Positions 1 to 64,000 of a stretch of DNA of 64,000 nucleotides are shown one piece after another. The DNA comes from Mycolicibacterium fortuitum subsp. fortuitum. Its GTDB lineage: Bacteria; Actinomycetota; Actinomycetes; Mycobacteriales; Mycobacteriaceae. A model generated the notes under the pieces. That model saw nothing but the letters and a program-made list of their open reading frames with translations. It searched no databases and was not told the DNA's origin. A program made the position numbers and the translations under genes. How positions within the stretch are numbered: the first letter of the stretch is position 1; each line of letters begins with the position of its first letter. The stretch lies in the NCBI RefSeq assembly GCF_022179545.1, contig NZ_AP025518.1, forward strand, positions 3,906,001-3,970,000, written 5' to 3'.

Positions 1-672
1 CAATCGATCACCGGCGCCCTGGCGATGCGCCAAGCTCAATGCCCGTCGGTACACATCGCCCGCCCACTCCACCGGCACCGATTGGTCGAGCACCGGGAGC
101 AGGACCTGGTCGAGCACGGTGAATCCGGTCGGATCACCGGCGGCCACGGTCGCCATTCCGGCCATGGCCCGGGCCAGCGTGGACAGGGCGGTATCGTCCA
201 GGCGCTCGGCGACGGCGGTCAATTGAGCTGTCGCGGTGGAGAATCGCCCGGCGTCACCGGCGTCCGCCGCCGTCGCGGCCTGCAGGTATGTCAGGTAACC
301 GTGGGCGGTGGTCTCCGGGACGCCGTCGAGCAGCATCTGTGCCCGCTGCCCCCAGCTGCCGGCCAGCGCCACGTGACCCCGGGACAACCAGGCCAAACCG
401 AGCTCTGTTGCCTTCATCGCTGCCTGCACCGGGTCGGTACGCAGCAGCCGGGTGTGCACCTGTTCGTTGATCCGCACGGATTCGCGGCCATGACCCTGCC
501 GCCACGCGGCGGCCGCGTACACGGCAAGATCGTCGGTATCGAGGGCCTGCACGCCGTCGACGCGGCTGAAAGATTCGTAGCTGGTGCGCCAGTCATTTCG
601 CCGATACGCCGAGCGTGCGACCACGAGCAGTTGGGTTCGATCGTCGACCACAACCCACGGTAACGCGAGCAT
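1..672 (-). CDS. LuxR-family transcriptional regulator, N-terminal part (cut by the window edge)
   Basis: An uninterrupted reverse-strand frame runs from an ATG at 672 to base 1, giving 224 residues with no stop. It begins MLALPWVVVDDRTQLL and is rich in helical repeats (AYRRNDW, AAAAWRQG, LGLAWLSRG, AQMLLDG). This resembles the TPR-like N-terminal half of mycobacterial LuxR regulators that lack an ATPase domain, where the DNA-binding helix-turn-helix sits at the C-terminus beyond this window. It is divergent from mscR, with the mscR promoter between them. No good Shine-Dalgarno precedes the ATG, and a GTG a few codons downstream is an alternative. The forward frame over the same bases is an Arg/His/Gly-rich shadow. 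The frame is convincing; the family is inferred from the N-terminus only. Confidence 0.7.
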   Translation of the reverse strand, partial: MLALPWVVVDDRTQLLVVARSAYRRNDWRTSYESFSRVDGVQALDTDDLAVYAAAAWRQGHGRESVRINEQVHTRLLRTDPVQAAMKATELGLAWLSRGHVALAGSWGQRAQMLLDGVPETTAHGYLTYLQAATAADAGDAGRFSTATAQLTAVAERLDDTALSTLARAMAGMATVAAGDPTGFTVLDQVLLPVLDQSVPVEWAGDVYRRALSLAHRQGAGDRL

Positions 673-719
673 GCGTCGGCGGGCCCGAGATTCGGCGCAC
701 GACAAGTTGCCACCACTAA

Positions 720-748
720 TTGGACACCTGTCCGGTTTGCATTAGGTT
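720..748 (+). promoter_or_regulatory. Predicted SigA-type promoter of mscR, probably leaderless
   Basis: TTGGAC (720-725) and TAGGTT (743-748) are separated by 17 bases. The expected transcription start, about 7 bases past the -10, falls on the A of the mscR ATG at 755, so the mRNA would have no leader. No Shine-Dalgarno is present, which fits leaderless initiation, a common mode in mycobacteria. Confidence 0.5.
722..733. promoter_or_regulatory. Perfect 12-bp palindrome between -35 and -10 of mscR
   Basis: GGACACCTGTCC has two perfectly matched 6-bp halves with no spacer, and begins within the predicted -35 and extends into the spacer. The position would suit a repressor or a spacer-distorting activator. 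No cognate regulator can be named; the divergent LuxR-type gene is the nearest candidate. Confidence 0.35.
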
Positions 749-754
749 ATAGGC

Positions 755-1843
755 ATGAGCCAGACGGTGCGTGGTGTGATTTCTCGGTCCAAAGGTCAGC
801 CTGTCGAACTGGTCGACATCGTCATTCCCGATCCGGGTCCCGGTGAGGTAGTGGTCGACATCATCGCCTGCGGCGTGTGCCATACCGACCTGACCTACCG
901 CGAAGGCGGCATCAACGACGAATACCCGTTCCTGCTCGGCCACGAGGCCGCCGGCACGGTCGAATCGGTCGGCGAGGGCGTCACCCACGTCGAACCCGGT
1001 GACTTCGTCATCCTCAACTGGCGCGCGGTGTGTGGGGAATGCCGGGCCTGTAAGCGGGGCCGTCCGCACCTGTGCTTCGACACCCACAACGCCGCCCAGA
1101 AGATGACGCTGACCGACGGCACCGAGTTGACCCCGGCCCTGGGCATCGGCGCATTCGCCGACAAGACCCTGGTTCACGAAGGGCAGTGCACCAAGGTCGA
1201 TTCCGAAGCCGACCCGGCCGTGGCCGGCCTGCTGGGCTGCGGCGTGATGGCCGGCATCGGCGCGGCGATCAACACCGGCGCGGTGACCCGTGACGACACC
1301 GTCGCCGTCATCGGCTGTGGCGGCGTCGGTGACGCGGCGATCGCCGGTGCCGCCCTGGTCGGCGCCAAGAAGATCATCGCCGTCGACACCGACAACAAGA
1401 AGCTCAACTGGGCCCGCGATTTCGGTGCCACCCACACCATCAACGCTCGTGAGCTCGACGCGGTCGAGACCATCCAGGATCTGACCGACGGCTTCGGTGC
1501 CGACGTGGTGATCGACGCGGTCGGACGCCCCGAGACCTGGAAGCAGGCGTTCTACGCGCGCGATCTGGCCGGCACCGTGGTGCTGGTCGGGGTACCGACG
1601 CCGGACATGACGCTGGAGATGCCGCTGGTCGACTTCTTCTCCCGCGGTGGATCATTGAAGTCCTCCTGGTACGGCGACTGTCTGCCCGAGCGCGACTTCC
1701 CCACGCTGATCTCCCTGTATCTGCAGGGCCGGCTGCCGTTGGAGAAGTTCGTCTCCGAGCGCATCGGCCTGGACGCGATCGAAGACGCGTTCCACAAGAT
1801 GCACGCCGGTGAGGTGCTGCGGTCCGTGGTGGTGCTGAAGTGA
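755..1843 (+). CDS. mscR: S-(hydroxymethyl)mycothiol dehydrogenase (NAD/mycothiol-dependent formaldehyde dehydrogenase)
   Basis: This 362-residue zinc-dependent medium-chain alcohol dehydrogenase oxidises the formaldehyde-mycothiol adduct and is known also to reduce S-nitrosomycothiol. The catalytic zinc motif CGVCHTD lies at 39-45 and GHE at 62-64. Four structural-zinc cysteines lie at about 93, 96, 99 and 107 (CGECRACK then C107), and the Rossmann motif GCGGVG at about 186-191. Length and sequence fit the MscR/AdhE2 family (M. tuberculosis Rv2259, 361 residues, recalled). The next gene overlaps it by 4 bp (GTGA) and encodes the metallo-hydrolase that accompanies mscR in mycobacteria. Together they are a formaldehyde and nitrosative-stress detoxification pair. 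Confidence 0.93.
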
Positions 1844-2469
1844 GCGCATCCAACATCCAGCGGGTTGTCACCAGCGGCAAGTTCGAACTCGACGGCGGCA
1901 GCTGGGATGTCGACAACAACATCTGGATCGTCGGCGACGACAATGACGTGGTGGTGTTCGACGCCGCCCACACCGCCGCCCCGATCATCGAGGCAGTGAA
2001 CGGCCGCAATGTGGTCGCGGTGGTGTGCACCCACGGCCACAACGACCACATCACCGTGGCCCCCGAGCTCGGCAAGACGCTGGACGCCCCGGTGCTGCTG
2101 CACCCGGCCGACGAGATGCTGTGGCGGATGACCCACCCCGACAAAGAGTTCCGCACCGTCGACGACGGTCAGGTGCTGCGCGCCGGCGGCATCGAGCTAC
2201 ACGCCCTGCACACCCCGGGACACTCCCCCGGCTCGGTCTGCTGGTCGATCCCCGAACTGGGCGCGGTGATCTCCGGCGACACCCTGTTCCAGGGCGGCCC
2301 CGGCGCCACCGGACGTTCGTTCTCGGACTTCCCGACGATCCTGGACTCCATCTCCAAGCGGCTGGGAATGCTGCCCGGTGAGACCGTCGTCTACACCGGC
2401 CATGGTGACACCACCACCATCGGCGACGAGATCGTGCACTACGACGAATGGGTCGCGCGCGGGCATTAG
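1840..2469 (+). CDS. Metallo-beta-lactamase-fold hydrolase paired with mscR
   Basis: This 209-residue cytoplasmic hydrolase starts at a GTG that overlaps the mscR stop by 4 bp, so translation is probably coupled. The MBL motif HGHNDH is at 65-70, followed by the [14 protein letters not shown] and YTGHGD metal-ligand blocks in the usual order. M. tuberculosis has the same pair (Rv2259-Rv2260, from memory). By analogy with glyoxalase-II-type partners of glutathione-dependent formaldehyde dehydrogenase, it may hydrolyse the S-formylmycothiol formed by MscR. That role is an inference; the fold and operon link are clear. Confidence 0.85.
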
Positions 2470-2532
2470 CACTTGCGATCACGCTGAGCCAGTTGCTTAC
2501 CAACAGGCGGCGGCGCGCCCATAGTGGAACCT

Positions 2533-3906
2533 ATGACGAGTTCAGGTGGGCGTACCGCAGCGGTGATCGGCGCAGGACAAACCGGGGTGACGGCCGCACT
2601 CGGACTGTTGGACAACGGGTTTGAGGTCACCCTCTACAGTGACCGGGATCAGCGCAGTTTGCGCGACGACGTTCCGGCCACCGGCACCGCGCTGATCTTC
2701 GGGGAGGCCCAGCGCGCCGAGGAGTCGCTGGGCCTCAACACCTACCTGGCCACCGCTCCGACCTCCACCGGCGAGAGTGTGCGCGTGGTGGCCGGCTCGG
2801 GCCCCGACCGTTCGGAGGAGATCGCGTTCGATGTCGACTTCGACGGGTTCGTCGGGCTCGCGGTGGATACCCGACTCAAGGCCGACGACCGGCTGACCCT
2901 GTTCCAACAGCGGGGCGGCAGGTTCGTGGTCGAGGCCGTCGACCCGGCCCGGCTGGACCGCATCGCCGCGGATGTCGACCTCACGCTGGTGGCGACCGGC
3001 CGGGGCGGCTTGTCCTCACTGTTTCCGGTCGACGCAGCGCGATCCGCCTACGATCGTCCCCAACGCAGCCTGCTGACCGTGACGACGACCGGACTACCTT
3101 ACGGCCCGGAGGTTTTCGCGCATCGCAGCGCTTCGGGTGGACGCCACAGCGCCTTGACCGTGGTCACCGACCAGGGTGAAGCCTGGTGGGGTGGGTACCT
3201 GCACAAGGACGCCGGGCCGACGTGGGCGTTCCTGGGGTGGGCGCGACCCGGCAGCGAGTGGGAGCGCCGCTTCGCCGGCGCCGACAGCGCGCAGTCCGCG
3301 TTGGACATCGTCACCGCGCTGCATCGTGATTACATCGATTGGGACCTGCCCGAGGTGAGTGCCGTCAGGGCTCTTGATGAGGATCCACACTCCTGGCTCA
3401 AGGGCGCGGTCACCCAGGTGGTGCGCGACGGGGTGGGACGCACCGCGAGCGGCCATCCGGTGGCCGCCCTGGGCGACACCGCGGTGTCCTACGATCCGAT
3501 CGCCGGCCAGGGCGCCCAAGGCGGACTGATACAGGCCGCAGCACTGGTCCGCAAGGCAGCCGAGCACGATGGGGCGTTCGGCGAGGCCTGGCTGCGCAAC
3601 GCATTCGAGGATTTCTACGCGGACCGGGCACGGTCCGCACAGCTGGTCACCCGGTTGTTCCTGTCGGATCCCGACCTCGCCGAATACGGCGACCTGTTCT
3701 TCGCGGCAGCCCAGGGCAGCCCGCGGTTCGCCTCGAAACTGTATGGGCTACTGAATGATCCACGGCCTGTCGAAGCCCTCACCTCCGAGGCCGCGGCCAA
3801 ACAGCTGATCACCGATTTCTCCGGGGAGCCTGCCGACGCCTTGCTGGAACGGTTCGTCCCAGCCGGATCTTTCCAGCGATCGGGATTGGCAACGCGGGCC
3901 GCATAG
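2533..3906 (+). CDS. Styrene monooxygenase (StyA)-like FAD-dependent oxygenase
   Basis: The protein has 457 residues from the ATG at 2533; a GTG at 2524 would add three residues. It opens with an FAD-binding Rossmann motif, VIGAGQTGVTAALGLLDNGF. The middle region resembles the StyA substrate-binding domain, and a GDTAVSYDPIAGQGAQGG block sits near residue 320, where flavoprotein monooxygenases bind FAD. StyA proteins (about 415 residues) take reduced FAD from a separate reductase, StyB, to epoxidise alkenes or sulfoxidise. No StyB-like gene adjoins it, so a reductase would have to come from elsewhere. It stands alone between the mscR pair and a convergent membrane-protein gene. Family placement is good, substrate unknown. 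Confidence 0.75.
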   Translation: MTSSGGRTAAVIGAGQTGVTAALGLLDNGFEVTLYSDRDQRSLRDDVPATGTALIFGEAQRAEESLGLNTYLATAPTSTGESVRVVAGSGPDRSEEIAFDVDFDGFVGLAVDTRLKADDRLTLFQQRGGRFVVEAVDPARLDRIAADVDLTLVATGRGGLSSLFPVDAARSAYDRPQRSLLTVTTTGLPYGPEVFAHRSASGGRHSALTVVTDQGEAWWGGYLHKDAGPTWAFLGWARPGSEWERRFAGADSAQSALDIVTALHRDYIDWDLPEVSAVRALDEDPHSWLKGAVTQVVRDGVGRTASGHPVAALGDTAVSYDPIAGQGAQGGLIQAAALVRKAAEHDGAFGEAWLRNAFEDFYADRARSAQLVTRLFLSDPDLAEYGDLFFAAAQGSPRFASKLYGLLNDPRPVEALTSEAAAKQLITDFSGEPADALLERFVPAGSFQRSGLATRAA

Positions 3907-3918
3907 CGGACCCGTGCG

Positions 3919-4665
3919 TCAGCTTCCGAGGATGCGGCGTTTCTCCGCTTCGAATTCCGCCTCGGTCAACGCGCCGCTATCACGCAGGGCGGCAATGGTC
4001 TTCAGCTGTTCCAGCCGTATCCCCTGATCGCCGGGAGCGTGCGAACCGACGCCGGCCGGCGAATATGTCGGGGTATACGTCGGGGCGGAGGTCGGCTCAT
4101 AGGAGGCGACCATCGGAATCGCCTGCTTCCCCGAGCGGAGGCTCCACCAGATCGACAGGCCGAGCGCGACAGCGGCCAGGACCGTCAGCCCGATGAAGGG
4201 CCACATCACCCAGTAGTAGGGACTGCTGTGTCCGAACACGAGTCGGGGATTCTGAGACGCGAAGACCGAGGCCTTGGCGTCGATACGGTAGGTGCCGGCC
4301 TGCTTGATGTGGGCGGTGAAGACCCGCACCGTGATTTCCCTATTGGTCTTCGATGAACTGCTCATCGAGTCGGTGATGAGCGGTGTGGCCACTCCGGTCG
4401 GCGGCGTGATGGCCAGTTGGATCGGAGGGACCATCACCCCCTTGCCGCCCACGGTGAGGGTCGTGGCGCGGTAGGCGATGTCCACGTCGCCGGCGGGCAA
4501 CTCCAGACTCGCCGAGCCCGGGATCGGCACCTCGCCGTAGGCATCGTCATCTGCGATGACGAATGCGTTCACCATCACCGACGCGATGATGCCGAGAACA
4601 CCGATGACCAAGGCGATGACGGACACGATGATCGCCGTCCGCGGGGCGCCCCCTCCGCTACTCAT
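3919..4665 (-). CDS. Two-TM membrane protein with C-terminal SHOCT domain
   Basis: This 248-residue protein has one N-terminal membrane helix (AIIVSVIALVIGVLGIIASV, about 10-30). An extracytoplasmic beta-rich region with a conserved-looking VTLTVGGKG-type patch follows, then a second helix (VMWPFIGLTVLAAVALGLSI, about 155-175). A Pro/Thr-rich linker leads to a 30-residue SHOCT domain ending in EQLKTIAALRDSGALTEAEF and EAEKRRIL. SHOCT is a short helical module often found at the ends of actinobacterial membrane proteins and presumed to mediate oligomerisation. The gene converges with the StyA-like gene (12-bp gap) and diverges from the LapA-domain gene. Function is unknown. Confidence 0.75.
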   Translation of the reverse strand: MSSGGGAPRTAIIVSVIALVIGVLGIIASVMVNAFVIADDDAYGEVPIPGSASLELPAGDVDIAYRATTLTVGGKGVMVPPIQLAITPPTGVATPLITDSMSSSSKTNREITVRVFTAHIKQAGTYRIDAKASVFASQNPRLVFGHSSPYYWVMWPFIGLTVLAAVALGLSIWWSLRSGKQAIPMVASYEPTSAPTYTPTYSPAGVGSHAPGDQGIRLEQLKTIAALRDSGALTEAEFEAEKRRILGS

Positions 4666-4711
4666 CGCCGAAGTGTGTCATAGGCGGTCGGTAGCGGGTT
4701 ACCGTCGGGGT

Positions 4712-4954
4712 ATGCCTCGCGACGACACGCAGAGCACCGAGACCGCCCGACCGGGACGGCGGGTCGCCCTGCGCTACTGGGTGGTGTTGATATTGGTCGG
4801 CCTGGCCGCAATCTTCGTCGCGCAGAACCGTGATCGGGTGGGTGTACACGTGCTGTGGGTGACCGTCGAGTCGCCGATGTGGTTCATCTTGGTCATCATT
4901 TTCGTCATGGGCCTCCTCATCGGACTTCTGCTGCGCCGGCGACGGCGAACCTGA
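4712..4954 (+). CDS. Small LapA-domain (DUF1049) membrane protein
   Basis: The 80-residue product has two membrane helices (RYWVVLILVGLAAIFVAQNR and WFILVIIFVMGLLIGLLL) separated by the short stretch DRVGVHVLWVTVESP, and ends in a basic RRRRRT tail. The FVAQN followed by V.V..... pattern is typical of the LPS-assembly-protein-A domain family, which also occurs in actinobacteria without LPS. The ATG at 4712 follows GGGGT, a weak ribosome-binding site. The following gene begins 2 bases after its stop, so they may be co-transcribed. The role in mycobacteria is unknown. Confidence 0.7.
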   Translation: MPRDDTQSTETARPGRRVALRYWVVLILVGLAAIFVAQNRDRVGVHVLWVTVESPMWFILVIIFVMGLLIGLLLRRRRRT

Positions 4955-4956
4955 TC

Positions 4957-6000
4957 ATGGCCAGGCCGCGCCGAACCGCACCCCGCCCGCATACCGCCGG
5001 AATGAATTCGGCGATCAAGCTTCTCGAGCTCGCGGCGCACACGGTGCCGATCCCGGCGGTGCCTCAACCCGTCGTCATCGCCGACTACGGTGCCGGCACC
5101 GTGCACAATTCGATGCAACCGATCAACGCCGCCATCGCGGCGGTGCGCAGCCGCACCCGGCCCGAGCACTCGATTCTGGTGACGCACACCGATGTCGCCG
5201 ACAACGACTTCTGCACGATGTTCCGGATCCTGGAGGAGGATCCGGAGTCCTATCGGCACAGGGATTCGGCCACGTTCAGTTCGGCGATCGGCCGGTCGTT
5301 CTACAGCCAGATCCTGCCTTCGAACAGCGTGCACCTGGGCTGGTCGGCCTGGGCGGTGGCGCGACTGAGCACGGTGCCCATGCCGGTCGCCGACCACGTC
5401 GTCGCGGCCTACAGCAACGACGAGCGGGTGCGCGCTGCCTATGCCAGGCAGGCAGCTCACGATTGGCACGAGTTCATCGCTTTCCGGGGCCGCGAACTGT
5501 GTCCGGGTGGTCGGCTGGTGGTGTTGACGACCGCAGTGGACGATGACGGCGATTTGGGCTATCGCCCGTTGTTCCGCGCCGTCGTCGGTGCGCTGACCGA
5601 GCTGATTGCCACCGGTGTGGTGAGCGCCGAGGAGGCGACGCGAATGTCGTTGCCGATTGCGGGACGTCGTGCCGCGGATTTCACCGCACCCTTCGCCCCG
5701 TCGGGACGGTTCGAGCGGCTGGAGATCCAGCACGTCGAGCTGATCGACGCGGAGGACCGGATCTTCAACGCCTATCGCAGCGACAAGAACGCAGGCGCTT
5801 TCGGCACCCGCTGGGCCGATTTCCTCAGGTTCACGGCGTTCGCCGATCTGGGGGCGACGCTGGAAGGGGGTCCCGAACGGTTGACGGTGTTCTACGACCG
5901 CCTGCATGCGGGCATCGCGGCACGGTTGTCCGCCGAGCCCGAGGAGATGCGCATTCCGATCGCCGCGGTGGTGTTGGAGAAGCGCCGGCCCAGCCAGTGA
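4957..6000 (+). CDS. SABATH-like (salicylate/jasmonate-type) carboxyl methyltransferase
   Basis: The 347-residue frame from ATG 4957 (alternative ATG 5002, MNSAIKL) contains the S-adenosylmethionine-binding motif VIADYGAGTVHNSM. It also has the family pattern SFYSQILPSNSVHLGWSAWA near residues 105-125 and PGGRLVVLT near 185. This aromatic-rich SxxALHWLS-like segment is characteristic of the plant SABATH family that methylates carboxyl groups of small acids. Bacterial and mycobacterial members are known from genomes but little studied. It starts 2 bases after the LapA gene and converges end-to-end with the ThDP enzyme (stops at 6000 and 6001). The substrate cannot be read from sequence. Confidence 0.75.
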   Translation: MARPRRTAPRPHTAGMNSAIKLLELAAHTVPIPAVPQPVVIADYGAGTVHNSMQPINAAIAAVRSRTRPEHSILVTHTDVADNDFCTMFRILEEDPESYRHRDSATFSSAIGRSFYSQILPSNSVHLGWSAWAVARLSTVPMPVADHVVAAYSNDERVRAAYARQAAHDWHEFIAFRGRELCPGGRLVVLTTAVDDDGDLGYRPLFRAVVGALTELIATGVVSAEEATRMSLPIAGRRAADFTAPFAPSGRFERLEIQHVELIDAEDRIFNAYRSDKNAGAFGTRWADFLRFTAFADLGATLEGGPERLTVFYDRLHAGIAARLSAEPEEMRIPIAAVVLEKRRPSQ

Positions 6001-7557
6001 TCAAACCGGCGACCAGGCCGGCAGTGTCGCGTCGATCAGATGCGGTCCCGGCTCCGCCAGCGCCGCACGGAACTGGTCGGCAAGCTCGTCGGCGGTGGTG
6101 GCACGGGTGGCCGGCACGCCGAATCCCTGTGCGATCGAAGCGAAGTCGATGTCGGGCCGACGCAGGTCGAGCAGTGAGCGCGACCGCTCCCCGTCGGCCT
6201 GCGTGCCCACTCGCAGCAACTCGAGTTGCAGGATGGCGTAGGCGTGGTTGTTGAGGATCACCACCGTGATGTCGAGTTGCTCGCGGGCCATGGTCCACAG
6301 GGCCGAAATGGTGTACGCGGCACTGCCATCGGACTGCAGGGCGATGACCGGCCGGTCCGGCGCGGCGATTGCGGCTCCCACCGCGACCGGCAGGCCCTGT
6401 CCGATGGCGCCGCCGGTCAGGGTCAGGACATCGTGGCGGGGAGCGGTTGCAGTGGCCACCGGCAGAAACACGCCGCTGGTGTTGGCCTCGTCGGAGATGA
6501 TCGCGTTCTCCGGCAGTAGCGCCGCGATCACCTGCGCCAGGCTCTGTGGATTGAGCGGGCCGGTGGGCAACTCGGTCGGGCCGGGCGGCGGCGGGGCGGG
6601 TAGTGCGCCACCCAATTCGTCGGCCAGTGCGGCCAGTTCATCCACAGCCAGCTCACAGACCTCGGCACCTTCGGGTACCAACGCACTCGGCTTGCCCGGG
6701 TAGGCGAAGAACGACACCGGCGACTTCGCGCCGACCAACACAAGATGTGTTGCCCCGGAGAGTTGTTGAGTGGCCTGCTCGGCCAGGTAGCCGAGCCGCT
6801 CGATGGGCGGCACGCCCTGTCCGCGGGCCAGCCGGGCCGGAAAGGTCTCGACCAGCACGCGCGCCCCGGTTGCCACGCCGATCCGCGCCGCGGCTCGCAG
6901 ACCGCCTGCGTGGGTGGCAGCACCGCCCAACAACACCACCGCACGCTCTCCCTGGGTGCGCAGCAACTCGGCCCCACCGGCGACATCCATGAGGCCGGCC
7001 GGTCCGTCGCCAACTGGATCTCCGTTACCTGTATCGGGCAATGGGTTCTGCGGCGCGCTGCCCCAGGAATAGTCGGCAGGCAGGACCAGCGTGGCGACAC
7101 GTCCGGGTGTGCCAGTCGCGCTCCGCACGGCACCGTGCACGGCGGCATCGAGGTCCGCGGCCGATTCGGGCCGGTGCACCGAGCCGCCCGTCCAGTGCCC
7201 GAGCGCATCGATGTCTGATTCCAGCGGCGCGTCGAGCGGTTGATGGTAGGTCGCATGATCGCCGACGACGTTGACCACCGGAGTGAACGCGCGCCGGGCG
7301 TTGTGCAGGTTGGCCAGACCGTTGGCCATCCCTGGGCCGAGGTGTAGCAGGGTGGCCGCGGGAGTGCCTGCGATGCGGGCGTATCCGTCGGCTGCTCCGG
7401 TGGCGACGCCTTCGAACAGGCACAGCACCGGACGCATGGCTGGAGCGGCATCCAGCGCGGCGACGAAGTGCATCTCCGAGGTGCCCGGGTTGGCGAAGCA
7501 CACGTCGACGCCTTCGGCGAGCAGGCGGTTCACCACCACTTCGGCACCGGTGCTCAC
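6001..7557 (-). CDS. ThDP-dependent enzyme, IlvX-type acetolactate synthase large-subunit homologue
   Basis: The 518-residue protein starts at a GTG preceded by GGGGAG eight bases upstream. The N-terminal Pyr domain has FANPGTSEMHFV and the activating glutamate in LFEGVATGAADGYAR near residue 49. The C-terminal PP domain carries the ThDP/metal motif in altered form, SDGSAAYT then ILNNHAYA, with Ser replacing the usual first Gly of GDG. It closely resembles the mycobacterial IlvX group (Rv3509c, about 515 residues, from memory), which lacks the ACT regulatory partner. Related families include benzoylformate decarboxylase, so acetolactate synthesis is not assured. It is divergent from the SDR/TetR operon across a shared palindrome. 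Confidence 0.8.
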   Translation of the reverse strand: MSTGAEVVVNRLLAEGVDVCFANPGTSEMHFVAALDAAPAMRPVLCLFEGVATGAADGYARIAGTPAATLLHLGPGMANGLANLHNARRAFTPVVNVVGDHATYHQPLDAPLESDIDALGHWTGGSVHRPESAADLDAAVHGAVRSATGTPGRVATLVLPADYSWGSAPQNPLPDTGNGDPVGDGPAGLMDVAGGAELLRTQGERAVVLLGGAATHAGGLRAAARIGVATGARVLVETFPARLARGQGVPPIERLGYLAEQATQQLSGATHLVLVGAKSPVSFFAYPGKPSALVPEGAEVCELAVDELAALADELGGALPAPPPPGPTELPTGPLNPQSLAQVIAALLPENAIISDEANTSGVFLPVATATAPRHDVLTLTGGAIGQGLPVAVGAAIAAPDRPVIALQSDGSAAYTISALWTMAREQLDITVVILNNHAYAILQLELLRVGTQADGERSRSLLDLRRPDIDFASIAQGFGVPATRATTADELADQFRAALAEPGPHLIDATLPAWSPV

Positions 7558-7650
7558 GAGACGCTCCCCGCGCCGTTTTCAGTTTTCTGCCAGCCGTTGT
7601 GCACCCGTCCATATTGGTCGGCAGGCGCTCGGGATGCCACCACCCAACCT

Positions 7651-7667
7651 TGACTGATTATCAGTCA
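7651..7667. promoter_or_regulatory. Perfect 17-bp palindrome, probable TetR operator
   Basis: TGACTGAT-T-ATCAGTCA is a perfect palindrome around a central T, in the divergent gap between the IlvX-like gene and the SDR/TetR operon. TetR regulators typically bind such 15-20 bp palindromes near their own promoter. The TetR gene at 8559 is the second gene of the adjoining operon, so autorepression, possibly with control of the ThDP gene, is the likely use. Confidence 0.65.
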
Positions 7668-7734
7668 GTCTGGCACCGTGGGTCTACATCGTCTACATCG
7701 GGTCGACATCCCCACGGGCTGAGCGGAGCCAGAC

Positions 7735-8562
7735 ATGCGACACCGCGGAATCCACCTTTCCGGCAAGAAGGCTGTGATCACCGGCGCATCGAGCGGGATC
7801 GGACGCGAGTTGGCCCTGGCCCTGGCGCAGCGGGGAGCGACGCTCGCGCTCGCGGCCCGCCGCAAGGATCTGCTCGACGACCTCGCCGAGGAGATTTCGG
7901 GCACGGGAGTGCCCCGCCCCGCCGTGCTCCCCGTCGATCTGGCCATCCCCGGTTCCGCAGACGAACTCGGCCGCCGGGCCCAGGATGCACTCGGCACGGT
8001 GGACATCGCGATCAACAATGCCGGGACCAACCTGACCGGAGCACAATCGCTCGTGGCCGACTCGGCCGCTGCGCGCGCCGTCTTCGAGGTCAATGTCTGG
8101 TCCCCGCTGGCGCTCACCTCCGCACTGCTGCCGGCCATGCGGGCCGCCGATTCCGGTGTGATCGTCAACGTCACCTCTACCGTTCAGGCCGTGCCACTCC
8201 CCCTGCTCGGCTATTACTCCGCATCCAAAGCTGCTCTGGCCCAGGCGACGAAGTCGCTGCGGCTGGAGCTGGCCGGGACCGGCATCCGGGTGTTGGAGGT
8301 CGTACCCGGTGCGACCGACACAGCGCTGCGCGACATCGATGAGCTGCCGTGGAAGACCACCCCGCCACCGACGTTGCCGCCGGTGGCGCCTGCGTCCACC
8401 GCCGCGGCCATCGTCCGCGGGCTGGAGCGCGGCGCCCGGCGGGTCGTCCATCCACGCTATTCGCTTCTCCCCCTGGAGGTTCCAGCCTTGGGCCGAATGC
8501 TCGCCACAGCGGGCGGCCGGCGGGTCGATACCCGCGGCGCACTGGCTGGGCCAATTCGGTGA
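7735..8562 (+). CDS. Short-chain dehydrogenase/reductase
   Basis: This 275-residue classical SDR has the cofactor motif TGASSGIG at about 18-25 and NNAG at about 94-97. The catalytic serine lies in NVTSTVQ and the YxxxK motif in YYSASKAA near residue 165. LAARRKDLLDD after the nucleotide motif suggests NADP preference. The tail of about 60 residues past the core includes a Pro-rich stretch and resembles DltE-type SDRs. It is the first gene of a two-gene unit with the TetR regulator, overlapping it by 4 bp. The substrate is unknown, but control by that TetR through the upstream palindrome is likely. Confidence 0.8.
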   Translation: MRHRGIHLSGKKAVITGASSGIGRELALALAQRGATLALAARRKDLLDDLAEEISGTGVPRPAVLPVDLAIPGSADELGRRAQDALGTVDIAINNAGTNLTGAQSLVADSAAARAVFEVNVWSPLALTSALLPAMRAADSGVIVNVTSTVQAVPLPLLGYYSASKAALAQATKSLRLELAGTGIRVLEVVPGATDTALRDIDELPWKTTPPPTLPPVAPASTAAAIVRGLERGARRVVHPRYSLLPLEVPALGRMLATAGGRRVDTRGALAGPIR

Positions 8563-9203
8563 CCGCGCAAGCCAAGTCGACCGATCGGCGTCAGCTCATC
8601 ATCGATGCGGCCCGGAGACTTTTCGCGACGCGGCCCTACGATCAGGTCACCACAGCACAAGTCGCCAAGGATGCCGGGGTGGCCTACGGCTTGATCGCCC
8701 ACCATTTCACCAACAAACGTGGCCTGTATCTGGCGGTGATGAACGAGATTGCCGAGGAGATCGCCGCGGTTCAGACCGCCGCCGCACCGCCGGGTGCGAG
8801 CCTGGCAGATCAGTTACGCCATGCCCTGCGCAGCCATATCGCCCACATCGATTCGTACTCGGGCAGTTTCGTCGCGCTGCTGCGGGGCGCGCTGGGCGCC
8901 GATCCCGAACATCAGTCGGCCGTCGAACACCTCCGATGGTTGGGCGCCCAGAGAATTCTGTCGGCCCTGGGCATCACCGAGCCCATCACGTCAACCCTGC
9001 GCACCGCCATGCACGGTTGGATCGGTTTCCTCGACGAGATGATGATCGACCGCATCACCCACCACGATGTGGACATCGATGTCCTCGTCGACCTCGCCGC
9101 TGCCGCGTTGGCCGTTACGTTGCGTACCGCAGCCGCACTCGACGATTCCATCATCTACACCTCCGAGGCGACGGCCGCCATCGACGCGATCACGCGAGGC
9201 TGA
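8559..9203 (+). CDS. TetR/AcrR-family transcriptional regulator
   Basis: The 214-residue protein starts at a GTG overlapping the SDR stop (GTGA). Its N-terminus is a standard TetR helix-turn-helix: RRQLIIDAARRLFATRPYDQ then TTAQVAKDAGVAYGLIAHHF and TNKRGLYLAV (residues about 8-55). The C-terminal ligand domain has no recognised relatives by eye. Its likely operator is the palindrome at 7651-7667 upstream of the SDR, so it would control its own operon and perhaps the divergent ThDP gene. Confidence 0.85.
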   Translation: MTAQAKSTDRRQLIIDAARRLFATRPYDQVTTAQVAKDAGVAYGLIAHHFTNKRGLYLAVMNEIAEEIAAVQTAAAPPGASLADQLRHALRSHIAHIDSYSGSFVALLRGALGADPEHQSAVEHLRWLGAQRILSALGITEPITSTLRTAMHGWIGFLDEMMIDRITHHDVDIDVLVDLAAAALAVTLRTAAALDDSIIYTSEATAAIDAITRG

Positions 9204-9265
9204 GCGGGGCAACGGCCCAGCTCATACACCGAAGCGGAGCGGGATGGCCAGCGGCCCAGACCCCA

Positions 9266-11077
9266 CTACCGCCCGGCGTCGGGTAGATGACGGGTGGCGA
9301 CGTCGTGCACCATCAATGCAGATGAAAACTCCATGGCGGTCGCCGGATCGGCAAGGTTCACCTCGCACAACTGCTCGATGCGTCGAAGTCGTTGCGCGAC
9401 GGTGTTGGAATGGATCACCAGCGCCTTGGCGGTCGCGTTGCGGTCATGCCTGTTTGCGAAGTAGCTCCGCAACGTCGTCATCAACTCGGTGCGATGGTTC
9501 GCGTCATAGTCGATCACCGGCTTGAGAGTTCGAGCGGCGAACGCCGCGAGTTTGGCCGGCTCGTTCAGTTGGAGCAGCAATCCGACGAGACCGAGATCCT
9601 CGAGGGTGACGGTAGTGCCGGATCTGCCGCCCTGCAGCGCGATATCCAACGCTCCCTTGGCAATGTGGTAGGCCTCGCCCACGCTGTCGGCGCAGGACGC
9701 AGCGACGGCGGCAGTGGCCGTGATCTCCTGTGAAACTTGGGCAATCGCTCGCTGGACTATGACGCCGGGCGGGTCGCTGGTGTCAGACGCCTCCGGCCAC
9801 AGCGTGACGAGCATGCCGCCGTGCATCGCCGCCAACGGCTTCGGCCGGTAGGCCGAGCTCAACTCCGTCACCGCCGCCAGTGCACGCTGCCACGCCAGGC
9901 GGGCGGCCACGTCGGTGGACCCGGTCAGCGTTGCCACGATTGCGACGTGAGGGATGCTGAGGTCATGACCAAGCCGGCGGGCACGGGTCAACAAGGGGTT
10001 GGACAGGGATCCACTGCTGGACAACACATCGGTCAGCAACTCCCCGCTGAGCCGCCTTTCCACCTCGGCCGCCGTCTGTTCTCGCAGCAGCTCGACCGAT
10101 ATCACGATGGACGCGTGTTCGACGGCCCGAACCTGGAGTGGGTCAAGCGTTTCGGCGTCGCCCGGGAACCAGATTCGTGCGGCCACTTCTGTTCCCAACC
10201 GCACGCGGGCAACGAGCCACCCACCGAGGTCGCCGTCGACATCGGCGACAGCCTCGACCGTCGCCGTGGCCTCGGTAGACATGCATTCGGCCGCTGCCGA
10301 ACGTGCTGCGGGAGTGGGAAATTCGATAACGTCCCCAGTGCGGGCCAGCTCAGCTTGGCGCCCGTCATCGATCAGCACCGGTCGGCCGATGAGATCGCTC
10401 AGCGCGGCAGCGATCCCAGTGATCCCACCGGAACGCAATGTGACCGCCAACAGCCGCTCGTGGATCTGTTCTGATCGCGCCAACGCGTCGCGTTGTTCAC
10501 GCAATGAGCCCGTGAGCGTGCGCAACTCGTCGAGACGGCGAGCGGAAGTGACTGCGATAGCTGCATGGTTGGCCAACAGGATCAGCCGCTCGATCTCATA
10601 CCGAGTGAATGTGTGCACTGAGGCGTAGTAGCCGTTAAGGGTCCCCAGTATGTCAGCGCCGGCCACCAGCGGTACCGCCACGATGGCACGGTATCCCTGT
10701 TCTTGTGCGACGCCGGCCCAGAGCGCGAACTCAGGCTCGCCGCGCACGTCCCGAATTGACACGGGTTCGCCCCGATGGAATGCCCGGCTCGAGGGTGATC
10801 CGCTGTCGAGCCGGATCGGCCTGTCGGAATTGACTCGTTGGACGTACTCCTCCGACAAACCGCTCCATCCCTGAACCACCAGCCGATCACGATTCGAATC
10901 GGGGATGAGGACACCGCAGAAGTCGAAACCCAGCAGTGTCCGCGCTGTGTCGGCAACCAGACAGAGCACCTCCCGCAAATCGGTATCGGCACAGGCCTGA
11001 GCGCTAAGAGTCCTTAGCGCTGCCAGCCACGTCACCAGTTCCGCACCGGGCCGTTGATTGTCCGTCGAGGAAGCCAC
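9266..11077 (-). CDS. GAF-domain PucR/CdaR-type transcriptional regulator of the adjacent catabolic operon
   Basis: The protein has 603 residues from a GTG at 11077; an ATG at 11179 would extend it through the inverted repeat and is less likely. A GAF ligand-sensing domain occupies about 20-165 (VADTARTLLGFDFCGVLIPD, then AIVAVPLVAGADILGTLNGY). A middle CdaR/GGDEF-like region follows. The C-terminal PucR helix-turn-helix is at about 540-590 (TLRSYFANRHDRNATAKAL, HSNTVAQRLRRIEQL). Proteins of this design usually activate catabolic genes when the substrate or an intermediate binds. It is divergent from the nine-gene operon at 11185-21644, with a 12-bp inverted repeat in the gap. Confidence 0.85.
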   Translation of the reverse strand: MASSTDNQRPGAELVTWLAALRTLSAQACADTDLREVLCLVADTARTLLGFDFCGVLIPDSNRDRLVVQGWSGLSEEYVQRVNSDRPIRLDSGSPSSRAFHRGEPVSIRDVRGEPEFALWAGVAQEQGYRAIVAVPLVAGADILGTLNGYYASVHTFTRYEIERLILLANHAAIAVTSARRLDELRTLTGSLREQRDALARSEQIHERLLAVTLRSGGITGIAAALSDLIGRPVLIDDGRQAELARTGDVIEFPTPAARSAAAECMSTEATATVEAVADVDGDLGGWLVARVRLGTEVAARIWFPGDAETLDPLQVRAVEHASIVISVELLREQTAAEVERRLSGELLTDVLSSSGSLSNPLLTRARRLGHDLSIPHVAIVATLTGSTDVAARLAWQRALAAVTELSSAYRPKPLAAMHGGMLVTLWPEASDTSDPPGVIVQRAIAQVSQEITATAAVAASCADSVGEAYHIAKGALDIALQGGRSGTTVTLEDLGLVGLLLQLNEPAKLAAFAARTLKPVIDYDANHRTELMTTLRSYFANRHDRNATAKALVIHSNTVAQRLRRIEQLCEVNLADPATAMEFSSALMVHDVATRHLPDAGR

Positions 11078-11107
11078 GCGATCAGTGTGCCGTAGCCCGA
11101 GGTGTCG

Positions 11108-11142
11108 CGCGAGACATAAATTGAGAAGAATTATGTCTCGCG
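11108..11142. promoter_or_regulatory. Inverted repeat with 12-bp perfect arms (regulator binding site)
   Basis: CGCGAGACATAA at 11108-11119 is matched exactly by TTATGTCTCGCG at 11131-11142, with 11 bases between. It lies between the PucR-type regulator and the catabolic operon. Arm centres are about 47 and 70 bases upstream of the predicted operon start and 23 bp (about two helical turns) apart. This is the geometry of an activator dimer bound just upstream of a -35 box. Confidence 0.75.
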
Positions 11143-11147
11143 AAACA

Positions 11148-11176
11148 TTGAACGGCTGCGTCGGTGTGACGACACT
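11148..11176 (+). promoter_or_regulatory. Candidate promoter of the catabolic operon
   Basis: TTGAAC (11148-11153) and GACACT (11171-11176) are 17 bases apart. The start would fall at about 11183-11185, at the ATG of the aldehyde dehydrogenase, so the mRNA may be leaderless. The -10 departs from TAnnnT, as expected of a promoter that needs an activator. The inverted repeat ends 5 bases before the -35. Confidence 0.4.
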
Positions 11177-11184
11177 CATGTTCC

Positions 11185-12684
11185 ATGACCCACGTCTCAC
11201 TGGAGAGCACATCCCCCGCGCCGACTTCGGCCGTTCAGCCCGGCCAGTTTCGCGACATTCTCAACCCCGCCACCGGCGAGGTCATCGCCACGCTTCCAGA
11301 ACACGGCGAGCGCGAAGTGGACGCCGCAGTTTCCGCCGCGCGCAGGGCATTCGAGGTCGGGCCGTGGCCGAGTATGGTCCGCAGCGACCGCGCCAAACTC
11401 CTGCTGCACATCGCCGATGCCATCGAGAACTCCAGTGAGACGCTCTACAGCCTCGAAACCCGCAACAATGGCCGGCCGATCACCGAGACCCGGGCGCAGC
11501 TGTCCCGAGTACCGGAATGGTTCCGGTACAACGCCGGACTGTTGGCTGCTCAGCGCCAGGCCGTACTTCCCGGGGATGGCCCCTACCTCTCTTATCAGCA
11601 ACGGCTGCCGCTCGGCGTGTGTGGCATCATCACCCCGTTCAACCATCCGATGCTCATCTTGGCGCGCAGCCTGTCAGCGGCGCTGGCCAACGGAAACACC
11701 GTGGTGGTCAAGCCATCCGAGCTGACTCCGCTCACTACCCTGGCCCTCGCCGACATCCTCGCCGAGGCGGGGTTGCCCGACGGTGTACTGAACGTCGTCA
11801 CAGGTGCCCGCGCGGCCGGCGAGCGTCTGACCCACCATCCTGATATCGCCAAGATCACGCTCACCGGTGGCACCGAGGCCGGCCGCTCGGCGGCGGTCGC
11901 GACGGCGGCGCGGTTCGCCCGCATCACGGCCGAACTCGGCGGCAAGACGCCGGTGCTGCTGTTCGACGACGTCGACCCCGCCATCGCCGCGGAGGGCGCG
12001 GCATTCGCGGCTTTCGTCGCGGCCGGTCAGTCGTGCGTGGCCGGTTCGCGATTCCTGGTGCAGCGCGGCATCTACGACGAATTCGTCGATGCCCTCGCCG
12101 CCCGCGCACAGGCGATTCGACTCGGTGATCCGGCATTGCCCGCCACGCAGATGGGGCCACTCATCAGCGCCCGCCAGCGCGACAAGGTGGTGGCCCTGAT
12201 CGAGACCGGCCTCGATGAGGGCGCCACTCTCAAGGCCGGCGGCCGGACCCCTTCTCTACCAAGCCCATTCGACCACGGATTCTTCCTGTCGCCCACCGTG
12301 CTCTCGGACGCCACCATGACCATGACCGTCGCGCGTGAAGAGATCTTCGGTCCGGTGGCGGTGGTCATTCCCTTCGATGACGAGCGCGACGCCGTCCACA
12401 TGGCCAACGACAACCCCTACGGGCTCGGTGCCGGCCTGTGGACCACCGACGTAAGCCGGGCACACCGGGTCGCAGCCCAGATCAACGCGGGCATGGTGTG
12501 GGTCAACGACCACCACCGCCTCGAACCGTCACTGCCCTGGGGCGGCATCAAGGAGTCCGGATCCGGAAAAGACGCCGGCACAGAATCATTCGAGGATTTC
12601 TCCTGGGTGAAGACGATCGTGGTGCGCACCGCGGCCGACCACGTCGACTGGTATGGCGACCAGCCCCAGCGCCGCCTCAACTGA
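11185..12684 (+). CDS. NAD(P)-dependent aldehyde dehydrogenase
   Basis: This 499-residue member of the aldehyde dehydrogenase superfamily is full length. The catalytic cysteine is Cys284 in AAGQSCVAGSR and the general-base glutamate is Glu250 in AELGGKTP. Cofactor segments TPFNHP, KPSELTP and LTGGTEAG and the late EEIFGPV motif are all present. As first gene of the operon it is expected to oxidise an aldehyde intermediate, for example a semialdehyde after ring opening. Thirty-one bases separate it from the transporter gene. Confidence 0.88.
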   Translation: MTHVSLESTSPAPTSAVQPGQFRDILNPATGEVIATLPEHGEREVDAAVSAARRAFEVGPWPSMVRSDRAKLLLHIADAIENSSETLYSLETRNNGRPITETRAQLSRVPEWFRYNAGLLAAQRQAVLPGDGPYLSYQQRLPLGVCGIITPFNHPMLILARSLSAALANGNTVVVKPSELTPLTTLALADILAEAGLPDGVLNVVTGARAAGERLTHHPDIAKITLTGGTEAGRSAAVATAARFARITAELGGKTPVLLFDDVDPAIAAEGAAFAAFVAAGQSCVAGSRFLVQRGIYDEFVDALAARAQAIRLGDPALPATQMGPLISARQRDKVVALIETGLDEGATLKAGGRTPSLPSPFDHGFFLSPTVLSDATMTMTVAREEIFGPVAVVIPFDDERDAVHMANDNPYGLGAGLWTTDVSRAHRVAAQINAGMVWVNDHHRLEPSLPWGGIKESGSGKDAGTESFEDFSWVKTIVVRTAADHVDWYGDQPQRRLN

Positions 12685-12715
12685 CCCTTCCCCGAAAACC
12701 TCGAAAGGAACATCC

Positions 12716-14071
12716 ATGTCCACCGGACGTTGGCATCAGGACATCACCCGAACACAATGGCTCGTTCTGGCGGGCACCACCTTGGGGTGGGGACTCGACG
12801 GCTTCGCAGGTAGTCTCTACGTGCTCGTTCTCGGTCCGGCCATGAACGAACTCCTTCCCAACAGCGGGATCGGCACTGACGGAGCGGCAATCGGCTTCTA
12901 CGGCGGGCTGACCGTCGCGCTGTTCCTCACCGGCTGGGCCACCGGAGGCATCCTCTTCGGGATGCTCGCCGACTACTTCGGCCGCACCCGGGTGTTGTCG
13001 GTCGGCATCCTTACCTACGCCGTTTTCAGCGCTCTGGCGGTGTTCGCCGAAACCTGGTGGCAACTCGGCATTCTGCGCTTCATCGCGGGCCTCGGCTCCG
13101 GGGTCGAGGCCCCGGTGGGCGCGGCACTCATCGCAGAATCCTGGCGCAACCGCTTCCGGGCCCGTGCAGGCGGGGTCATGATGGCCGGATACGCGGCCGG
13201 GTTCTTCATGGCAGCCGCGGCGTACGCGCTGCTCGGCGATCACGGCTGGCGCGCCATGATGCTGCTCGCAGGCATCCCGGCCCTAGTGGTCTGGTTCATT
13301 CGGCGCTACGTACCCGAGCCGCCCGAGATCGGCGCCCATCTGCAGGCCCGAAAGGAACGGAAAGCGCTCGGCCGAAACCACGATCACGATCGATTCGTGC
13401 TGCGGCGTCTTTTCACTCCCCCGATGCTGCACCCGATGCTGGTGTGCACTGCACTGGCTACCGGAGCACTCATCTCGTTCTGGAGTGTATCCACCTGGTA
13501 CCCGCAAATCATCCGGCAGATGACCACCGCTGACGGCCTGGGCCGAGCCGTAGCCGACCACCGGGTCGCGGTGGCAGCCATGCTCTTCAATGCCGGCGGT
13601 ATCATCGGTTATGCCGCATGGGGTTTCATCGCTGACGCCATCGGGCGGAAGAAAGCCTTCCTGATCAGCTTCGTGGTCTCGGCCGCCGCGATCGCTTGGG
13701 CGTTCCCGATCGACCGCAGCTACACCGAGATGCTCGTGGCCATGCCCCTCCTCGGCTTCGGCTTGTTCGGCGCGCTGTCGGGCACCTTCATCTACGGTCC
13801 GGAACTGTTCCCGCCCAGTGTGCGCGCCACCGCGCTGGCGATCTGCAACAGCGTGGGCCGCTACATCACCGCACTGGGACCTTTCACCGCAGGTGTGGTC
13901 GCCGCCTCGTGGTTCGGCGGAAACCTCGGCATCGCCACGGCATCGGTGTCTGCGATCGGCCTGATCGCCGTCGTCGGTCTTGCTTTCGCGCGCGAAACCC
14001 GCGGTGAGCCAATGCCGGTCGACCACAACGCCGTCCAAGACGTTCCACTGAGCGAAAAGAGCGCGTCATGA
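12716..14071 (+). CDS. MFS transporter, aromatic-acid/metabolite:H+ symporter type
   Basis: The 451-residue product starts at ATG 12716 behind a clear AAAGGA site. Twelve membrane helices are apparent, with the MFS signature GMLADYFGRTRVLS in the loop after helix 2 and a repeat, GFIADAIGRKKAFL, in the second half. The opening GWGLDGFAGSLYVLVLGPAM resembles the D-motif helix of the aromatic acid/sugar symporter families. Its place as second gene of the catabolic operon points to uptake of the pathway substrate. It overlaps the flavin monooxygenase by 4 bp (ATGA). Confidence 0.85.
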   Translation: MSTGRWHQDITRTQWLVLAGTTLGWGLDGFAGSLYVLVLGPAMNELLPNSGIGTDGAAIGFYGGLTVALFLTGWATGGILFGMLADYFGRTRVLSVGILTYAVFSALAVFAETWWQLGILRFIAGLGSGVEAPVGAALIAESWRNRFRARAGGVMMAGYAAGFFMAAAAYALLGDHGWRAMMLLAGIPALVVWFIRRYVPEPPEIGAHLQARKERKALGRNHDHDRFVLRRLFTPPMLHPMLVCTALATGALISFWSVSTWYPQIIRQMTTADGLGRAVADHRVAVAAMLFNAGGIIGYAAWGFIADAIGRKKAFLISFVVSAAAIAWAFPIDRSYTEMLVAMPLLGFGLFGALSGTFIYGPELFPPSVRATALAICNSVGRYITALGPFTAGVVAASWFGGNLGIATASVSAIGLIAVVGLAFARETRGEPMPVDHNAVQDVPLSEKSAS

Positions 14072-15258
14072 CCGAATACGCCAATGCGTCGGCGATCGTC
14101 GTCGGAGGATCCATCGGAGGGCTGACGACGGCCCTGCTGTTGCGCGACCTGGGATTCCACGTCGATGTCTACGAACGCACCCCGGTCCCCCTGGACGGCC
14201 GCGGCAGCGGCATCGTCCTGCAACCCGATACCGTGCGCTGGTTCGCCGAACGCAGCCACCAGAAACTTGCCGGCCTGCACACCGCCACCGACTTCGTGCA
14301 GTACCTCGACCCCAGCGGAGCGATCATCCACCGCGAACGCGCGGTGTGGACCTACACCTCGTGGGGCACGTTCTACCGGGCTCTGCTTGCCGACTTCGGC
14401 ACCGAGCACTACCACTGCGGCGAGTTCGCCTGCGGCTTCGACCAGGATGCCGACACGGTAACCGTGCGGTTTGTCAGCGGAAGAACTGCCCGCGCCGCCC
14501 TCGTGGTGTTCGCCGACGGCATCAGCTCGCCGGCACGCGCATCCTTCGACCGTGACGCCAAACTCGCCTATTCGGGATATGTCGGCTGGCGGGGCACTGT
14601 CTCGCTGTCAGAACTCAGCGCGCAGACCCGCGAAACTCTTAGCGACGCCATCACCTACACCGTTATCCCGAATTCCCACATCACCATGTACCCGATACCC
14701 GGTGAGGACAGCCTCAACGAAGCCGACCGCCTGATGAACTACGTCTGGTACCGCAACGTTTCGGCCGGCCCTGAGCTCACTGAGCTGCTCACCGACAAGC
14801 GGGGGTTCACCGGATCGGTGTCCGTGCACCCCGGACAGGTACAGGACCGCTTCGTCACCGAACTGCGCGCGGCCGCCGGCCGGCAGCTGGCCCCCGCGGT
14901 GGCCGAGGTGGTCGCCGCCACCGCCCAGCCCTATCTTCAGGTGTTGTCGGACGTGCGGTCCTCGCGGATGGCGCTCGGCCGGGCTGCACTGATCGGAGAT
15001 GCCGCGTGTGCATCGCGGCCACACGCGGCGGCGGGAACCGCCAAGGCCGCCGCGGACGCCTGGGCCCTGGCCGACGCCTTGTCCACCTCATCGGGCGACA
15101 TCACCTCAGCTCTGTCGAAGTGGGAGCCGACTCAGCTGCAGCTCAGCGACACGCTGCTACGGCGAGTCGTCGACATGGGCGAACGCTCCCAGTTCCGCAA
15201 CTCCTGGACACCCGGCGACCCGGATCTGCGGTTCGGCCTGTACGGGCCCGGGCACTGA
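14068..15258 (+). CDS. FAD-dependent aromatic/heteroaromatic hydroxylase (2,6-dihydroxypyridine 3-monooxygenase-like)
   Basis: This 396-residue group A flavin monooxygenase has VVGGSIGGLTTALLLRDLGF at the N-terminus and the FAD ribityl motif ALIGDAACASRPHAAAG near 310-326. The PHAAAGTAKAA form and the VWYRNVS segment near residue 230 recall 2,6-dihydroxypyridine 3-hydroxylase of nicotine degradation more than salicylate hydroxylases. It is expected to hydroxylate an activated, already hydroxylated ring with NAD(P)H and O2. Upstream hydroxylation could come from the molybdenum enzyme encoded later in the operon. Family clear, substrate inferred only. Confidence 0.82.
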   Translation: MTEYANASAIVVGGSIGGLTTALLLRDLGFHVDVYERTPVPLDGRGSGIVLQPDTVRWFAERSHQKLAGLHTATDFVQYLDPSGAIIHRERAVWTYTSWGTFYRALLADFGTEHYHCGEFACGFDQDADTVTVRFVSGRTARAALVVFADGISSPARASFDRDAKLAYSGYVGWRGTVSLSELSAQTRETLSDAITYTVIPNSHITMYPIPGEDSLNEADRLMNYVWYRNVSAGPELTELLTDKRGFTGSVSVHPGQVQDRFVTELRAAAGRQLAPAVAEVVAATAQPYLQVLSDVRSSRMALGRAALIGDAACASRPHAAAGTAKAAADAWALADALSTSSGDITSALSKWEPTQLQLSDTLLRRVVDMGERSQFRNSWTPGDPDLRFGLYGPGH

Positions 15259-15286
15259 AACCCTTCACTACGAGAGGAACTCGACG

Positions 15287-15721
15287 ATGAACGACGACAA
15301 CTACCTGACCGACCTGCCGCTGGCCGGTGAACTGGTGGCTACCGACTTCGAAAGTTGGCCCGATTGGCTCAAGACGGAATTCGCCGACCATGCATTCGAT
15401 GGACACGTCGGATCCCGCCTTCTCAGCGAGGATTCGCGCGTGCGGGTCTGGGAAATCCGGTTGGCACCCGGTGAGCGCTGGCACGCACACCGCCACGTTC
15501 TCGATTACTTCTGGACCGCGATCAATGCCGGCCGCAGCCGCCAGCACACCCACGACGGCTCCGTCCGTGAGGTCTTCTACCACGCCGGCGAGACCCGCCA
15601 CTTCCATTTCGGTCCAGGCGAATTCCTGTTGCACGACATCGAGAACATCGGAGACACCGAGCTGGTCTTCACCACGGTCGAGCACCTGGACAGCGACAAC
15701 ACCGCGTTGGACATCGCATGA
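15287..15721 (+). CDS. Small single-domain cupin
   Basis: The 144-residue protein starts at ATG 15287 behind GAGAGGA. A cupin core is visible: GERWHAHRHVLDYFWTAI then HTHDG, and later HFGPGEFLLHDIENIGDTE. This supplies His and Glu residues in the usual metal-ligand positions. Such cupins can be dioxygenases, isomerases or decarboxylases in aromatic and heterocycle pathways. Placed between a ring hydroxylase and an ACMSD-like hydrolase, it is a candidate for ring opening or for handling the ring-opened product. Its stop overlaps the start of the amidohydrolase. Confidence 0.75.
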   Translation: MNDDNYLTDLPLAGELVATDFESWPDWLKTEFADHAFDGHVGSRLLSEDSRVRVWEIRLAPGERWHAHRHVLDYFWTAINAGRSRQHTHDGSVREVFYHAGETRHFHFGPGEFLLHDIENIGDTELVFTTVEHLDSDNTALDIA

Positions 15722-16698
15722 TGAGCACCGACACACACTCGCAGGGCGTCATCGACGTCCACGCACACTGGCTCCCGCGCGACCTGTTCGGGTTGCCGGC
15801 CGGCACACCGTACGGAACGATGAACGACCGGGAAGGCCAGCTGTATCTCGGCGACCTGCCGTTGTCGATCGCCACCGAGGCGATGAGCGACGAGGCCGCC
15901 ATTATCGAGGACATGGCACGTGCCGGGGTCGCGGTGCGGGTGCTCTCAGCGCCACCATTCGCTTTTCCGCTCACCGACGAAGCGGCCGCTGCCGACTACG
16001 CCCAGGCCTTCAACACCGCACTGGCCGATCTCGTGCGCCGGGCGGACGGAAAGCTGCTGGGCCTGGGGATCGTCAGCCTGGGCACACCGGAACTGGTGAC
16101 CACCCAGCTCACCGCCCTGCGTGACACCGACGGCATTGCCGGGGTCGCCATCCCCCCGGTGGTCGACGGTGGGTCACTGCACCGCGGAATTCTGCGGCAC
16201 ATCGTTTCCGAGGCTGCCCGCCTCGACCTTTCCGTACTGGTTCATCCCATGCAGATCGGGCGACCGGAATGGGCGGACTACTACCTGGCCAACCTCATCG
16301 GGAACCCGGTCGAAACCGCCACCGCAGTCGCGAATCTGATCCTCAGCGGACTCAAGGATGAGCTGCCGGCGCTGCGCATCTGCTTCCTGCACGGCGGTGG
16401 CTGCGCCCCGGGATTGCTCGGCCGCTGGGATCACGGTTGGCGTGCCCGCGCCGACGTGCGAGCAGAATGCGCCCGGGTGCCCTCAGAGGTGATCCGCGAC
16501 CTCTACTTCGACACCGTCACCCATGATGTACCCCAGCTCGAGCTGCTCTGCGAGATTGCAGGCGAAGAGAAGGTCGTGTGCGGGAGTGACTACCCGTTCG
16601 ACATGGCAGAAGCCGACCCCGTACGGTTCGCGGTCAAACACGGCCCCGACGAGAACGCATTGGCGCGGGCGGCGCGAGCTTTTCTTGGGATGAACTGA
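15718..16698 (+). CDS. Amidohydrolase-2 family enzyme (ACMSD-like decarboxylase/hydrolase)
   Basis: The 326-residue TIM-barrel metalloenzyme has the N-terminal zinc motif DVHAHW at about 14-19. The histidine in LVHPMQIG (about 180), the HGGG block (about 225) and the catalytic aspartate in GSDYPFD (about 290) follow. This order matches aminocarboxymuconate-semialdehyde decarboxylase and related gamma-resorcylate or hydroxy-acid decarboxylases. It starts at the first of two tandem ATGs, overlapping the cupin stop, and its own stop shares one base with the next start. A decarboxylation or hydrolysis step after ring cleavage is likely. Confidence 0.82.
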   Translation: MMSTDTHSQGVIDVHAHWLPRDLFGLPAGTPYGTMNDREGQLYLGDLPLSIATEAMSDEAAIIEDMARAGVAVRVLSAPPFAFPLTDEAAAADYAQAFNTALADLVRRADGKLLGLGIVSLGTPELVTTQLTALRDTDGIAGVAIPPVVDGGSLHRGILRHIVSEAARLDLSVLVHPMQIGRPEWADYYLANLIGNPVETATAVANLILSGLKDELPALRICFLHGGGCAPGLLGRWDHGWRARADVRAECARVPSEVIRDLYFDTVTHDVPQLELLCEIAGEEKVVCGSDYPFDMAEADPVRFAVKHGPDENALARAARAFLGMN

Positions 16699-17786
16699 TG
16701 CCCGGCCTCTTCAGCCCCCTGACCCTGCGCGATGTCACGTTCGCCCACCGGGCGTGGATGTCGCCGATGATGCAGTTCGCAGCGGTCGTCGACGGACCCG
16801 AGGCCGGCACCCCCACCGATTGGCACCTGCAACATTTCGGTGCACGTGCGATCGGTGGAGTCGCACTGGCGATGGTCGAGGCCACCGCCGTCGAGCCCGT
16901 GGGCCGCAGTAGCATCTACGACCTCGGATTGTGGAACGACGCACAGCTACCCGGATTTCGGCGATTGACCGGTTTCGTCTCTGGGCAGGGCGCCGTCCCC
17001 GGAATCCAGATCGTGCACGCCGGCCGGAAGGGATCCACCGGCCGCCCATGGCCCGACCCGACCCGCCAACCCGAGCCCTGGAGGACAGTGAGTCCCAGTC
17101 CGATAGCCTTCGGCCGCCACCCTGTTCCCGACGAACTGAGCCGCGCTGAGATCGGACGCATCGTGACGGCCTTCGCCGACGCGGCCCGCCGGGCGGCCGC
17201 CGCGGGGTTCCGGGTCCTCGAAATCCACGGAGCCCATGGCTATCTCATTCACCAGTTTCTGTCACCGCAAGCGAACGTGCGCACCGACGAGTACGGCGGG
17301 ACGCTCGAGAATCGGACGCGATTCGCCCTGGAGGTGGCAACCGCGGTGCGGGAGGCCTGGCCCGACCACCTGCCGCTGTTCTTCCGAGTGTCGGCGACCG
17401 ACTGGCTTGCCGGTGACACCGACGACCCGCGTCCCGGATGGACCGTCGAAGACACCGTCGCGCTGGCCACCGGGTTGAAGACGGCAGGTGTCGACCTGGT
17501 CGATGTCTCCTCCGGAGGAGTCGTTCCCGACGCCAGGATTCCGGTGTTTCCGGGCTACCAGGTGCCGTTCGCCAAGCGGGTGCGGGCCGAGGCTGACATC
17601 CCGACGGCATCCGTCGGGTTGATCACCGAAGCCGAACAGGCCGAAGCGATCATCTCCGGAGGCGAAGCCGATGCCGTCTTCGTGGCGCGGGCACTGCTGC
17701 GCAATCCGAACTGGGTCCGTGACGCTGGCCGGCGTACCGGCGTGGCCCTGCCCTACCCGCCCCAATACAGCCGTGCCTTCACATGA
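16698..17786 (+). CDS. Old Yellow Enzyme family NADH:flavin oxidoreductase (YqjM-like)
   Basis: This 362-residue FMN TIM-barrel protein has LFSPLTLRDVTFAHRAWMSP at the N-terminus and IQIVHAGRKGS typical of the YqjM class. The substrate-binding pair His177/His180 is in EIHGAHGYLIHQFLSP, and NRTRFALEVATAVREAW follows. Such enzymes reduce activated C=C bonds with NAD(P)H. In this operon it could reduce an unsaturated ring or ring-opened enoate intermediate. Its start is one base inside the preceding stop (TGATG). Confidence 0.87.
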   Translation: MPGLFSPLTLRDVTFAHRAWMSPMMQFAAVVDGPEAGTPTDWHLQHFGARAIGGVALAMVEATAVEPVGRSSIYDLGLWNDAQLPGFRRLTGFVSGQGAVPGIQIVHAGRKGSTGRPWPDPTRQPEPWRTVSPSPIAFGRHPVPDELSRAEIGRIVTAFADAARRAAAAGFRVLEIHGAHGYLIHQFLSPQANVRTDEYGGTLENRTRFALEVATAVREAWPDHLPLFFRVSATDWLAGDTDDPRPGWTVEDTVALATGLKTAGVDLVDVSSGGVVPDARIPVFPGYQVPFAKRVRAEADIPTASVGLITEAEQAEAIISGGEADAVFVARALLRNPNWVRDAGRRTGVALPYPPQYSRAFT

Positions 17787-17836
17787 GCTCTGCGTGGCAT
17801 GCGCGACATCGAGCTATGAGACATGATGGAGGCACC

Positions 17837-20068
17837 ATGGGAGAGCCGGTGAGCCGTGTCGAAGGAGTCGACAAGGTGACCGGACGGGCTCGCTACACCG
17901 CCGATGTTGTCATCCCCGGCTTGTTGCATGCGGTGTTGGTGCAGACGCAGATCCCGCACGGGCATGTCATCGAGCAGTCGCTGCGCCACACCGCGGATCG
18001 AGTCAGCCGGGCACCTGGTGTTCTGCACGTCCTCACGCCGATGAATTGCCCTGCGCTACAGCAATTGCCGCGCGAGCTCACCTTTGACCTGCCGTTGGAG
18101 CGGCGGCCGCCGCTGTCAGATCTGACCGTGCAGTACGTCGGTCAGCACCTGGCGGTAGTCGTCGCCGACTCACTGGAGAACGCCACGGAGGCGGCATCTC
18201 AGTTCGTCGTGGACTATGAGATGTTGCCGGCACAGATGAGGGCCCGCACGGTGCTCGAGCAGCCAACCGCCCCGGATGAGAAAGGCGGACAAATCCGCCA
18301 CGGGAGCTACCTCCCGGACCACTTCGTGAAACTCGAAGAAGAGAAACTGCAGGACCGCCGTGGCGAGAGACCTCGCCACGACACCCCAGGCAACCGTGTC
18401 GATGCTTGCTACACGACACCGATGAATGCCCATTACCCAATCGAGTTGTCGTCGACCATCGCCCAGTGGGACGGTGACCGCCTGACCGTGCACGACAGCA
18501 CCCGGTGGATCGCGGGCGAACAGGCCACGCTGGCAGCCTATCTGGGTATGCCCGAGGACCGGATCCGCATCCTTTCGCCATTGGTGGGTGGCGCATTCGG
18601 GTCCAAGAGCTTCCTGTGGATGCACGTCGTCCTGTGTGCTGTCGCCAGCCGGGCCGTCGGCAGGCCCGTCAAGCTGGTGCTCACCCGCGACCAGATGTTC
18701 ACCTCCACCGGACATCGCCCGCGCACCGAACAAGACGTCACCCTCATCGCCGATCAGAACGCACAGATTCTCAGCACCGAACATCACACCGTGACCGAGA
18801 CGTCCACGGTGGCCCACTTCTGCGAGCCCGCAGGCATTTCCACCAGATTCCTCTACACCTCACCGCATCTCGTGGTGTCTCACCGCGCAGCCCGGATCAA
18901 TGCACCCACTCCGTGTTTCATGCGTGGCCCCGGTGAGGCGCCGGGTTTGTTCGCCCTCGAAGTTGCCATTGACGAACTTGCCGAACGTAGCGGAGTCGAT
19001 CCTCTGGAACTTCGTATCCGCAATCACGCCGACATCGACCAGGCCAGCGGGAAGCCCTGGTCGGGTAAGCATCTGCTGCAGTGTTACCAGGCCGGTGCAC
19101 AAAGATTCGGGTGGCACGATCGCCCGGCCGCACCGCGGGCGATACGGCGCCCTGGAGTCCAAATCGGTTGGGGAATGGCCACGGCCACCTATCCCGGGCG
19201 CCGAATGCCGGCCGGATGTCGAGTGGACACCGACGCAGACGGATTCGTGCACTTCTCCTCGGCTACCCATGAGATCGGCACTGGTGTACGCACCGTGATG
19301 ACGCAGGTGGCCGCCGACGCGACCGGCCTAACCATGGACCGGGTGAGCTTCATGTCGGGTGATTCGTCGTTCCCTTCAGCGCCCTACAGCGGCGCATCAC
19401 AGACGACTGCCACGGTGGGCTCCGCCGTGTTCGTGGCCGGAGCCGAATGGAAGCGTCGATTCATCGCAGCTCTGACGGCCGACCGTGGTTCGCTGTACTT
19501 CGGCACCGATCCGGCGACCGTGGACATCACCGCCCTGAGCCCCGCCGCCGCGGCGGCTTACCGCGACCAGTTGAGCTTCTCGACCAGCAGTGATGACGGT
19601 GGTCAGGAGACACACGCAGTTCAGTCGTTCGGCGCGCATTTCTGCGAAGTCGAGGTTGACGAAGACATCGGAAGGGCCAGTGTCGTCCGGTGGGTGGCCG
19701 TGATGGATTGCGGTCGGGTGCTCAATCCGAAGCTGGCCCGCAGCCAGGTGATGGGCGGCATCACTTTTGGCCTCGGCATGGCACTGATGGAACACGTTCC
19801 CTACGACGAGGCGTCCGCACTGCCGCTCGGTGAGTACTACCTGCCCACGCATGCCGATCGCCCAGAATTCGACATCACATTCCTCGAGCATCCCGACTAC
19901 GCACTGGATCCGATCGGTGTGCGCGGCATCGGTGAGATCGGCACCTGCGGCGTGCCGGCTGCCATTGCCAATGCCATTCACCACGCCACCGGCAAACGAC
20001 TGCGTGACCTGCCCATCACTCTGGAGGATCTCATGGCGCCCTACCAGTTCCCGAAAGCCGGGTCGTGA
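17837..20068 (+). CDS. Molybdenum hydroxylase large (molybdopterin-binding) subunit, xanthine oxidase family
   Basis: The protein has 743 residues from ATG 17837, chosen because GGAGG lies 6 bases upstream and family members begin near GEPVSRVEGVDKVTGRARYT. An ATG at 17783 would overlap the previous stop. Cofactor-binding signatures are LVGGAFGSKSFLW near 245 and MRGPGEAPGLFALE near 360. The catalytic glutamate is in GIGEIGTCG near residue 700. The enzyme hydroxylates a C-H next to a ring nitrogen, or an aldehyde, with water as oxygen source. It assembles with the Fe-S and FAD subunits encoded next. No Mo-cofactor sulfuration gene is nearby. Confidence 0.88.
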   Translation: MGEPVSRVEGVDKVTGRARYTADVVIPGLLHAVLVQTQIPHGHVIEQSLRHTADRVSRAPGVLHVLTPMNCPALQQLPRELTFDLPLERRPPLSDLTVQYVGQHLAVVVADSLENATEAASQFVVDYEMLPAQMRARTVLEQPTAPDEKGGQIRHGSYLPDHFVKLEEEKLQDRRGERPRHDTPGNRVDACYTTPMNAHYPIELSSTIAQWDGDRLTVHDSTRWIAGEQATLAAYLGMPEDRIRILSPLVGGAFGSKSFLWMHVVLCAVASRAVGRPVKLVLTRDQMFTSTGHRPRTEQDVTLIADQNAQILSTEHHTVTETSTVAHFCEPAGISTRFLYTSPHLVVSHRAARINAPTPCFMRGPGEAPGLFALEVAIDELAERSGVDPLELRIRNHADIDQASGKPWSGKHLLQCYQAGAQRFGWHDRPAAPRAIRRPGVQIGWGMATATYPGRRMPAGCRVDTDADGFVHFSSATHEIGTGVRTVMTQVAADATGLTMDRVSFMSGDSSFPSAPYSGASQTTATVGSAVFVAGAEWKRRFIAALTADRGSLYFGTDPATVDITALSPAAAAAYRDQLSFSTSSDDGGQETHAVQSFGAHFCEVEVDEDIGRASVVRWVAVMDCGRVLNPKLARSQVMGGITFGLGMALMEHVPYDEASALPLGEYYLPTHADRPEFDITFLEHPDYALDPIGVRGIGEIGTCGVPAAIANAIHHATGKRLRDLPITLEDLMAPYQFPKAGS

Positions 20069-20646
20069 ACAACAGCGAGATCTGTTCCGCCGAAACGGAA
20101 CCCAGTGTGACCAACCGGTGCGATCTGCGGCTGCGCATCAACGGTACGACCCACAGCGTCACGGTCGACGTGCGCTCCAGCCTGCTCGACCTTCTGCGGG
20201 AGCATCTACATCTGACCGGTACCAAAAAGGGGTGCGACCACGGCCTGTGCGGAGCCTGCACGGTCTCGGTCGACGGCGAGCGCGTGGTCAGCTGCCTGAC
20301 ACTGGCCGCATCGGTCGACGGATCCGACGTCCTCACCATCGAAGGAATTGCCGACGGCGACGACCTGCACCCACTGCAACAAGCGTTCCTCGACTGCGAT
20401 GGATTCCAGTGCGGCTACTGCACTCCCGGACAGATTTCGTCGGCCCACGCAATGCTGGCCGAGCACCGACGCGGCGATCTCAGTATGGCGACCTTCGATG
20501 GCACCAGGAACGACGTTCTGACCGGCTGCTCGCGGTTGACCAAGGCCGAAATTCGGGAACGCATGGCAGGCAACATCTGCCGTTGCGGTGCGTACGCCAA
20601 CATCGTCGAGGCCATCGAACGCGCCGCCCAGGGCGGGCCGGCATGA
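20065..20646 (+). CDS. Molybdenum hydroxylase small subunit with two [2Fe-2S] clusters
   Basis: The 193-residue subunit starts at a GTG overlapping the large-subunit stop by 4 bp. The plant-ferredoxin-type cluster motif is KKGCDHGLCGACTVSVDG with the partner Cys in VSCLTL. The alpha-helical domain cluster is QCGYCTPG and NICRCGAY. No Tat signal is present, unlike PaoA, so the complex is probably cytoplasmic. A longer-than-usual insertion (HRRGDLSMATFDGTRNDVLT) sits between the two C-terminal cysteine motifs. It relays electrons from molybdenum to FAD. Confidence 0.92.
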   Translation: MNNSEICSAETEPSVTNRCDLRLRINGTTHSVTVDVRSSLLDLLREHLHLTGTKKGCDHGLCGACTVSVDGERVVSCLTLAASVDGSDVLTIEGIADGDDLHPLQQAFLDCDGFQCGYCTPGQISSAHAMLAEHRRGDLSMATFDGTRNDVLTGCSRLTKAEIRERMAGNICRCGAYANIVEAIERAAQGGPA

Positions 20647-21644
20647 AGACCTTCGACTTTCGACACGCTGAATCCGTTGACGACGCCATCGACGCGGCCA
20701 CGCTCGGCGCCACGTACTTCGCCGGCGGAACGAACCTCTTCGACCTGATGAAGACCGGCGTCGAGCAACCCTCCGCGTTGATCGATCTTCGCCGACTCGC
20801 GATGACATCGATCACCGCCACCGACACCGGCGGGGTGTTCATCGAAGCCGGCGTCACCAACAGCGCGCTGGCCAACCACCCCCTCATCCGCACCTACTAC
20901 CCGGTCGTGTCGCACGCCATCCTCAGCGGAGCCACCACACAGTTGCGAAACATGGCCACCGCCGGTGGAAATCTGTTGCAGCGCACCCGATGCCCCTACT
21001 TCATGCAGCCCGCGTTCTCCGAGTGCAACAAGCGCAAACCAGGGAGCGGTTGCGCCGCAATCAACGATTTTCACCGGGAGCACGCCATTTTCGGCGCCAG
21101 CGAGCACTGCGTGGCGATCCACCCGTCTGACCTGGCAGTGGCCCTGGCCATGCTCGACGCGGTCGTGCACGTGCAGAACTCGACGGGACGACGCCACATC
21201 CCGATCGACCAGTTCTTCGCGCTTCCGGGCCAGACGCCCGAGATCGACAACACGCTGCAGGCACACGACCTGATCCTCGGGATCGAACTACCGCCGTCTC
21301 GTTTCAACGATCACTGTTGGTACCTGAAGGTGCGTGACCGGCACAGCTATGCATTCGCGCTCGTCTCCGTCGCCGCCGGCCTACACGTCGAGGACGGTGA
21401 AATCATCGGCGCCGCCCTCGCCTTGGGCGGCGTAGCGGCCAAGCCCTGGCGGCTGTATGAGGCCGAATCAAGTCTCATCGGGCAACGGCCCGACGCACAT
21501 TCCTTTCACACCGCCGCGGCCATCGCGATGGCTGATGCCCGACCGCTCACGCAAAACGCCTTCAAGGTCGACCTGGGCCGCCACAGCATCGTTCGAGCCC
21601 TGACCTTGGCCGCGGTCGATCGAGGAACCGATAGCAGCGTCTGA
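20643..21644 (+). CDS. Molybdenum hydroxylase FAD subunit with extra [4Fe-4S]-type cysteine insert (PaoB/YagS-like)
   Basis: The 333-residue subunit starts at ATG 20643, overlapping the previous stop. FAD-binding motifs are YFAGGTNLFDLMK near 30-42 and TTQLRNMATAGGNLLQ near 100-115. A cysteine insert follows directly: RTRCPYF, ECNKRKPGSGCAA and EHCVAIHPSD, four cysteines in the order seen in PaoB. PaoB binds an extra [4Fe-4S] cluster in the E. coli aromatic-aldehyde oxidoreductase PaoABC. This hints at an aldehyde or carboxylated-ring substrate. The gene order large-small-FAD is unlike paoABC. It is the last gene of the operon. Confidence 0.87.
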   Translation: MKTFDFRHAESVDDAIDAATLGATYFAGGTNLFDLMKTGVEQPSALIDLRRLAMTSITATDTGGVFIEAGVTNSALANHPLIRTYYPVVSHAILSGATTQLRNMATAGGNLLQRTRCPYFMQPAFSECNKRKPGSGCAAINDFHREHAIFGASEHCVAIHPSDLAVALAMLDAVVHVQNSTGRRHIPIDQFFALPGQTPEIDNTLQAHDLILGIELPPSRFNDHCWYLKVRDRHSYAFALVSVAAGLHVEDGEIIGAALALGGVAAKPWRLYEAESSLIGQRPDAHSFHTAAAIAMADARPLTQNAFKVDLGRHSIVRALTLAAVDRGTDSSV

Positions 21645-21687
21645 CGAGACTCCGTCAAACGGACTGGAGTCGGTTCCGCGCTGAGCC

Positions 21688-23511
21688 TCAGCCCCCGGTG
21701 TGACCGCCGCCGGGTGCCGGCACCCATGGCAGGCCCGGGATCGTCGGATATGGGGCGGTCGGACTCCACGGTGCTTGCGTGCTGGTGGGCGCCTGCGAGG
21801 TGGTCGGCGCCTGCGTGGTCGTGGGTGGTGCTTCGGTCGTCGTCGGCGGAGCCTCGGTGGTCGGCGGCGGAGGCGTCTCGGCCGGCGGCGGGTTCTCCGT
21901 CGCCGGAGCTTGGGGGGCAGGTTGCTCCACGGTGTGGGTCACGGTATGCGGTGCCGGCGCCTGGCGAACGGCGGTCTGCGGCGCCTGGTCGGTGGCGGGT
22001 TCGTCGACCGGTACGGCGGGCGCCGGCTCGTCGGGAGCCGCGGTCGTCGACGTGACGGCCTTCGAGGTGGACGCCGGCCGAGTGGGTTCATCGCTGCCGA
22101 TGACGTTGAACAAAACAGCGACGACGGCGACGAGCACTGCGGCGGCGCCGGCACCCAGCATCACGGGCGGCCGGCGATACCAGGGCCGAGCCGCGATCTC
22201 GTCGTGCTCTGTCAACTCGCGCTCACCGAACTCGAGTTGAGGCCGCGCTGCGGTCCGTCCGCCGGCGGGTTCGAATCCGGTGTCGAAATCGGACCCGTAG
22301 TCATCGCCGTACGCCTCGGGCCGGTAGTCGTCAGCCGGGGCGACATCGGGCACGTTCTCCGCGTCCGACCAGGCCAGCGCCTGCGGAGCGGCAGGAGGAT
22401 CCGGCGCCACCAACGCCGCGGCCTGTGTCGCGGGGGCCCCCGCCATCGAGGCCGGGGCCATGGCTGTCCGACTGTCCTCGACGGTGCCGCGTACTGCGAC
22501 CAGACCGCCGCCGATCGCCGGCGTCAGCTCCGGCTGCGCGGCGGTGATCACCGGCAGACGGAGGTGCTCGGACAGTGTCGTCGTGATCGCCGGTATCCGG
22601 GCGCCGCCCCCGATGGAGGCCACCGCGACCAGCTCGCCAGGGCGCAGCCCGGCTCGTTCGATCGCTCCCTGCAGCACCGCTGTGAACTCACGCAGTGGTT
22701 GGGCGATCACGTCATCGAGTTCGTTGCGGTTCAGCCGCACGTCACTGCGATGGCCCGGGAGTACGGCGACCAATGCCGTGACGGATTCTGTGGACAGGCG
22801 CTCCTTGGCACGCCGGCATTCGGTGCGTAGACGACCCAACGAGCCGATGGCCGAGGTACCGGCCAGATCGATCGTCCCGGCCGCCGACAAGTCGTTCACC
22901 ACATGGGTGAGCAGTCCCTGGTCGATCAGGTCACCGGACAGGTCGGGGTGTCGGATCGTCGGTGCGATCGGCTGAAAGCCGCGATCGGCGTCGGCGAGGG
23001 TGATGCTGGTGCCGCTGCCTCCGAAGTCACACACGGCGATCACACCCCGCGTCGGCACCCCGGGGTTGTCCTGCAGTGCGACCAGTGCCGCCTTCGCGTC
23101 GGGCACCAGAACCGGATCACCGAATCCGCCGATGGCGGCCAGCTCGGCGCGCAGCGCCGCGATCTGGTTGGCCCGCCAATGCGCGGGATGGGTGACCGCG
23201 ATCGGATCGGCCGGCGGACGTCCCCCGGTCAGCGTGCGCAGCAACGCCGCCAGGGCGTCGGCCAGGACGGCCTCGCCCCGGTGCGACGAGCCGTCAGGGG
23301 CCAGCATCCCGACCGGGTCGCCCACGCGCTCGACGAAGTCGGTGAGGATCAGACCGCGTTCGTTCAGGTTGGGATTCTCGCTGGGTACGCCCACTTCGGG
23401 AGCGCGGTGCGGGAAGAGCGTCAGCACCGGCGACCGCGTCACCGCGGCGCGGCCCACCACTACCGCTGTGAGGTTCGTCGATCCGATCGACAACCCGATC
23501 CCGTCAGCCAT
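21688..23511 (-). CDS. Hsp70-like ATPase domain fused to a membrane helix and Pro/Thr-rich tail
   Basis: The protein has 607 residues from ATG 23511, preceded by GGGGTG. The N-terminal about 360 residues follow the Hsp70/actin fold: GLSIGSTNLTAVV (phosphate 1), AVCDFGGSGTSITLAD (phosphate 2) and VASIGGGARIPAITTTLSEH (adenosine). No substrate-binding domain follows. Instead an acidic linker leads to one membrane helix (VMLGAGAAAVLVAVVAVLF, near 440) and a roughly 150-residue extracytoplasmic region dominated by Pro, Thr, Ala and Gln. This matches the proline-rich mycobacterial family that includes Rv2264c, which lies near mscR in M. tuberculosis (from memory). Function is unknown; a cell-envelope role is likely. 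Confidence 0.78.
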   Translation of the reverse strand: MADGIGLSIGSTNLTAVVVGRAAVTRSPVLTLFPHRAPEVGVPSENPNLNERGLILTDFVERVGDPVGMLAPDGSSHRGEAVLADALAALLRTLTGGRPPADPIAVTHPAHWRANQIAALRAELAAIGGFGDPVLVPDAKAALVALQDNPGVPTRGVIAVCDFGGSGTSITLADADRGFQPIAPTIRHPDLSGDLIDQGLLTHVVNDLSAAGTIDLAGTSAIGSLGRLRTECRRAKERLSTESVTALVAVLPGHRSDVRLNRNELDDVIAQPLREFTAVLQGAIERAGLRPGELVAVASIGGGARIPAITTTLSEHLRLPVITAAQPELTPAIGGGLVAVRGTVEDSRTAMAPASMAGAPATQAAALVAPDPPAAPQALAWSDAENVPDVAPADDYRPEAYGDDYGSDFDTGFEPAGGRTAARPQLEFGERELTEHDEIAARPWYRRPPVMLGAGAAAVLVAVVAVLFNVIGSDEPTRPASTSKAVTSTTAAPDEPAPAVPVDEPATDQAPQTAVRQAPAPHTVTHTVEQPAPQAPATENPPPAETPPPPTTEAPPTTTEAPPTTTQAPTTSQAPTSTQAPWSPTAPYPTIPGLPWVPAPGGGHTGG

Positions 23512-23574
23512 GTCACCCCGTTTCGAGAAGGACCCTATCCGGTATTCCATCTCGTTTGACGCGGCGGGCGTTAC

Positions 23575-24657
23575 CTAGCGAATGGTGCCGAACCCAGGAA
23601 TCAGAGGTAGATCCAGTGGCGTCACCCAGCCGGGCAAATGTTCATTCACCGCGGGCACGGCATTGAGCGCGCGTAGCCCGGTGGCCAGGCAGCCCGCGGC
23701 AGCGGCATCGCGTCCGGAACCGTCGGTGAACCGGAATGCGGTCTCCTGGGAGATGCTCGGGGTGCCTTCGATGTCGACGCGGTAGACGTCGTTGTCGTTT
23801 CCGGATGGCCAGTCCGGCGCGGCGTCCAGGCCGATCCGGTTGACGTGTTCGAGCTGGATCCGCGTCTCGCCGCGGTACACGCCGTTGATCGTGAACCGCA
23901 CCGCGGCGACGTTGCCGGCCGGGATGATGCCCTTGGCGGACTTGCGCTCATCGGGGGTGACCCATTTGTCCCACGTGGTGGTGATCTCGTCGAGTTCGAT
24001 ACCCGCCGCATGCGCGATCATGGGAACGGTTGCACCCCAGGCGAAGATGAGGATGTCCGGGGTCTCCAGCAGGGCGCGATGTCCGGGCGGCCTGCCGATA
24101 CCCATCTCAAATTCGTAGTCGCCGGTGTAGTTGGTGTAGTCGAGAAGTTCCGAGGCCCGCACCCGGCGCACCTCGGAGCACAGGCCCATCAGGGTCATCG
24201 GGAACAGGTCGTTGGCGAAACCAGGGTCGATTCCCGTGGTGAAGCACGACGCCCCGCCGGCCTCGCAGGCCTCGGTGATGGGCTCGATCCAGTTGGGCGG
24301 GTTGAGGTGCATCTTGGGCCACACCCAGGGGGTCATCGCGGTAGAGCAGACGTCGATGCCGCCCCGCAGAAACCGGGTGATGACGTCGATGTTGGCGTCG
24401 GCATGGGCGGCCGTCGGCCCGTAATGGACCAGCGCGTCGGGCTTCAGCGCGATCAGGGCGTCGACGTCGTCGGTGGCGGCGACGCCGATCGGGGCCCCGA
24501 GCCCACAGATCTCTCCTACGTCGCGGCCCACCTTCTCCGGATTGCTGACGCCGACACCGACGAGCTCGAACAAGGGATGCTTGACGATCTCGGCGATCAC
24601 CATGCTGCCCACAAAACCGGTGCCCCAGACCACAACTCGTTTCGTCACGGCGTTCAC
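23575..24657 (-). CDS. NAD(P)-binding dihydrodipicolinate-reductase-like oxidoreductase
   Basis: The 360-residue protein from GTG 24657 opens with a Rossmann fold, KRVVVWGTGFVGSMVIAEIV. It continues in the style of mycobacterial proteins annotated as dihydrodipicolinate reductase or amine dehydrogenase (PLFELVGVGVSNPEKVGRDV, TGIDPGFANDLFP). It is longer than true DapB (about 245 residues), and the C-terminal domain differs. Homologues often sit with steroid or aromatic catabolic genes, but their substrates are not established. The start follows the TetR stop by a single base, so the two form one unit under that regulator. Confidence 0.75.
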   Translation of the reverse strand: MNAVTKRVVVWGTGFVGSMVIAEIVKHPLFELVGVGVSNPEKVGRDVGEICGLGAPIGVAATDDVDALIALKPDALVHYGPTAAHADANIDVITRFLRGGIDVCSTAMTPWVWPKMHLNPPNWIEPITEACEAGGASCFTTGIDPGFANDLFPMTLMGLCSEVRRVRASELLDYTNYTGDYEFEMGIGRPPGHRALLETPDILIFAWGATVPMIAHAAGIELDEITTTWDKWVTPDERKSAKGIIPAGNVAAVRFTINGVYRGETRIQLEHVNRIGLDAAPDWPSGNDNDVYRVDIEGTPSISQETAFRFTDGSGRDAAAAGCLATGLRALNAVPAVNEHLPGWVTPLDLPLIPGFGTIR

Positions 24658-24658
24658 A

Positions 24659-25207
24659 TTAGGGCGTCGGCCAGCCCGCCAGGGCAAGATCGGCAATCGC
24701 GTGCAATTCTTCACGGCTCGCACCGCTTCGGGCCTGAATCGAAATCCCTTGGCAGACTGCGGCGATCCAGCGGGCCAGCAACAAAGTGTCTACCTCGGAC
24801 AGTTCGCCGTCGGCCACCGCCTCGTCGAACCGGTGCGCCAACTGCCGCACCGCCGCATCACGAAACTCGGCCAGCCCAGGGTCATTTCGGGTCAGTAGGC
24901 AACCCTGCACGTCACCGGAGGCGGTCTCGGCCGCACCGTGCACCATTGCCTCGGCTACCTCGCGTGCGGTCGGCCGGGCGAGCGCCTCGGCGGTGTATCC
25001 CCCCGGGCCGGCGAGGTAGCGGCGCTTGACGCGTTCGAAGAGTTGTTCCTTGGATCCGAACTCCGCGTAGATGCTGCGGCGGTTCACGCCGGTGGCCGCC
25101 GTGAGATCGCTGACCGAGACGCCGTCGAAGCCGTGTTCCCAGAACAGCTTCATCGCGATGTCTTCGACCTCTTCGGCGTCGAATTCACGGGGCCTTCCCA
25201 CCGCCAT
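24659..25207 (-). CDS. TetR/AcrR-family transcriptional regulator
   Basis: The protein has 182 residues from ATG 25207 with GGAGGG eight bases upstream. The N-terminal DNA-binding domain reads EFDAEEVEDIAMKLFWEHGF then VSVSDLTAATGVNRRSIYAE and FGSKEQLFERV, close to the AcrR/NemR subgroup whose ligands are often electrophiles. It is the first gene of an operon with the reductase and is divergent from the SDR at 25332. The shared gap holds AACCGGTT (25297-25304), so it may control both directions. Confidence 0.85.
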   Translation of the reverse strand: MAVGRPREFDAEEVEDIAMKLFWEHGFDGVSVSDLTAATGVNRRSIYAEFGSKEQLFERVKRRYLAGPGGYTAEALARPTAREVAEAMVHGAAETASGDVQGCLLTRNDPGLAEFRDAAVRQLAHRFDEAVADGELSEVDTLLLARWIAAVCQGISIQARSGASREELHAIADLALAGWPTP

Positions 25208-25296
25208 CGCACACCCTCCCACCCACATGTGTGATACCGGTCACAACGGGAATCATCGACCGGATAACTGGCTTGACCTCATCGTACTTAGTAACC

Positions 25297-25304
25297 AACC
25301 GGTT
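25297..25304. promoter_or_regulatory. Short palindrome AACCGGTT in the TetR/SDR divergent gap (weak operator candidate)
   Basis: The perfect 8-bp palindrome is preceded by another AACC (25293-25296), giving AACC-AACC-GGTT, and lies midway between the divergent TetR and SDR genes. It is short for a TetR site, and extended flanks match only partly, so the assignment is tentative. Confidence 0.25.
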
Positions 25305-25331
25305 CGAAATCACTCCGGAAGGACTCCGAAA

Positions 25332-26078
25332 ATGACCACTCCCTCACTGGCCGGCCGTCGCGCACTGGTTACCGGCGGATCCCGGGGAATCGGCGCCGGG
25401 ATCGTGCGACGGCTGGCCGCCGACGGCGCCGCGGTGGCGTTCACCTACGGATCGTCGGCGGTCGAAGCGGACAAGCTGGTCGCCGAACTCACGGCGGACG
25501 GCGCCAAGGTGGTGGCGATCCAGGCCGACAGTGCGGATCCGGCCCAGGTCGCGAATGCGGTCGAGGAAACGGTGAAGGCGCTCGGAGGGTTGGATGTACT
25601 GGTCAACAACGCCGGGACCGCTTACATGGCACCGATCGACGAGTTCCCCCAGGATCAGTTCGATCGACTGGTCGCCATCAACATCGGTGGGGTGTACTCG
25701 GCGATCCGCAGCGCGGTAGCTCACCTCGGCGAGGGCTCGCGGATCATCAACATCGGCAGCATCAACGCCGACCGGGTCCCGACGGGCGGAACCGCGGTGT
25801 ACGCCATGACCAAGGGCGCCGTGTCGTCCCTGACGCGCGCCCTGGCCCGCGATCTGGGTCCACGCGGAATCACCGTGAACAACGTCCAGCCCGGTCCGAT
25901 CGCCACCGACCTGAACCCTGATGAAGGCGAATTCGCCGCTGTTGTAAGGGAAACCACAGCACTGGGCCGTTACGGGCACACTCGTGACATCGCCGCCGTG
26001 GTCAGCTTTCTGGCCGGCCCGGAGTCCGGCTACGTCACCGGGGCGAACTGGAATGTCGACGGCGGGTTCACCGCCTGA
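25332..26078 (+). CDS. Short-chain dehydrogenase/reductase (FabG-like)
   Basis: The protein has 248 residues from ATG 25332 with GGAAGGA eight bases upstream. Motifs are TGGSRGIGAGI at 15-25, NNAGTAYM near 88, INIGSINADRV with the catalytic Ser near 138, and YAMTKGA near 153. The C-terminal GYVTGANWNVDGGF is typical of tetrameric classical SDRs. The second nucleotide motif (TYGSS) suits NADP. It is divergent from the TetR/reductase operon and probably shares its regulator, as in many NemR/AcrR-SDR pairs. Confidence 0.85.
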   Translation: MTTPSLAGRRALVTGGSRGIGAGIVRRLAADGAAVAFTYGSSAVEADKLVAELTADGAKVVAIQADSADPAQVANAVEETVKALGGLDVLVNNAGTAYMAPIDEFPQDQFDRLVAINIGGVYSAIRSAVAHLGEGSRIINIGSINADRVPTGGTAVYAMTKGAVSSLTRALARDLGPRGITVNNVQPGPIATDLNPDEGEFAAVVRETTALGRYGHTRDIAAVVSFLAGPESGYVTGANWNVDGGFTA

Positions 26079-26081
26079 CGC

Positions 26082-27152
26082 TCACAGGTTGATCGGGTCC
26101 GGACGTTGCGGTTTGCGGGACGTATCCGCCAGCTCGGACTTGAATTGCATTGCCCGATACGGCCACCCGGTGTCGGTGCGCCACTGCGAGACCACCAGCC
26201 CGACACCGCCGGTGATGCCGAACCGGGAACCCGGCAGCAGGTAGCCGCCGTAAAGCTGCGCGACCTTGCTGCCGGCGTGATCCTCGGCGTCCCATGACGA
26301 TCCGGTGATCGGCGTCTGAACCGGTGTGGTGTACATGTTGGCCACCGGTGAGGACACCACCCGATAGCCCAATGCGTACGAGGACGCCAGGAATCCGCCC
26401 AACACCCATCGGCCCGGGGCCGTGCGACGGAAGGTCAGCTCGCCCCAGTGCTCGCCGGGCGGGGTGATGGGGGTGGCTTGTGTACCCCACTGCCAACGTC
26501 CGCTGACGAATCCCCAGCTGGAGTAGCGGGAACGTTGGCCGATCTGCTCGGGGCGGACCCGCATCAGGATGATGCCCTTGTCACGCTGAAACCCGGTTGC
26601 CACGACGTACACCCAGCCGTCGTGCGGATCGAAGTCCCACGACCAGCATTGCGCGTGGCCGCCGTGCAGATCCGCTCCGAACTTGGCTTGCTCGCCCATG
26701 TGAGTCCCGGACACCCCGCTGTCGTCGGAGCGCCAGATCTCGGTCCAGATGACTGTGCCGAAGCCGTGGTTGACGATCGCGTGCAGGTACAGCGAGTCAC
26801 CGACGCGCAGCAGATCCGACGGGATCACGGTGCTGATGCCGCCGCGCCGCCACCCGGATGCCTCGGCGTCGTGGAAGTAATCCCAGAGTTGCCGCGCGTA
26901 GGCCGGATCCGGTCCGCCGGCGTATTCGTACACGATCTCGTGGTCGGCGTCGCCGGTGCCGATCAGGACGACCGGTGAACGCCAGTCGCCCTGTCCGACC
27001 CGGTTGCCGGAGAACGTGTCGCCGAAGACAGATACCAGCTTGCCGTTGGGGGCGATTACCGACGCACCGAGATCGGTGGCCGTGACCCCGAACCGGTCGG
27101 TGCGGCCAGGCCCGGTGATGTCGACGACCTTGCCGTCGATCAGGGGTAGCAC
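26082..27152 (-). CDS. DUF4185 protein (GH183-like endo-D-arabinanase family), no signal peptide
   Basis: This 356-residue protein is recognised as DUF4185 by the blocks FGVTATDLGASVIAPNGKLV then VFGDTFSG, GGISTVIPSDLLR and SWDFDPHDGWVYVVATGF. The predicted five-bladed beta-propeller family was shown to contain endo-D-arabinanases acting on mycobacterial arabinogalactan and lipoarabinomannan (GH183). The TDLG and FGDTF aspartates are the likely catalytic residues. The GTG start at 27152 has GAAGGA about ten bases upstream. No secretion signal is visible, unlike the second DUF4185 gene here. It follows the secreted-protein gene by 19 bases, so they form an operon. Confidence 0.78.
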   Translation of the reverse strand: MLPLIDGKVVDITGPGRTDRFGVTATDLGASVIAPNGKLVSVFGDTFSGNRVGQGDWRSPVVLIGTGDADHEIVYEYAGGPDPAYARQLWDYFHDAEASGWRRGGISTVIPSDLLRVGDSLYLHAIVNHGFGTVIWTEIWRSDDSGVSGTHMGEQAKFGADLHGGHAQCWSWDFDPHDGWVYVVATGFQRDKGIILMRVRPEQIGQRSRYSSWGFVSGRWQWGTQATPITPPGEHWGELTFRRTAPGRWVLGGFLASSYALGYRVVSSPVANMYTTPVQTPITGSSWDAEDHAGSKVAQLYGGYLLPGSRFGITGGVGLVVSQWRTDTGWPYRAMQFKSELADTSRKPQRPDPINL

Positions 27153-27171
27153 AGGCCGAGTTCCTTCGGGC

Positions 27172-27705
27172 CTAGGTGCACCACCGCAGGCCGCCCGGCT
27201 CGCAATCCAGTGGATAGGCGTCGACCGGAAGCGACAGCGGCTCCTTGTATGCCAGCTTGAACGGGAAGTTGAGGATCGCCGGTTCCAAGCCGCAGACCGC
27301 GTTGTGGGCCACGCTGCGGGTGCCCGTCATCGCGACGTCATCGAACTTGTAGGTCTCGGTGGTCGGCGCCCAGCTTCCGTCCGGGCACTGCATGCCCTCC
27401 AACGACGACGTCGAGTACGTCCACTGCCCGCCGGTCAGCCGCGCATCTCCACCCTTGATGCCCTTGCTGGTCGCCACATGGAGCCGGCACGCCACGGCCA
27501 GCTCAAGAGGCTCGCGCAGATCACCGACGACGGGCACGCAGGACGGGAACACGGTGAAGGTCTGCGGGTCCATGCCGTCCTGGGTGTAGGTGTAGACGCC
27601 CTGCATGACCGGTTCGGCCTGTGCCGGGGCGGCAATCCCCAGGCTGAGCCCGATTCCGAGCGAGGACAACAGGGCGGCTGCAGAGACCATGCGCTTGAAC
27701 GTCAC
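27172..27705 (-). CDS. Secreted conserved hypothetical protein
   Basis: The 177-residue protein from GTG 27705 (alternative ATG 27690) has a clear Sec signal peptide, MVSAAALLSSLGIGLSLGIA with cleavage after APAQA near residue 31. The mature part has several cysteines (PSCVP, VACRLH, MQCPDG, AVCGLE, LDCEP, RWCT) that could form disulfides, and an EPVMQGVYTYTQDGMDPQTF start typical of small secreted mycobacterial proteins. It is first in a unit with the DUF4185 gene. It is divergent from the ABC-transporter operon across 129 bases. Function unknown. Confidence 0.7.
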   Translation of the reverse strand: MTFKRMVSAAALLSSLGIGLSLGIAAPAQAEPVMQGVYTYTQDGMDPQTFTVFPSCVPVVGDLREPLELAVACRLHVATSKGIKGGDARLTGGQWTYSTSSLEGMQCPDGSWAPTTETYKFDDVAMTGTRSVAHNAVCGLEPAILNFPFKLAYKEPLSLPVDAYPLDCEPGGLRWCT

Positions 27706-27834
27706 AATGGGTGAGTATCGCAGTCTTCATCAGCGTCGTCACCGATATGGGTCCGGACACCTCAGACCGGCCCGCGTGACGGCCCCAGCGGGTGAGCCTA
27801 CCGGCGGATCGCCCGCGGTGATCCTGGAGAAACC

Positions 27835-29376
27835 GTGACCAGACGACCAGCGGTGAAAACGTTGGCAACAGTCCTGGTATTCGTGCTGGCCGCCTGCTCG
27901 GCGGCGTGTTCCACCGGTAGCCGGGTCGACCTCGGCGACGGATCCTCGGGCAACCTCATCGCGGCCATCGCCGGGGAACCCGACCAGCTCGACCCGCACC
28001 GCACCAGCGCCTACTTCTCGTTCGAGGTGTTGGAGAACGTGTTCGACACATTGGTCGAACCGGACGAGAACCTGCAGATGCGCCCCGCGCTGGCCCAGTC
28101 ATGGGAGGTCAGCGACGATCAGCTCAGCTGGACCTTCCACCTGCGCCCCGGAGTGCGATGGCATGACGGCACGCCGCTGGTCGCCGACGACGTGGTGTAT
28201 TCGTACCGGCGCATCATCGACGAACAGCTCACCAACGTCGACAAGTTCAGCGCCGTCAGCACCGTCACCGCGCCCGACCCTGCCACCGTGCGGATCACGG
28301 TCCGCCAGCCCACCCCGAACCTGCTGACCAACCTCGGCGGGTTCAAGGGCATGGCGATCGTGCAGCGGGCCAACGTCGAGAGTGGTCAGATCGCCACACA
28401 TCCCGTCGGCACCGGCCCGTTCTCGTTCGCCGGGCGCCGCAGCGGCGACTCCATCACCCTCAAGTCCAATCCCGGGTATTGGGGAGGCGCTCCCCCGATC
28501 TCCGGCGTGACGTTCCGGTTCATCTCCGAGCCGACGACGGCGTTGTCCGCGCTGCAGGCCGGGGAGATCGACTGGACGGATTCCGTGCCGCCACAGCGGG
28601 TGGCCCAGCTGCGCGACGACGATTCCCTCAGGCTCGCGGTCACTCCGGGCAACGACTACTGGTACCTGGCACTGAACGAGGCCCGGCCGCCGTGGGACGA
28701 CCCCACGGTGCGGCAGGCGATCGCATACGGCATCGACCGCGATGCGATCGCGGCGGCCACCAGTTACCGCACCGCGGCAGTCAACCAACTGGCGATCCCA
28801 CAGGGCAGCCCATGGTTCACCGACTATCACCGCTACCGCTACGACATCCAGGAAGCCAAGGCGCTCCTGGACCAGGCCGCTGCCGCGCCGCAGAACCTGG
28901 ACATGCTGGTCACCAGTGAGTATCCCGAGACAGTGACGGCGGCCCAGATCATCGCCGACAACCTTGCACCCCTTGGCATCACGGTGAACATCCGCACCGT
29001 GGACTTCGCGACCTGGCTGGACGAACAGAACACCGGCCACTTCGACATGCTGATGATGGGTTGGCTGGGCAACATCGACCCAGACGACTTCTACTACGCC
29101 CAGCACCACACCAACGGGACCAGCAATGCCCAGAAGTTCTCCGACCCGCAGGTGGACCGGTTGTTGGACGCCGGCCGCACCGAAACCGATGTCGGCAAGC
29201 GAAAAGACCTCTACGCCAAGGCGGCAACGCGGATCGCGGACGAGGTCAGCTACATCTACCTGTACAACCCGTCGGTGATCCAGGCGTGGGCCAACAACCT
29301 GACGGGATATCAGGTGCGCCGCGACGGCGCTGTCCGGTTCCGCAGCGCCGACCTCGACGGAGGTGAAAACCCATGA
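27835..29376 (+). CDS. Oligopeptide/opine-type ABC transporter substrate-binding lipoprotein
   Basis: The 513-residue SBP of the DppA/OppA family starts at GTG 27835 behind GGAG. The signal ends in a lipobox (LAACSAAC, lipidation at the first or second Cys), so it is anchored to the outer face of the membrane. Family hallmarks are GEPDQLDPHRTSAYFSFEVL near 45, RPALAQSWEVSDDQLSWTFH near 80, LRPGVRWHDGTPLVADDVVY near 100, and PVGTGPFSF near 185. It starts a six-gene co-directional unit with every junction overlapping or nearly so. The cargo could be peptides, nickel complexes or glycopeptide fragments. Confidence 0.87.
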   Translation: MTRRPAVKTLATVLVFVLAACSAACSTGSRVDLGDGSSGNLIAAIAGEPDQLDPHRTSAYFSFEVLENVFDTLVEPDENLQMRPALAQSWEVSDDQLSWTFHLRPGVRWHDGTPLVADDVVYSYRRIIDEQLTNVDKFSAVSTVTAPDPATVRITVRQPTPNLLTNLGGFKGMAIVQRANVESGQIATHPVGTGPFSFAGRRSGDSITLKSNPGYWGGAPPISGVTFRFISEPTTALSALQAGEIDWTDSVPPQRVAQLRDDDSLRLAVTPGNDYWYLALNEARPPWDDPTVRQAIAYGIDRDAIAAATSYRTAAVNQLAIPQGSPWFTDYHRYRYDIQEAKALLDQAAAAPQNLDMLVTSEYPETVTAAQIIADNLAPLGITVNIRTVDFATWLDEQNTGHFDMLMMGWLGNIDPDDFYYAQHHTNGTSNAQKFSDPQVDRLLDAGRTETDVGKRKDLYAKAATRIADEVSYIYLYNPSVIQAWANNLTGYQVRRDGAVRFRSADLDGGENP

Positions 29377-30350
29377 GCTTGAGCACGATCCGTGCGAATC
29401 ACCCGATCGTGGAGTTCCTGGCCCGGCGGCTGCTCTATTCGGCGGTGGTGCTGATCGGGGTGCTGGTGGTGGTTTTCGCCCTCGTGCACCTGGTGCCCGG
29501 TGATCCGGTCCGCATCGCGCTGGGCACCCGCTACACCCCGCAGGCCTACGACGCACTGCGCACTGCCAGCGGGATGGACCGGCCCGTCGTCGAACAGTTC
29601 TTCTCCTATCTGGGCTCGGCACTGACCGGCGATCTCGGCGTCAGCTTCCGCAACGGAGACCCGGTTACGGTGACGCTGCTCGACCGACTGCCCGCCACCT
29701 TGTCGCTCGGTGTCGTCGGGATCCTCATCGCCCTCGTGATCGCGCTGCCCGCCGGAATCTTCGCCGCGCTCCGGGAGGGACGGGTCAGCGATGCGATCGT
29801 GCGGGTCGCCAGTCAATTCGGGGTGTCCGTACCGGATTTCTGGCTGGGAATCCTGCTGATCGGACTGTTCGCCTCCACGCTGGGATGGTTGCCGACGTCG
29901 GGATACCGCCCGCTGTTGAGTGATCCGGGCGGCTGGTTGCGCCACATCATCCTGCCCGGTCTGACCGTCGGTCTGGTGGCCGGCGCGATCATGACCCGCT
30001 ATGTGCGCTCGGCGGTGCTGGAGGTCGCCGCGATGGGCTATGTGCGGACCGCACGGTCGAAGGGCCTGGCCCCACCGGTGGTCACCTTCCGCCACATCGT
30101 GCGCAACGCGCTGCTTCCGGTGCTGACCATCACCGGTATCCAGTTGGCCACCATCCTCGGTGGAGTCATCGTGGTCGAGGTCGTGTTCGCCTGGCCGGGT
30201 TTGGGTCGCCTGGTCTTCAATTCCGTTGCCGCGCGCGACTATCCGGTGATCCAGGGCGCGGTGTTGTTGATCGCGGTGTTGTTCCTGCTGATCAACCTGC
30301 TGGTGGACGTGCTGTATGCCATCGTCGATCCGAGGATCCGGCTGTCATGA
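29373..30350 (+). CDS. ABC transporter permease, DppB type
   Basis: The 325-residue inner-membrane protein has six predicted helices, the N-terminal FLARRLLYSAVVLIGVLVVV and VHLVPGDPVRI signature of DppB/OppB proteins, and the EAA loop SAVLEVAAMGYVRTARSKGL near residue 215-235 that contacts the ATPase. It overlaps the SBP gene by 4 bp (ATGA) and the next permease by 4 bp. It forms the channel together with the DppC-type partner. Confidence 0.88.
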   Translation: MSLSTIRANHPIVEFLARRLLYSAVVLIGVLVVVFALVHLVPGDPVRIALGTRYTPQAYDALRTASGMDRPVVEQFFSYLGSALTGDLGVSFRNGDPVTVTLLDRLPATLSLGVVGILIALVIALPAGIFAALREGRVSDAIVRVASQFGVSVPDFWLGILLIGLFASTLGWLPTSGYRPLLSDPGGWLRHIILPGLTVGLVAGAIMTRYVRSAVLEVAAMGYVRTARSKGLAPPVVTFRHIVRNALLPVLTITGIQLATILGGVIVVEVVFAWPGLGRLVFNSVAARDYPVIQGAVLLIAVLFLLINLLVDVLYAIVDPRIRLS

Positions 30351-31228
30351 CCACCACCGACAATTCCCGGGTCGCATCGTGGCGGTTGTTGCTGTCCAAT
30401 CCGGTCACGGCGGTCAGTGCCACGGTGTTGTTGCTCGTGCTCATCGTCGCGGTGGCCGCGACCTGGATCGCCCCGTACGGCATCAACGACATCAACGTGC
30501 CCAGCGCACTGCAGGGCCCCGGCACCGCGCACTGGTTCGGTACCGACGAGCTGGGCCGCGACGTGTTCTCCCGCGTGCTCGTGGCGATCGCGGCCTCGCT
30601 GCGGGTGGCGGTGGTGTCCGTCGCGCTCGCCGCGGCGATCGGCGTGCTCGTCGGTGTGCTCGCCGGTTATCGGGGCGGCTGGATCGACACCGTGGTGATG
30701 CGCGTCGTCGACGTGATGTTCGCGTTCCCAGTGCTGCTGCTCGCGCTCGCGATCGTGGCGGTCCTCGGGCCCGGCATCACCACCACGATGCTGGCCATCG
30801 GCATCGTCTACATCCCGATCTTCGCGCGTGTGGCTCGCGCGTCCGCGCTGGGCGTACGGGTGGAGCCGTTTGTGGCGGTGTCGCGGAGCATGGGCACCGG
30901 CGACGGCTACATCCTGGTCCGGCATATCCTGCCCAACATCGCCGGCCCGTTGATCGTTCAGCTGTCCCTGTCGCTGGCCTTCGCGATCCTGGCCGAGGCC
31001 GCGCTGTCGTTTCTGGGACTCGGCATCCAGCCCCCACAGCCGTCACTCGGCCGGATGATCTTCGACGCCCAGGGTTTCGTCACGCTGGCGTGGTGGATGG
31101 CCGTGTTCCCGGGGGCGGCGATCTTCGTGATGGTGTTGGCGTTCAACCTGTTCGGCGACGGGCTGCGTGACGTGCTCGACCCCAAGCAACGGACGTCGAT
31201 CGAGGCGCGAAGGGCGGGCCGGCGATGA
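30347..31228 (+). CDS. ABC transporter permease, DppC type
   Basis: The 293-residue permease has the DppC/OppC N-terminal helix (VTAVSATVLLLVLIVAVAAT). The conserved HWFGTDELGRDVFSRVLVAI block near 65-85 and the EAA loop SRSMGTGDGYILVRHILPNI near 185-205 follow. AEAALSFLGLGIQPPQPSLG is the usual C-terminal motif. It overlaps both neighbours by 4 bp. It pairs with the DppB-type permease. Confidence 0.88.
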   Translation: MTTTDNSRVASWRLLLSNPVTAVSATVLLLVLIVAVAATWIAPYGINDINVPSALQGPGTAHWFGTDELGRDVFSRVLVAIAASLRVAVVSVALAAAIGVLVGVLAGYRGGWIDTVVMRVVDVMFAFPVLLLALAIVAVLGPGITTTMLAIGIVYIPIFARVARASALGVRVEPFVAVSRSMGTGDGYILVRHILPNIAGPLIVQLSLSLAFAILAEAALSFLGLGIQPPQPSLGRMIFDAQGFVTLAWWMAVFPGAAIFVMVLAFNLFGDGLRDVLDPKQRTSIEARRAGRR

Positions 31229-32790
31229 CCTCACCGGTGTTGAAGGTCGACGATCTGCAGGTCACGATCGGCCGGCACGAGATCGTCAGGGGGGTGTCGT
31301 TCGAGGTGCACCGTGAACAGACGGTCGGCATCGTCGGCGAGTCCGGATCGGGCAAGTCGATGACCGTGCTCGCGGCGACCGGTCTGCTCGATGCCCCCGG
31401 TGCTGCGGTCACCGGCACCAGCACGCTGGCCGGCGGCACCCAACTGGTCGGTGCCTCGGCCCGGGCGCTGCGGGCGGTGCACGGCAGCCGGATCGGATTC
31501 GTCTTCCAGGATCCGGGGACGTCGCTGAACCCGTTGCTGACACTGGAACGTCAGATCACCGAAACCCTTGAAACCCACCGCAAGATGACCAGACGGCAAG
31601 CCCGCGGGCGCGCTGGCGAGCTGCTCGAGGCGGTCGGGTTGTCCCCCGAACGGCTCGACGCATATCCACACCAATTGTCCGGCGGGCAGCGCCAGCGCGT
31701 GATGATCGCGATCGCCCTGGCGTGCGGCCCCGAATTGCTCATCGCCGACGAACCGACCACCGCCCTCGACGTCACCACCCAGGCCCAGATCATCGAGCTG
31801 GTCGACGAGCTGCAACGCGAGTTCGGCACCGCGGTGGTGTGGATCAGCCACGATCTCGGGGTCATCGGCCAGGTGGCTGGCGACGTCACGGTGCTGCGCG
31901 ACGGCCAGGTCGTCGAGCAGGCGCCGATCCTGCAGGTGTTCGACCACCCGCAACATGCCTACACCCGTGAGTTGCTGGCGGCGCGCCCGCTGCTCGACGG
32001 CGCCGGGCCGGATCCTGCCCCGGTCGACACGCCAGTTCTCCTGGAGGTCAAGGGGCTTGACGTGCGGTACGGCGCGGTGCATGCGGTCAACGACGTCTCT
32101 TTTCAGCTCCGCCGCGCGACGACGCTGGGGATCGTGGGCGAATCGGGCTCGGGCAAGTCGACGGTGGCGGCCGCGCTGACCGGGCTGGCCGAGGCGTCTG
32201 CGGGTACCGCGACGCTGGACGGCGACGACGTGTTCGCCGGTGGGCGCGATCTGCGCCGGCGCATCAGCCTGGTGTTCCAGGACCCCTTCGCCTCACTGGA
32301 TCCGCGAGCGCGGGTCAGCGCCGCGATCGGCGAGCCGTTGCGGGTGCACCGCCTGGCCGCCGGACGACGGGCCCGCGCCGACCGGGTAGCCGAGTTGCTC
32401 GAACTCGTCGGTCTGCCGGCCGATTTCGCGTCGCGCTATCCGCATGAGCTGTCCGGCGGGCAACGACAGCGGGTCAGTATCGCGCGCGCCCTGGCCACCG
32501 AACCCGACGTACTCATCCTCGACGAGTCGACGGCATCGCTGGATGTGTCGGTGCAGTCACGGGTGCTCGACCTGTTGTCCGAACTGCAGCGCGAACTCGG
32601 GTTGACCTACCTGTTCATCGCGCACGATCTGGCAGTGGTCCACCGGATGTGTCACGACGTGCTGGTGATGCGGGCCGGCGAGGTGGTCGAGTACGGTCCG
32701 GCCGCCGGGTTGTTCAGCGCACCGCAGCACTCCTACACCCGCACGCTGCTGGCCGCGGTCCCGCCGGACCGGCCGCGTGAGAAGGTGTGA
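31225..32790 (+). CDS. Fused double ATP-binding protein (DppD-DppF type)
   Basis: The 521-residue cytoplasmic ATPase contains two complete nucleotide-binding domains in one chain. Domain 1 has Walker A GESGSGKSM near 37, LSGGQRQR near 151 and LLIADEPTTALD near 173. Domain 2 has GESGSGKST near 308, LSGGQRQR near 411 and LILDESTASLD near 432. The fusion is common in actinobacterial peptide transporters and supplies both ATPases for the two permeases. In the second Walker B (ILDES) the usual catalytic DE pair is kept. The following SDR gene begins 3 bases after the stop. Confidence 0.9.
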   Translation: MTSPVLKVDDLQVTIGRHEIVRGVSFEVHREQTVGIVGESGSGKSMTVLAATGLLDAPGAAVTGTSTLAGGTQLVGASARALRAVHGSRIGFVFQDPGTSLNPLLTLERQITETLETHRKMTRRQARGRAGELLEAVGLSPERLDAYPHQLSGGQRQRVMIAIALACGPELLIADEPTTALDVTTQAQIIELVDELQREFGTAVVWISHDLGVIGQVAGDVTVLRDGQVVEQAPILQVFDHPQHAYTRELLAARPLLDGAGPDPAPVDTPVLLEVKGLDVRYGAVHAVNDVSFQLRRATTLGIVGESGSGKSTVAAALTGLAEASAGTATLDGDDVFAGGRDLRRRISLVFQDPFASLDPRARVSAAIGEPLRVHRLAAGRRARADRVAELLELVGLPADFASRYPHELSGGQRQRVSIARALATEPDVLILDESTASLDVSVQSRVLDLLSELQRELGLTYLFIAHDLAVVHRMCHDVLVMRAGEVVEYGPAAGLFSAPQHSYTRTLLAAVPPDRPREKV

Positions 32791-32793
32791 CCC

Positions 32794-33534
32794 ATGACAG
32801 CTCTGGATGGAAAGGTCGCACTCGTCACCGGTGCCTCATCGGGTCTCGGCGCGGCGGTTGCCCGATTGTTCGCCGCACGCGGCGCGAAGGTGTTCGGGGT
32901 GGCCCGCGACGCCGACCGGATGGCGACGGTGTTCGAGGATGTGCCCGGTGGCGCCTATGCCTCTGTGGACATCTCCGACTCGCAGGCGTGCCGGGACGCG
33001 GTGGCCCAATGTGTCGAGAAATTCGGTCGACTCGATGCGCTGATCAACGTCGCGGGTTTCCACCAGATGCGCCACACCGTATCGATGACCGATGAGGACT
33101 GGGACAAGGATCTCGCCGTCAACCTCAACGGCCCCTTCTTTCTGTGCCGGGCGGCGCTGCCGCATCTGCTGGAGGCCGGCGGCAACATCGTCAATGTCGC
33201 GTCGATCGCCGGCATCGAGGGTGAGGTGTACTCGGCGGGATACTGCGCGGCCAAGCATGGGCTGGTCGGCCTCACCCGCGCGCTGGCCATCGAGTTCACC
33301 TCGGAGCGGCTTCGCGTCAACGCGGTGTGCCCGGGCGGCATGCTCACTCCGCAGACGACCGAGTTCGCCGCACCGGAAGACGCCGACTGGAATCTGATCA
33401 TGAGGATCGCCGCGCCCCGCGGGATGATGGACGTGGCCGACGTCGCCAAGACCATCGCGTTCCTGGCGAGCGACGACGCCGCTGCCGTGCACGGCGCGGT
33501 CTACATCGTCGACGCGGGCAAGACGGCCGGATGA
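32794..33534 (+). CDS. Short-chain dehydrogenase/reductase in the ABC-transporter operon
   Basis: This 246-residue classical SDR has TGASSGLGAAV at 12-22, NVAGFHQ in place of the usual NNAG near 80, and NVASIAG with the catalytic Ser near 135. YCAAKHG supplies Tyr and Lys near 150. The AR after the nucleotide strand suggests NADP, the aspartate DIS near 60 is standard. Its presence inside a transporter operon suggests it acts on the imported compound. It overlaps the Cys-repeat gene by 4 bp (ATGA), implying coupled translation. Confidence 0.83.
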   Translation: MTALDGKVALVTGASSGLGAAVARLFAARGAKVFGVARDADRMATVFEDVPGGAYASVDISDSQACRDAVAQCVEKFGRLDALINVAGFHQMRHTVSMTDEDWDKDLAVNLNGPFFLCRAALPHLLEAGGNIVNVASIAGIEGEVYSAGYCAAKHGLVGLTRALAIEFTSERLRVNAVCPGGMLTPQTTEFAAPEDADWNLIMRIAAPRGMMDVADVAKTIAFLASDDAAAVHGAVYIVDAGKTAG

Positions 33535-33911
33535 GCACCGGCCTGCGCTCCGCGGCAACGCATCACAGCGCGGCGGTGGCCGGGTCGGCGGCCACCGCGG
33601 TCAGCGCGGCGGTGGCCGGATCAGCGGCCACCGTCACCAGCGCCGGCGTCGTGGGATCGGCTGCGACCGCCTCCAGCGCCGGGGTTGCCGGCTCTGCGGC
33701 AACAGCCGGCAGCGCCGCCGTGTTCGGAAGTGCGCTCACCGTGCTGTCTTTCGCGATGCTGGGTTGTCTGGCCTGTATCGGATGCTTCGCGTGCCGTCGG
33801 TGTGTGGGCTGCCTCGGCTGTGCCGGCTGCCGCGACTGTGTCGGTTGCGTGGGCTGCTACAACTGCTCGGGCCTGCGCAACGCACGCGGCCTGCGCAACG
33901 TCCACGTCTGA
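33531..33911 (+). CDS. 12-residue-repeat protein with C-terminal (Cys-x-x)n domain, unknown family
   Basis: The ATG at 33531 overlaps the SDR stop. The 126 residues divide exactly into a 6-residue start (MSTGLR) plus ten 12-residue units. Units 1-5 follow SAATxxSAxVxG, unit 6 is hydrophobic (SALTVLSFAMLG), and units 7-9 are CLACIGCFACRR, CVGCLGCAGCRD and CVGCVGCYNCSG. Unit 10 is LRNARGLRNVHV. All 12 cysteines lie exactly three residues apart. Codon third positions are mostly G or C, as in real genes here. The design suggests a short solenoid or a metal- or redox-binding rod, or a modified-peptide precursor. I do not recognise it. Confidence 0.7.
   Translation: MSTGLRSAATHHSAAVAGSAATAVSAAVAGSAATVTSAGVVGSAATASSAGVAGSAATAGSAAVFGSALTVLSFAMLGCLACIGCFACRRCVGCLGCAGCRDCVGCVGCYNCSGLRNARGLRNVHV
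33549..33872 (+). repeat. Nine degenerate 36-bp tandem repeats inside the Cys-repeat gene
   Basis: The 36-base period encodes the 12-residue units 1-9. The first five (33549-33728) are similar at DNA level around the core gcggccaccgcggtcagcgc. Units 7-9 keep only the period, with tgt/tgc at every third codon. The repeats stay in one frame with no stop or indel, which argues for selection at protein level rather than a mere DNA repeat. Confidence 0.65.
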
Positions 33912-33926
33912 GTCTCCCCGGCGACG

Positions 33927-35234
33927 CTAAGCTCCGGCACCCAGTGACGTACGCATCAGCATGACGCTGTAGTCGGACCAGCGTGACAACGTGAAGTAGA
34001 GATCGCTGCCGCTCGACCACGGATGGATGTAGGGCGCATAGATGCCGCCGGGGATCGCGGTCGAGCCGACGATCGTCTTGGCCTGGCTCCACGGCCCTTC
34101 GGGTTTGTCCGCTGTGCGCATCACCACCGCCGAGGTCGTGTTCGTGTAGAGCATGACGAACTTCTTCAGGTAGTCGTTCCAGGCCACCGACATCTCGCTG
34201 CCCGGCGCCCACACCACCTGGATGGCGAGGAACGGAAAGCCCTTGAGCCAGCCGAACGGCGTGTAGTACTCATAGGCCGACTTGTCTGCCACCGCGCTCT
34301 CGACCACCCGGGACAGGAAGGGCATACCGCCACGGCCCGCGCCGGTACCGTACGCATAGACGTAGCCGCCCGAGCGGACATAGGCGCCCATCTGGAAGTT
34401 CTGGTCGCCCCAGGTGAACGCGACTCCCGGCACGGTGTTGAACCAGCTGGGCCGGATGCTGGTGACGGGCACTGTCCAGGTCTCACCGTTGTCTGCCGAT
34501 ACCGCGACGGCCGAGAAGTTGGTCGACCACTGCCCGGCCGAGCCCCATTGGCTGACCGACATGAAGTTGACGTATTGCGTTGTGCCGACTGATATTCCGG
34601 CTGTGGGGATGATCGTGACCTCGGTGGCGGCCAAGCCCAGGCTCTGAATCACCTGCCGGGAGAAGTTGGGCCGCGAAGGAGCTACCGGCGAACCGGCGTA
34701 GATGTTGCCGGGCATCGGGTCGGGCACCGTCATGCCGTCGGCGAGGTTGCGGTCGGAGCTGCGGAACAGGGTGTTCTTGCGCCATTCCTGGTCGGGGACA
34801 GCGCAATTGCCGAAGGTGTCACCGAACGCGATGAGCACCTGGTTGTTCGGACCGGTCTGCCCGTTGTCCCAGACGATCCCCAGGTCGGCCCCGGAGATTC
34901 CGAAGCGCGCGTAGCTGTCGGTGTTGGGCCCGGTGATCCAGCCGACCTGGGTGGCCGCCGACGCGGTGGGCGCGGCGGCAGCACGGGCCGTCGTGTCGGG
35001 TGCGACGGCGGTGTCCTTGGCTGCCTCGGCAGAGCTGGCGGTGCTGACCGGTTTGCGACCGATCGGCAGATGCAGGACCGGCAGCCGCGGCACGGACGGG
35101 GTGGCCGAACGCGCCGCGGCGCCTGTCGGGACCGAACAGGGGTCGGCGACCGCCGGGGGCGCGGCCACCGGTGCGACCACCGAGACGAGGGCCGAGGCGG
35201 ACAGCAAGGTCACCAGTCGACGAAGAGCCGGCAT
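33927..35234 (-). CDS. Secreted DUF4185 protein (GH183-like endo-D-arabinanase family)
   Basis: The 435-residue protein starts at ATG 35234 behind GAAAGGTG. A Sec signal peptide (LVTLLSASALVSVVAPVAAP, cleavage near AVADP) is followed by an Ala/Ser/Thr-rich low-complexity stretch to about 95. The DUF4185 propeller then follows: FGISGADLGIVWD with IAFGDTFG, NFSAVAVSADNGETWTVPV, and GGIYAPYIHPW. The paired aspartates ADLG and FGDTF match those of the first DUF4185 gene. This family includes enzymes that cut mycobacterial D-arabinan. An exported copy beside an importer operon suggests cell-wall fragment turnover, which is inference. Confidence 0.78.
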   Translation of the reverse strand: MPALRRLVTLLSASALVSVVAPVAAPPAVADPCSVPTGAAARSATPSVPRLPVLHLPIGRKPVSTASSAEAAKDTAVAPDTTARAAAAPTASAATQVGWITGPNTDSYARFGISGADLGIVWDNGQTGPNNQVLIAFGDTFGNCAVPDQEWRKNTLFRSSDRNLADGMTVPDPMPGNIYAGSPVAPSRPNFSRQVIQSLGLAATEVTIIPTAGISVGTTQYVNFMSVSQWGSAGQWSTNFSAVAVSADNGETWTVPVTSIRPSWFNTVPGVAFTWGDQNFQMGAYVRSGGYVYAYGTGAGRGGMPFLSRVVESAVADKSAYEYYTPFGWLKGFPFLAIQVVWAPGSEMSVAWNDYLKKFVMLYTNTTSAVVMRTADKPEGPWSQAKTIVGSTAIPGGIYAPYIHPWSSGSDLYFTLSRWSDYSVMLMRTSLGAGA

Positions 35235-35416
35235 GACGCACCTTTCGGGCTGACACGGAAACGGATCAGCGCTGTGCCCCCGGAGCGCATTTCACTGTGA
35301 CAATAGTTGCCACAGAGGCTGATGTGGTTTGCCAGCAACGATCGCGATCGATCTGTTACCGCGTCGAGACGCCCCGGTCGCCAGGTCGGACCGAGGCGTC
35401 GGCAGTGCGCGCGAGA

Positions 35417-36244
35417 CTAGCCGCCCGGCACCACCAGGACCGGCCGGTATGTACGCTGCAACGTCGCCGCGGCGACACTGCCCAGCAGCACCTTCTTCAG
35501 CGCCGACCGCCCGCGCGAGCCCACTACCACGACACCGGCTCGTTGATCTTCAGCAAAAGCCACCAGCGCATCGGCGGTGGCCCCGGCACCCGATCCGCGG
35601 AATCTCGGTACACGATGCCCGGGTTGGGCGGCGGCCACGTCCACCGCACTACCGTCGTCAACTCCGACCGAGACCACCTCGCGGCCGGGGAACAGGGCGC
35701 CTGCGGCGGCCAGCGCCCGTTCTGAGCCTTCCGAGCCGTCGACACCGACCACGACCGGCCCGTCGGACACCGCCTCGTACTCCGCCGAGATCATGTTCTG
35801 GGACACCACGAGCACCGGCCGCGGCGCGTGGTGCACCACCAGATCCGACACACTGCCCAGCTTCGAGTCACTCGCGCCCGCGCCACGAGCGCCGACGATC
35901 AACACGTCTGGTTCGAGTTGTTCGGCCACCTGCGCCAGCCCGAGGCCCTCCCCCGCCCAGGTGCGCTTGACCAGCGCCTCGGGGTTCCATCCGGCTGCCC
36001 GGGCCAGGATCACGCCGGTGTCGACCAGCCGGGCAGCCTCGCCCTCGCTCTCACTGTCGACGAGGTCGATCAGCTCGTCGACGTTGCGCGCCGAGTGCCG
36101 CAACCGGGCCCGAAGTCCCTTGCTGCCGAACGGTGGCGTGCACAGGTAGACGACCACGGCCTCGGCGCCCGGGAACAGCGCGGCACCGCCGCTGATCGCC
36201 GTGTTGGCCGCCAGGGACCCGTCATAGCCGAGCACTACCTTCAT
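35417..36244 (-). CDS. Tandem universal stress protein
   Basis: The 275-residue protein carries two USP domains, 1-145 and about 160-275. Each begins with VVLGYDGS or VVVGVDGSEGS. Domain 2 ends with the ATP-binding motif G-x2-G-x9-GS (GSRGRSALKKVLLGSVAA) and PVLVVPG. Domain 1 has the related GARGAGASDSKLGSVSD. Mycobacterial tandem USPs bind ATP and several belong to the hypoxia/DosR regulon. I see no clear DosR box in the 143-base upstream gap. It is divergent from the adenylate cyclase gene. Confidence 0.87.
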   Translation of the reverse strand: MKVVLGYDGSLAANTAISGGAALFPGAEAVVVYLCTPPFGSKGLRARLRHSARNVDELIDLVDSESEGEAARLVDTGVILARAAGWNPEALVKRTWAGEGLGLAQVAEQLEPDVLIVGARGAGASDSKLGSVSDLVVHHAPRPVLVVSQNMISAEYEAVSDGPVVVGVDGSEGSERALAAAGALFPGREVVSVGVDDGSAVDVAAAQPGHRVPRFRGSGAGATADALVAFAEDQRAGVVVVGSRGRSALKKVLLGSVAAATLQRTYRPVLVVPGG

Positions 36245-36387
36245 CTGCGTCCCCTTGTTCCGTTCCTGCGGTGCATGCGTCCGATTCCAGACTAAAGGGC
36301 CGGTGGCCCTCGACTTCGGGCGCCGAGCGGGAAACAGGTAGCCGACTACCCTATCGACGCTTCGGGTTACGCGCGCAAGCTCGGCGC

Positions 36388-37905
36388 ATGGACGCCACCG
36401 TCAACGCCGGGGCCACACTTCGGGATCAGACCTTCAAGCGCTGGGTCCTCAGCGCGGCCGTGGTGGGCACCGGTGGCGGCGGCATTGTCGGCGCTTTCCT
36501 GGCCTTCGCAGCCCCCATCGTGTTGAGCCCGGCCGATACCCAGCGCCTGCTGATGCGCGGCGGCACCGTGCTGATCGTGTTCCTGGCCATCGCGGTTCCG
36601 GTGATGATGCGGGTGCGGCGGCACCGTTTCGCCGCGGGCACCGCATGGCTCGGCGAAGGTCGCCCACCCACCCCGCAGGAACAGCGGATGACATTGGGCG
36701 CCTCCGGAGAAGCAGTACGGTTGTCGGCCGCGGTGTGGGGTGTGGGCGCGGTGATCTTCGGGTCCCTGGCACTCGGTCAGCAGGTATCCACCGCGGTGTA
36801 CATCTTCAGTGTGGTGGCGCTGGGCGGTATTTCGACGAGCGCGGTCTGGTATCTGATCGTCGAGCGGGTCATGCGACCGGTGTCGGCACGCGCCCTCGAC
36901 GGCACCACCCCGGAACGGCGGTTCGGGCCCACGGTCGGGCGCAGACTGGTGATGGCGTGGCTGCTGGCCACCGGGGTTCCGCTGTTCGGTGTCGCCGCAC
37001 TGGCCGCCGGCTACCTGGCCGATGTCGGCTTTCGTGCCCAACGCACCTTCGCGGCCATCCTGATCCTGGTGGCGGTGGCGATCGTGGTCGGGTTGTTCGC
37101 GATCCTGATCGCGATCCGGTCGGTCACCGAACGGGTCACCGCGCTGCGGCGTGCCCTGGCCCAGGTGCAGGCCGGTGATTTCGGTGTGCGCGTCGAGGTC
37201 GACGACGCCAGCGAGATCGGTCGGCTGCAAGCCGGTTTCAACACCATGACGGCGGGACTGGCCGAGCGCGAGCGCATCCGAGATACCTTCGGCACCTACG
37301 TGGATCGCGATGTGGCCGAACACATTCTGTGCGCCGCAGGCGCGGTGGAGGCCCAGGAGGTGGATGTCACGCTGATGTTCGTCGACGTCCGTGGATTCAC
37401 CACGCTCGCAGAGCGATTGCGACCCACTGAGGTGGTCACCACACTGAACCGGCTGTTCGAGCGGATCGTTCCGATCGTGCACGACCACGGCGGCCATGTC
37501 GACAAGTACGCGGGCGACGGACTGATGGCGGTCTTCGGCGCGCCCCGCCACCAGGACCGCCACGCTGACGACGCGCTCGGCGCAGCTCTGCAGATCGCGG
37601 CCGCGGTGCAGGACGAGTTCAGCGGCACGCTGTCGGTGGGTGTCGGCTTGAACTCCGGACCGGTGGTGGCCGGAAACGTCGGTGGCGCAGGCCGTTTGGA
37701 ATTCTCGGTGATCGGCGACGCGGTGAATGTCGCGGCCCGGGTGGAGACGGCGACCCGCCAGACCGGCGACACCGTGTTGCTCACGGCCGCGACCTTGAGC
37801 CAACTGACCGGGGACCAGGGCAATTTCGAGGCTCGCCCGGGTTTGGCGCTCAAGGGCAAGACCAACCCGGTGGCGGTCTACGCTCCGGTGCCCACGCGCG
37901 GCTAG
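36388..37905 (+). CDS. Membrane class III adenylate cyclase with HAMP domain
   Basis: The protein has 505 residues from ATG 36388. Six membrane helices occupy about 15-240 (for example FKRWVLSAAVVGTGGGGIVG and FAAILILVAVAIVVGLFAIL). A HAMP linker follows (SVTERVTALRRALAQVQAGD, then ASEIGRLQAGFNTM), then a cyclase domain from about 315. All catalytic residues are visible: metal Asp in LMFVDVRGF and KYAGDGL, adenine-selecting Lys in KYAGD and Asp in IGDAVN, and transition-state Asn and Arg in NVAARVE. It resembles the Rv1318c-1320c/Rv3645 group and makes cAMP. It converges with the kinase gene, sharing a CTAG. Confidence 0.88.
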   Translation: MDATVNAGATLRDQTFKRWVLSAAVVGTGGGGIVGAFLAFAAPIVLSPADTQRLLMRGGTVLIVFLAIAVPVMMRVRRHRFAAGTAWLGEGRPPTPQEQRMTLGASGEAVRLSAAVWGVGAVIFGSLALGQQVSTAVYIFSVVALGGISTSAVWYLIVERVMRPVSARALDGTTPERRFGPTVGRRLVMAWLLATGVPLFGVAALAAGYLADVGFRAQRTFAAILILVAVAIVVGLFAILIAIRSVTERVTALRRALAQVQAGDFGVRVEVDDASEIGRLQAGFNTMTAGLAERERIRDTFGTYVDRDVAEHILCAAGAVEAQEVDVTLMFVDVRGFTTLAERLRPTEVVTTLNRLFERIVPIVHDHGGHVDKYAGDGLMAVFGAPRHQDRHADDALGAALQIAAAVQDEFSGTLSVGVGLNSGPVVAGNVGGAGRLEFSVIGDAVNVAARVETATRQTGDTVLLTAATLSQLTGDQGNFEARPGLALKGKTNPVAVYAPVPTRG

Positions 37906-39473
37906 CGCTCCCCGTACTCCAGCGGCGGCTCCGACGAATCCACGTGGCCGAAGCTGCTGATGGTGAGTCCGTCGGGAGAGACCTCGTAGCGGGCGCCGTC
38001 GGCGGGATTGGTGGCGACGAAACCGTTGCCGGACCGCTGCGCGGTGGGTATCTGCAGATTGGCGCCGTCGCTGAGCCGTTCACCGCGGTAGGAGAACGAG
38101 TCTGGGCCGCTCTGGCAGATCACCGCGAGCGACGACGCCGTCCGGATGACGGCGGCCGGGGTAGTGCCCTCGACACAGCGTGCGGTGTGGTCGATGAAGC
38201 CCTGCGAGTCAGTGCCGCTGACATTGGCCGTCGCCGAGCCGGCCTTGGTAGTGGTCGTCGTCGGTGTCTCGGACGTTGCGCTCGGCGGGGTCGGTGCGGT
38301 CAGCGTCTCTCGCGTGGCGGCCCCGTCCCCGCCGCCGGCCAGGACAGCGGCCAGCACCGCGGCGATCCCGAGCAACCCCACGGATGCCACGATCAGGCTC
38401 AGTTGGGTGCGGCTCAACCGCGGTTTCCGCACGGGTTCCCGTGGCGCTTGAGGTGGTGGCGGCGCCGGTGGGTACGGCGTGAAGCCGGTGTGGTCCGGGT
38501 TCGGGTAGATCGACGAGAACTCACGGGTGCCGGGCGGCTGCGGCTGCGGCGGTGGGGTGAGTCGTGGCGGGGCCGGCGCGGGAGCGGGTGGCGGCATCAC
38601 CGGTGGTGGCGGGGGCGGCGGCGCAGCGGAGGGGGCGGACGCCGCGGCGGCGCGGGCAGCCTTGGCCAGCTCACCGGCGCTGGGATAGCGGTCGACGGCG
38701 TCCTTGGCCATGCCCTTGGCGACGACCTCGTCGAACGCACGCGGAATGCCGCGCCGCATGATGCTGGGGCGTGGCGGCGGGGAGAACATGTGCGCGCTCA
38801 TGAGCTGGCGCAGATCGCCGGCCTCATAGGGCGGCCGGCCGATCATCATCTCGTAGAGAAGGCAGGTCAGCGCGTAGACGTCGGCGGCCGGGCCGACCGG
38901 GCCGCCGGAGAACCGCTCGGGCGCCATGTAGGCGCTCGAGCCGATCAGCACGCCCGTCATCGTGACGCTGGCCTCGCCTCCCACATGGGCGATCCCGAAG
39001 TCGACCAGGTAGGCGAAGTCGTCCGGGGTGAGCAGCACGTTCTCGGGCTTGATGTCGCGGTGCACCAGGCCGTCGGCGTGCGCGGCGTCGAGCGCGGCGG
39101 CCACCTGCGTGACGATCGCCGTGGCACGCTCCGGGGTGAGCGGGCCGCCCGACCGCAACAGCTCCTTGACGCTGGCCCCCTCGACCAGACGCATGTCGAT
39201 GTACAGGACACCGTCGATCTCACCGAAATCGTGGACCGGGATGACGTGTGGTTCCTGCAGCCGGGCCGCCACCCTGGACTCACGCCGGAAGCGCTCCTGA
39301 AAGCTCGCGTCGGCGGCGATCTCGGTGCGCAGCAGCTTGACCGCCACCGTGCGTTCCTTGACCGTGTCGTAGGCGCGGTACACCTCGCCCATTCCACCGA
39401 CACCGATCAGCGATTTCAGCTCGTATGGTCCGAACCGGGTGCCGAGGCGCGAGGCACCAGGGGGCGGGGTCAT
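37902..39473 (-). CDS. Transmembrane Ser/Thr protein kinase (Pkn family)
   Basis: The protein has 523 residues from ATG 39473 behind GAAAGGA. The cytoplasmic kinase domain (about 15-280) has IGVGGMGEVYRAYD, catalytic Lys in VAVKLL, HRDIKPEN, DFGIAHVGG and the activation loop MTGVLIGSSAYMAPE with likely phospho-Thr. A Pro-rich juxtamembrane linker (285-350) leads to one helix (SLIVASVGLLGIAAVLAAVL, near 365) and an extracytoplasmic domain of about 130 residues resembling those of PknE/PknF-like kinases. Its stop codon overlaps the cyclase stop. The start of the extracellular part is Thr-rich. Confidence 0.88.
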   Translation of the reverse strand: MTPPPGASRLGTRFGPYELKSLIGVGGMGEVYRAYDTVKERTVAVKLLRTEIAADASFQERFRRESRVAARLQEPHVIPVHDFGEIDGVLYIDMRLVEGASVKELLRSGGPLTPERATAIVTQVAAALDAAHADGLVHRDIKPENVLLTPDDFAYLVDFGIAHVGGEASVTMTGVLIGSSAYMAPERFSGGPVGPAADVYALTCLLYEMMIGRPPYEAGDLRQLMSAHMFSPPPRPSIMRRGIPRAFDEVVAKGMAKDAVDRYPSAGELAKAARAAAASAPSAAPPPPPPPVMPPPAPAPAPPRLTPPPQPQPPGTREFSSIYPNPDHTGFTPYPPAPPPPQAPREPVRKPRLSRTQLSLIVASVGLLGIAAVLAAVLAGGGDGAATRETLTAPTPPSATSETPTTTTTKAGSATANVSGTDSQGFIDHTARCVEGTTPAAVIRTASSLAVICQSGPDSFSYRGERLSDGANLQIPTAQRSGNGFVATNPADGARYEVSPDGLTISSFGHVDSSEPPLEYGER

Positions 39474-39588
39474 TGCGCGATCCTTTCCGATTGCACATGC
39501 CCCTCGGAGCGGGGCGGGCAGCGGTCGTCTCGGTCACGAGGATAGTTCGACCGCGGCCCGGCCCGCCGCCGCCGGCGTCCGGAGCCCG

Positions 39589-40845
39589 TCAGTTGAACGA
39601 CGAGTGCGGCGCTCCGATACCCGGATCGATCTTCGTCGGCCCGGAGGCCGACGGCGCGACCGGGAAATCGAAGATGGCTGTCGGGATGTACACCGTCGCA
39701 CAGGCATTCGGGATGTCGACGACTCCGGACAGCCGGCCCTCGATGGGTGCGGCACCCAGCAGCAGGTAGGCCTGTTCGGGGCTGTAGCCGAATTTCGTCA
39801 GATAGTCGATCGCGTGCAAGCAGGCCCGCTGGTAGGACAGGTGCGAGTCCAGATAGCGCTGCTCACCGTCGAGGGTCACCGAGGTGCCCGAGAAGGCCAA
39901 CCACTCGGAGTACTGCGGGTCGGTGTTGCCCGGCATGAATATTGCGTTCTCGGTCACACCATAGGTCTCCATGCCGCCGGGGATGACGTCGACGCGCAGA
40001 TCGATGAAGCCGCCCATCTCGATGGCACCGCAGAAGGTGATCTCCCCGTCGCCCTGCGAGAAGTGCAGGTCGCCCACCGACAGATTGGCCCCGTCGACGT
40101 AGACCGGATAGAACACCCGGCTGCCCTTGGTGAGGTTCTTGATGTCCTGGTTGCCACCGTTCTCCCGGGGCGGCGCGGTGCGGGCGGCTTCAGCGGCAGC
40201 CCGGGTGAAGGCGTCGCCGGTCAGCCCGCCCAGGATCGCGTCGCGCGGTTCCGGCGGCAGGGCCAGCGGCGGCACCCGATCGGGGTCGGTGGCGATCAGC
40301 GCGGCCTCGCGGGTGTTCCACTTGGCCAGCAGCCCGGTCGAGGGCGCGGTGCCCATCAGCCCCGGATGGACGATGCCGGTGAACTCCACATGCGGGACAT
40401 GGCGTGAGGTGGCCTTCTGCCCGGAGAAGTCCCAGATCGCCTTGTAGGCGTCAGGGAACTGGTCGGTGAGGAATCCGCCGCCGTTGAGCTTGGGAAAGAT
40501 GCCCGTATAGCCCCACCCCTGGCCGGCCAGCGGACCGGAATCCTCCTGCGGAATGGGGCCGACGTCGAGGATGTCGACGATGAGGAGATCGCCGGGCTTG
40601 GCGCCTTCGACCGCGATCGGCCCGGACAGCACGTGCACCGTCGTCAAAGGCGCGTTGAGGATGTCGTCGGCCGAATCGTCGTTGACGATGGCACCGTCGA
40701 ACCATTCACGGCAGTGCACCCGGAACGAGTCACCCTGTTTGACCGTCACCGCCGCCGGGATGTCCGGATGCCACCGGTTGTGGCCCAGCTTCTCCTGATC
40801 GGTGAACTTCTTGGTCGAGTCGAGTGGGAACACGACTTCAGGCAT
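39589..40845 (-). CDS. fmdA: Formamidase/acetamidase
   Basis: This 418-residue protein of the FmdA/AmdA family hydrolyses short aliphatic amides to the acid and ammonia. Hallmarks are GHNRWHPDIPA near 22-32, HVLSGPIAVEGAKPGD near 75, HPGLMGTAP near 160, VDGANLSVGDLHFSQGDGE near 250 and EMGGFIDLRVDVIPGG near 275. It starts 19 bases after fmdB on the same strand, the classical fmdAB arrangement in reversed order. It probably serves nitrogen scavenging. The annotation is secure at family level; formamide preference over acetamide is inferred from FmdB. Confidence 0.9.
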   Translation of the reverse strand: MPEVVFPLDSTKKFTDQEKLGHNRWHPDIPAAVTVKQGDSFRVHCREWFDGAIVNDDSADDILNAPLTTVHVLSGPIAVEGAKPGDLLIVDILDVGPIPQEDSGPLAGQGWGYTGIFPKLNGGGFLTDQFPDAYKAIWDFSGQKATSRHVPHVEFTGIVHPGLMGTAPSTGLLAKWNTREAALIATDPDRVPPLALPPEPRDAILGGLTGDAFTRAAAEAARTAPPRENGGNQDIKNLTKGSRVFYPVYVDGANLSVGDLHFSQGDGEITFCGAIEMGGFIDLRVDVIPGGMETYGVTENAIFMPGNTDPQYSEWLAFSGTSVTLDGEQRYLDSHLSYQRACLHAIDYLTKFGYSPEQAYLLLGAAPIEGRLSGVVDIPNACATVYIPTAIFDFPVAPSASGPTKIDPGIGAPHSSFN

Positions 40846-40864
40846 TGATTCTCCTTAGCAGACT

Positions 40865-41152
40865 TCAGGGACGGGGCAACTTCTGATGGAGCGGGTTGGT
40901 GGTGACTTTCTGCCTCCGGCGGCCGCCGGCGGGCGGGCCGGCAACCACTGCGGGACGGTCCGCCGATGCGCGCGTCGCGTCCTGCAGTGCCATGGCGCTC
41001 GAGCCGCCACGCCCGAGGTTGGGCGCGGCGATGGTCCGGCGTGCCGGGCCGCGGCACTCAGGACAGTCGATGACGTCCGGACGCGCGCTCATCGGATACA
41101 TCTTCTTCGTTACGTCGCAACCGGACGCACAACGAAATTCGTAGAGAACCAA
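40865..41152 (-). CDS. fmdB: FmdB-family zinc-ribbon protein
   Basis: The 95-residue protein starts at a TTG (41152) supported by AAGGA six bases upstream and by the family start pattern x-x-LYEFRC. Two Cys pairs, C-x(3)-C in RCASGC and CPEC, form the zinc ribbon in the first 35 residues. The tail is basic and ends in LHQKLPRP. FmdB proteins regularly accompany formamidase genes and are presumed regulators or metal-handling partners. fmdA follows by 19 bases. Confidence 0.8.
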   Translation of the reverse strand: MVLYEFRCASGCDVTKKMYPMSARPDVIDCPECRGPARRTIAAPNLGRGGSSAMALQDATRASADRPAVVAGPPAGGRRRQKVTTNPLHQKLPRP

Positions 41153-41393
41153 CAGGTTTCCTTAACGTTGCCGGGACTGCTCTGTCGACAACGGTCACAC
41201 TACCGACGAACCCCCCGGTTGGCGCGTCACTTCGGCAATAGAGCCCCAAAGTTTGGACCTTTTACACGGCGGTCATCTGGCACGGCGAACTTCCCCGAAA
41301 TCGCGGTGTCGCGTCCGGGCGGCAGCTATCGGCTGCGGTAGCTTCACGCAGACACGTCTGGCAACCCAGTCGCCCAGATCCTGAGGATGACCC

Positions 41394-43343
41394 GTGAATG
41401 ACGTCAAACCGTTCTCGCCGTCGATCGACTGGAGCGCCGAACCACTGCACTCGCTGTGGTGGCTGGCCCAGGCCTGGACCATCACCGCGATCTGCACCCT
41501 GGCGGTACTGATTCTGCTCGCCCGGTTCACCACCTGGGGGCGGCAGTTCTGGGCCGTCACCGGCGCCTACTTCACCGGACGCCACAGCATCAAGCCGTGG
41601 CTGGTCTTGGCCGCGATGTTGCTGTCGGTGATCATCGGGGTGCGCTTGTCGGTCTTGTTCAGCTATCAGGGCAACGACCTGTTCACCTCGGCCCAGGTCG
41701 CCGTGGAAGGCTTGGCCACCGGCAACGACGAGGTCAGAGACTCCGGGATCCGCGGCTTCTGGATCGCGCTGGCGACGTTCATGGGGCTGGCCGCGATCCT
41801 GGTCACCCGCGTACTGATCGACCTCTTCATGACGCAACGCTTCATGCTGGCCTGGCGTGCGTGGCTGACCGACCGGCTCACCGGCGACTGGCTCGACGGC
41901 CGCGCCTACTACCGGTCCCGGTTCATCGACCAGACCATCGACAACCCGGACCAGCGCATCCAGTCCGACATCGACGTGTTCACCGCGATATCGGGCCCGC
42001 AACCCAACACCCCGCACCAGACCAGCAACGGCACACTGCCGTTCGGCGCTATCTCGTCGATCGTCTCGGTCATCTCGTTCACTTCAATCCTGTGGAACCT
42101 CTCCGGTGACCTCTCGCTGTTCGGGGTCGAGATACCGCGGGCGATGTTCTGGTCGGTGTTCGTCTATGTCGCGTTCGCCACCGTGGTTGCCTTCGCCCTC
42201 GGCCGTCCGCTGATCCGGCTGTCGTTCAACAACGAGAAGTTCAACGCCGCATTCCGCTACGCGCTGGTGCGCCTGCGCGACGCGGCCGAATCGGTGGCGC
42301 TGTACCGCGGCGAGAGGGCCGAGCGGTCCCAACTGCGCGAACGCTTCGCCGCCGTCGTCACCAACTACAAGCACTTCATCAACCGGACCATGGCCTTCAC
42401 CGGATGGAACCTGTCGATGAACCACATCATCATTCCGCTGCCGTGGATGCTGCAGGCCCCTCGATTGTTCACCGGCCAGATCCAGCTCGGCACGGTCAAC
42501 CAGTCGGTGGCCGCGTTCGGCGCGATCCAGGACGCGTTGTCGTTCTTCCGCAATTCCTATGACACGTTCGCCGGTTACCGCGCCTCGATCATCCGCTTGC
42601 ACGGGTTGGTCACGGCCGACGAGCAGAGCCGCGAGCTGCCCAAGCTGGACGTCGCCGGGCTCGCCATCGACACCGACAGCCTGGTGGAACTGGACGACGT
42701 CGAGGTGCGCAACCCGGCGGGCGAGCAGTTGATCGACGATCTGAACCTGTCGCTGGCGGCGGGCGAGGCGATGATCATCACCGGCAAGTCCGGCACCGGC
42801 AAGACCACACTGCTGCGCAGCATCGCCCAGCTGTGGCCGTACGCGTCCGGGGCGGTGCGGTGTCCGCAGGGCGACAACGAGACGCTGTATCTGTCGCAGG
42901 TGCCCTACATCCCGCTGGGTGATCTGCGGACCGTGGTGTCCTATCCGCAGCAACCCGGGGCGCTGCCCGATACGGCGCTGCGCGATGCCCTACTCGCGGT
43001 CGCACTGCCGCGCTACGTCGACCGGCTCGACGAGGACGCCGACTGGGCCAAGGTTCTCTCCCCCGGCGAACAGCAACGGGTCGCGTTTGCCCGGGTGCTG
43101 CTGACCAAACCCAAGGTGGCGTTCCTCGACGAGGCAACCTCGGCGCTCGATGAACCGCTGGAGTTCATGATCTACAGCCTGATCCGCCGCGAGCTACCCG
43201 ACACCGTGCTGGTCAGCGTCACCCACCGCTCCACGGTCCACCGCCACCACAACACCCACCTGGAGCTGCTCGGCGAGGGAAAGTGGCGGCTGGGGCGGGT
43301 CGATGAGTCGAGCGGATACAAAGTGACGACGCCAGACTCCTAG
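41394..43343 (+). CDS. bacA: BacA/SbmA-like ABC transporter (fused permease and ATPase)
   Basis: The 649-residue protein from GTG 41394 (GAGGA six bases upstream) has an SbmA/BacA-type membrane domain of about 400 residues ([20 protein letters not shown] is the family signature). An ATPase follows with Walker [10 protein letters not shown] near 465, signature [15 protein letters not shown] near 565 and Walker [14 protein letters not shown] near 583. M. tuberculosis Rv1819c has this design and imports vitamin B12 and hydrophilic peptides such as bleomycin. The next gene is the low-GC ATPase on the opposite strand, 20 bases away. Confidence 0.87.
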
Positions 43344-43363
43344 GTGCCGAACAAACCGGATCG

Positions 43364-45466
43364 TTAGCTATCGGTGTCTTCATTAGATTGAATTCTATCA
43401 ATTACGTATGCCATTCCAGCTGGCTGATACCCAGCATCAACCATCTGATCAACAATCACATTACGGAGAGCCTCATAACTAACTCCCCTCATTTTTTCAT
43501 CAGCACAGAATCGTTTCAAGATCAATCTGCCCGGAAATTCTGACAGCCACCCGTCCCCAGCCAAAGCTTGCTGAAGCGTGCTCTCAATATCGCTGGCTTG
43601 CAGCCGAAGGACGTCCTCATTCAACTCCGATTGCGTTCGATCCAAACGCGCAAAAGTGGCCTCCACCGCAGGAAGCAGGGCACCAACTGGGTCGTTTGAC
43701 TTCGGATCGCCGCCTAGATCGACTGTCCTGACGATCCGTTCATTTACGAATTTCCTCAGGCGCTCCATAACCAACCCCGGTAGCAATTTACACGCGGCGA
43801 TCCTTAAGCAATCCAAAACCGCGTCGTCTGAATCGAAGCGATCTTTAGTCGTCAAAACCTGAACCGCTTCCCGAACGAAGCTCGGCACAAGTAGATAATT
43901 CTCGATATGGTAGACATCCCAATTCAATTGCTGAGTACCGGCAGGCGGAACTTCGTAAACATTAGAGTCCTTGTCGGTGACGACATAAAAGCGCTTTCCA
44001 ATACCAGCTTTCTCGGCAGTTCCGGATAGAACCTCATATAGATCCTGCACACGACGCTTCGAGCCTCCGCTGATTAGATTCACACGTTTGGAAAATTCGG
44101 GAAATAGCTTTTGAGTGATGAAAACATCGATATCCGTTTCGCCGCCGCCCTCAAACAATACAACTTTTCCACGCGGTTGATATCCAGCAAGATCGCCGAC
44201 TAGATCTATCGTTGCTTGTTCCAGCTCGTCGGATGCAATTATTTCACGCGCCTGGTTGCCATCGGAATCATCCAGATTGACTGAGGTCATGTGAAACACG
44301 CTATAATTTGGATTTCCCACAGCTTGGCGAAGTAGGGCATCGGAATGGGTCACCAACCATAACTGATTACTCCGGGCCCGGCCTAAATGCTTATGATAGA
44401 AATCTGGGAAACCTCTTAACAGTGCCGGATTCAGATGGAGTTCCGGCTCATCCAGCAAAATAGTCGAATGCTTCGGCGTTGAATTCCGAAGCCGCAAATA
44501 GCCGTAGAGGACTTCTTTCTCGCCAGAACTGAGTTCGTTGATGTCATGGAGCTGGCCGCCTCCTGTTCGTACAGGGAAACTCAGCCCTCCATTCGGGGCA
44601 GGCTGAACGCCAAGGTATTCCTTTTCCGGGAAGAAGATCTGAAATAGTTCCCGCAATGTTTCGTTCAGATCGTTTCTGGACGACTCCACCCCCGACGCCT
44701 TAGATACTAGTTCGCGAATATAGGTGCCCGCGAGCTCAGTTTTCACATTGGAGTACTTATTTTGCCAGTTGTACAACGTATGCTGCTTGCGTTCGGAGTC
44801 AAGCTGCTTTACGTCCAGATTGACACCACCTATCATTTCCCTCTGATAGCTACGGGCAGCGCTATGGTATTCGATGACGCCCAAATCATTCGGACGATAT
44901 GTTTGAAATACTATCTCTAAAGCCTGGTTGGGCTGCGGCCACAGTTTGCCATCTGGCGTAATGGTCAGCGCTAGATCGTAAGAGTCGACCGACAGTGATT
45001 CGACGAACTCTTGCGCAAGAGCAGGGATCCTCTGCCTTACCAGTTCACCGAACTGCCTAAACTGAGTTGCGATAGCCGGCGAAAATGTGGGTACATCTAT
45101 CGGATAGCCAGTCACGTTGGCCCAGGCCATCGGCTCAACGATCTCTTCCGCATTCGCCATCAGGTAGTTTTTTTCAGAATCTCCTAACTGAACAGTAGCA
45201 GCCATCTGAATGGATTGTTCTCGATCTCGAAACAACCTCTGCACTTGCTCGGGGTCATTTAAGTCGATTTGAAATTCGCCGAACCATTGCAACCATTCAT
45301 TTTGTTGATAGCCGCCATACACCGATTTCAATAGGCGAATAGCATCCAGCACACATGACTTGCCGCAGCCATTCGGTCCCGCAATTAGCACGAAATCGGT
45401 CAGGTTATCAATTTCAAACCTCTGAATTGCCTTAAAGTTCCTAACCCGCAGACTGCTGAATCGCAT
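43364..45466 (-). CDS. AAA15-type ATPase fused to DUF4435/TOPRIM domain, PARIS (AriAB)-like defence candidate
   Basis: From ATG 45466 the protein has 700 residues; in-frame ATGs at 45571 and 45763 would add 35 or 99 residues without domain similarity. The start MRFSSLRVRNFKAIQRF and Walker A AGPNGCGKSC (30-38) are of the RecF/OLD-type. The signature LSSGEKE is near 312 and Walker B ILLDEPELHL near 337, followed by the VTHSD switch. The C-terminal part has VVLFEGGGETD near 435, VVTDKDSN near 497 and HIENYLL near 522, the acidic pattern of DUF4435, a TOPRIM relative. PARIS combines exactly these two domains, sometimes in one chain. GC is about 50% against about 67% around it, pointing to transfer. 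Confidence 0.8.
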   Translation of the reverse strand: MRFSSLRVRNFKAIQRFEIDNLTDFVLIAGPNGCGKSCVLDAIRLLKSVYGGYQQNEWLQWFGEFQIDLNDPEQVQRLFRDREQSIQMAATVQLGDSEKNYLMANAEEIVEPMAWANVTGYPIDVPTFSPAIATQFRQFGELVRQRIPALAQEFVESLSVDSYDLALTITPDGKLWPQPNQALEIVFQTYRPNDLGVIEYHSAARSYQREMIGGVNLDVKQLDSERKQHTLYNWQNKYSNVKTELAGTYIRELVSKASGVESSRNDLNETLRELFQIFFPEKEYLGVQPAPNGGLSFPVRTGGGQLHDINELSSGEKEVLYGYLRLRNSTPKHSTILLDEPELHLNPALLRGFPDFYHKHLGRARSNQLWLVTHSDALLRQAVGNPNYSVFHMTSVNLDDSDGNQAREIIASDELEQATIDLVGDLAGYQPRGKVVLFEGGGETDIDVFITQKLFPEFSKRVNLISGGSKRRVQDLYEVLSGTAEKAGIGKRFYVVTDKDSNVYEVPPAGTQQLNWDVYHIENYLLVPSFVREAVQVLTTKDRFDSDDAVLDCLRIAACKLLPGLVMERLRKFVNERIVRTVDLGGDPKSNDPVGALLPAVEATFARLDRTQSELNEDVLRLQASDIESTLQQALAGDGWLSEFPGRLILKRFCADEKMRGVSYEALRNVIVDQMVDAGYQPAGMAYVIDRIQSNEDTDS

Positions 45467-45862
45467 AGCCGCACTTTCTTCCTCGATCTGAACAAGCAAC
45501 CGATCTGCTTCGCGCAGGAACATTAGCGCAGCCTTCGCGCCTAAGGTCACATAATCGCCCAAGAGCCGCATAGGTCTTTTCGCATCGTGGAACACAGCCA
45601 CGACGAGGCCTGGTTTCTCATTCACCGCCCTCGCCGGGTGATACTCGCAGGATGAGGTTTTCCGGCCTGGAGGTACGGTCCGGTCGCGCGCAGGGTCTCG
45701 CACGCCTCCACTACTAAAAGCACCGCCCCTTGTTGAACCACGCGGATGATCCAAACTCGGCACAAAGTCATCGGCCTAGGCACACGCTGTAGTGCCTGCT
45801 GGAGGCGGCAGGCGGCCCGTTGCCGTCACCCGTCTGGTAAGACGGTGGGAACGACACCGCGT

Positions 45863-45881
45863 AGTAAGGTAAGCCTTCGCA
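45863..45881 (+). promoter_or_regulatory. IdeR-like iron box overlapping a candidate -10 of the MmpL gene
   Basis: TAAGGTAAGCCTT (45865-45877) matches much of the left half of the mycobacterial iron box TTAGGTTAGGCTAACCTAA and contains the palindromic frame AAGG-TAAG-CCTT. The right half is poor. TAAGGT itself fits a TAnnnT -10, and the start would leave a leader of about 57 bases. Iron-dependent repression by IdeR is plausible but unproven. Confidence 0.3.
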
Positions 45882-45933
45882 CAATGCCCGACCGCTGCAT
45901 CGTGCTCACCCCACCGACCACCAAGGGTTCCTG

Positions 45934-48792
45934 ATGGCCGATTCCAGAGCTCCCCACACGGGGATCGCTCGATGGATCCGTCGATTCGCCATTCCGGTGA
46001 TTGTCGGCTGGATCGCCCTCCTCGCGTTTCTGAGCGTGACCGTCCCCCCGCTCGAGGTGGTGGGTCAGATGCGTTCGGTGTCGATGAGTCCCGACGAGGC
46101 ACCGTCGGTGATCGCGATGAAGCGCGTCGGCCAGGTGTTCGACGAGTTCCACTCCGACAGCTCGGCGATGATCGTGCTGGAGGCCCAGGGCGACGCCAAG
46201 CTCGGCGACGACGCCCACCGGTTCTACAACGACGTGGTCGACCGGCTGGAAGCCGACAAGAAGCACGTCGAACACGTCCAGGACTTCTGGGGTGACCCGC
46301 TGACCGAAGCCGGCGCCCAGAGCAACGACGGCAAGGCCGCCTATGTGCAGGTCTATTTGGCCGGCAACATGGGTGAGCTGTTGGCCAACGAATCGGTGGA
46401 GGCCGTCCAGAAGCTGATCGCGGAGCTGTCACCGCCGCCGGGGCTGAAGGTGTACGTCACCGGGCCCACCGCCCTGGCAGCCGATCAGCAGATCTCCGGC
46501 GACCGCAGCGTCAAGATCATCGAAGGCGTCACGTTCCTCGTCATCATCACGATGTTGCTGCTGGTGTACCGGTCCATCATCACGGTGCTCCTGGTGCTGG
46601 TCATGGTGGTGATCGAGCTGTCGGTGGCCCGCGGTTTCGTCGCGTTCCTGGGCTATCACAACCTGATCGGCCTCTCGACCTTCGCCACACAACTTCTGGT
46701 CACGCTCGCGATCGCCGCAGCCACCGATTACGCGATCTTCCTGATCGGGCGATATCAGGAGGCGCGCAGCGTCGGCGAGGACCGGGAACAGGCGTACTAC
46801 ACGATGTTCCACGGCACCGCGCACGTGGTCCTCGGTTCCGGCATGACCATCGCCGGGGCCACGTTGTGTCTGCATTTCACCCGGCTGCCCTACTTCCAGA
46901 CCCTCGGCATTCCGATGGCCGTTGGCATGACGGTCACGGTGCTGGCGGCGCTCACGCTGGGACCCGCGATCATCACGGTGGCCAGCCGGTTCGGCAAGGT
47001 GCTCGAACCCAAACGGGCCATGCGCATTCGCTTCTGGCGGCGGCTGGGCGCTTTCGTGGTCCGCTGGCCGGGTCCGGTGCTGCTCGGCACCATCCTGCTG
47101 TCGTTGGTCGGTCTGCTGACCCTGCCGGGCTATCGGACCAACTACAACGACCGCAACTATCTGCCGACGGACCTGCCCGCGCAGGAGGGTTACGCCGCGG
47201 CCGACCGGCACTTCTCGGCGGCGAAGATGAACCCCGAGCTACTGCTCATCGAAACCGATCACGACGTCCGCAATTCGGCGGACTTCCTGGTGATCGATCG
47301 GATTGCCAAGAAGGTGTTCGAGGTGCCCGGGGTCGGGAGCGTGCAGGCCATCACCCGACCGCAGGGTGAACCGCTGGAGTTCAGCACCATCCCCGCTCAG
47401 ATGAGCATGGGTGGGGTCATGCAGACCATGAACCGCAAGTACCTCACCGACCGGGCCGACGACATGTTGCTGCAGGCCGACGAGATGCAAAAGACCATCA
47501 ACACGATGGATCGGATGATCACGCTGATGGAAGAGATGAGCTCCATCACCCACAACATGGTCGGCAAGATGGACACGATGGTCGTCGACGTCAAGGAACT
47601 CCGGGACCACATCTCCGATTTCGACGACTTCCTGCGGCCGCTGCGCAACTACCTGTACTGGGAGCCGCACTGCTACAACATCCCGGTCTGCTGGTCGATG
47701 CGCTCGGTGTTCGACGGCCTCGACGGTGTCGACAGCATGACCGAGACCATCGAGCAGATGATGCCCGACATGCACCGGCTCGATGCCCTGATGCCGCAGA
47801 TGGCCACGATGATGCAGCCGCAGATCGACACCATGCGGAACATGAAGACGATGATGCTGACCATGTACCAGACCCAGAAGGGTCTGCAGGATCAGATGGC
47901 CGCGATGCAGGAAAACCAGACGGCCATGGGCACCGCGTTCAACGACGCGAAGAACGACGACACCTTTTATCTGCCGCCGGAGATCTTCAACAACGCCGAT
48001 TTCAAGCGGGGCATGAAGAGCTTCATCTCCCCCGACGGAAAAGCGGTGCGCTTCATCATCTCTCACGAGGGAGACCCGCTGACGCCGGAAGGCATCAAGC
48101 TGATCGACGGGATCAAGCTCGCCGCCAAGGAAGCCATGAAGAACACGCCGTTCGAGGGTTCCAAGATCTACATGGGCGGCACCGCGTCGGCCTTCAAGGA
48201 CATGCAGGAAGGCAACAACTACGACCTGATCATCGCCGGGATCTCGGCGCTGTGCCTGATTTTCATCATCATGCTGATCATCACGCGCAGCCTGGTGGCC
48301 GCCGCCGTGATCGTCGGCACCGTGCTGGTATCGCTGGGAACATCGTTCGGCTTGTCGATTCTGGTGTGGCAGCACCTGCTCGGGATCGAACTGCACTTCA
48401 TGGTGATGGCGATGGCGGTGATCGTGCTGTTGGCCGTCGGCGCGGACTACAACCTGCTGCTGGTGGCGCGCCTGAAAGAGGAACTGCCCGCCGGTATCAA
48501 CACCGGCATCATCCGGGCCATGGGCGGCAGCGGATCGGTGGTGACGGCGGCGGGGCTGGTGTTCGCGTTCACCATGATGTCGATGGTGGTCAGCGAGATG
48601 ATCGTGGTGGCGCAGGTGGGCTCGACCATCGGGCTGGGTCTGCTGTTCGACACCTTGGTGATCCGGTCCTTCATGACGCCGTCGATCGCAGCGCTGATGG
48701 GCCGGTGGTTCTGGTGGCCGCAGCTGGTGCGTCAGCGTCCGGCGCGCGGTGTGGTGGCGCGCGCCATCGAACGGGAACAGTCGAACGCCTAG
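45934..48792 (+). CDS. MmpL-family RND transporter (MmpL4/MmpL5-like)
   Basis: The 952-residue inner-membrane protein has two halves, each with a helix cluster and a large periplasmic domain. Proton-relay Asp-Tyr pairs occur in [16 protein letters not shown] near 270 and [16 protein letters not shown] near 835. Between residues about 490 and 690 lies the long Met-rich helical insertion ([20 protein letters not shown]) that forms the coiled-coil hairpin in MmpL4/5-type exporters. Those export siderophores and drugs with an MmpS partner. No MmpS gene precedes this one. An IdeR-like site upstream would fit siderophore export. Substrate not determined. Confidence 0.88.
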
Positions 48793-48918
48793 TCGTCGAT
48801 TGCCGACAATGCGGCGGATTGCAGTCAGTATCAAGCAGTGATCCGCCGCATTGCTCGTTATCCACAGATCGCCGAATGGCTCTGGTGACCACCGCGCCGG
48901 TCGACGAGCATCGATGCC

Positions 48919-49854
48919 GTGGAGGTCGGTGAAGCTCTTCGGCAGCAAGATGGGGTGATCTCTCGTCGGCAGGCGTTGGATGCGGGGCTGGCTGAGCACG
49001 ACATCCGACGATTGCTCAGGCGCAACGAGTGGGCGCGGGTGCACGCCGGCGTGTACGTCGACCACACCGGCCCGCTGACCTGGACACAACGGGCTTGGGC
49101 TGCGGTGCTTTACGCGGCCCCGGCCGCCCTGTGCCTCGAGTCGGCGTTGGGCGCGCAGACGTCACCGATCCATGTCGCCGTAGAGCGGCAACGGTCGACA
49201 TTGGTTGAACCGGTCGGCGTCCGCATCCACCGTGTCGCCCACGTCGACGATCGCGTGCTGTGGAACGTGGGTCCGCCACGGATGCGCTACGAGGAAGCCG
49301 CACTCGACGTTGCGGACCGCGCGGAGTCGGAACTTGAGGTCATCGCCGTGTTGGCCAACGCCTGCCAATCTCGGCGCACCACTGCTCGCCGGCTGCTGCA
49401 AACTCTCGATTCTCGCGGTCGGCTCCGCCGGCGCCGCTGGCTGCGTGCGGTGCTGCTCGACGTCGCCGACGGGACCTGCTCGGTTCTTGAGCACGGCTAC
49501 CTCGTTCGCGTCGAACGGCCGCACGGTCTGCCGCGAGCTGCCCGCCAGACGAGGTCGATGTCATCGCTCGGCGTCTGTTATCGCGACACGGAATACGGTG
49601 AACGGGTCGTCGTCGAGCTCGACGGCAGGATGTTTCACGATTCGGCGACGCGGCGCGATGCGGATTTCGAACGGGACCTGGATGCCGCCGTCGACGGCCG
49701 TTCGACTGTCAGGCTTTCCTATGGGCAGGTCTTCGACCGGCCGTGTCAGACCGCGAGCAAGGTCGCTGAGATCCTGCAGCGACACGGCATCGCGGTCGCC
49801 GGCCGCCCATGCGGGCCTGGGTGTCAGTTCATTCGACTCGACCGCGCTGCGTAG
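48919..49854 (+). CDS. AbiEi-like (type IV antitoxin-domain) protein with DUF559/Vsr-like C-terminus, orphan
   Basis: The 311-residue protein from GTG 48919 begins with a winged-helix segment, QQDGVISRRQALDAGLAEHD then IRRLLRRNEWARVHAGVY, as in AbiEi antitoxins. The C-terminal VVVELDGRMFHDSATRRDAD with FERDLDAAVDGRSTVRLSYG follows the PD-(D/E)xK-like DUF559 pattern. Such two-part genes are abundant in mycobacteria and usually have no AbiEii toxin next to them, as here. Whether it is an antitoxin, nuclease or regulator is unknown. The gene may have been acquired together with defence functions nearby. Confidence 0.75.
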   Translation: MEVGEALRQQDGVISRRQALDAGLAEHDIRRLLRRNEWARVHAGVYVDHTGPLTWTQRAWAAVLYAAPAALCLESALGAQTSPIHVAVERQRSTLVEPVGVRIHRVAHVDDRVLWNVGPPRMRYEEAALDVADRAESELEVIAVLANACQSRRTTARRLLQTLDSRGRLRRRRWLRAVLLDVADGTCSVLEHGYLVRVERPHGLPRAARQTRSMSSLGVCYRDTEYGERVVVELDGRMFHDSATRRDADFERDLDAAVDGRSTVRLSYGQVFDRPCQTASKVAEILQRHGIAVAGRPCGPGCQFIRLDRAA

Positions 49855-49877
49855 ACATCTGTGCGGCGGATGCCTAG

Positions 49878-50210
49878 GCGACCGCGGCCGCGATCAACAG
49901 CGCCCACGCCGTCACCCCGCACCTCGGGCAGGGCGCCAACCAGGCGATCGAGGATGCCATGACGCTGGCAGTGGTGCTGCGCGATGCGAGGCCCGGCGAG
50001 CTGGGTACGCGGCTGCGGCGCTACGAATCCCTGCGCATGGAGCGCACCGGCCAGGTTCGCCGCCAGGCGCGCGCCGCCGGGCGCATCTACCGTTCGACCG
50101 AGCTCACGCCACGAGCTCAGGCCGAACAGCTGCGCGCGATCCTGGACAGCGTCGCCATCAACACCTACGACGCCGAGCGGATCGCCGAGGACGCGGCCCT
50201 GGCCGCCTGA
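49878..50210 (+). pseudogene. C-terminal remnant of an FAD-dependent monooxygenase
   Basis: Reading from 49878 the frame gives INSAHAVTPHLGQGANQAIE, the usual FAD-ribityl block (GDAAHAVTPHLGQGANQ in intact salicylate-hydroxylase-like enzymes). It then continues through LRRYESLRMERTGQVRRQAR to a stop at 50210. The N-terminal two thirds, including the Rossmann motif, are absent, and an in-frame stop precedes at 49875. Only about 110 codons survive. It is a decayed gene; an internal ATG at 49959 would give 83 residues without a function of its own. Confidence 0.65.
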
Positions 50211-50356
50211 GAGCCGGGGCCCGCGAGCAGCGCCGCTTCCTGAGGCGTGACCAGGCGCTCATGCTTGGCGGGATAACGCCGGCTCTTGATGGGACAGCGA
50301 ATCAACGAGAGCGCGATCCGCGTGGTTCGGCCGTCGACGGTTCGGCTGATGTCCAT
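50165..50356 (-). CDS. Small 63-residue protein, unknown
   Basis: The ATG at 50356 on the reverse strand has a strong AGGAG six bases upstream, better than most genes here. The product is basic (KSRRYPAKHERLVTPQEAAL) with no membrane helix or signal. Its 3' end overlaps the monooxygenase remnant on the other strand by 46 bases. The clean ribosome-binding site supports translation. No family is recognised, so it is listed with reserve. Confidence 0.4.
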   Translation of the reverse strand: MDISRTVDGRTTRIALSLIRCPIKSRRYPAKHERLVTPQEAALLAGPGSQAARAASSAIRSAS

Positions 50357-50535
50357 GGCAGCTCCTACACCTCTCCCCGATATGAGCCCGTGTGCATCAA
50401 TGCACTTGTGTCACTCCGGCAACACTGGTCTGCATTGGTCACATTCAGGCCACGACACCGTCACAAATCGCAAGCTATGGCGCGGCTTAACCTTGGCCCG
50501 CAGCCTGCTGTGAAAAGGTGCGCCGCTCGACGAGA
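50211..50535. other. Gene-poor gap between monooxygenase remnant and phoA
   Basis: Apart from the small reverse-strand frame ending inside it, this stretch holds nothing I can support. No hairpin terminator for phoA, no tRNA and no mobile-element end is visible. It may be debris from the deletion that truncated the monooxygenase. Confidence 0.4.
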
Positions 50536-52032
50536 TCAGTGGTCCTTCAGCCCCAGAGCACGGGCCATCGTGAAGAACAGATCGGTCTGATCGGTCAGAC
50601 CGACCACGTCGGCCGCGCCGGGGCCGTAAGCCGCGATGCGCAGCTGGGATCCGGTATGGCCCTGGTCCATCGCGTCGAGATTGTCCGAAGTGCCGTAGGA
50701 GACGGTCAGATCCTGGCCGTCCTTGCTGCGCAAAACGCGCGTCAGGCCCGGATAGATGGCATCCCGGGTGACCTCGAACGGCAACTTGGCCTCGGCGGCG
50801 GCATCGCGGACGTCGTCGACGCTCATGGTCTCGACGATCTGACTGCTGTGTGCGTGGTCGGCGGTGACGATCACCAGGGTGTCCTTGTTCTCCTTGGCGA
50901 AGTCCAGGGCCACCTTCGCCGCCTCGTCGAGGTCGACGGTCTCGCCGATCTGTCCGCACGGATTGGCGGCGTGATCCTGTTTGTCGATCGAGGCGCCTTC
51001 GACCTGTAGGAAGAATCCCTTGTCATTTCCCTTGAGCAGTTCGATGGACTTCTCGGTCATGGCAGCCAGTGTGGGTGCCGACCCACCGCGTTCCGGGTTG
51101 TCCTTGCACTCAACAGCCGGCTCCAGGTAGCCGCCCTTGCTCGCAACGGGACCGTCCCAGCGCGTCGGCATGTTGCCGTCGGCGAACAGGCCGAGCAACG
51201 GGGCATCCTGGTCGGCCTTGTCGGCCCTGGCGAGTTCGTCGGCGTTGCGCACGATGGTGAAGCCGCGCTCCTTGGCCTGCACCTCGAGCGTCTTACCTTG
51301 GTAATCACCGGCTTTGGCAACCTGCTGGAAGCTCTCGGCTCCGCCGCCCATCACCAGGTCGGCACGCGTGTTGAGCAGCTGCTCGGTGATCGACCCATTG
51401 CCACCCTTCTCCAACGCATTGGTCGGGCATTTCTCGGTGGTCTCATCAGGCCCGTAGCACTTTCGGCCCGTGACGTGCGCCAGTTGCACGGCCGGGGTGG
51501 CGTCCTGGATCTCGGAAGTGGAGATGTCACCGGTCGCCTTGCCGGCATCTTTGGCCAGCTGCAGCAGCGACGTCTGGTCCTTGCCGTGAATGTCGACCGA
51601 GATGGCGCCGTTGTAGGTTTTCGTGCCGGTGGCCCACGCCGATCCGCTGGCGGCCGAGTCGGTCACGTAGGTGGGCTTGCCGTCCTTGTCCAGGGAGTAG
51701 TGGGTGTACTGACCGATCAGCGGAAGTGCATCGAGGGCTGGGAAGGCACCACCGGCCCCATGCGCATAGTTGCGGGCCACGGTGATCTCGGAATCACCCA
51801 TCCCGTCACCTATCAACAAGATGACGTTCTTGGCTCCGCTGTTCTCGATGGAATCGGCGATCAGAGCGGCACGGTCGTCACCGGCCCGGGTAGCACCGCC
51901 GTGCTCGGACAGCGTGCCCTTGGCGGCGGGATCGAGCAGGGGCAGCGAAGCCTCGTCGTCTGTGCCTCCACATGCCGCGGCCAAGCTCGCCGTACATACC
52001 AATGCTGCCGCCACCGCGAACCGCCTGCGCAT
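50536..52032 (-). CDS. phoA: PhoA-type alkaline phosphatase lipoprotein
   Basis: The 498-residue protein has a signal with lipobox LAAAC (Cys near 21), so it is exported and lipidated. The alkaline phosphatase core starts with [15 protein letters not shown] near 70, and the nucleophile serine is in [15 protein letters not shown] near 123. Metal ligands lie in [12 protein letters not shown] near 350, [10 protein letters not shown] near 395 and GHTGSQL near 465. It cleaves phosphate monoesters outside the membrane during phosphate starvation. In M. smegmatis a phoA of this type is under SenX3-RegX3. A possible site lies upstream at 52074-52094. Confidence 0.9.
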
Positions 52033-52073
52033 CCCTGCTCCGTATCGTCGTCATCTCCGTCAAGCCCACACAT

Positions 52074-52094
52074 GGTTGAAGCCGCATGTGAACC
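52074..52094 (-). promoter_or_regulatory. Possible phosphate-response (RegX3-type) site upstream of phoA
   Basis: On the phoA strand the segment reads GGTTCACATGCGGCTTCAACC. It has two TTCA elements 12 bases apart, similar to RegX3 GTTCAC direct repeats, and also GGTT/AACC ends. It lies about 42-62 bases before the phoA ATG. The match is partial and the call rests mostly on the neighbouring gene. Confidence 0.25.
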
Positions 52095-52283
52095 GGTGTT
52101 TGCCCGACAGTCGACGCCCGGGTAACGGCAATCAAACAGAAAGCCGGACTACCGGAAGCCGCGATTGCCATAAGAGTCGCGGCGCGTCGTTGCCACCGCA
52201 ACTACCTGGTTTTTAGCGCGTCAATATCGCCCTAGGGCCTTTGCTCCCATTGGTACGGTGCGGCGAGACGAACGGGGAGGCCC

Positions 52284-52742
52284 ATGACGAAGCACATCAC
52301 AACCTGTCTCATCGGGGCTGTCACGATCGGCCTGGCCGCAACAGCGTGCGGCCCGGTGAGCGAGAGGGCCGAAGCGACCACGACGACCGGGGCGCCGAAC
52401 GGCGCGGCCACCGCAGCGCTGTTACCGACGCCGGCCGACGTCCAGCAGAGCAGGGGCCCCGACGACATCGCAGACGGCGGCATTCACCTGCACTACCAGG
52501 TCAACGGCGCGCCCGACGCCGTGATGAGCGCGTACAAGGACGCGTTGCAGGGCAAAGGCTGGGCGCTGACCACGATCATCAGCTCGAGCGGTGGCGGAGG
52601 TGGCGGCGCGACGTATACCGGCACCCACGGCGAGGCGTACGGGGTGTTCGACGGCGGCGGATACGCCGACACCACCTACATCGACGTCTGCACGTGGGCG
52701 GCCAAGCCGGCGAATCCCGACTGCAGCCGCGGCGAGCGTTAG
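52284..52742 (+). CDS. Small mycobacterial lipoprotein
   Basis: The 152-residue protein starts at ATG 52284 behind GGGGAGG. The signal peptide ends in a lipobox LAATAC (Cys 22). A Thr/Ala-rich linker follows, then a compact alpha/beta domain (IHLHYQVNGAPDAVMSAYKD, ALQGKGWALTTIIS, a Gly-rich loop, YIDVCTWAAKPANPDC). This pattern recurs in short mycobacterial lipoproteins of unknown role. It is divergent from phoA and co-directional with the PBP gene. Confidence 0.75.
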   Translation: MTKHITTCLIGAVTIGLAATACGPVSERAEATTTTGAPNGAATAALLPTPADVQQSRGPDDIADGGIHLHYQVNGAPDAVMSAYKDALQGKGWALTTIISSSGGGGGGATYTGTHGEAYGVFDGGGYADTTYIDVCTWAAKPANPDCSRGER

Positions 52743-52916
52743 CGACGCCGCGCCGGGCCGGTTGCACGCCGCGTCGACGAAGCGGCGCCGGTAGCCGACC
52801 TCGTCCGCGCCCGGTCCGTCAGAACCGACATTCCACTGTTCTGAAATCACAACGTAGCCAACGTGTTGCGTGCGATATGTGCATCGCCGACCGTTGACCG
52901 CCTTACCCTTGAAGTC

Positions 52917-55379
52917 ATGTCCGGCCCGCCACCGCGGTCGCGGTCTACGGTTGCCAAGTTGGCCATGCACTGTGTGCTGGCCGGAGTGCTCGTGGCAGTG
53001 CTGATGTTCCCCGTAGTCGGCGGAATCGGAATGATGACCGCGCGGCTATCCGACACGGTGGCACAGGATTCCGCCGAGGTGCTCAGAGGTGACGCACCGA
53101 TCGTCACCACCATGGTCGACGCCTCGGGCAAGCCCATCGCGTGGCTGTACGAACAACGCCGATGGGTGGTTCCTCCCGAGAAAATCGCCGACACCATGAA
53201 ACTGGCCATCGTGTCGGTAGAAGACAAGCGCTTCGCTGAACACAACGGTGTCGATATCCAGGGAACGCTGAACGGCCTCATCGGTTATCTACGCGGCATC
53301 GACGACGTTCGCGGCGGCTCCACTCTGGAACAGCAGTACGTCAAGAATTACAACCTCCTGGTCAAGGCCAAAACAGACGCCGAACGCCGGGCCGCCGTCG
53401 AGGTGAGCCCTGCACGCAAGCTGCGCGAGATCCGGATCGCGCTCGCCCTCGACAAGACGCTTCCCAAGGGTGAGATCCTGGCCCGCTACCTGAACCTGGT
53501 GTCATTCGGCAACGGCGCCTTCGGAGTTCAGGACGCCGCCCGGACCTACTTCGGCGTCGATGCCGCCGACCTCACCTGGCCCCAGGCCGCTCTCCTGGCC
53601 GGCGTCGTGCGGTCCACCAGCGCACTGAATCCCTACACCAATCCTGACGGCGCCCTGGCCCGGCGCAACCTCGTGCTCGACACCCTGATCGACTATCTGC
53701 CGGACCGGGCCGCGGAACTGCGCGCCGCCAAGGCAGCACCGCTGGGTGTACTCCCCCAGGCCGACCCACTTCCCCAGGGCTGCATCGCCGCCGGCAACCG
53801 CGCGTTCTTCTGTGAGTACGTTCTGCACTACCTGGCCCGTGCCGGGCTGACCATGGAGGATGTCACCCGCAACGGTTACCTGATCCGGACCACGCTGGAC
53901 CCCAAGGTGCAGGACAGCGTCCAGTCCGCGATCGAGAAGTACGCCGACCCCAATGCCACCGGCGTCGCCAGTGTGATGAGCGTGATCACCCCCGGCAAGG
54001 ACACGCATCGGCTGATCGCCATGGGCGACAGCCGCACATACGGTCTCGACCTCGACGCCAACCAGACCGTGCAACCACAGCCTTTTTCGTTGGTCGGTGA
54101 CGGCGCAGGCTCGATCTTCAAGATCTTCACCACCGCAGCCGCACTCGAGATGGGTATGGGCATCAATGCCCAACTCGATGTCCCCGGAACGTTCGTGGGC
54201 AAGGGACTGGGAAGCAGCGATACCCCCGGATGCCCGAAGGAATCCTGGTGTGTCCGTAACGCGCACGGATTCCCCAGCCAGCTCAACGTCACCGACGCAC
54301 TGGCGCAATCACCCAATACCGCCTTCGCCAAGCTGATCTCGCAGATCGGGGTACCACGCGCGGTCGACATGGCTGTGCGCCTGGGGCTGCGGTCCTACGC
54401 CGAACCCGGTAGCGCCCGCGATTACAACCCCGATTCCGACGAGAGCATCGCCGATTACGTCAAGCGCCAGAACATCGGCTCCTTCACTCTCGGGCCGCTC
54501 GAGCTCAACGCGCTGGAGTTGGCGAACGTCGGAGCGACCCTGGCCTCGGGCGGGACCTGGTGCCCGCCGAGCCCGATCGACAAGATCTTCGACCGGAACG
54601 GCCGAGAGGTGGGCGTCGAGACGGTGCCCTGCGATCAGGCGGTACCGGAGGGTCTCGCCAACACCCTGGCCAACGCGCTGGGCAAGGATCACGCCAGCGG
54701 AACCGCCGCAGGCGCAGCGAGTTCGGTCGGCTGGAAGCTGCCGATGTCGGGCAAGACCGGGACCACCGAGGCTCACCGATCGTCGGGGTTCCTCGGTTTC
54801 ACCAACCGGTACGCCGCCGCGAACTACATCTTCGACGACTCGTCGTCACCATCGGGACTGTGCTCGTACCCGCTCCGCAAATGCGGCAGCGGCACCCTGT
54901 TCGGCGGTACCGAGCCGGCGTTGACCTGGTACGCCGCAATGAGTCCCATCGCCGACGACTTCGGGCCCGTGGCCCTGCCTCCCACCGATCCGCGATATGT
55001 CGACGGCGGCCCCGGCGGTCAGGTGCCCAGCGTGACCGGACTCAAGGTGGAGGAGGCGCGTAAACGCCTGCTGGACGCGGGTTTCCGAGTTGCCGACAAA
55101 CCCACACCCGTCAACAGCGAGGCCACCAAGGGCTCGGTCGTCGGCACAACCCCGAGCGGCAGAACGATTCCCGGCTCGATCATCACGATAAACACCAGCA
55201 CCGGATATGTGCCGCCACCTCCGCCGGTCTTCATCCCGAGCCCGGATCTTCCGCCGCCACCGACGCTCAACGAACTGGGACCGCCCCCGCCACCCAACGT
55301 CATCGAAATCCCCGGACTACCCCCGATCACGCTGCCGCCACCCGCACCGCCGCCACCGCCGGCGCCGCCGCCTGCGTGA
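52917..55379 (+). CDS. ponA3: Bifunctional class A penicillin-binding protein with PASTA domain (PonA2/PonA3-like)
   Basis: The 820-residue protein from ATG 52917 has one N-terminal membrane helix and a glycosyltransferase domain (VSVEDKRFAEHNGVD, RGGSTLEQQYVKN). The transpeptidase has SIFK at 399-402, SPN in AQSPNTAF and KTG in MSGKTGTTEAH. One PASTA domain (PSVTGLKVEEARKRLLDAGF) near 700-760 and a Pro-rich tail follow. It is very close to mycobacterial PonA2, but the flanks lack the whiB4 neighbour of ponA2. The locus instead recalls M. smegmatis ponA3, a ponA2 paralogue reported as poorly expressed. TACCCT at 52904-52909 could be a -10 for a leaderless start. Confidence 0.87.
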   Translation: MSGPPPRSRSTVAKLAMHCVLAGVLVAVLMFPVVGGIGMMTARLSDTVAQDSAEVLRGDAPIVTTMVDASGKPIAWLYEQRRWVVPPEKIADTMKLAIVSVEDKRFAEHNGVDIQGTLNGLIGYLRGIDDVRGGSTLEQQYVKNYNLLVKAKTDAERRAAVEVSPARKLREIRIALALDKTLPKGEILARYLNLVSFGNGAFGVQDAARTYFGVDAADLTWPQAALLAGVVRSTSALNPYTNPDGALARRNLVLDTLIDYLPDRAAELRAAKAAPLGVLPQADPLPQGCIAAGNRAFFCEYVLHYLARAGLTMEDVTRNGYLIRTTLDPKVQDSVQSAIEKYADPNATGVASVMSVITPGKDTHRLIAMGDSRTYGLDLDANQTVQPQPFSLVGDGAGSIFKIFTTAAALEMGMGINAQLDVPGTFVGKGLGSSDTPGCPKESWCVRNAHGFPSQLNVTDALAQSPNTAFAKLISQIGVPRAVDMAVRLGLRSYAEPGSARDYNPDSDESIADYVKRQNIGSFTLGPLELNALELANVGATLASGGTWCPPSPIDKIFDRNGREVGVETVPCDQAVPEGLANTLANALGKDHASGTAAGAASSVGWKLPMSGKTGTTEAHRSSGFLGFTNRYAAANYIFDDSSSPSGLCSYPLRKCGSGTLFGGTEPALTWYAAMSPIADDFGPVALPPTDPRYVDGGPGGQVPSVTGLKVEEARKRLLDAGFRVADKPTPVNSEATKGSVVGTTPSGRTIPGSIITINTSTGYVPPPPPVFIPSPDLPPPPTLNELGPPPPPNVIEIPGLPPITLPPPAPPPPPAPPPA

Positions 55380-55538
55380 CCGTTTGCGCCAGCCCCGAGC
55401 AACGCCGTGTGCCGGGGCAGGTTTGCCGTGGTCGGGGGTTGTCAGCGGCGCCGATGAATCCGCACGTTTGAATATCGACAGATGTGGCAATTCTTCTCGC
55501 CGACAACACTCAGTTACATCGAGAGGATCGAACCGACC

Positions 55539-55694
55539 ATGATTGTGCTTGGCATCATTCTCCTGTTGATCGGCTACTTTGCCGGTATCTCGATCCTCTA
55601 CACGATCGGCGGCATCCTCGTGGTGATCGGGATCATCCTGTGGATCCTTGGGGCCGTCGGCCGTCCGGTCGGCGGGCGAAAAGTCTGGTTCTAG
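55539..55694 (+). CDS. DUF6131-type small membrane protein
   Basis: The 51-residue product from ATG 55539 is almost entirely two short hydrophobic helices (MIVLGIILLLIGYFAGISIL and IGGILVVIGIILWILGAVG), ending in GRPVGGRKVWF. GAGAGG lies upstream, about 12 bases from the ATG. An upstream in-frame ATG at 55482 would add 19 polar residues and is less likely. Such proteins are common in mycobacteria and their role is unknown. A strong hairpin terminator follows at 55826. Confidence 0.7.
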   Translation: MIVLGIILLLIGYFAGISILYTIGGILVVIGIILWILGAVGRPVGGRKVWF

Positions 55695-55743
55695 CGGCGA
55701 GGCCCGGGTCGTCGCAACGCCGCAACTGCCCCGAGTCGCGGAA

Positions 55744-55773
55744 AGGTACTGACCACAACAGCTTTCAGTACCT
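55744..55773. repeat. 9-bp perfect inverted repeat downstream of the DUF6131 gene
   Basis: AGGTACTGA (55744-55752) pairs exactly with TCAGTACCT (55765-55773) across a 12-base loop. It lies about 50 bases past the DUF6131 stop and could be an RNA stem-loop or a protein site. No U-tract follows. Confidence 0.45.
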
Positions 55774-55825
55774 CGCGTCGGGGCAGGCCGGAGTCGACAC
55801 TCTACCGAGAGCCAGTCCTGTGACG

Positions 55826-55851
55826 AGCGTGCCGCCTACGGGCGGCACGCT
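55826..55851. terminator. Strong bidirectional hairpin terminator
   Basis: AGCGTGCCGCC and GGCGGCACGCT form an 11-bp perfect stem closed by the tetraloop TACG. It sits between the DUF6131 gene (forward) and the PknH-sensor-like lipoprotein (reverse), the position expected of a shared terminator. There is no U-tract, as is usual for mycobacterial I-shaped terminators. Confidence 0.75.
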
Positions 55852-55908
55852 TCGCCACGACCGCAGAAAGCTACACGTTCGCCACAGCGCGCAACTGGGC
55901 CACCCCGG

Positions 55909-56619
55909 CTACGAAACGATCGGTGGTGTGTCGATTCGCGCCGAGATCTGCTTGACGATCTTGACCGCTGAATCAGCCGGCTTGGCGCTGCAGGTGTTGA
56001 CGTCGACGACGATGTTGTTGTTCGCCGTCAATGCACGACCGCAGGCCCATCCACCCGCCTGGGCGTTGGATTGGGTGGCCACCGTGCTCAGCACACCACC
56101 GTCGGTCGAGATGGGCCCCACGTCCCACAGAGTGCCCGTCTGCGTGTGGGTGTAGTGCTTGCACGCCGGCCACTGTCGGACCGAAGCGTCGTAGAAAGCC
56201 TTGGCCTGACCGGCGTCGGCGAATCGAACCACCGCCTGCTTGGCGTAGTGAACGAGGACGTCCGGCTCGCTCAGCGTCACCTCTTGCTCGTCGGTGAACC
56301 CACTATCGGCGTACACGGGGGCCTGCGCCGCACCGTCGACCGCGAGGCACTCCCGGGGCGCCATCGTCCCGCTGTCGTCAGACATTTGCGAGTCGGTACC
56401 GGTGACAGTCATTCCCCCCGCTGCCATTGCGGCGTTGATCTGTTCGGGAGAAAGCAACAATCGGGGCAGCGTTTTCTGTCGCAACGGCGTCGGAGGAAAA
56501 GAAGTGATCATCGGCTTTGTCGGAGTGGTTTCGGCCGCCTGTTCCGTCGATTGACCACCGCAGCCCGCAGCAAGGGCGCAAACAGCAGCGATGGTGATCA
56601 CGGTTGTCGCAAAGCGCAT
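55909..56619 (-). CDS. Lipoprotein with PknH-type extracellular sensor domain
   Basis: The protein has 236 residues from ATG 56619, chosen because GGGGGA lies eight bases upstream; ATG 56634 would add five. The signal ends in a lipobox ALAAGC. The mature part has LLLSPEQINAAMAAGGMTVT, ECLAVDGAAQAPVYADSGF, AFYDASVRQWPACKHYT and GWACGRALTANNNIVVDVNT. This layout and the conserved cysteine pairs (C in ECLAV and ACKHY, C in WACGR and NTCSA) match the PknH sensor-domain family. Its ligand is unknown. Confidence 0.78.
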   Translation of the reverse strand: MRFATTVITIAAVCALAAGCGGQSTEQAAETTPTKPMITSFPPTPLRQKTLPRLLLSPEQINAAMAAGGMTVTGTDSQMSDDSGTMAPRECLAVDGAAQAPVYADSGFTDEQEVTLSEPDVLVHYAKQAVVRFADAGQAKAFYDASVRQWPACKHYTHTQTGTLWDVGPISTDGGVLSTVATQSNAQAGGWACGRALTANNNIVVDVNTCSAKPADSAVKIVKQISARIDTPPIVS

Positions 56620-56816
56620 TCGTCGTTCCCCCATTTCTGCGCCGGCACCTCTGAGCCACGGTCATGTCGACCCGTAATGGACAAATCCAGAAAAACAGCG
56701 AAGTGGTGCCCGATGCAGGACATTTCCCATAACAGTTGAAGACTTTCCGAAACCGTTACCGAAACAACATCAACGTCGGCCAGGTGAGGGAATCCAGGTG
56801 GAATACACCGCTTGAG

Positions 56817-56890
56817 TGGGGCGGGCGGGGCTCGAACCCGCGACCAATGGATTATGAGTCCACGGCTCTAACCGACTGAGCTACCGCCCC
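56817..56890 (-). tRNA. tRNA with CAU anticodon (elongator Met or lysidine-modified Ile2)
   Basis: On the reverse strand the 74-nt cloverleaf is complete. The acceptor GGGGCGG pairs with CCGCCCC, and the D-stem is GCTC/GAGC. The anticodon stem is GTGGA/TCCAT with loop CTCATAA (anticodon CAT), and the T-arm is GCGGG-TTCGAGC-CCCGC. The discriminator is A and no CCA is encoded. The D loop rules out nothing, and the first acceptor pair G-C excludes initiator tRNA. The variable region TGGTC looks like E. coli tRNA-Ile2 rather than GGGTC of elongator Met, but that is weak evidence. Confidence 0.9.
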
Positions 56891-56978
56891 CGGGCGCATC
56901 TGCGCCGCAATATGGTCCCACATGGCGAAGCGACCGAGCCAAATGAGGGCACGTGGTGCCATCACGCCAGGTGAGATC

Positions 56979-58010
56979 ATGGCGGACGTGCCTTCTCACG
57001 CGTTCGCCTCGGACAACGCCGCGCCCGCACACCCCAAGGTGATCGACGCCATCGCCGCGGCCAACACCGGCTCCGCCGCGTCTTACGGGAACGATCCGGT
57101 CACCCAGCGTGCGGCCGAGGCCATCAAGGACGCCTTCGCCTCCCCCGACGCCGAGGTGCTGTTCGCGCTCACCGGCACCGCCGCCAATGTCATCGCGCTG
57201 GCCTCGGCGGTGCGGCCGTGGCAGGAGATCCTGTGCAGCGATATCGCGCACTCGCTCGTCGACGAAGCGGGCGGGCCGGTCCGGCTCTCAGGTGCCCAGC
57301 TGACCAAGCTGCCCAGCGACAACGGCGTGATCGATCCGGCCGAGCTCGACACCGCGGTGGCCCGACGCGGCCCGGTACACCACTCACAACCGCGCATCGT
57401 CAGCATCACCCAGTCCACCGAGAACGGCCGGGTCTGGGCTCCGGAGGCCATCGAGGAGTTCATCGGCCACGCTCACGAGCTCGAACTGCTCGTCCACGTC
57501 GACGGGTCCCGGATCGCCAATGCGGTTGCCGCGCTGGCCATGTCTCCGCTGGAGGCGGTCGCGGACGCCGACATCGTCACCGTAGGTGGCACCAAGAACG
57601 GCATGCTGATGGGCGATGCGATCCTGGTCCGCCGCCCCGAGTTGTTCGACGGAATCCGCTTCGTGCAAAAGCAGATCGGCCAGCTGGCCAGCAAGCAGCG
57701 CTTCATCGCCGCACAGTTCGAGGCGATGCTGGACGACGGGTTGTGGCTGCAGACCGCTGCCCACGCCAACCGGATGGCCGCCCGGCTCAGTGCGGGACTA
57801 CAGGCGCTCGGCCTGACGTTGGTATCCCCCACCGAGGCCAACGAGATATTCGTCGACCTCGAACCCGCTGCCTACTCGGCACTCTCAGCCGAGTACGCCG
57901 TGCACCGCCCCGACCCCCGGCTGCCCACCGTGCGGTTGGTCTGTTCGTGGGCGACGACAGAAGCCGAAATCGACGATGTTCTGCGGTTGCTGGCGTCGAC
58001 TTCTACCTGA
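56979..58010 (+). CDS. Low-specificity threonine aldolase-like PLP enzyme
   Basis: The protein has 343 residues from ATG 56979 (AGGTGAG just upstream); ATG 56922 would add 19 residues. This fold-type I PLP enzyme has FASDNAAPAHPKVIDAIAAA at the start and FALTGTAANVIALASAVRPW near 65. The PLP-binding aspartate is in VHVDGSRIANA near 170 and the Schiff-base lysine in TVGGTKNGML near 205. It cleaves threonine/allo-threonine to glycine and acetaldehyde in the family generally. It is adjacent to the tRNA on the opposite strand. Confidence 0.85.
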   Translation: MADVPSHAFASDNAAPAHPKVIDAIAAANTGSAASYGNDPVTQRAAEAIKDAFASPDAEVLFALTGTAANVIALASAVRPWQEILCSDIAHSLVDEAGGPVRLSGAQLTKLPSDNGVIDPAELDTAVARRGPVHHSQPRIVSITQSTENGRVWAPEAIEEFIGHAHELELLVHVDGSRIANAVAALAMSPLEAVADADIVTVGGTKNGMLMGDAILVRRPELFDGIRFVQKQIGQLASKQRFIAAQFEAMLDDGLWLQTAAHANRMAARLSAGLQALGLTLVSPTEANEIFVDLEPAAYSALSAEYAVHRPDPRLPTVRLVCSWATTEAEIDDVLRLLASTST

Positions 58011-58076
58011 GGGCGGTGGTTTTTGCGGGGCAACGACCACTCGTCGGAAACGGCGCACCAGCGAACCGCGAAAACC

Positions 58077-58919
58077 TCAGCTGTAGATGGGTTGCCCGTC
58101 GGCGCCCAGCCGGTACTGTTCGGTGCCCTCGTCGACCCTAGCGGCATCGGCGCCCAGCGCGACCGCCACCTTGTTGCAGGCGTTGCGCATGACGTCGAGC
58201 GTCAGCTCGACGGCCTCGTTCTGCGAAAAGTGTTGGCGGAGTTCGTCACCCGACACCTGTGACGGCGTCCAGATCAACGCGTCGACGTATCGCAGCGCGG
58301 CCTTGTGCCGATCGGGCAGGTCGGAATTCTCGAAGTCGTCGATGCCGTCATAGTCGGACTCGGTGGCACCGGCCTCCAGAGCCGCGGCCTCCCGCAGCGA
58401 CTTGCACAACCGGCAGTTGTGCTGGCGCGCCCCGCGCAACCGCACGATCTCAGAGGTCACGGGGTCCAGCGCGCGCAGTCGCCCCACGGCCGGCACAAAG
58501 GTGTCGAGGACGTAGTCGGCCGGATTGGTCTCGTGGTCCCAGGCGACGGGGCCGTCCGGCCAGTCCACCCCCAACGCAGCCAACCCGGCGCGCATCCGGG
58601 GCACGAAGTCGGCCACATAGATCAGCACCGCCACGGTGAACACGTCGGGCCCGAGCAGGTCGGAAAATGCAGCCCGTTGCGCATTGTTGATGCCGGTGAC
58701 ATCGGTGCTGAACTGCTCGGCGAATTCGGTGACCATCGGGTCGACGCAGCCGCCGCTGGTCTCCGACGGCAGCGCCGGCAGACCCAGGGTCGAGCCGCAC
58801 ACGTCACGCACGTCGGCATTGATATCGGCCAACTTCGGTGGCGAAAGCGCAATCAGGTGCGTCAACTCGCTGAGCAGATCGGCAGACACACCGGCAGTAT
58901 CCTCCACCGCGCCCGGCAT
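58077..58919 (-). CDS. Carboxymuconolactone decarboxylase/AhpD-fold protein
   Basis: The protein has 280 residues from ATG 58919. The AhpD-like core has VRLRGARQHNCRLCKSLREA with a CxxC redox pair near residue 180, and a downstream KAALRYVDALIWTP with DVMRNACNKVAVAL. The N-terminal half resembles a second, degenerate CMD repeat. Such proteins act as peroxidase-like or disulfide-exchange enzymes; the exact role here is unknown. It begins 7 bases after the Lrp-type regulator on the same strand, so both are one operon. Confidence 0.75.
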   Translation of the reverse strand: MPGAVEDTAGVSADLLSELTHLIALSPPKLADINADVRDVCGSTLGLPALPSETSGGCVDPMVTEFAEQFSTDVTGINNAQRAAFSDLLGPDVFTVAVLIYVADFVPRMRAGLAALGVDWPDGPVAWDHETNPADYVLDTFVPAVGRLRALDPVTSEIVRLRGARQHNCRLCKSLREAAALEAGATESDYDGIDDFENSDLPDRHKAALRYVDALIWTPSQVSGDELRQHFSQNEAVELTLDVMRNACNKVAVALGADAARVDEGTEQYRLGADGQPIYS

Positions 58920-58926
58920 CGTGCGG

Positions 58927-59832
58927 TTACCCGGCAGTCGAATCGAACATCTCAAGACCCGACGCGTAACTCTCCTTGACCACATCCAGATGGACCCAAC
59001 TGTCGACGACTCCGACCCCGGGCAGGGCACGCACCGCGTCGAGAATCTCGACGAGGTGGGCCGCCGAGAACGCTCGCACCGTGGCCAACAGATCGAAGCG
59101 ACCGAGCGTGCGTGCCACGAAGATCACCGATCGCATCGCGCGCAGCGCCGCCACCACCTCGTCGCCGGCTCCGGTGAGCCGGATGCCGAGGCCGAGCGCA
59201 CTCTGGCGGTCCTGCCCGGAGTGACGCACCACGGCGCCGATGCGCACCACCTGGGATTCGACCAGTCGCACCACCCGCCGACGCGCGCCCGCAGGTGAAA
59301 GGCCCACCGTCTGCGCAAGGTCCACATACGATGCGCGCCCGTCATCCTGCAATGCCCGCAGCAGCGCCAGATCCAGGTCGTCGACGTCGACGTTGACGTC
59401 CCCGACCGGGCCGACGACGTCGCGCAACACCTCGACATAGGTGAGTGTGTCGACGCCGACCACGCCATCCATCGCACGCAACTCGGCGATCACGCCGTCG
59501 ACGTCGCGGATCGTCCCGACCCGCGCTTCAGCGATCAACCCGTACGCACCGCTGGTCAGCGACAGGAACGCGATGTCGACCCGCTGCGCCAGGATGTTCG
59601 CGATCGGGGCCACCGGTCCGTCGACCATCACGCTCACGTGGGCCAGGGCGCCGCGGCCGAGAACTGCCGGGTGGACTACCCCGCGTATCACCACCTGCCC
59701 TCCGTCGATCAGGCGCTGGATCCGCGCCGCGGCCGCCGAACGGGACAATCCGACCCGGTCGGCGATATCGCGATGAGTCAGCCGCCCGTCACCCTCCAGC
59801 AGGCTGATGATCGCCTCGTCAACCTCGTCCAT
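58927..59832 (-). CDS. Tandem Lrp/AsnC-family transcriptional regulator
   Basis: The 301-residue protein carries two complete Lrp/AsnC units. Unit 1 begins [20 protein letters not shown] with helix-turn-helix [20 protein letters not shown], and a RAM-type domain to about 145. Unit 2 begins [20 protein letters not shown] with [20 protein letters not shown] and its own ligand domain. Duplicated Lrp proteins are typical of actinobacteria and often control amino-acid catabolism. It is divergent from the ureohydrolase operon, its likely target. A CTGAAATTCAG palindrome lies 12 bases before its start. Confidence 0.87.
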
Positions 59833-59843
59833 CCGAACACCAC

Positions 59844-59854
59844 CTGAAATTCAG
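59844..59854. promoter_or_regulatory. Palindrome CTGAAATTCAG upstream of the Lrp-type gene
   Basis: The 11-bp perfect palindrome sits 12 bases before the regulator ATG in an unusually AT-rich gap, the composition favoured by Lrp/AsnC binding. Autoregulation is the obvious reading. Confidence 0.4.
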
Positions 59855-59985
59855 TCCGAGATTTTTCCTCGCGGATCCACTGTCACAAAGATCAGTATCT
59901 CGGCATCATGTCGCTTTTTCTGATCGAAATGATAGCTGTAACCGGCGTATCAACATTTCCACGCGGCATCTCGTGATCGAATCGA

Positions 59986-60014
59986 TTGCATGTCCTGAGC
60001 TGCGGGTTTACCGT
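59986..60014 (+). promoter_or_regulatory. Candidate promoter of the ureohydrolase operon
   Basis: TTGCAT (59986-59991) and TACCGT (60009-60014) are 17 bases apart. A start near 60021 leaves a 42-base leader containing the AGAGGAAG ribosome-binding site before ATG 60063. The -10 lies inside TTACCGTAA, a 9-bp palindrome that could be a binding site too. Confidence 0.4.
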
Positions 60015-60062
60015 AACGCACATCACATTGACCTCAAATCTGAACGCAGAGGAAGTGTCAGC

Positions 60063-61034
60063 ATGACCACGACATCTTCGGGGACATCTCCGGGTCCCAT
60101 CGGGCCCGTCGACGCATCGAAGATCCCGCGCTTCGCCGGTCCGGCCACCTTCGCCCGCCTGCCTCGTCTCGACCAGGTGACCAAAGCAGATGTGGTGGTC
60201 GCCGGAATCCCCTTCGACTCCGGCGTCTCCTACCGGCCGGGCGCCCGGTTCGGCCCAACCCACGTCCGCGAATCCTCGCGGCTGCTGCGCCCGTACAACC
60301 CCGCGATGGACGTATCCCCCTTCGAGCTCATCCAGGTCGCCGACGCCGGCGATATCGCCGTGAACCCCTTCAACATTCACGAGGCGATCGAGACCATCGA
60401 GGGTGCCGCGCGTGATCTCACCTCCGACGGAACCAAACTGGTGACCATCGGGGGCGACCACACCATCGCACTGCCGCTGCTGCGCGCCGCCGCTGCCCAG
60501 CACGGCCCGGTGGCGCTTGTGCACTTCGACGCCCACCTGGACACCTGGGACACCTACTTCGGCGCCGAGTACACCCACGGCACTCCGTTCCGCCGCGCCG
60601 TCGAGGAGGGCATCCTCGACACCGAGGCGCTGTCGCACGTCGGCACCCGGGGACCGCTGTACGGCAAGAAAGATCTGGAGGACGACCGCCGCTTCGGGTT
60701 CGGCATCGTCACCTCTTCCGACGTGTATTACCAAGGCGTGCGCGAAGTTGTCGACAAGCTGCGACAGCGTCTGGGCAACCGCCCGGTGTACCTGTCGATC
60801 GACATCGACGTCCTCGACCCGGCGCACGCCCCCGGCACCGGCACCCCGGAAGCCGGCGGCATGACCAGCCGCGAACTACTGGAGATCCTGCGAGGGTTCC
60901 GGGGGCTGAACCTGGTGGGTGCCGACGTGGTGGAGGTGGCCCCGGCCTACGACCACGCCGAGATCACCGGTGTCGCCGCGTCGCACGTCGCCTACGACCT
61001 GGTGTCCCTGCTGGCTTTGGGGCCCGATGCGTAA
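60063..61034 (+). CDS. Ureohydrolase (agmatinase/guanidinobutyrase family)
   Basis: The 323-residue arginase-fold enzyme from ATG 60063 has all dimanganese ligand motifs: GGDHTIALP near 140, [11 protein letters not shown] near 160 and [20 protein letters not shown] near 243. It splits urea from a guanidino compound. [17 protein letters not shown] and the ALP after GGDHTI resemble agmatinase/guanidinobutyrase rather than arginase. The next gene, a ThDP enzyme, overlaps by 8 bp. Together with the symporter this suggests 4-guanidinobutyrate or a related acid as substrate. Confidence 0.88.
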
Positions 61035-62631
61035 CGGCGGCGACCTCGTCGTCGAAACCCTTACCGCGCTGGGTGTCTCGCATGTTTTCGGCATCCCCGG
61101 CCAGAACGCGCTCGGCCTGTTCGATGCGATCCGGCGCAGTGACCTGAGGTTCGTCAGTTCACGGGTGGAGAACAACTCGGCATTCGGTGCCGACGGCTAC
61201 AGCCGCGTCACCGGCGAGGTAGGGGTGCTGTTCCTGTCCACCGGTCCCGGTGCGTTGACCGCGCTCGGCGCGCTGCAGGAGGCCTACGCCACCGGGGTGC
61301 CGGTGCTGGTAATCGCCAGCCAGGTGCCGCGCTCCGGAATGGGCCTGCGCCGCGGCATGCTGCACCAGCTCGACGATCAGAGGGCCAGCGCGGTCAACGT
61401 CACGAAGAGCGTCGCGACGGTGCGGCGGGCCGCCGAGATCCCGAGCCTGATCGCCGACGCCTACGCGTTGGCACGTTCGGCACCGGCCGGGCCGGCGTGG
61501 GTGGAGATTCCGCAGGATGTCCTGTTGGAACCGACGACGGTACCGCAGGTCGGCACGCTCGACGTGACGCCGACGCAGCGTGCCCCGCGGATGGAGCTGA
61601 TCGACGAGGCGGCGGCAGTGCTCAACAACGCCGAGCGCCCGGTGATCCTCGCCGGTGGCGGTGTGCGGCGCTCCCCCGGCGGCCCGGAAGCACTGGTTGC
61701 CCTCGCCGAAAAGCTCGGCGCACCAGTGGTTTCCACGGTCGGCGGCAAGGGAGCCATCGCGTTCGATCACCCGCTGTCGGCGGCGTCGTGGATCGAGGAC
61801 CGTTACACCACCGAGATGCTGGAGAATGCCGACGTGCTGGTGGCCGTCGGTACTGCGATCGGCGAAGTCACCAGCAACTACTTCACGTTCACACCGCACG
61901 GCCGGCTGATCCACATCGATGCCGAGGCCCGCGTGCTGGAGGCCAACCACCCTGCCCTGGCCATCCACGCGGATGCCGCGCAGGCGCTGGGGGCACTGGC
62001 CGAACACGTCACCGCGCGCGAAGGCACCACAGGTGCCACCCAGGCCGCGGAATTGCGAAAAGCCGTTGAGGACCGCCTTGCCGGTCAGGACCTGGCCACC
62101 GAATTACAACTGATGGCCGATCTGCGGGCCGCCGTGCCATCCGGTTCGCACACCTTCTGGGACATGACGATCGCCGGATACTGGGCCTGGTCGGTGTGGG
62201 ACCCGCAAGACGGCGGGTTCCATTCCGCCCAGGGCGCAGGCGGTTTGGGCTTCGCCTTCCCGGCCGCTCTGGCGGCGGCGATCGCCACCGGCGAGCGGAC
62301 GTTCGCGGTGTCCGGTGACGGCGGTGCCATGTACTCGATCGCAGAACTGGCCACCGCCCGCCAGCACGACGCCAACATCACCTGGCTGATCGTCGATGAC
62401 GGCGGCTACGGGATCCTGCGGGAGTACATGACCGCGGAATTCGGCACTGCGACCGCCACCGAGCTGGCCCGGCCCGACTTCGCGCAGCTTGCAGCCAGTT
62501 TCGGAATTCCCGCACATACCGCCACACCCGACAACGTCGGGCAGATGGTGGCCGCCACATTCGGCACCGACGGTCCCGCCGTGATCGTCCTGCCCGCCGT
62601 ACTGAAGATGTTCGCCCCCACTCACCTCTGA
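61027..62631 (+). CDS. ThDP-binding decarboxylase/synthase-like enzyme (AruI- or acetolactate-synthase-like)
   Basis: The protein has 534 residues from ATG 61027, inside the end of the ureohydrolase gene. The Pyr domain has [17 protein letters not shown] and the activating Glu in [17 protein letters not shown] near residue 48. The PP domain has [16 protein letters not shown] near 424 and [12 protein letters not shown] (Asp in place of Asn in the usual GDG-NN motif). Among relatives, 2-ketoarginine decarboxylase AruI acts in arginine transaminase catabolism upstream of guanidinobutyrase. That association makes it the best guess, but oxo-acid specificity is unproven. Confidence 0.8.
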
Positions 62632-62645
62632 CCGAAGGATCCATC

Positions 62646-64000
62646 GTGGGTAAACCAGTCGATATCGCGATCGTCGTCATCTATCTCGTCGCGATGCTCG
62701 CCTTCGGATTCTGGGGTAAGACCCGGACCAAGGACTCCGCAGACTTCCTGGTCGCGGGTCGGCGGCTCGGACCCACGTTGTACACCGGCACCATGGCTGC
62801 CGTCGTCCTCGGCGGCGCATCCACTGTCGGCGGTGTGGGTCTCGGCTACAAATGGGGAGTTTCTGGCATGTGGCTGGTGGTGGCAATCGCCGTCGGACTG
62901 CTGGCGCTGAGCCTGTTCTTCGCCGGGCCGATTCAGCGCCTTCGGGTCTACACCGTCGCGCAGATGCTGAGCCTGCGCTACGGGGTCGACGCAACCTCGG
63001 CCTCCGGGCTCGTCATGGCGGCCTACACCCTGATGCTGTCGGTCACCTCGACCATCGCCTACGCGACGGTGTTCAACGTGCTGTTCGGCACGGGCAGAAC
63101 ACTTTCGGTGGTCATCGGCGGCATGGTCGTCATGCTGTACTCGTCTATCGGCGGCATGTGGTCGATCACCCTGACCGACATGGTGCAGTTCGTCCTCAAG
63201 ACCGTCGGGGTGTTCTTCCTGCTGCTTCCGTTCACCTGGCACCGGGCCGGCGGCTTCGACGGAATCCGGGAACGCGCCGGAGACGCCGTGTTCAGCCTCA
63301 CCTCCATCGGCACCGACACGATCATCACATTCTTCGTGGTGTACAGCTTCGGAATGCTGATCGGGCAGGACATCTGGCAGCGGGTGTTCACCGCGCGCTC
63401 CCCGCAGGTCGCCCGCTGGGGTGGCACGACAGCCGCGATCTACTGCGTGTTCTACGGAATCGCCGGGGCGCTGATCGGTTTGGCCGCATCGACCTTCATG
63501 CCCGACATCGAGGCCAAGGACGACGTCTACGCCCAGATCGCGGAAGCCATTCTGCCCGTGGGGATCAGCGGCATCGTGCTGGCGGCGGCCGTCGCCGCGA
63601 TGATGTCGACCGCATCGGGCGCGCTGATCGCGACCGCCACCGTGGCCCGCACCGACATCAAGCCGATGCTGATGCGGTTGGTGGGCCGCAGGCCCGAGGA
63701 GACCGAAAACCCTGAGGTGGACGTGCATTCCGACCGTCGCTATGTCGCGGTGCTCGGCGTCGTCGTGATCATCATCGCCGCGTTGCTCAACGACGTGGTC
63801 GGTGCACTGACGATTGCCTACGACATCCTGGTGGGCGGGCTGCTGGTGCCGATCCTCGGCGGGTTCCTGTGGAAGCGGGCCACCGGTGCGGGTGCCCTGG
63901 CAGCGATGGCAGTGGGCACCCTGGTCACACTGGGCACCATGGCGGTCGTAGGTGACGTGCTCGCCAACGAGCCCATCTACTTCGGCCTGGTTTCCAGCTT
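62646..64000 (+). CDS. Sodium:solute symporter (SSS family), cut by the window edge
   Basis: The frame opens at GTG 62646 with GAAGGA upstream, 14 bases after the ThDP gene, and stays open to the last base (451 codons). At least eleven membrane helices are visible. The family pattern shows early as FLVAGRRLGPTLYTGTMAAV with GGASTVGG, and later SSIGGMWSITLTDMVQF, QDIWQRVFTARSP and AAAVAAMMSTASGALIATAT. It probably imports the guanidino substrate of the upstream genes. The 3' end is missing. Confidence 0.85.
   Translation, partial: MGKPVDIAIVVIYLVAMLAFGFWGKTRTKDSADFLVAGRRLGPTLYTGTMAAVVLGGASTVGGVGLGYKWGVSGMWLVVAIAVGLLALSLFFAGPIQRLRVYTVAQMLSLRYGVDATSASGLVMAAYTLMLSVTSTIAYATVFNVLFGTGRTLSVVIGGMVVMLYSSIGGMWSITLTDMVQFVLKTVGVFFLLLPFTWHRAGGFDGIRERAGDAVFSLTSIGTDTIITFFVVYSFGMLIGQDIWQRVFTARSPQVARWGGTTAAIYCVFYGIAGALIGLAASTFMPDIEAKDDVYAQIAEAILPVGISGIVLAAAVAAMMSTASGALIATATVARTDIKPMLMRLVGRRPEETENPEVDVHSDRRYVAVLGVVVIIIAALLNDVVGALTIAYDILVGGLLVPILGGFLWKRATGAGALAAMAVGTLVTLGTMAVVGDVLANEPIYFGLVSS

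Follow-up and report, generated by a model that had tools for sequence, protein, structure and literature searches.

A 126-residue protein encoded in the window (the whole 64,000-nucleotide stretch of Mycolicibacterium fortuitum subsp. fortuitum DNA that was analysed) belongs to a conserved, selected protein family with a three-residue register. The preliminary description of this DNA was right in substance about this protein. It is strange and conserved, its operon setting is local, its likely fold resembles that of a eukaryotic protein in shape alone, and phages carry counterparts of its (Cxx)n part. Roughly half of the genus genomes sampled retain this strongly selected protein, for which neither Pfam nor NCBIfam holds a family.

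Layout of the gene and its repeats

The open reading frame at 33531-33911 (+) translates as MSTGLR followed by exactly ten 12-mers, which together make the 126 residues. In window coordinates its parts are as follows.

33531..33911, + strand: whole gene, 126-residue triplet-repeat protein (open reading frame; homologues in 47/98 genomes of the genus; dN/dS 0.10-0.19 in five pairs)
33549..33728, + strand: N domain, five 12-residue units SAATxxSAxVxG, residues 7-66, register Ser/Thr/Ser/Val
33729..33764, + strand: transition unit 6, SALTVLSFAMLG, residues 67-78, start of the most hydrophobic 19-residue window
33765..33872, + strand: Cys domain, twelve C-x-x triplets, residues 79-114
33873..33908, + strand: conserved C-terminal tail or cap LRNARGLRNVHV (unit 10), residues 115-126

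In each of units 7-9 Cys occupies positions 1, 4, 7 and 10, which places Cys at residues 79, 82, 85, 88, 91, 94, 97, 100, 103, 106, 109 and 112. Self-identity at a lag of 12 over residues 7-78 was 0.70 relative to a shuffle mean of 0.20 (2,000 shuffles; z 10.6), far more than chance would give. The layout in 12-residue units with strict Cys spacing given in the preliminary description is borne out. Repeats 36 nt apart are identical at 78, 72 and 45% of codon positions 1, 2 and 3, respectively, indicating that the periodicity is ancient and has been maintained in the protein, and is not fresh DNA slippage. A recent slippage origin of the repeats is ruled out by the drift of third codon positions between them.

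Distribution and selection

The family is carried by 47 of 98 same-genus genomes including the source genome, which has a single copy; one of these matches (G061), at E 3.9e-4, is weak. The genome collection yielded 220 confirmed loci, of which the best 80 were retained; these fall in Mycolicibacterium and Mycobacterium species, Mycolicibacillus, Williamsia, Pseudonocardia and actinobacterial MAGs. This set holds at least one duplicate pair (L025/L026), two contigs of one uncultured Mycobacterium assembly that are identical over 16,357 bases and are perhaps an assembly duplicate. Two further contigs (L059, L086) are titled Bifidobacterium breve MAG and show mycobacterial-type neighbourhoods, and we suspect wrong titles or mixed bins. 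Among environmental species of the genus, M. vanbaalenii carries a copy (L070).

The preliminary description had named frameshifts or a dN/dS near 1 among homologues as marks of a sequence that is not a conserved protein. What we found is a reading frame that is open through the match in all of the best 80 loci of 220, and, in five near relatives, dN of 0.06-0.11 against dS of 0.42-0.83, giving dN/dS of 0.10-0.19. In these relatives dN in the Cys half (0.03-0.05) lies below that in the N half (0.08-0.17).

A Cys-plus-tail profile run on 396 genomes of the phylum gave eight matches, six in the genus and two (L148, L149) in a distant family. A class-level search of 394 genomes gave matches in 22, of which the ten outside the genus (L113-L122) were dropped as their translations look like low-complexity sequence without the Cys block plus tail; one of them, L119, is a plain (CVG)n stretch. 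A large protein database returned 15 and then 60 matches that overlap in part, many of them metagenomic and some probably chance, as P0062 appears to be. The plasmid and phage collections held no match to the gene itself, no PADLOC family was matched among the 17 members scanned, and our literature search found nothing on this family. No experiment or expression record came to light that would bear on the readings of its function discussed below.

Among the remote relatives, three metagenome proteins named adenylate cyclase at source (P0031, P0032, P0036) carry the repeat-plus-Cys domain behind a CYTH domain, and these fusions look genuine, the CYTH match being over the Pfam cut-off in the first two and just under it in the third. 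Four other fusions (P0007, P0012, P0016, P0049) were discounted as they lie on contigs of 0.8-1.2 kb. The Cys block of P0011, P0038, P0041 and P0053 appears frame-shifted by eye in translation, and P0041 and P0053 also read into a lipB-type domain. In L148 a remote relative at about 1009-1683 lies between a gene for an E2-type lipoyl protein and lipB/lipA (E2 and lipB assigned by eye).

The register across relatives

We compared relatives in a gap-free stack that used the last Cys of each locus as its anchor and spanned the 108 residues ahead of it and the 14 behind it, for which 77 of the best 80 loci of 220 were long enough; a MAFFT alignment of nearly the same set needed 138 columns for the 126 residues and thus a few gaps. 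The first residue of the triplets runs Ser, Thr, Ser, Val, repeated, then twelve Cys, then Leu, Ala, Leu, Val, and the third is mostly Ala or Gly, with Arg, Asp or Asn at some positions of the Cys block. We call the Ser sites of the N domain corners and the Thr and Val sites centres. Over the best 80 loci of 220, corner cells of the N domain hold Ser in 756/795 cases and centre cells hold Thr, Val or Ile in 776/797, and the register cells of the Cys domain hold Cys in 950/960. Of the ten exceptions among these Cys cells, eight are at corners (seven Ser, one Gly) and two, both Val, are at centres, such that Cys is found in 478/480 centre and 472/480 corner cells. In the transition unit of the same loci the corners are Ser or Cys only, and the centres vary among T, V, L, M, I, C, A and S. 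By our own reading of 26 outgroup rows, which include the discounted P0016 and P0049, Thr occupies position 82 in 15 and Val in one, and Ser is found at position 79 in two. These exceptions at Cys sites are few and come from related sequences; together with the Ser/Cys corners of the transition unit they indicate that the register, with its two classes of site, runs on unchanged through the Cys block.

The two ends of the protein differ in charge. The N domain, which would form roughly 5-9 coils in most relatives and varies in repeat number among them, is nearly uncharged (114 of 4,792 residues are KRDEH, or 2.4%), and the tail, with the highly conserved pattern G-L-R-N-A-x-G-L-R-[DN]-V-H, reaches 31.7% KRDEH.

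Genomic neighbourhood

In the window the gene lies at the end of a peptide-import-type operon, with the following neighbours.

27835..32790, + strand: peptide-import-type ABC genes, listed singly in the next four lines
27835-29376, + strand: ABC binding protein (by eye)
29373-30350, + strand: ABC permease (by eye)
30347-31228, + strand: ABC permease (Pfam)
31225-32790, + strand: ABC ATPase (Pfam)
32794..33534, + strand: SDR oxidoreductase, its stop overlapping the gene start (ATGA at 33531-33534)
33927..35234, - strand: DUF4185 gene, convergent, downstream (PF13810, E 6.4e-108)

At 26082-27152 (-), beyond the far end of the import operon, a second reading frame looks DUF4185-like by eye.

The ATGA overlap agrees with the coupling to an SDR in a peptide-import operon that had been described; this coupling is, however, a trait of the lineage only. 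An SDR ortholog is present in 72 of 98 genomes of the genus (E <= 1e-80), and the family gene adjoins it in 20 of these, that is, in 20 of the 47 genomes that bear the family. Both genes occur in 35 genomes, the family gene alone in 12, the SDR gene alone in 37 and neither in 14 (Fisher p = 1.0). This random co-occurrence rules out the SDR as an obligate partner and, with adjacency in only 20/47, indicates that the peptide-import operon is not the context of the family and gives little functional hint. The same SDR, at 78-98% identity, flanks the gene on one side or the other in 27 of the best 80 loci of 220.

By our own crude clustering of open reading frames, the contexts of the best 80 loci of 220 are an Sdh1 operon (16), SDR then gene (14), gene then SDR (13), other (12), carotenoid-region genes (8), a mixed set (7), a Nudix-like neighbour assigned by eye (5), WhiB (4) and acyl-CoA dehydrogenase (1). 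Pfam searches of example neighbours returned the Fe-S and flavoprotein subunits of succinate dehydrogenase, WhiB, a metallo-beta-lactamase-fold protein, acyl-CoA dehydrogenase and phytoene synthase. Changes of context mostly follow clades in a gene tree printed without support values, and the source genome has no family copy behind sdhB. With contexts mostly by clade and no second copy in the source genome, a mobile insertion is disfavoured.

Predicted fold and comparison with known proteins

The three-residue-period fold suggested in the preliminary description has a basis in the register seen in relatives, and a solenoid is its best-supported form, as a prediction. We lean towards a narrow right-handed beta-solenoid with 12 residues (four triplets) per coil. 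The first AF2 model has strands around residues 61-86, with pLDDT < 50 at residues 119-126, and a second AF2 model was poor. In structural comparison 1EZG, the Tenebrio molitor antifreeze protein, was the best match. Foldseek alone gave no PDB match at E <= 0.001, and the VIA-align comparison covered only the 82 chains from Foldseek, so that the absence of other folds from it carries no meaning. Among viral predicted structures a Mimiviridae sp. ChoanoV1 protein with a TNFR-Cys domain ranked first (E 1.8e-5), though at TM 0.40 and rmsd 11.1, and next came a Campylobacter virus IBB35 protein (E 1.6e-3, TM 0.28) whose identity with the (Cxx)n protein described below is not implied.

The likeness to the beetle TCTxSxNCxxAx proteins, 1EZG included, would be one of predicted shape only, as the family profile gave 0 matches to PDB sequences up to E 1. 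There are also several differences. The Tenebrio protein has cross-coil Cys pairs at strand centres and Ser or Ala at corners, whereas the Cys domain of the mycobacterial protein has Cys at both; the predicted core of its N domain has no Cys and that of its C domain has four per coil. The mycobacterial protein lacks the Thr-x-Thr ice face and would show Ala, Gly and Val on the outside: no T-x-T rank recurs every 12 residues in the protein or in the columns of its relatives, where Thr lies in register with mostly Ala, Val or Gly as neighbours. Finally, unlike the Tenebrio protein, it is bacterial, and no signal peptide was seen by eye. If the fold is right, this would be a beetle-antifreeze coil in a bacterium with its Cys confined to one end and doubled per coil.

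Pentapeptide-repeat proteins such as mycobacterial MfpA have a unit of 5, against 12 (6+6) here, where lag-5 self-identity is 0.11, and the Pfam pentapeptide profile gave no match. Left-handed hexapeptide (LbH) proteins have an 18-residue coil made up of three hexapeptides, whereas identity of centre residues here is 0.86 at lag 12 and 0.01 at lag 18, and Pfam hexapeptide matched none of the 17 members scanned. Collagen-like proteins have Gly at every third position, which here alternates between Ala and Gly; among the same 17 members Pfam Collagen gave weak matches in three (best E 1e-4) and NCBIfam collagen-like adhesin models matched up to two.

Proposed function and alternatives

As an explanation of the whole we tentatively propose, at a probability of roughly 0.3, a cytosolic two-part solenoid with an apolar N-terminal rod and a Cys core that binds soft metal. 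The first residue of every triplet would point inward, so that the core of the N part would be a Ser/Thr/Ser/Val stack with almost only Ala, Gly, Val and Ile outside. Given this outside and its 2.4% of charged or His residues, the flat apolar rod would be expected to associate with itself or with an apolar surface, most likely anchoring the protein. In the C part the same core would turn all-Cys over three coils, with six of the 12 Cys at strand centres and six at corners. The buried thiolate core would take up soft metal ions, Cu(I) being the first choice, in a reducing cytosol, and the conserved polar tail may cap the tube or dock a partner. We favour a thiolate metal core since the corner Cys are about as conserved as those at centres yet are not needed for antifreeze-type disulfides. 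A metal-thiolate rod, one of the options of the preliminary description, is possible. It is quite doubtful that a more far-reaching version applies, in which an intracellular beta-solenoid with an all-thiol core of three coils (four thiols per coil) would be a genetically encoded thiolate tube for the storage or transfer of soft metal ions or electrons, with an inside-out apolar rod as its tether and with the Cys-plus-tail part common to viral proteins.

The proposed core would resemble that of Csp3, a cytosolic copper storage protein with many Cys lining its core, as functional analogy only and as far as the consulted parts of the two accounts go (PMC5171941, PMC5519932). Csp3 is a tetramer of four-helix bundles, unlike the predicted solenoid, and no Pfam relation was found. 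No metallothionein or Csp family was matched in Pfam or NCBIfam, and the search with PF03860 (Csp3) gave no match anywhere, control genomes included, which makes it uninformative on anti-correlation. If the thiols bind metal, the protein would be a new metal-storage scaffold next to the helical Csp proteins and the small metallothioneins.

The same Cys could instead zip the solenoid by disulfides, with cross-coil pairs 82-88, 94-100 and 106-112 serving as a structural staple or redox switch and not as a metal site, which we consider unlikely. The cytosol is reducing and a signal peptide was not seen by eye, and the corner Cys, unneeded for such disulfides, are nearly as conserved (472/480 cells) as the others. 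In favour of this reading are 1EZG as the best structural match, Cys in 478/480 centre cells, and the statement in the consulted part of PMC8038014 that disulfides of such a coil link inward residues six apart.

The apolar character of the protein could also mean that it resides at a membrane or lipid surface, with residues ~61-86 forming a membrane helix, or the N domain lying in or on lipid, and the Cys domain and tail in the cytosol. The Kyte-Doolittle 19-residue maximum is 2.21 at residues 68-86, hydropathy reaches >= 1.6 around 61-86 in 77 of 80 relatives (best of 220) with such a window free of K/R/D/E in 67 of 80, and some remote relatives (P0010, P0059) start with RRRR plus a hydrophobic stretch. 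However, the clade with the gene before the SDR often has two or three Arg/Lys there (e.g. SVRLRKC), the strict triplet register continues through the stretch, and the first AF2 model predicts strands in it, which leaves a membrane helix or lipid-bound domain rather improbable.

That the protein has no defined fold, being of low complexity and partly disordered with the solenoid an AF2 artefact and the register of other cause, would suit the poor second model and the documented bias of AF2 (PMC11795689). It seems a poor prospect when the register and near-invariant residues are kept across genera, dN/dS is 0.10-0.19, and corners and centres hold different residue classes.

Still more doubtful is a self-assembling silk- or amyloid-like fibre or coat, in which Ala/Gly/Ser/Val repeats would stack laterally to form sheets and the Cys domain would cross-link them. 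The near absence of charge in the N domain (114/4,792 KRDEH), the Ala on either side of the inward residue in most units of the relatives, and the differing repeat number fit such a structure, but a register this strict is not expected of silk- or amyloid-like repeats, a secretion signal was not seen by eye, and the source genome has a single copy.

Finally, the modified-peptide (RiPP) precursor of the preliminary description, with the C-terminal Cys block excised and cross-linked and the N part as leader, can draw on a repetitive N part that precedes a conserved Cys block and tail, on the three-residue repeats that occur in HxsA systems, and on an HxsA4 match in 1/17 members (E 0.076), but is very improbable given that no neighbour is widely shared and no modifying enzyme was recognised by eye nearby. 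The widest-shared neighbour cluster (>45% identity, within 8 kb) is found in 29 of the best 80 loci of 220, and among the 25 widest-shared clusters no modifying enzyme was recognised by eye; the nameable neighbours are transporters, SDR, succinate dehydrogenase, WhiB, acyl-CoA dehydrogenase and others, with a radical SAM gene beside one remote relative only, as lipA. An enzyme confined to particular lineages, or encoded farther away, may exist all the same.

Phage and viral relatives

The preliminary description knew no family like this protein, which holds for Pfam and NCBIfam, but a phage (Cxx)n family, phrog_15341, does exist. Its profile matches 17/17 family members (best E 1.7e-7); in the 126-residue protein the match is the Cys block, residues 79-113, and covers only positions 54-88 of the 276 in the profile. 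The family comprises (Cxx)n proteins of Campylobacter phages (CP21_165/CP21_166, with relatives in CP220, CPt10 and vB_CcoM-IBB_35), and at E 1e-5 17 of 50,697 phage records match, all Campylobacter. Individual members, or a few of them, also match other PHROGs, tail-fibre and collagen-like families among them. In the consulted parts of PMC2853527 and PMC4546147 a term search did not find Cys or CXX.

A long block with Cys in every third position is common to phrog_15341 and the mycobacterial protein, and kinship is to be read with caution as repetitive Cys may match through composition. The phage proteins that we read begin LIDGYY-DSNNNKW, a head absent from the mycobacterial protein and the relatives read, and their Cys, as many as dozens, are separated by charged residues; they lack the Ser/Ala N domain and the GLRNAVGLRDVH tail. 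If the predicted fold is right, the mycobacterial protein would offer a solvable model for these Campylobacter phage proteins.

In a short viral reading frame (L132, 682-825) Cys triplets lead into NLINAKGLRNVH, which is almost identical to the mycobacterial tail. This reading frame aligns with the family over 29 columns at 55% identity (hhalign 97.2%), and it is the only clear case of Cys triplets plus tail in the viral_contigs scans. Such a shared tail is harder to dismiss than a match in Cys composition. An IMG/VR contig (L131) carries seven (Cxx)n stretches on one strand within ~7 kb, some with dozens of Cys.
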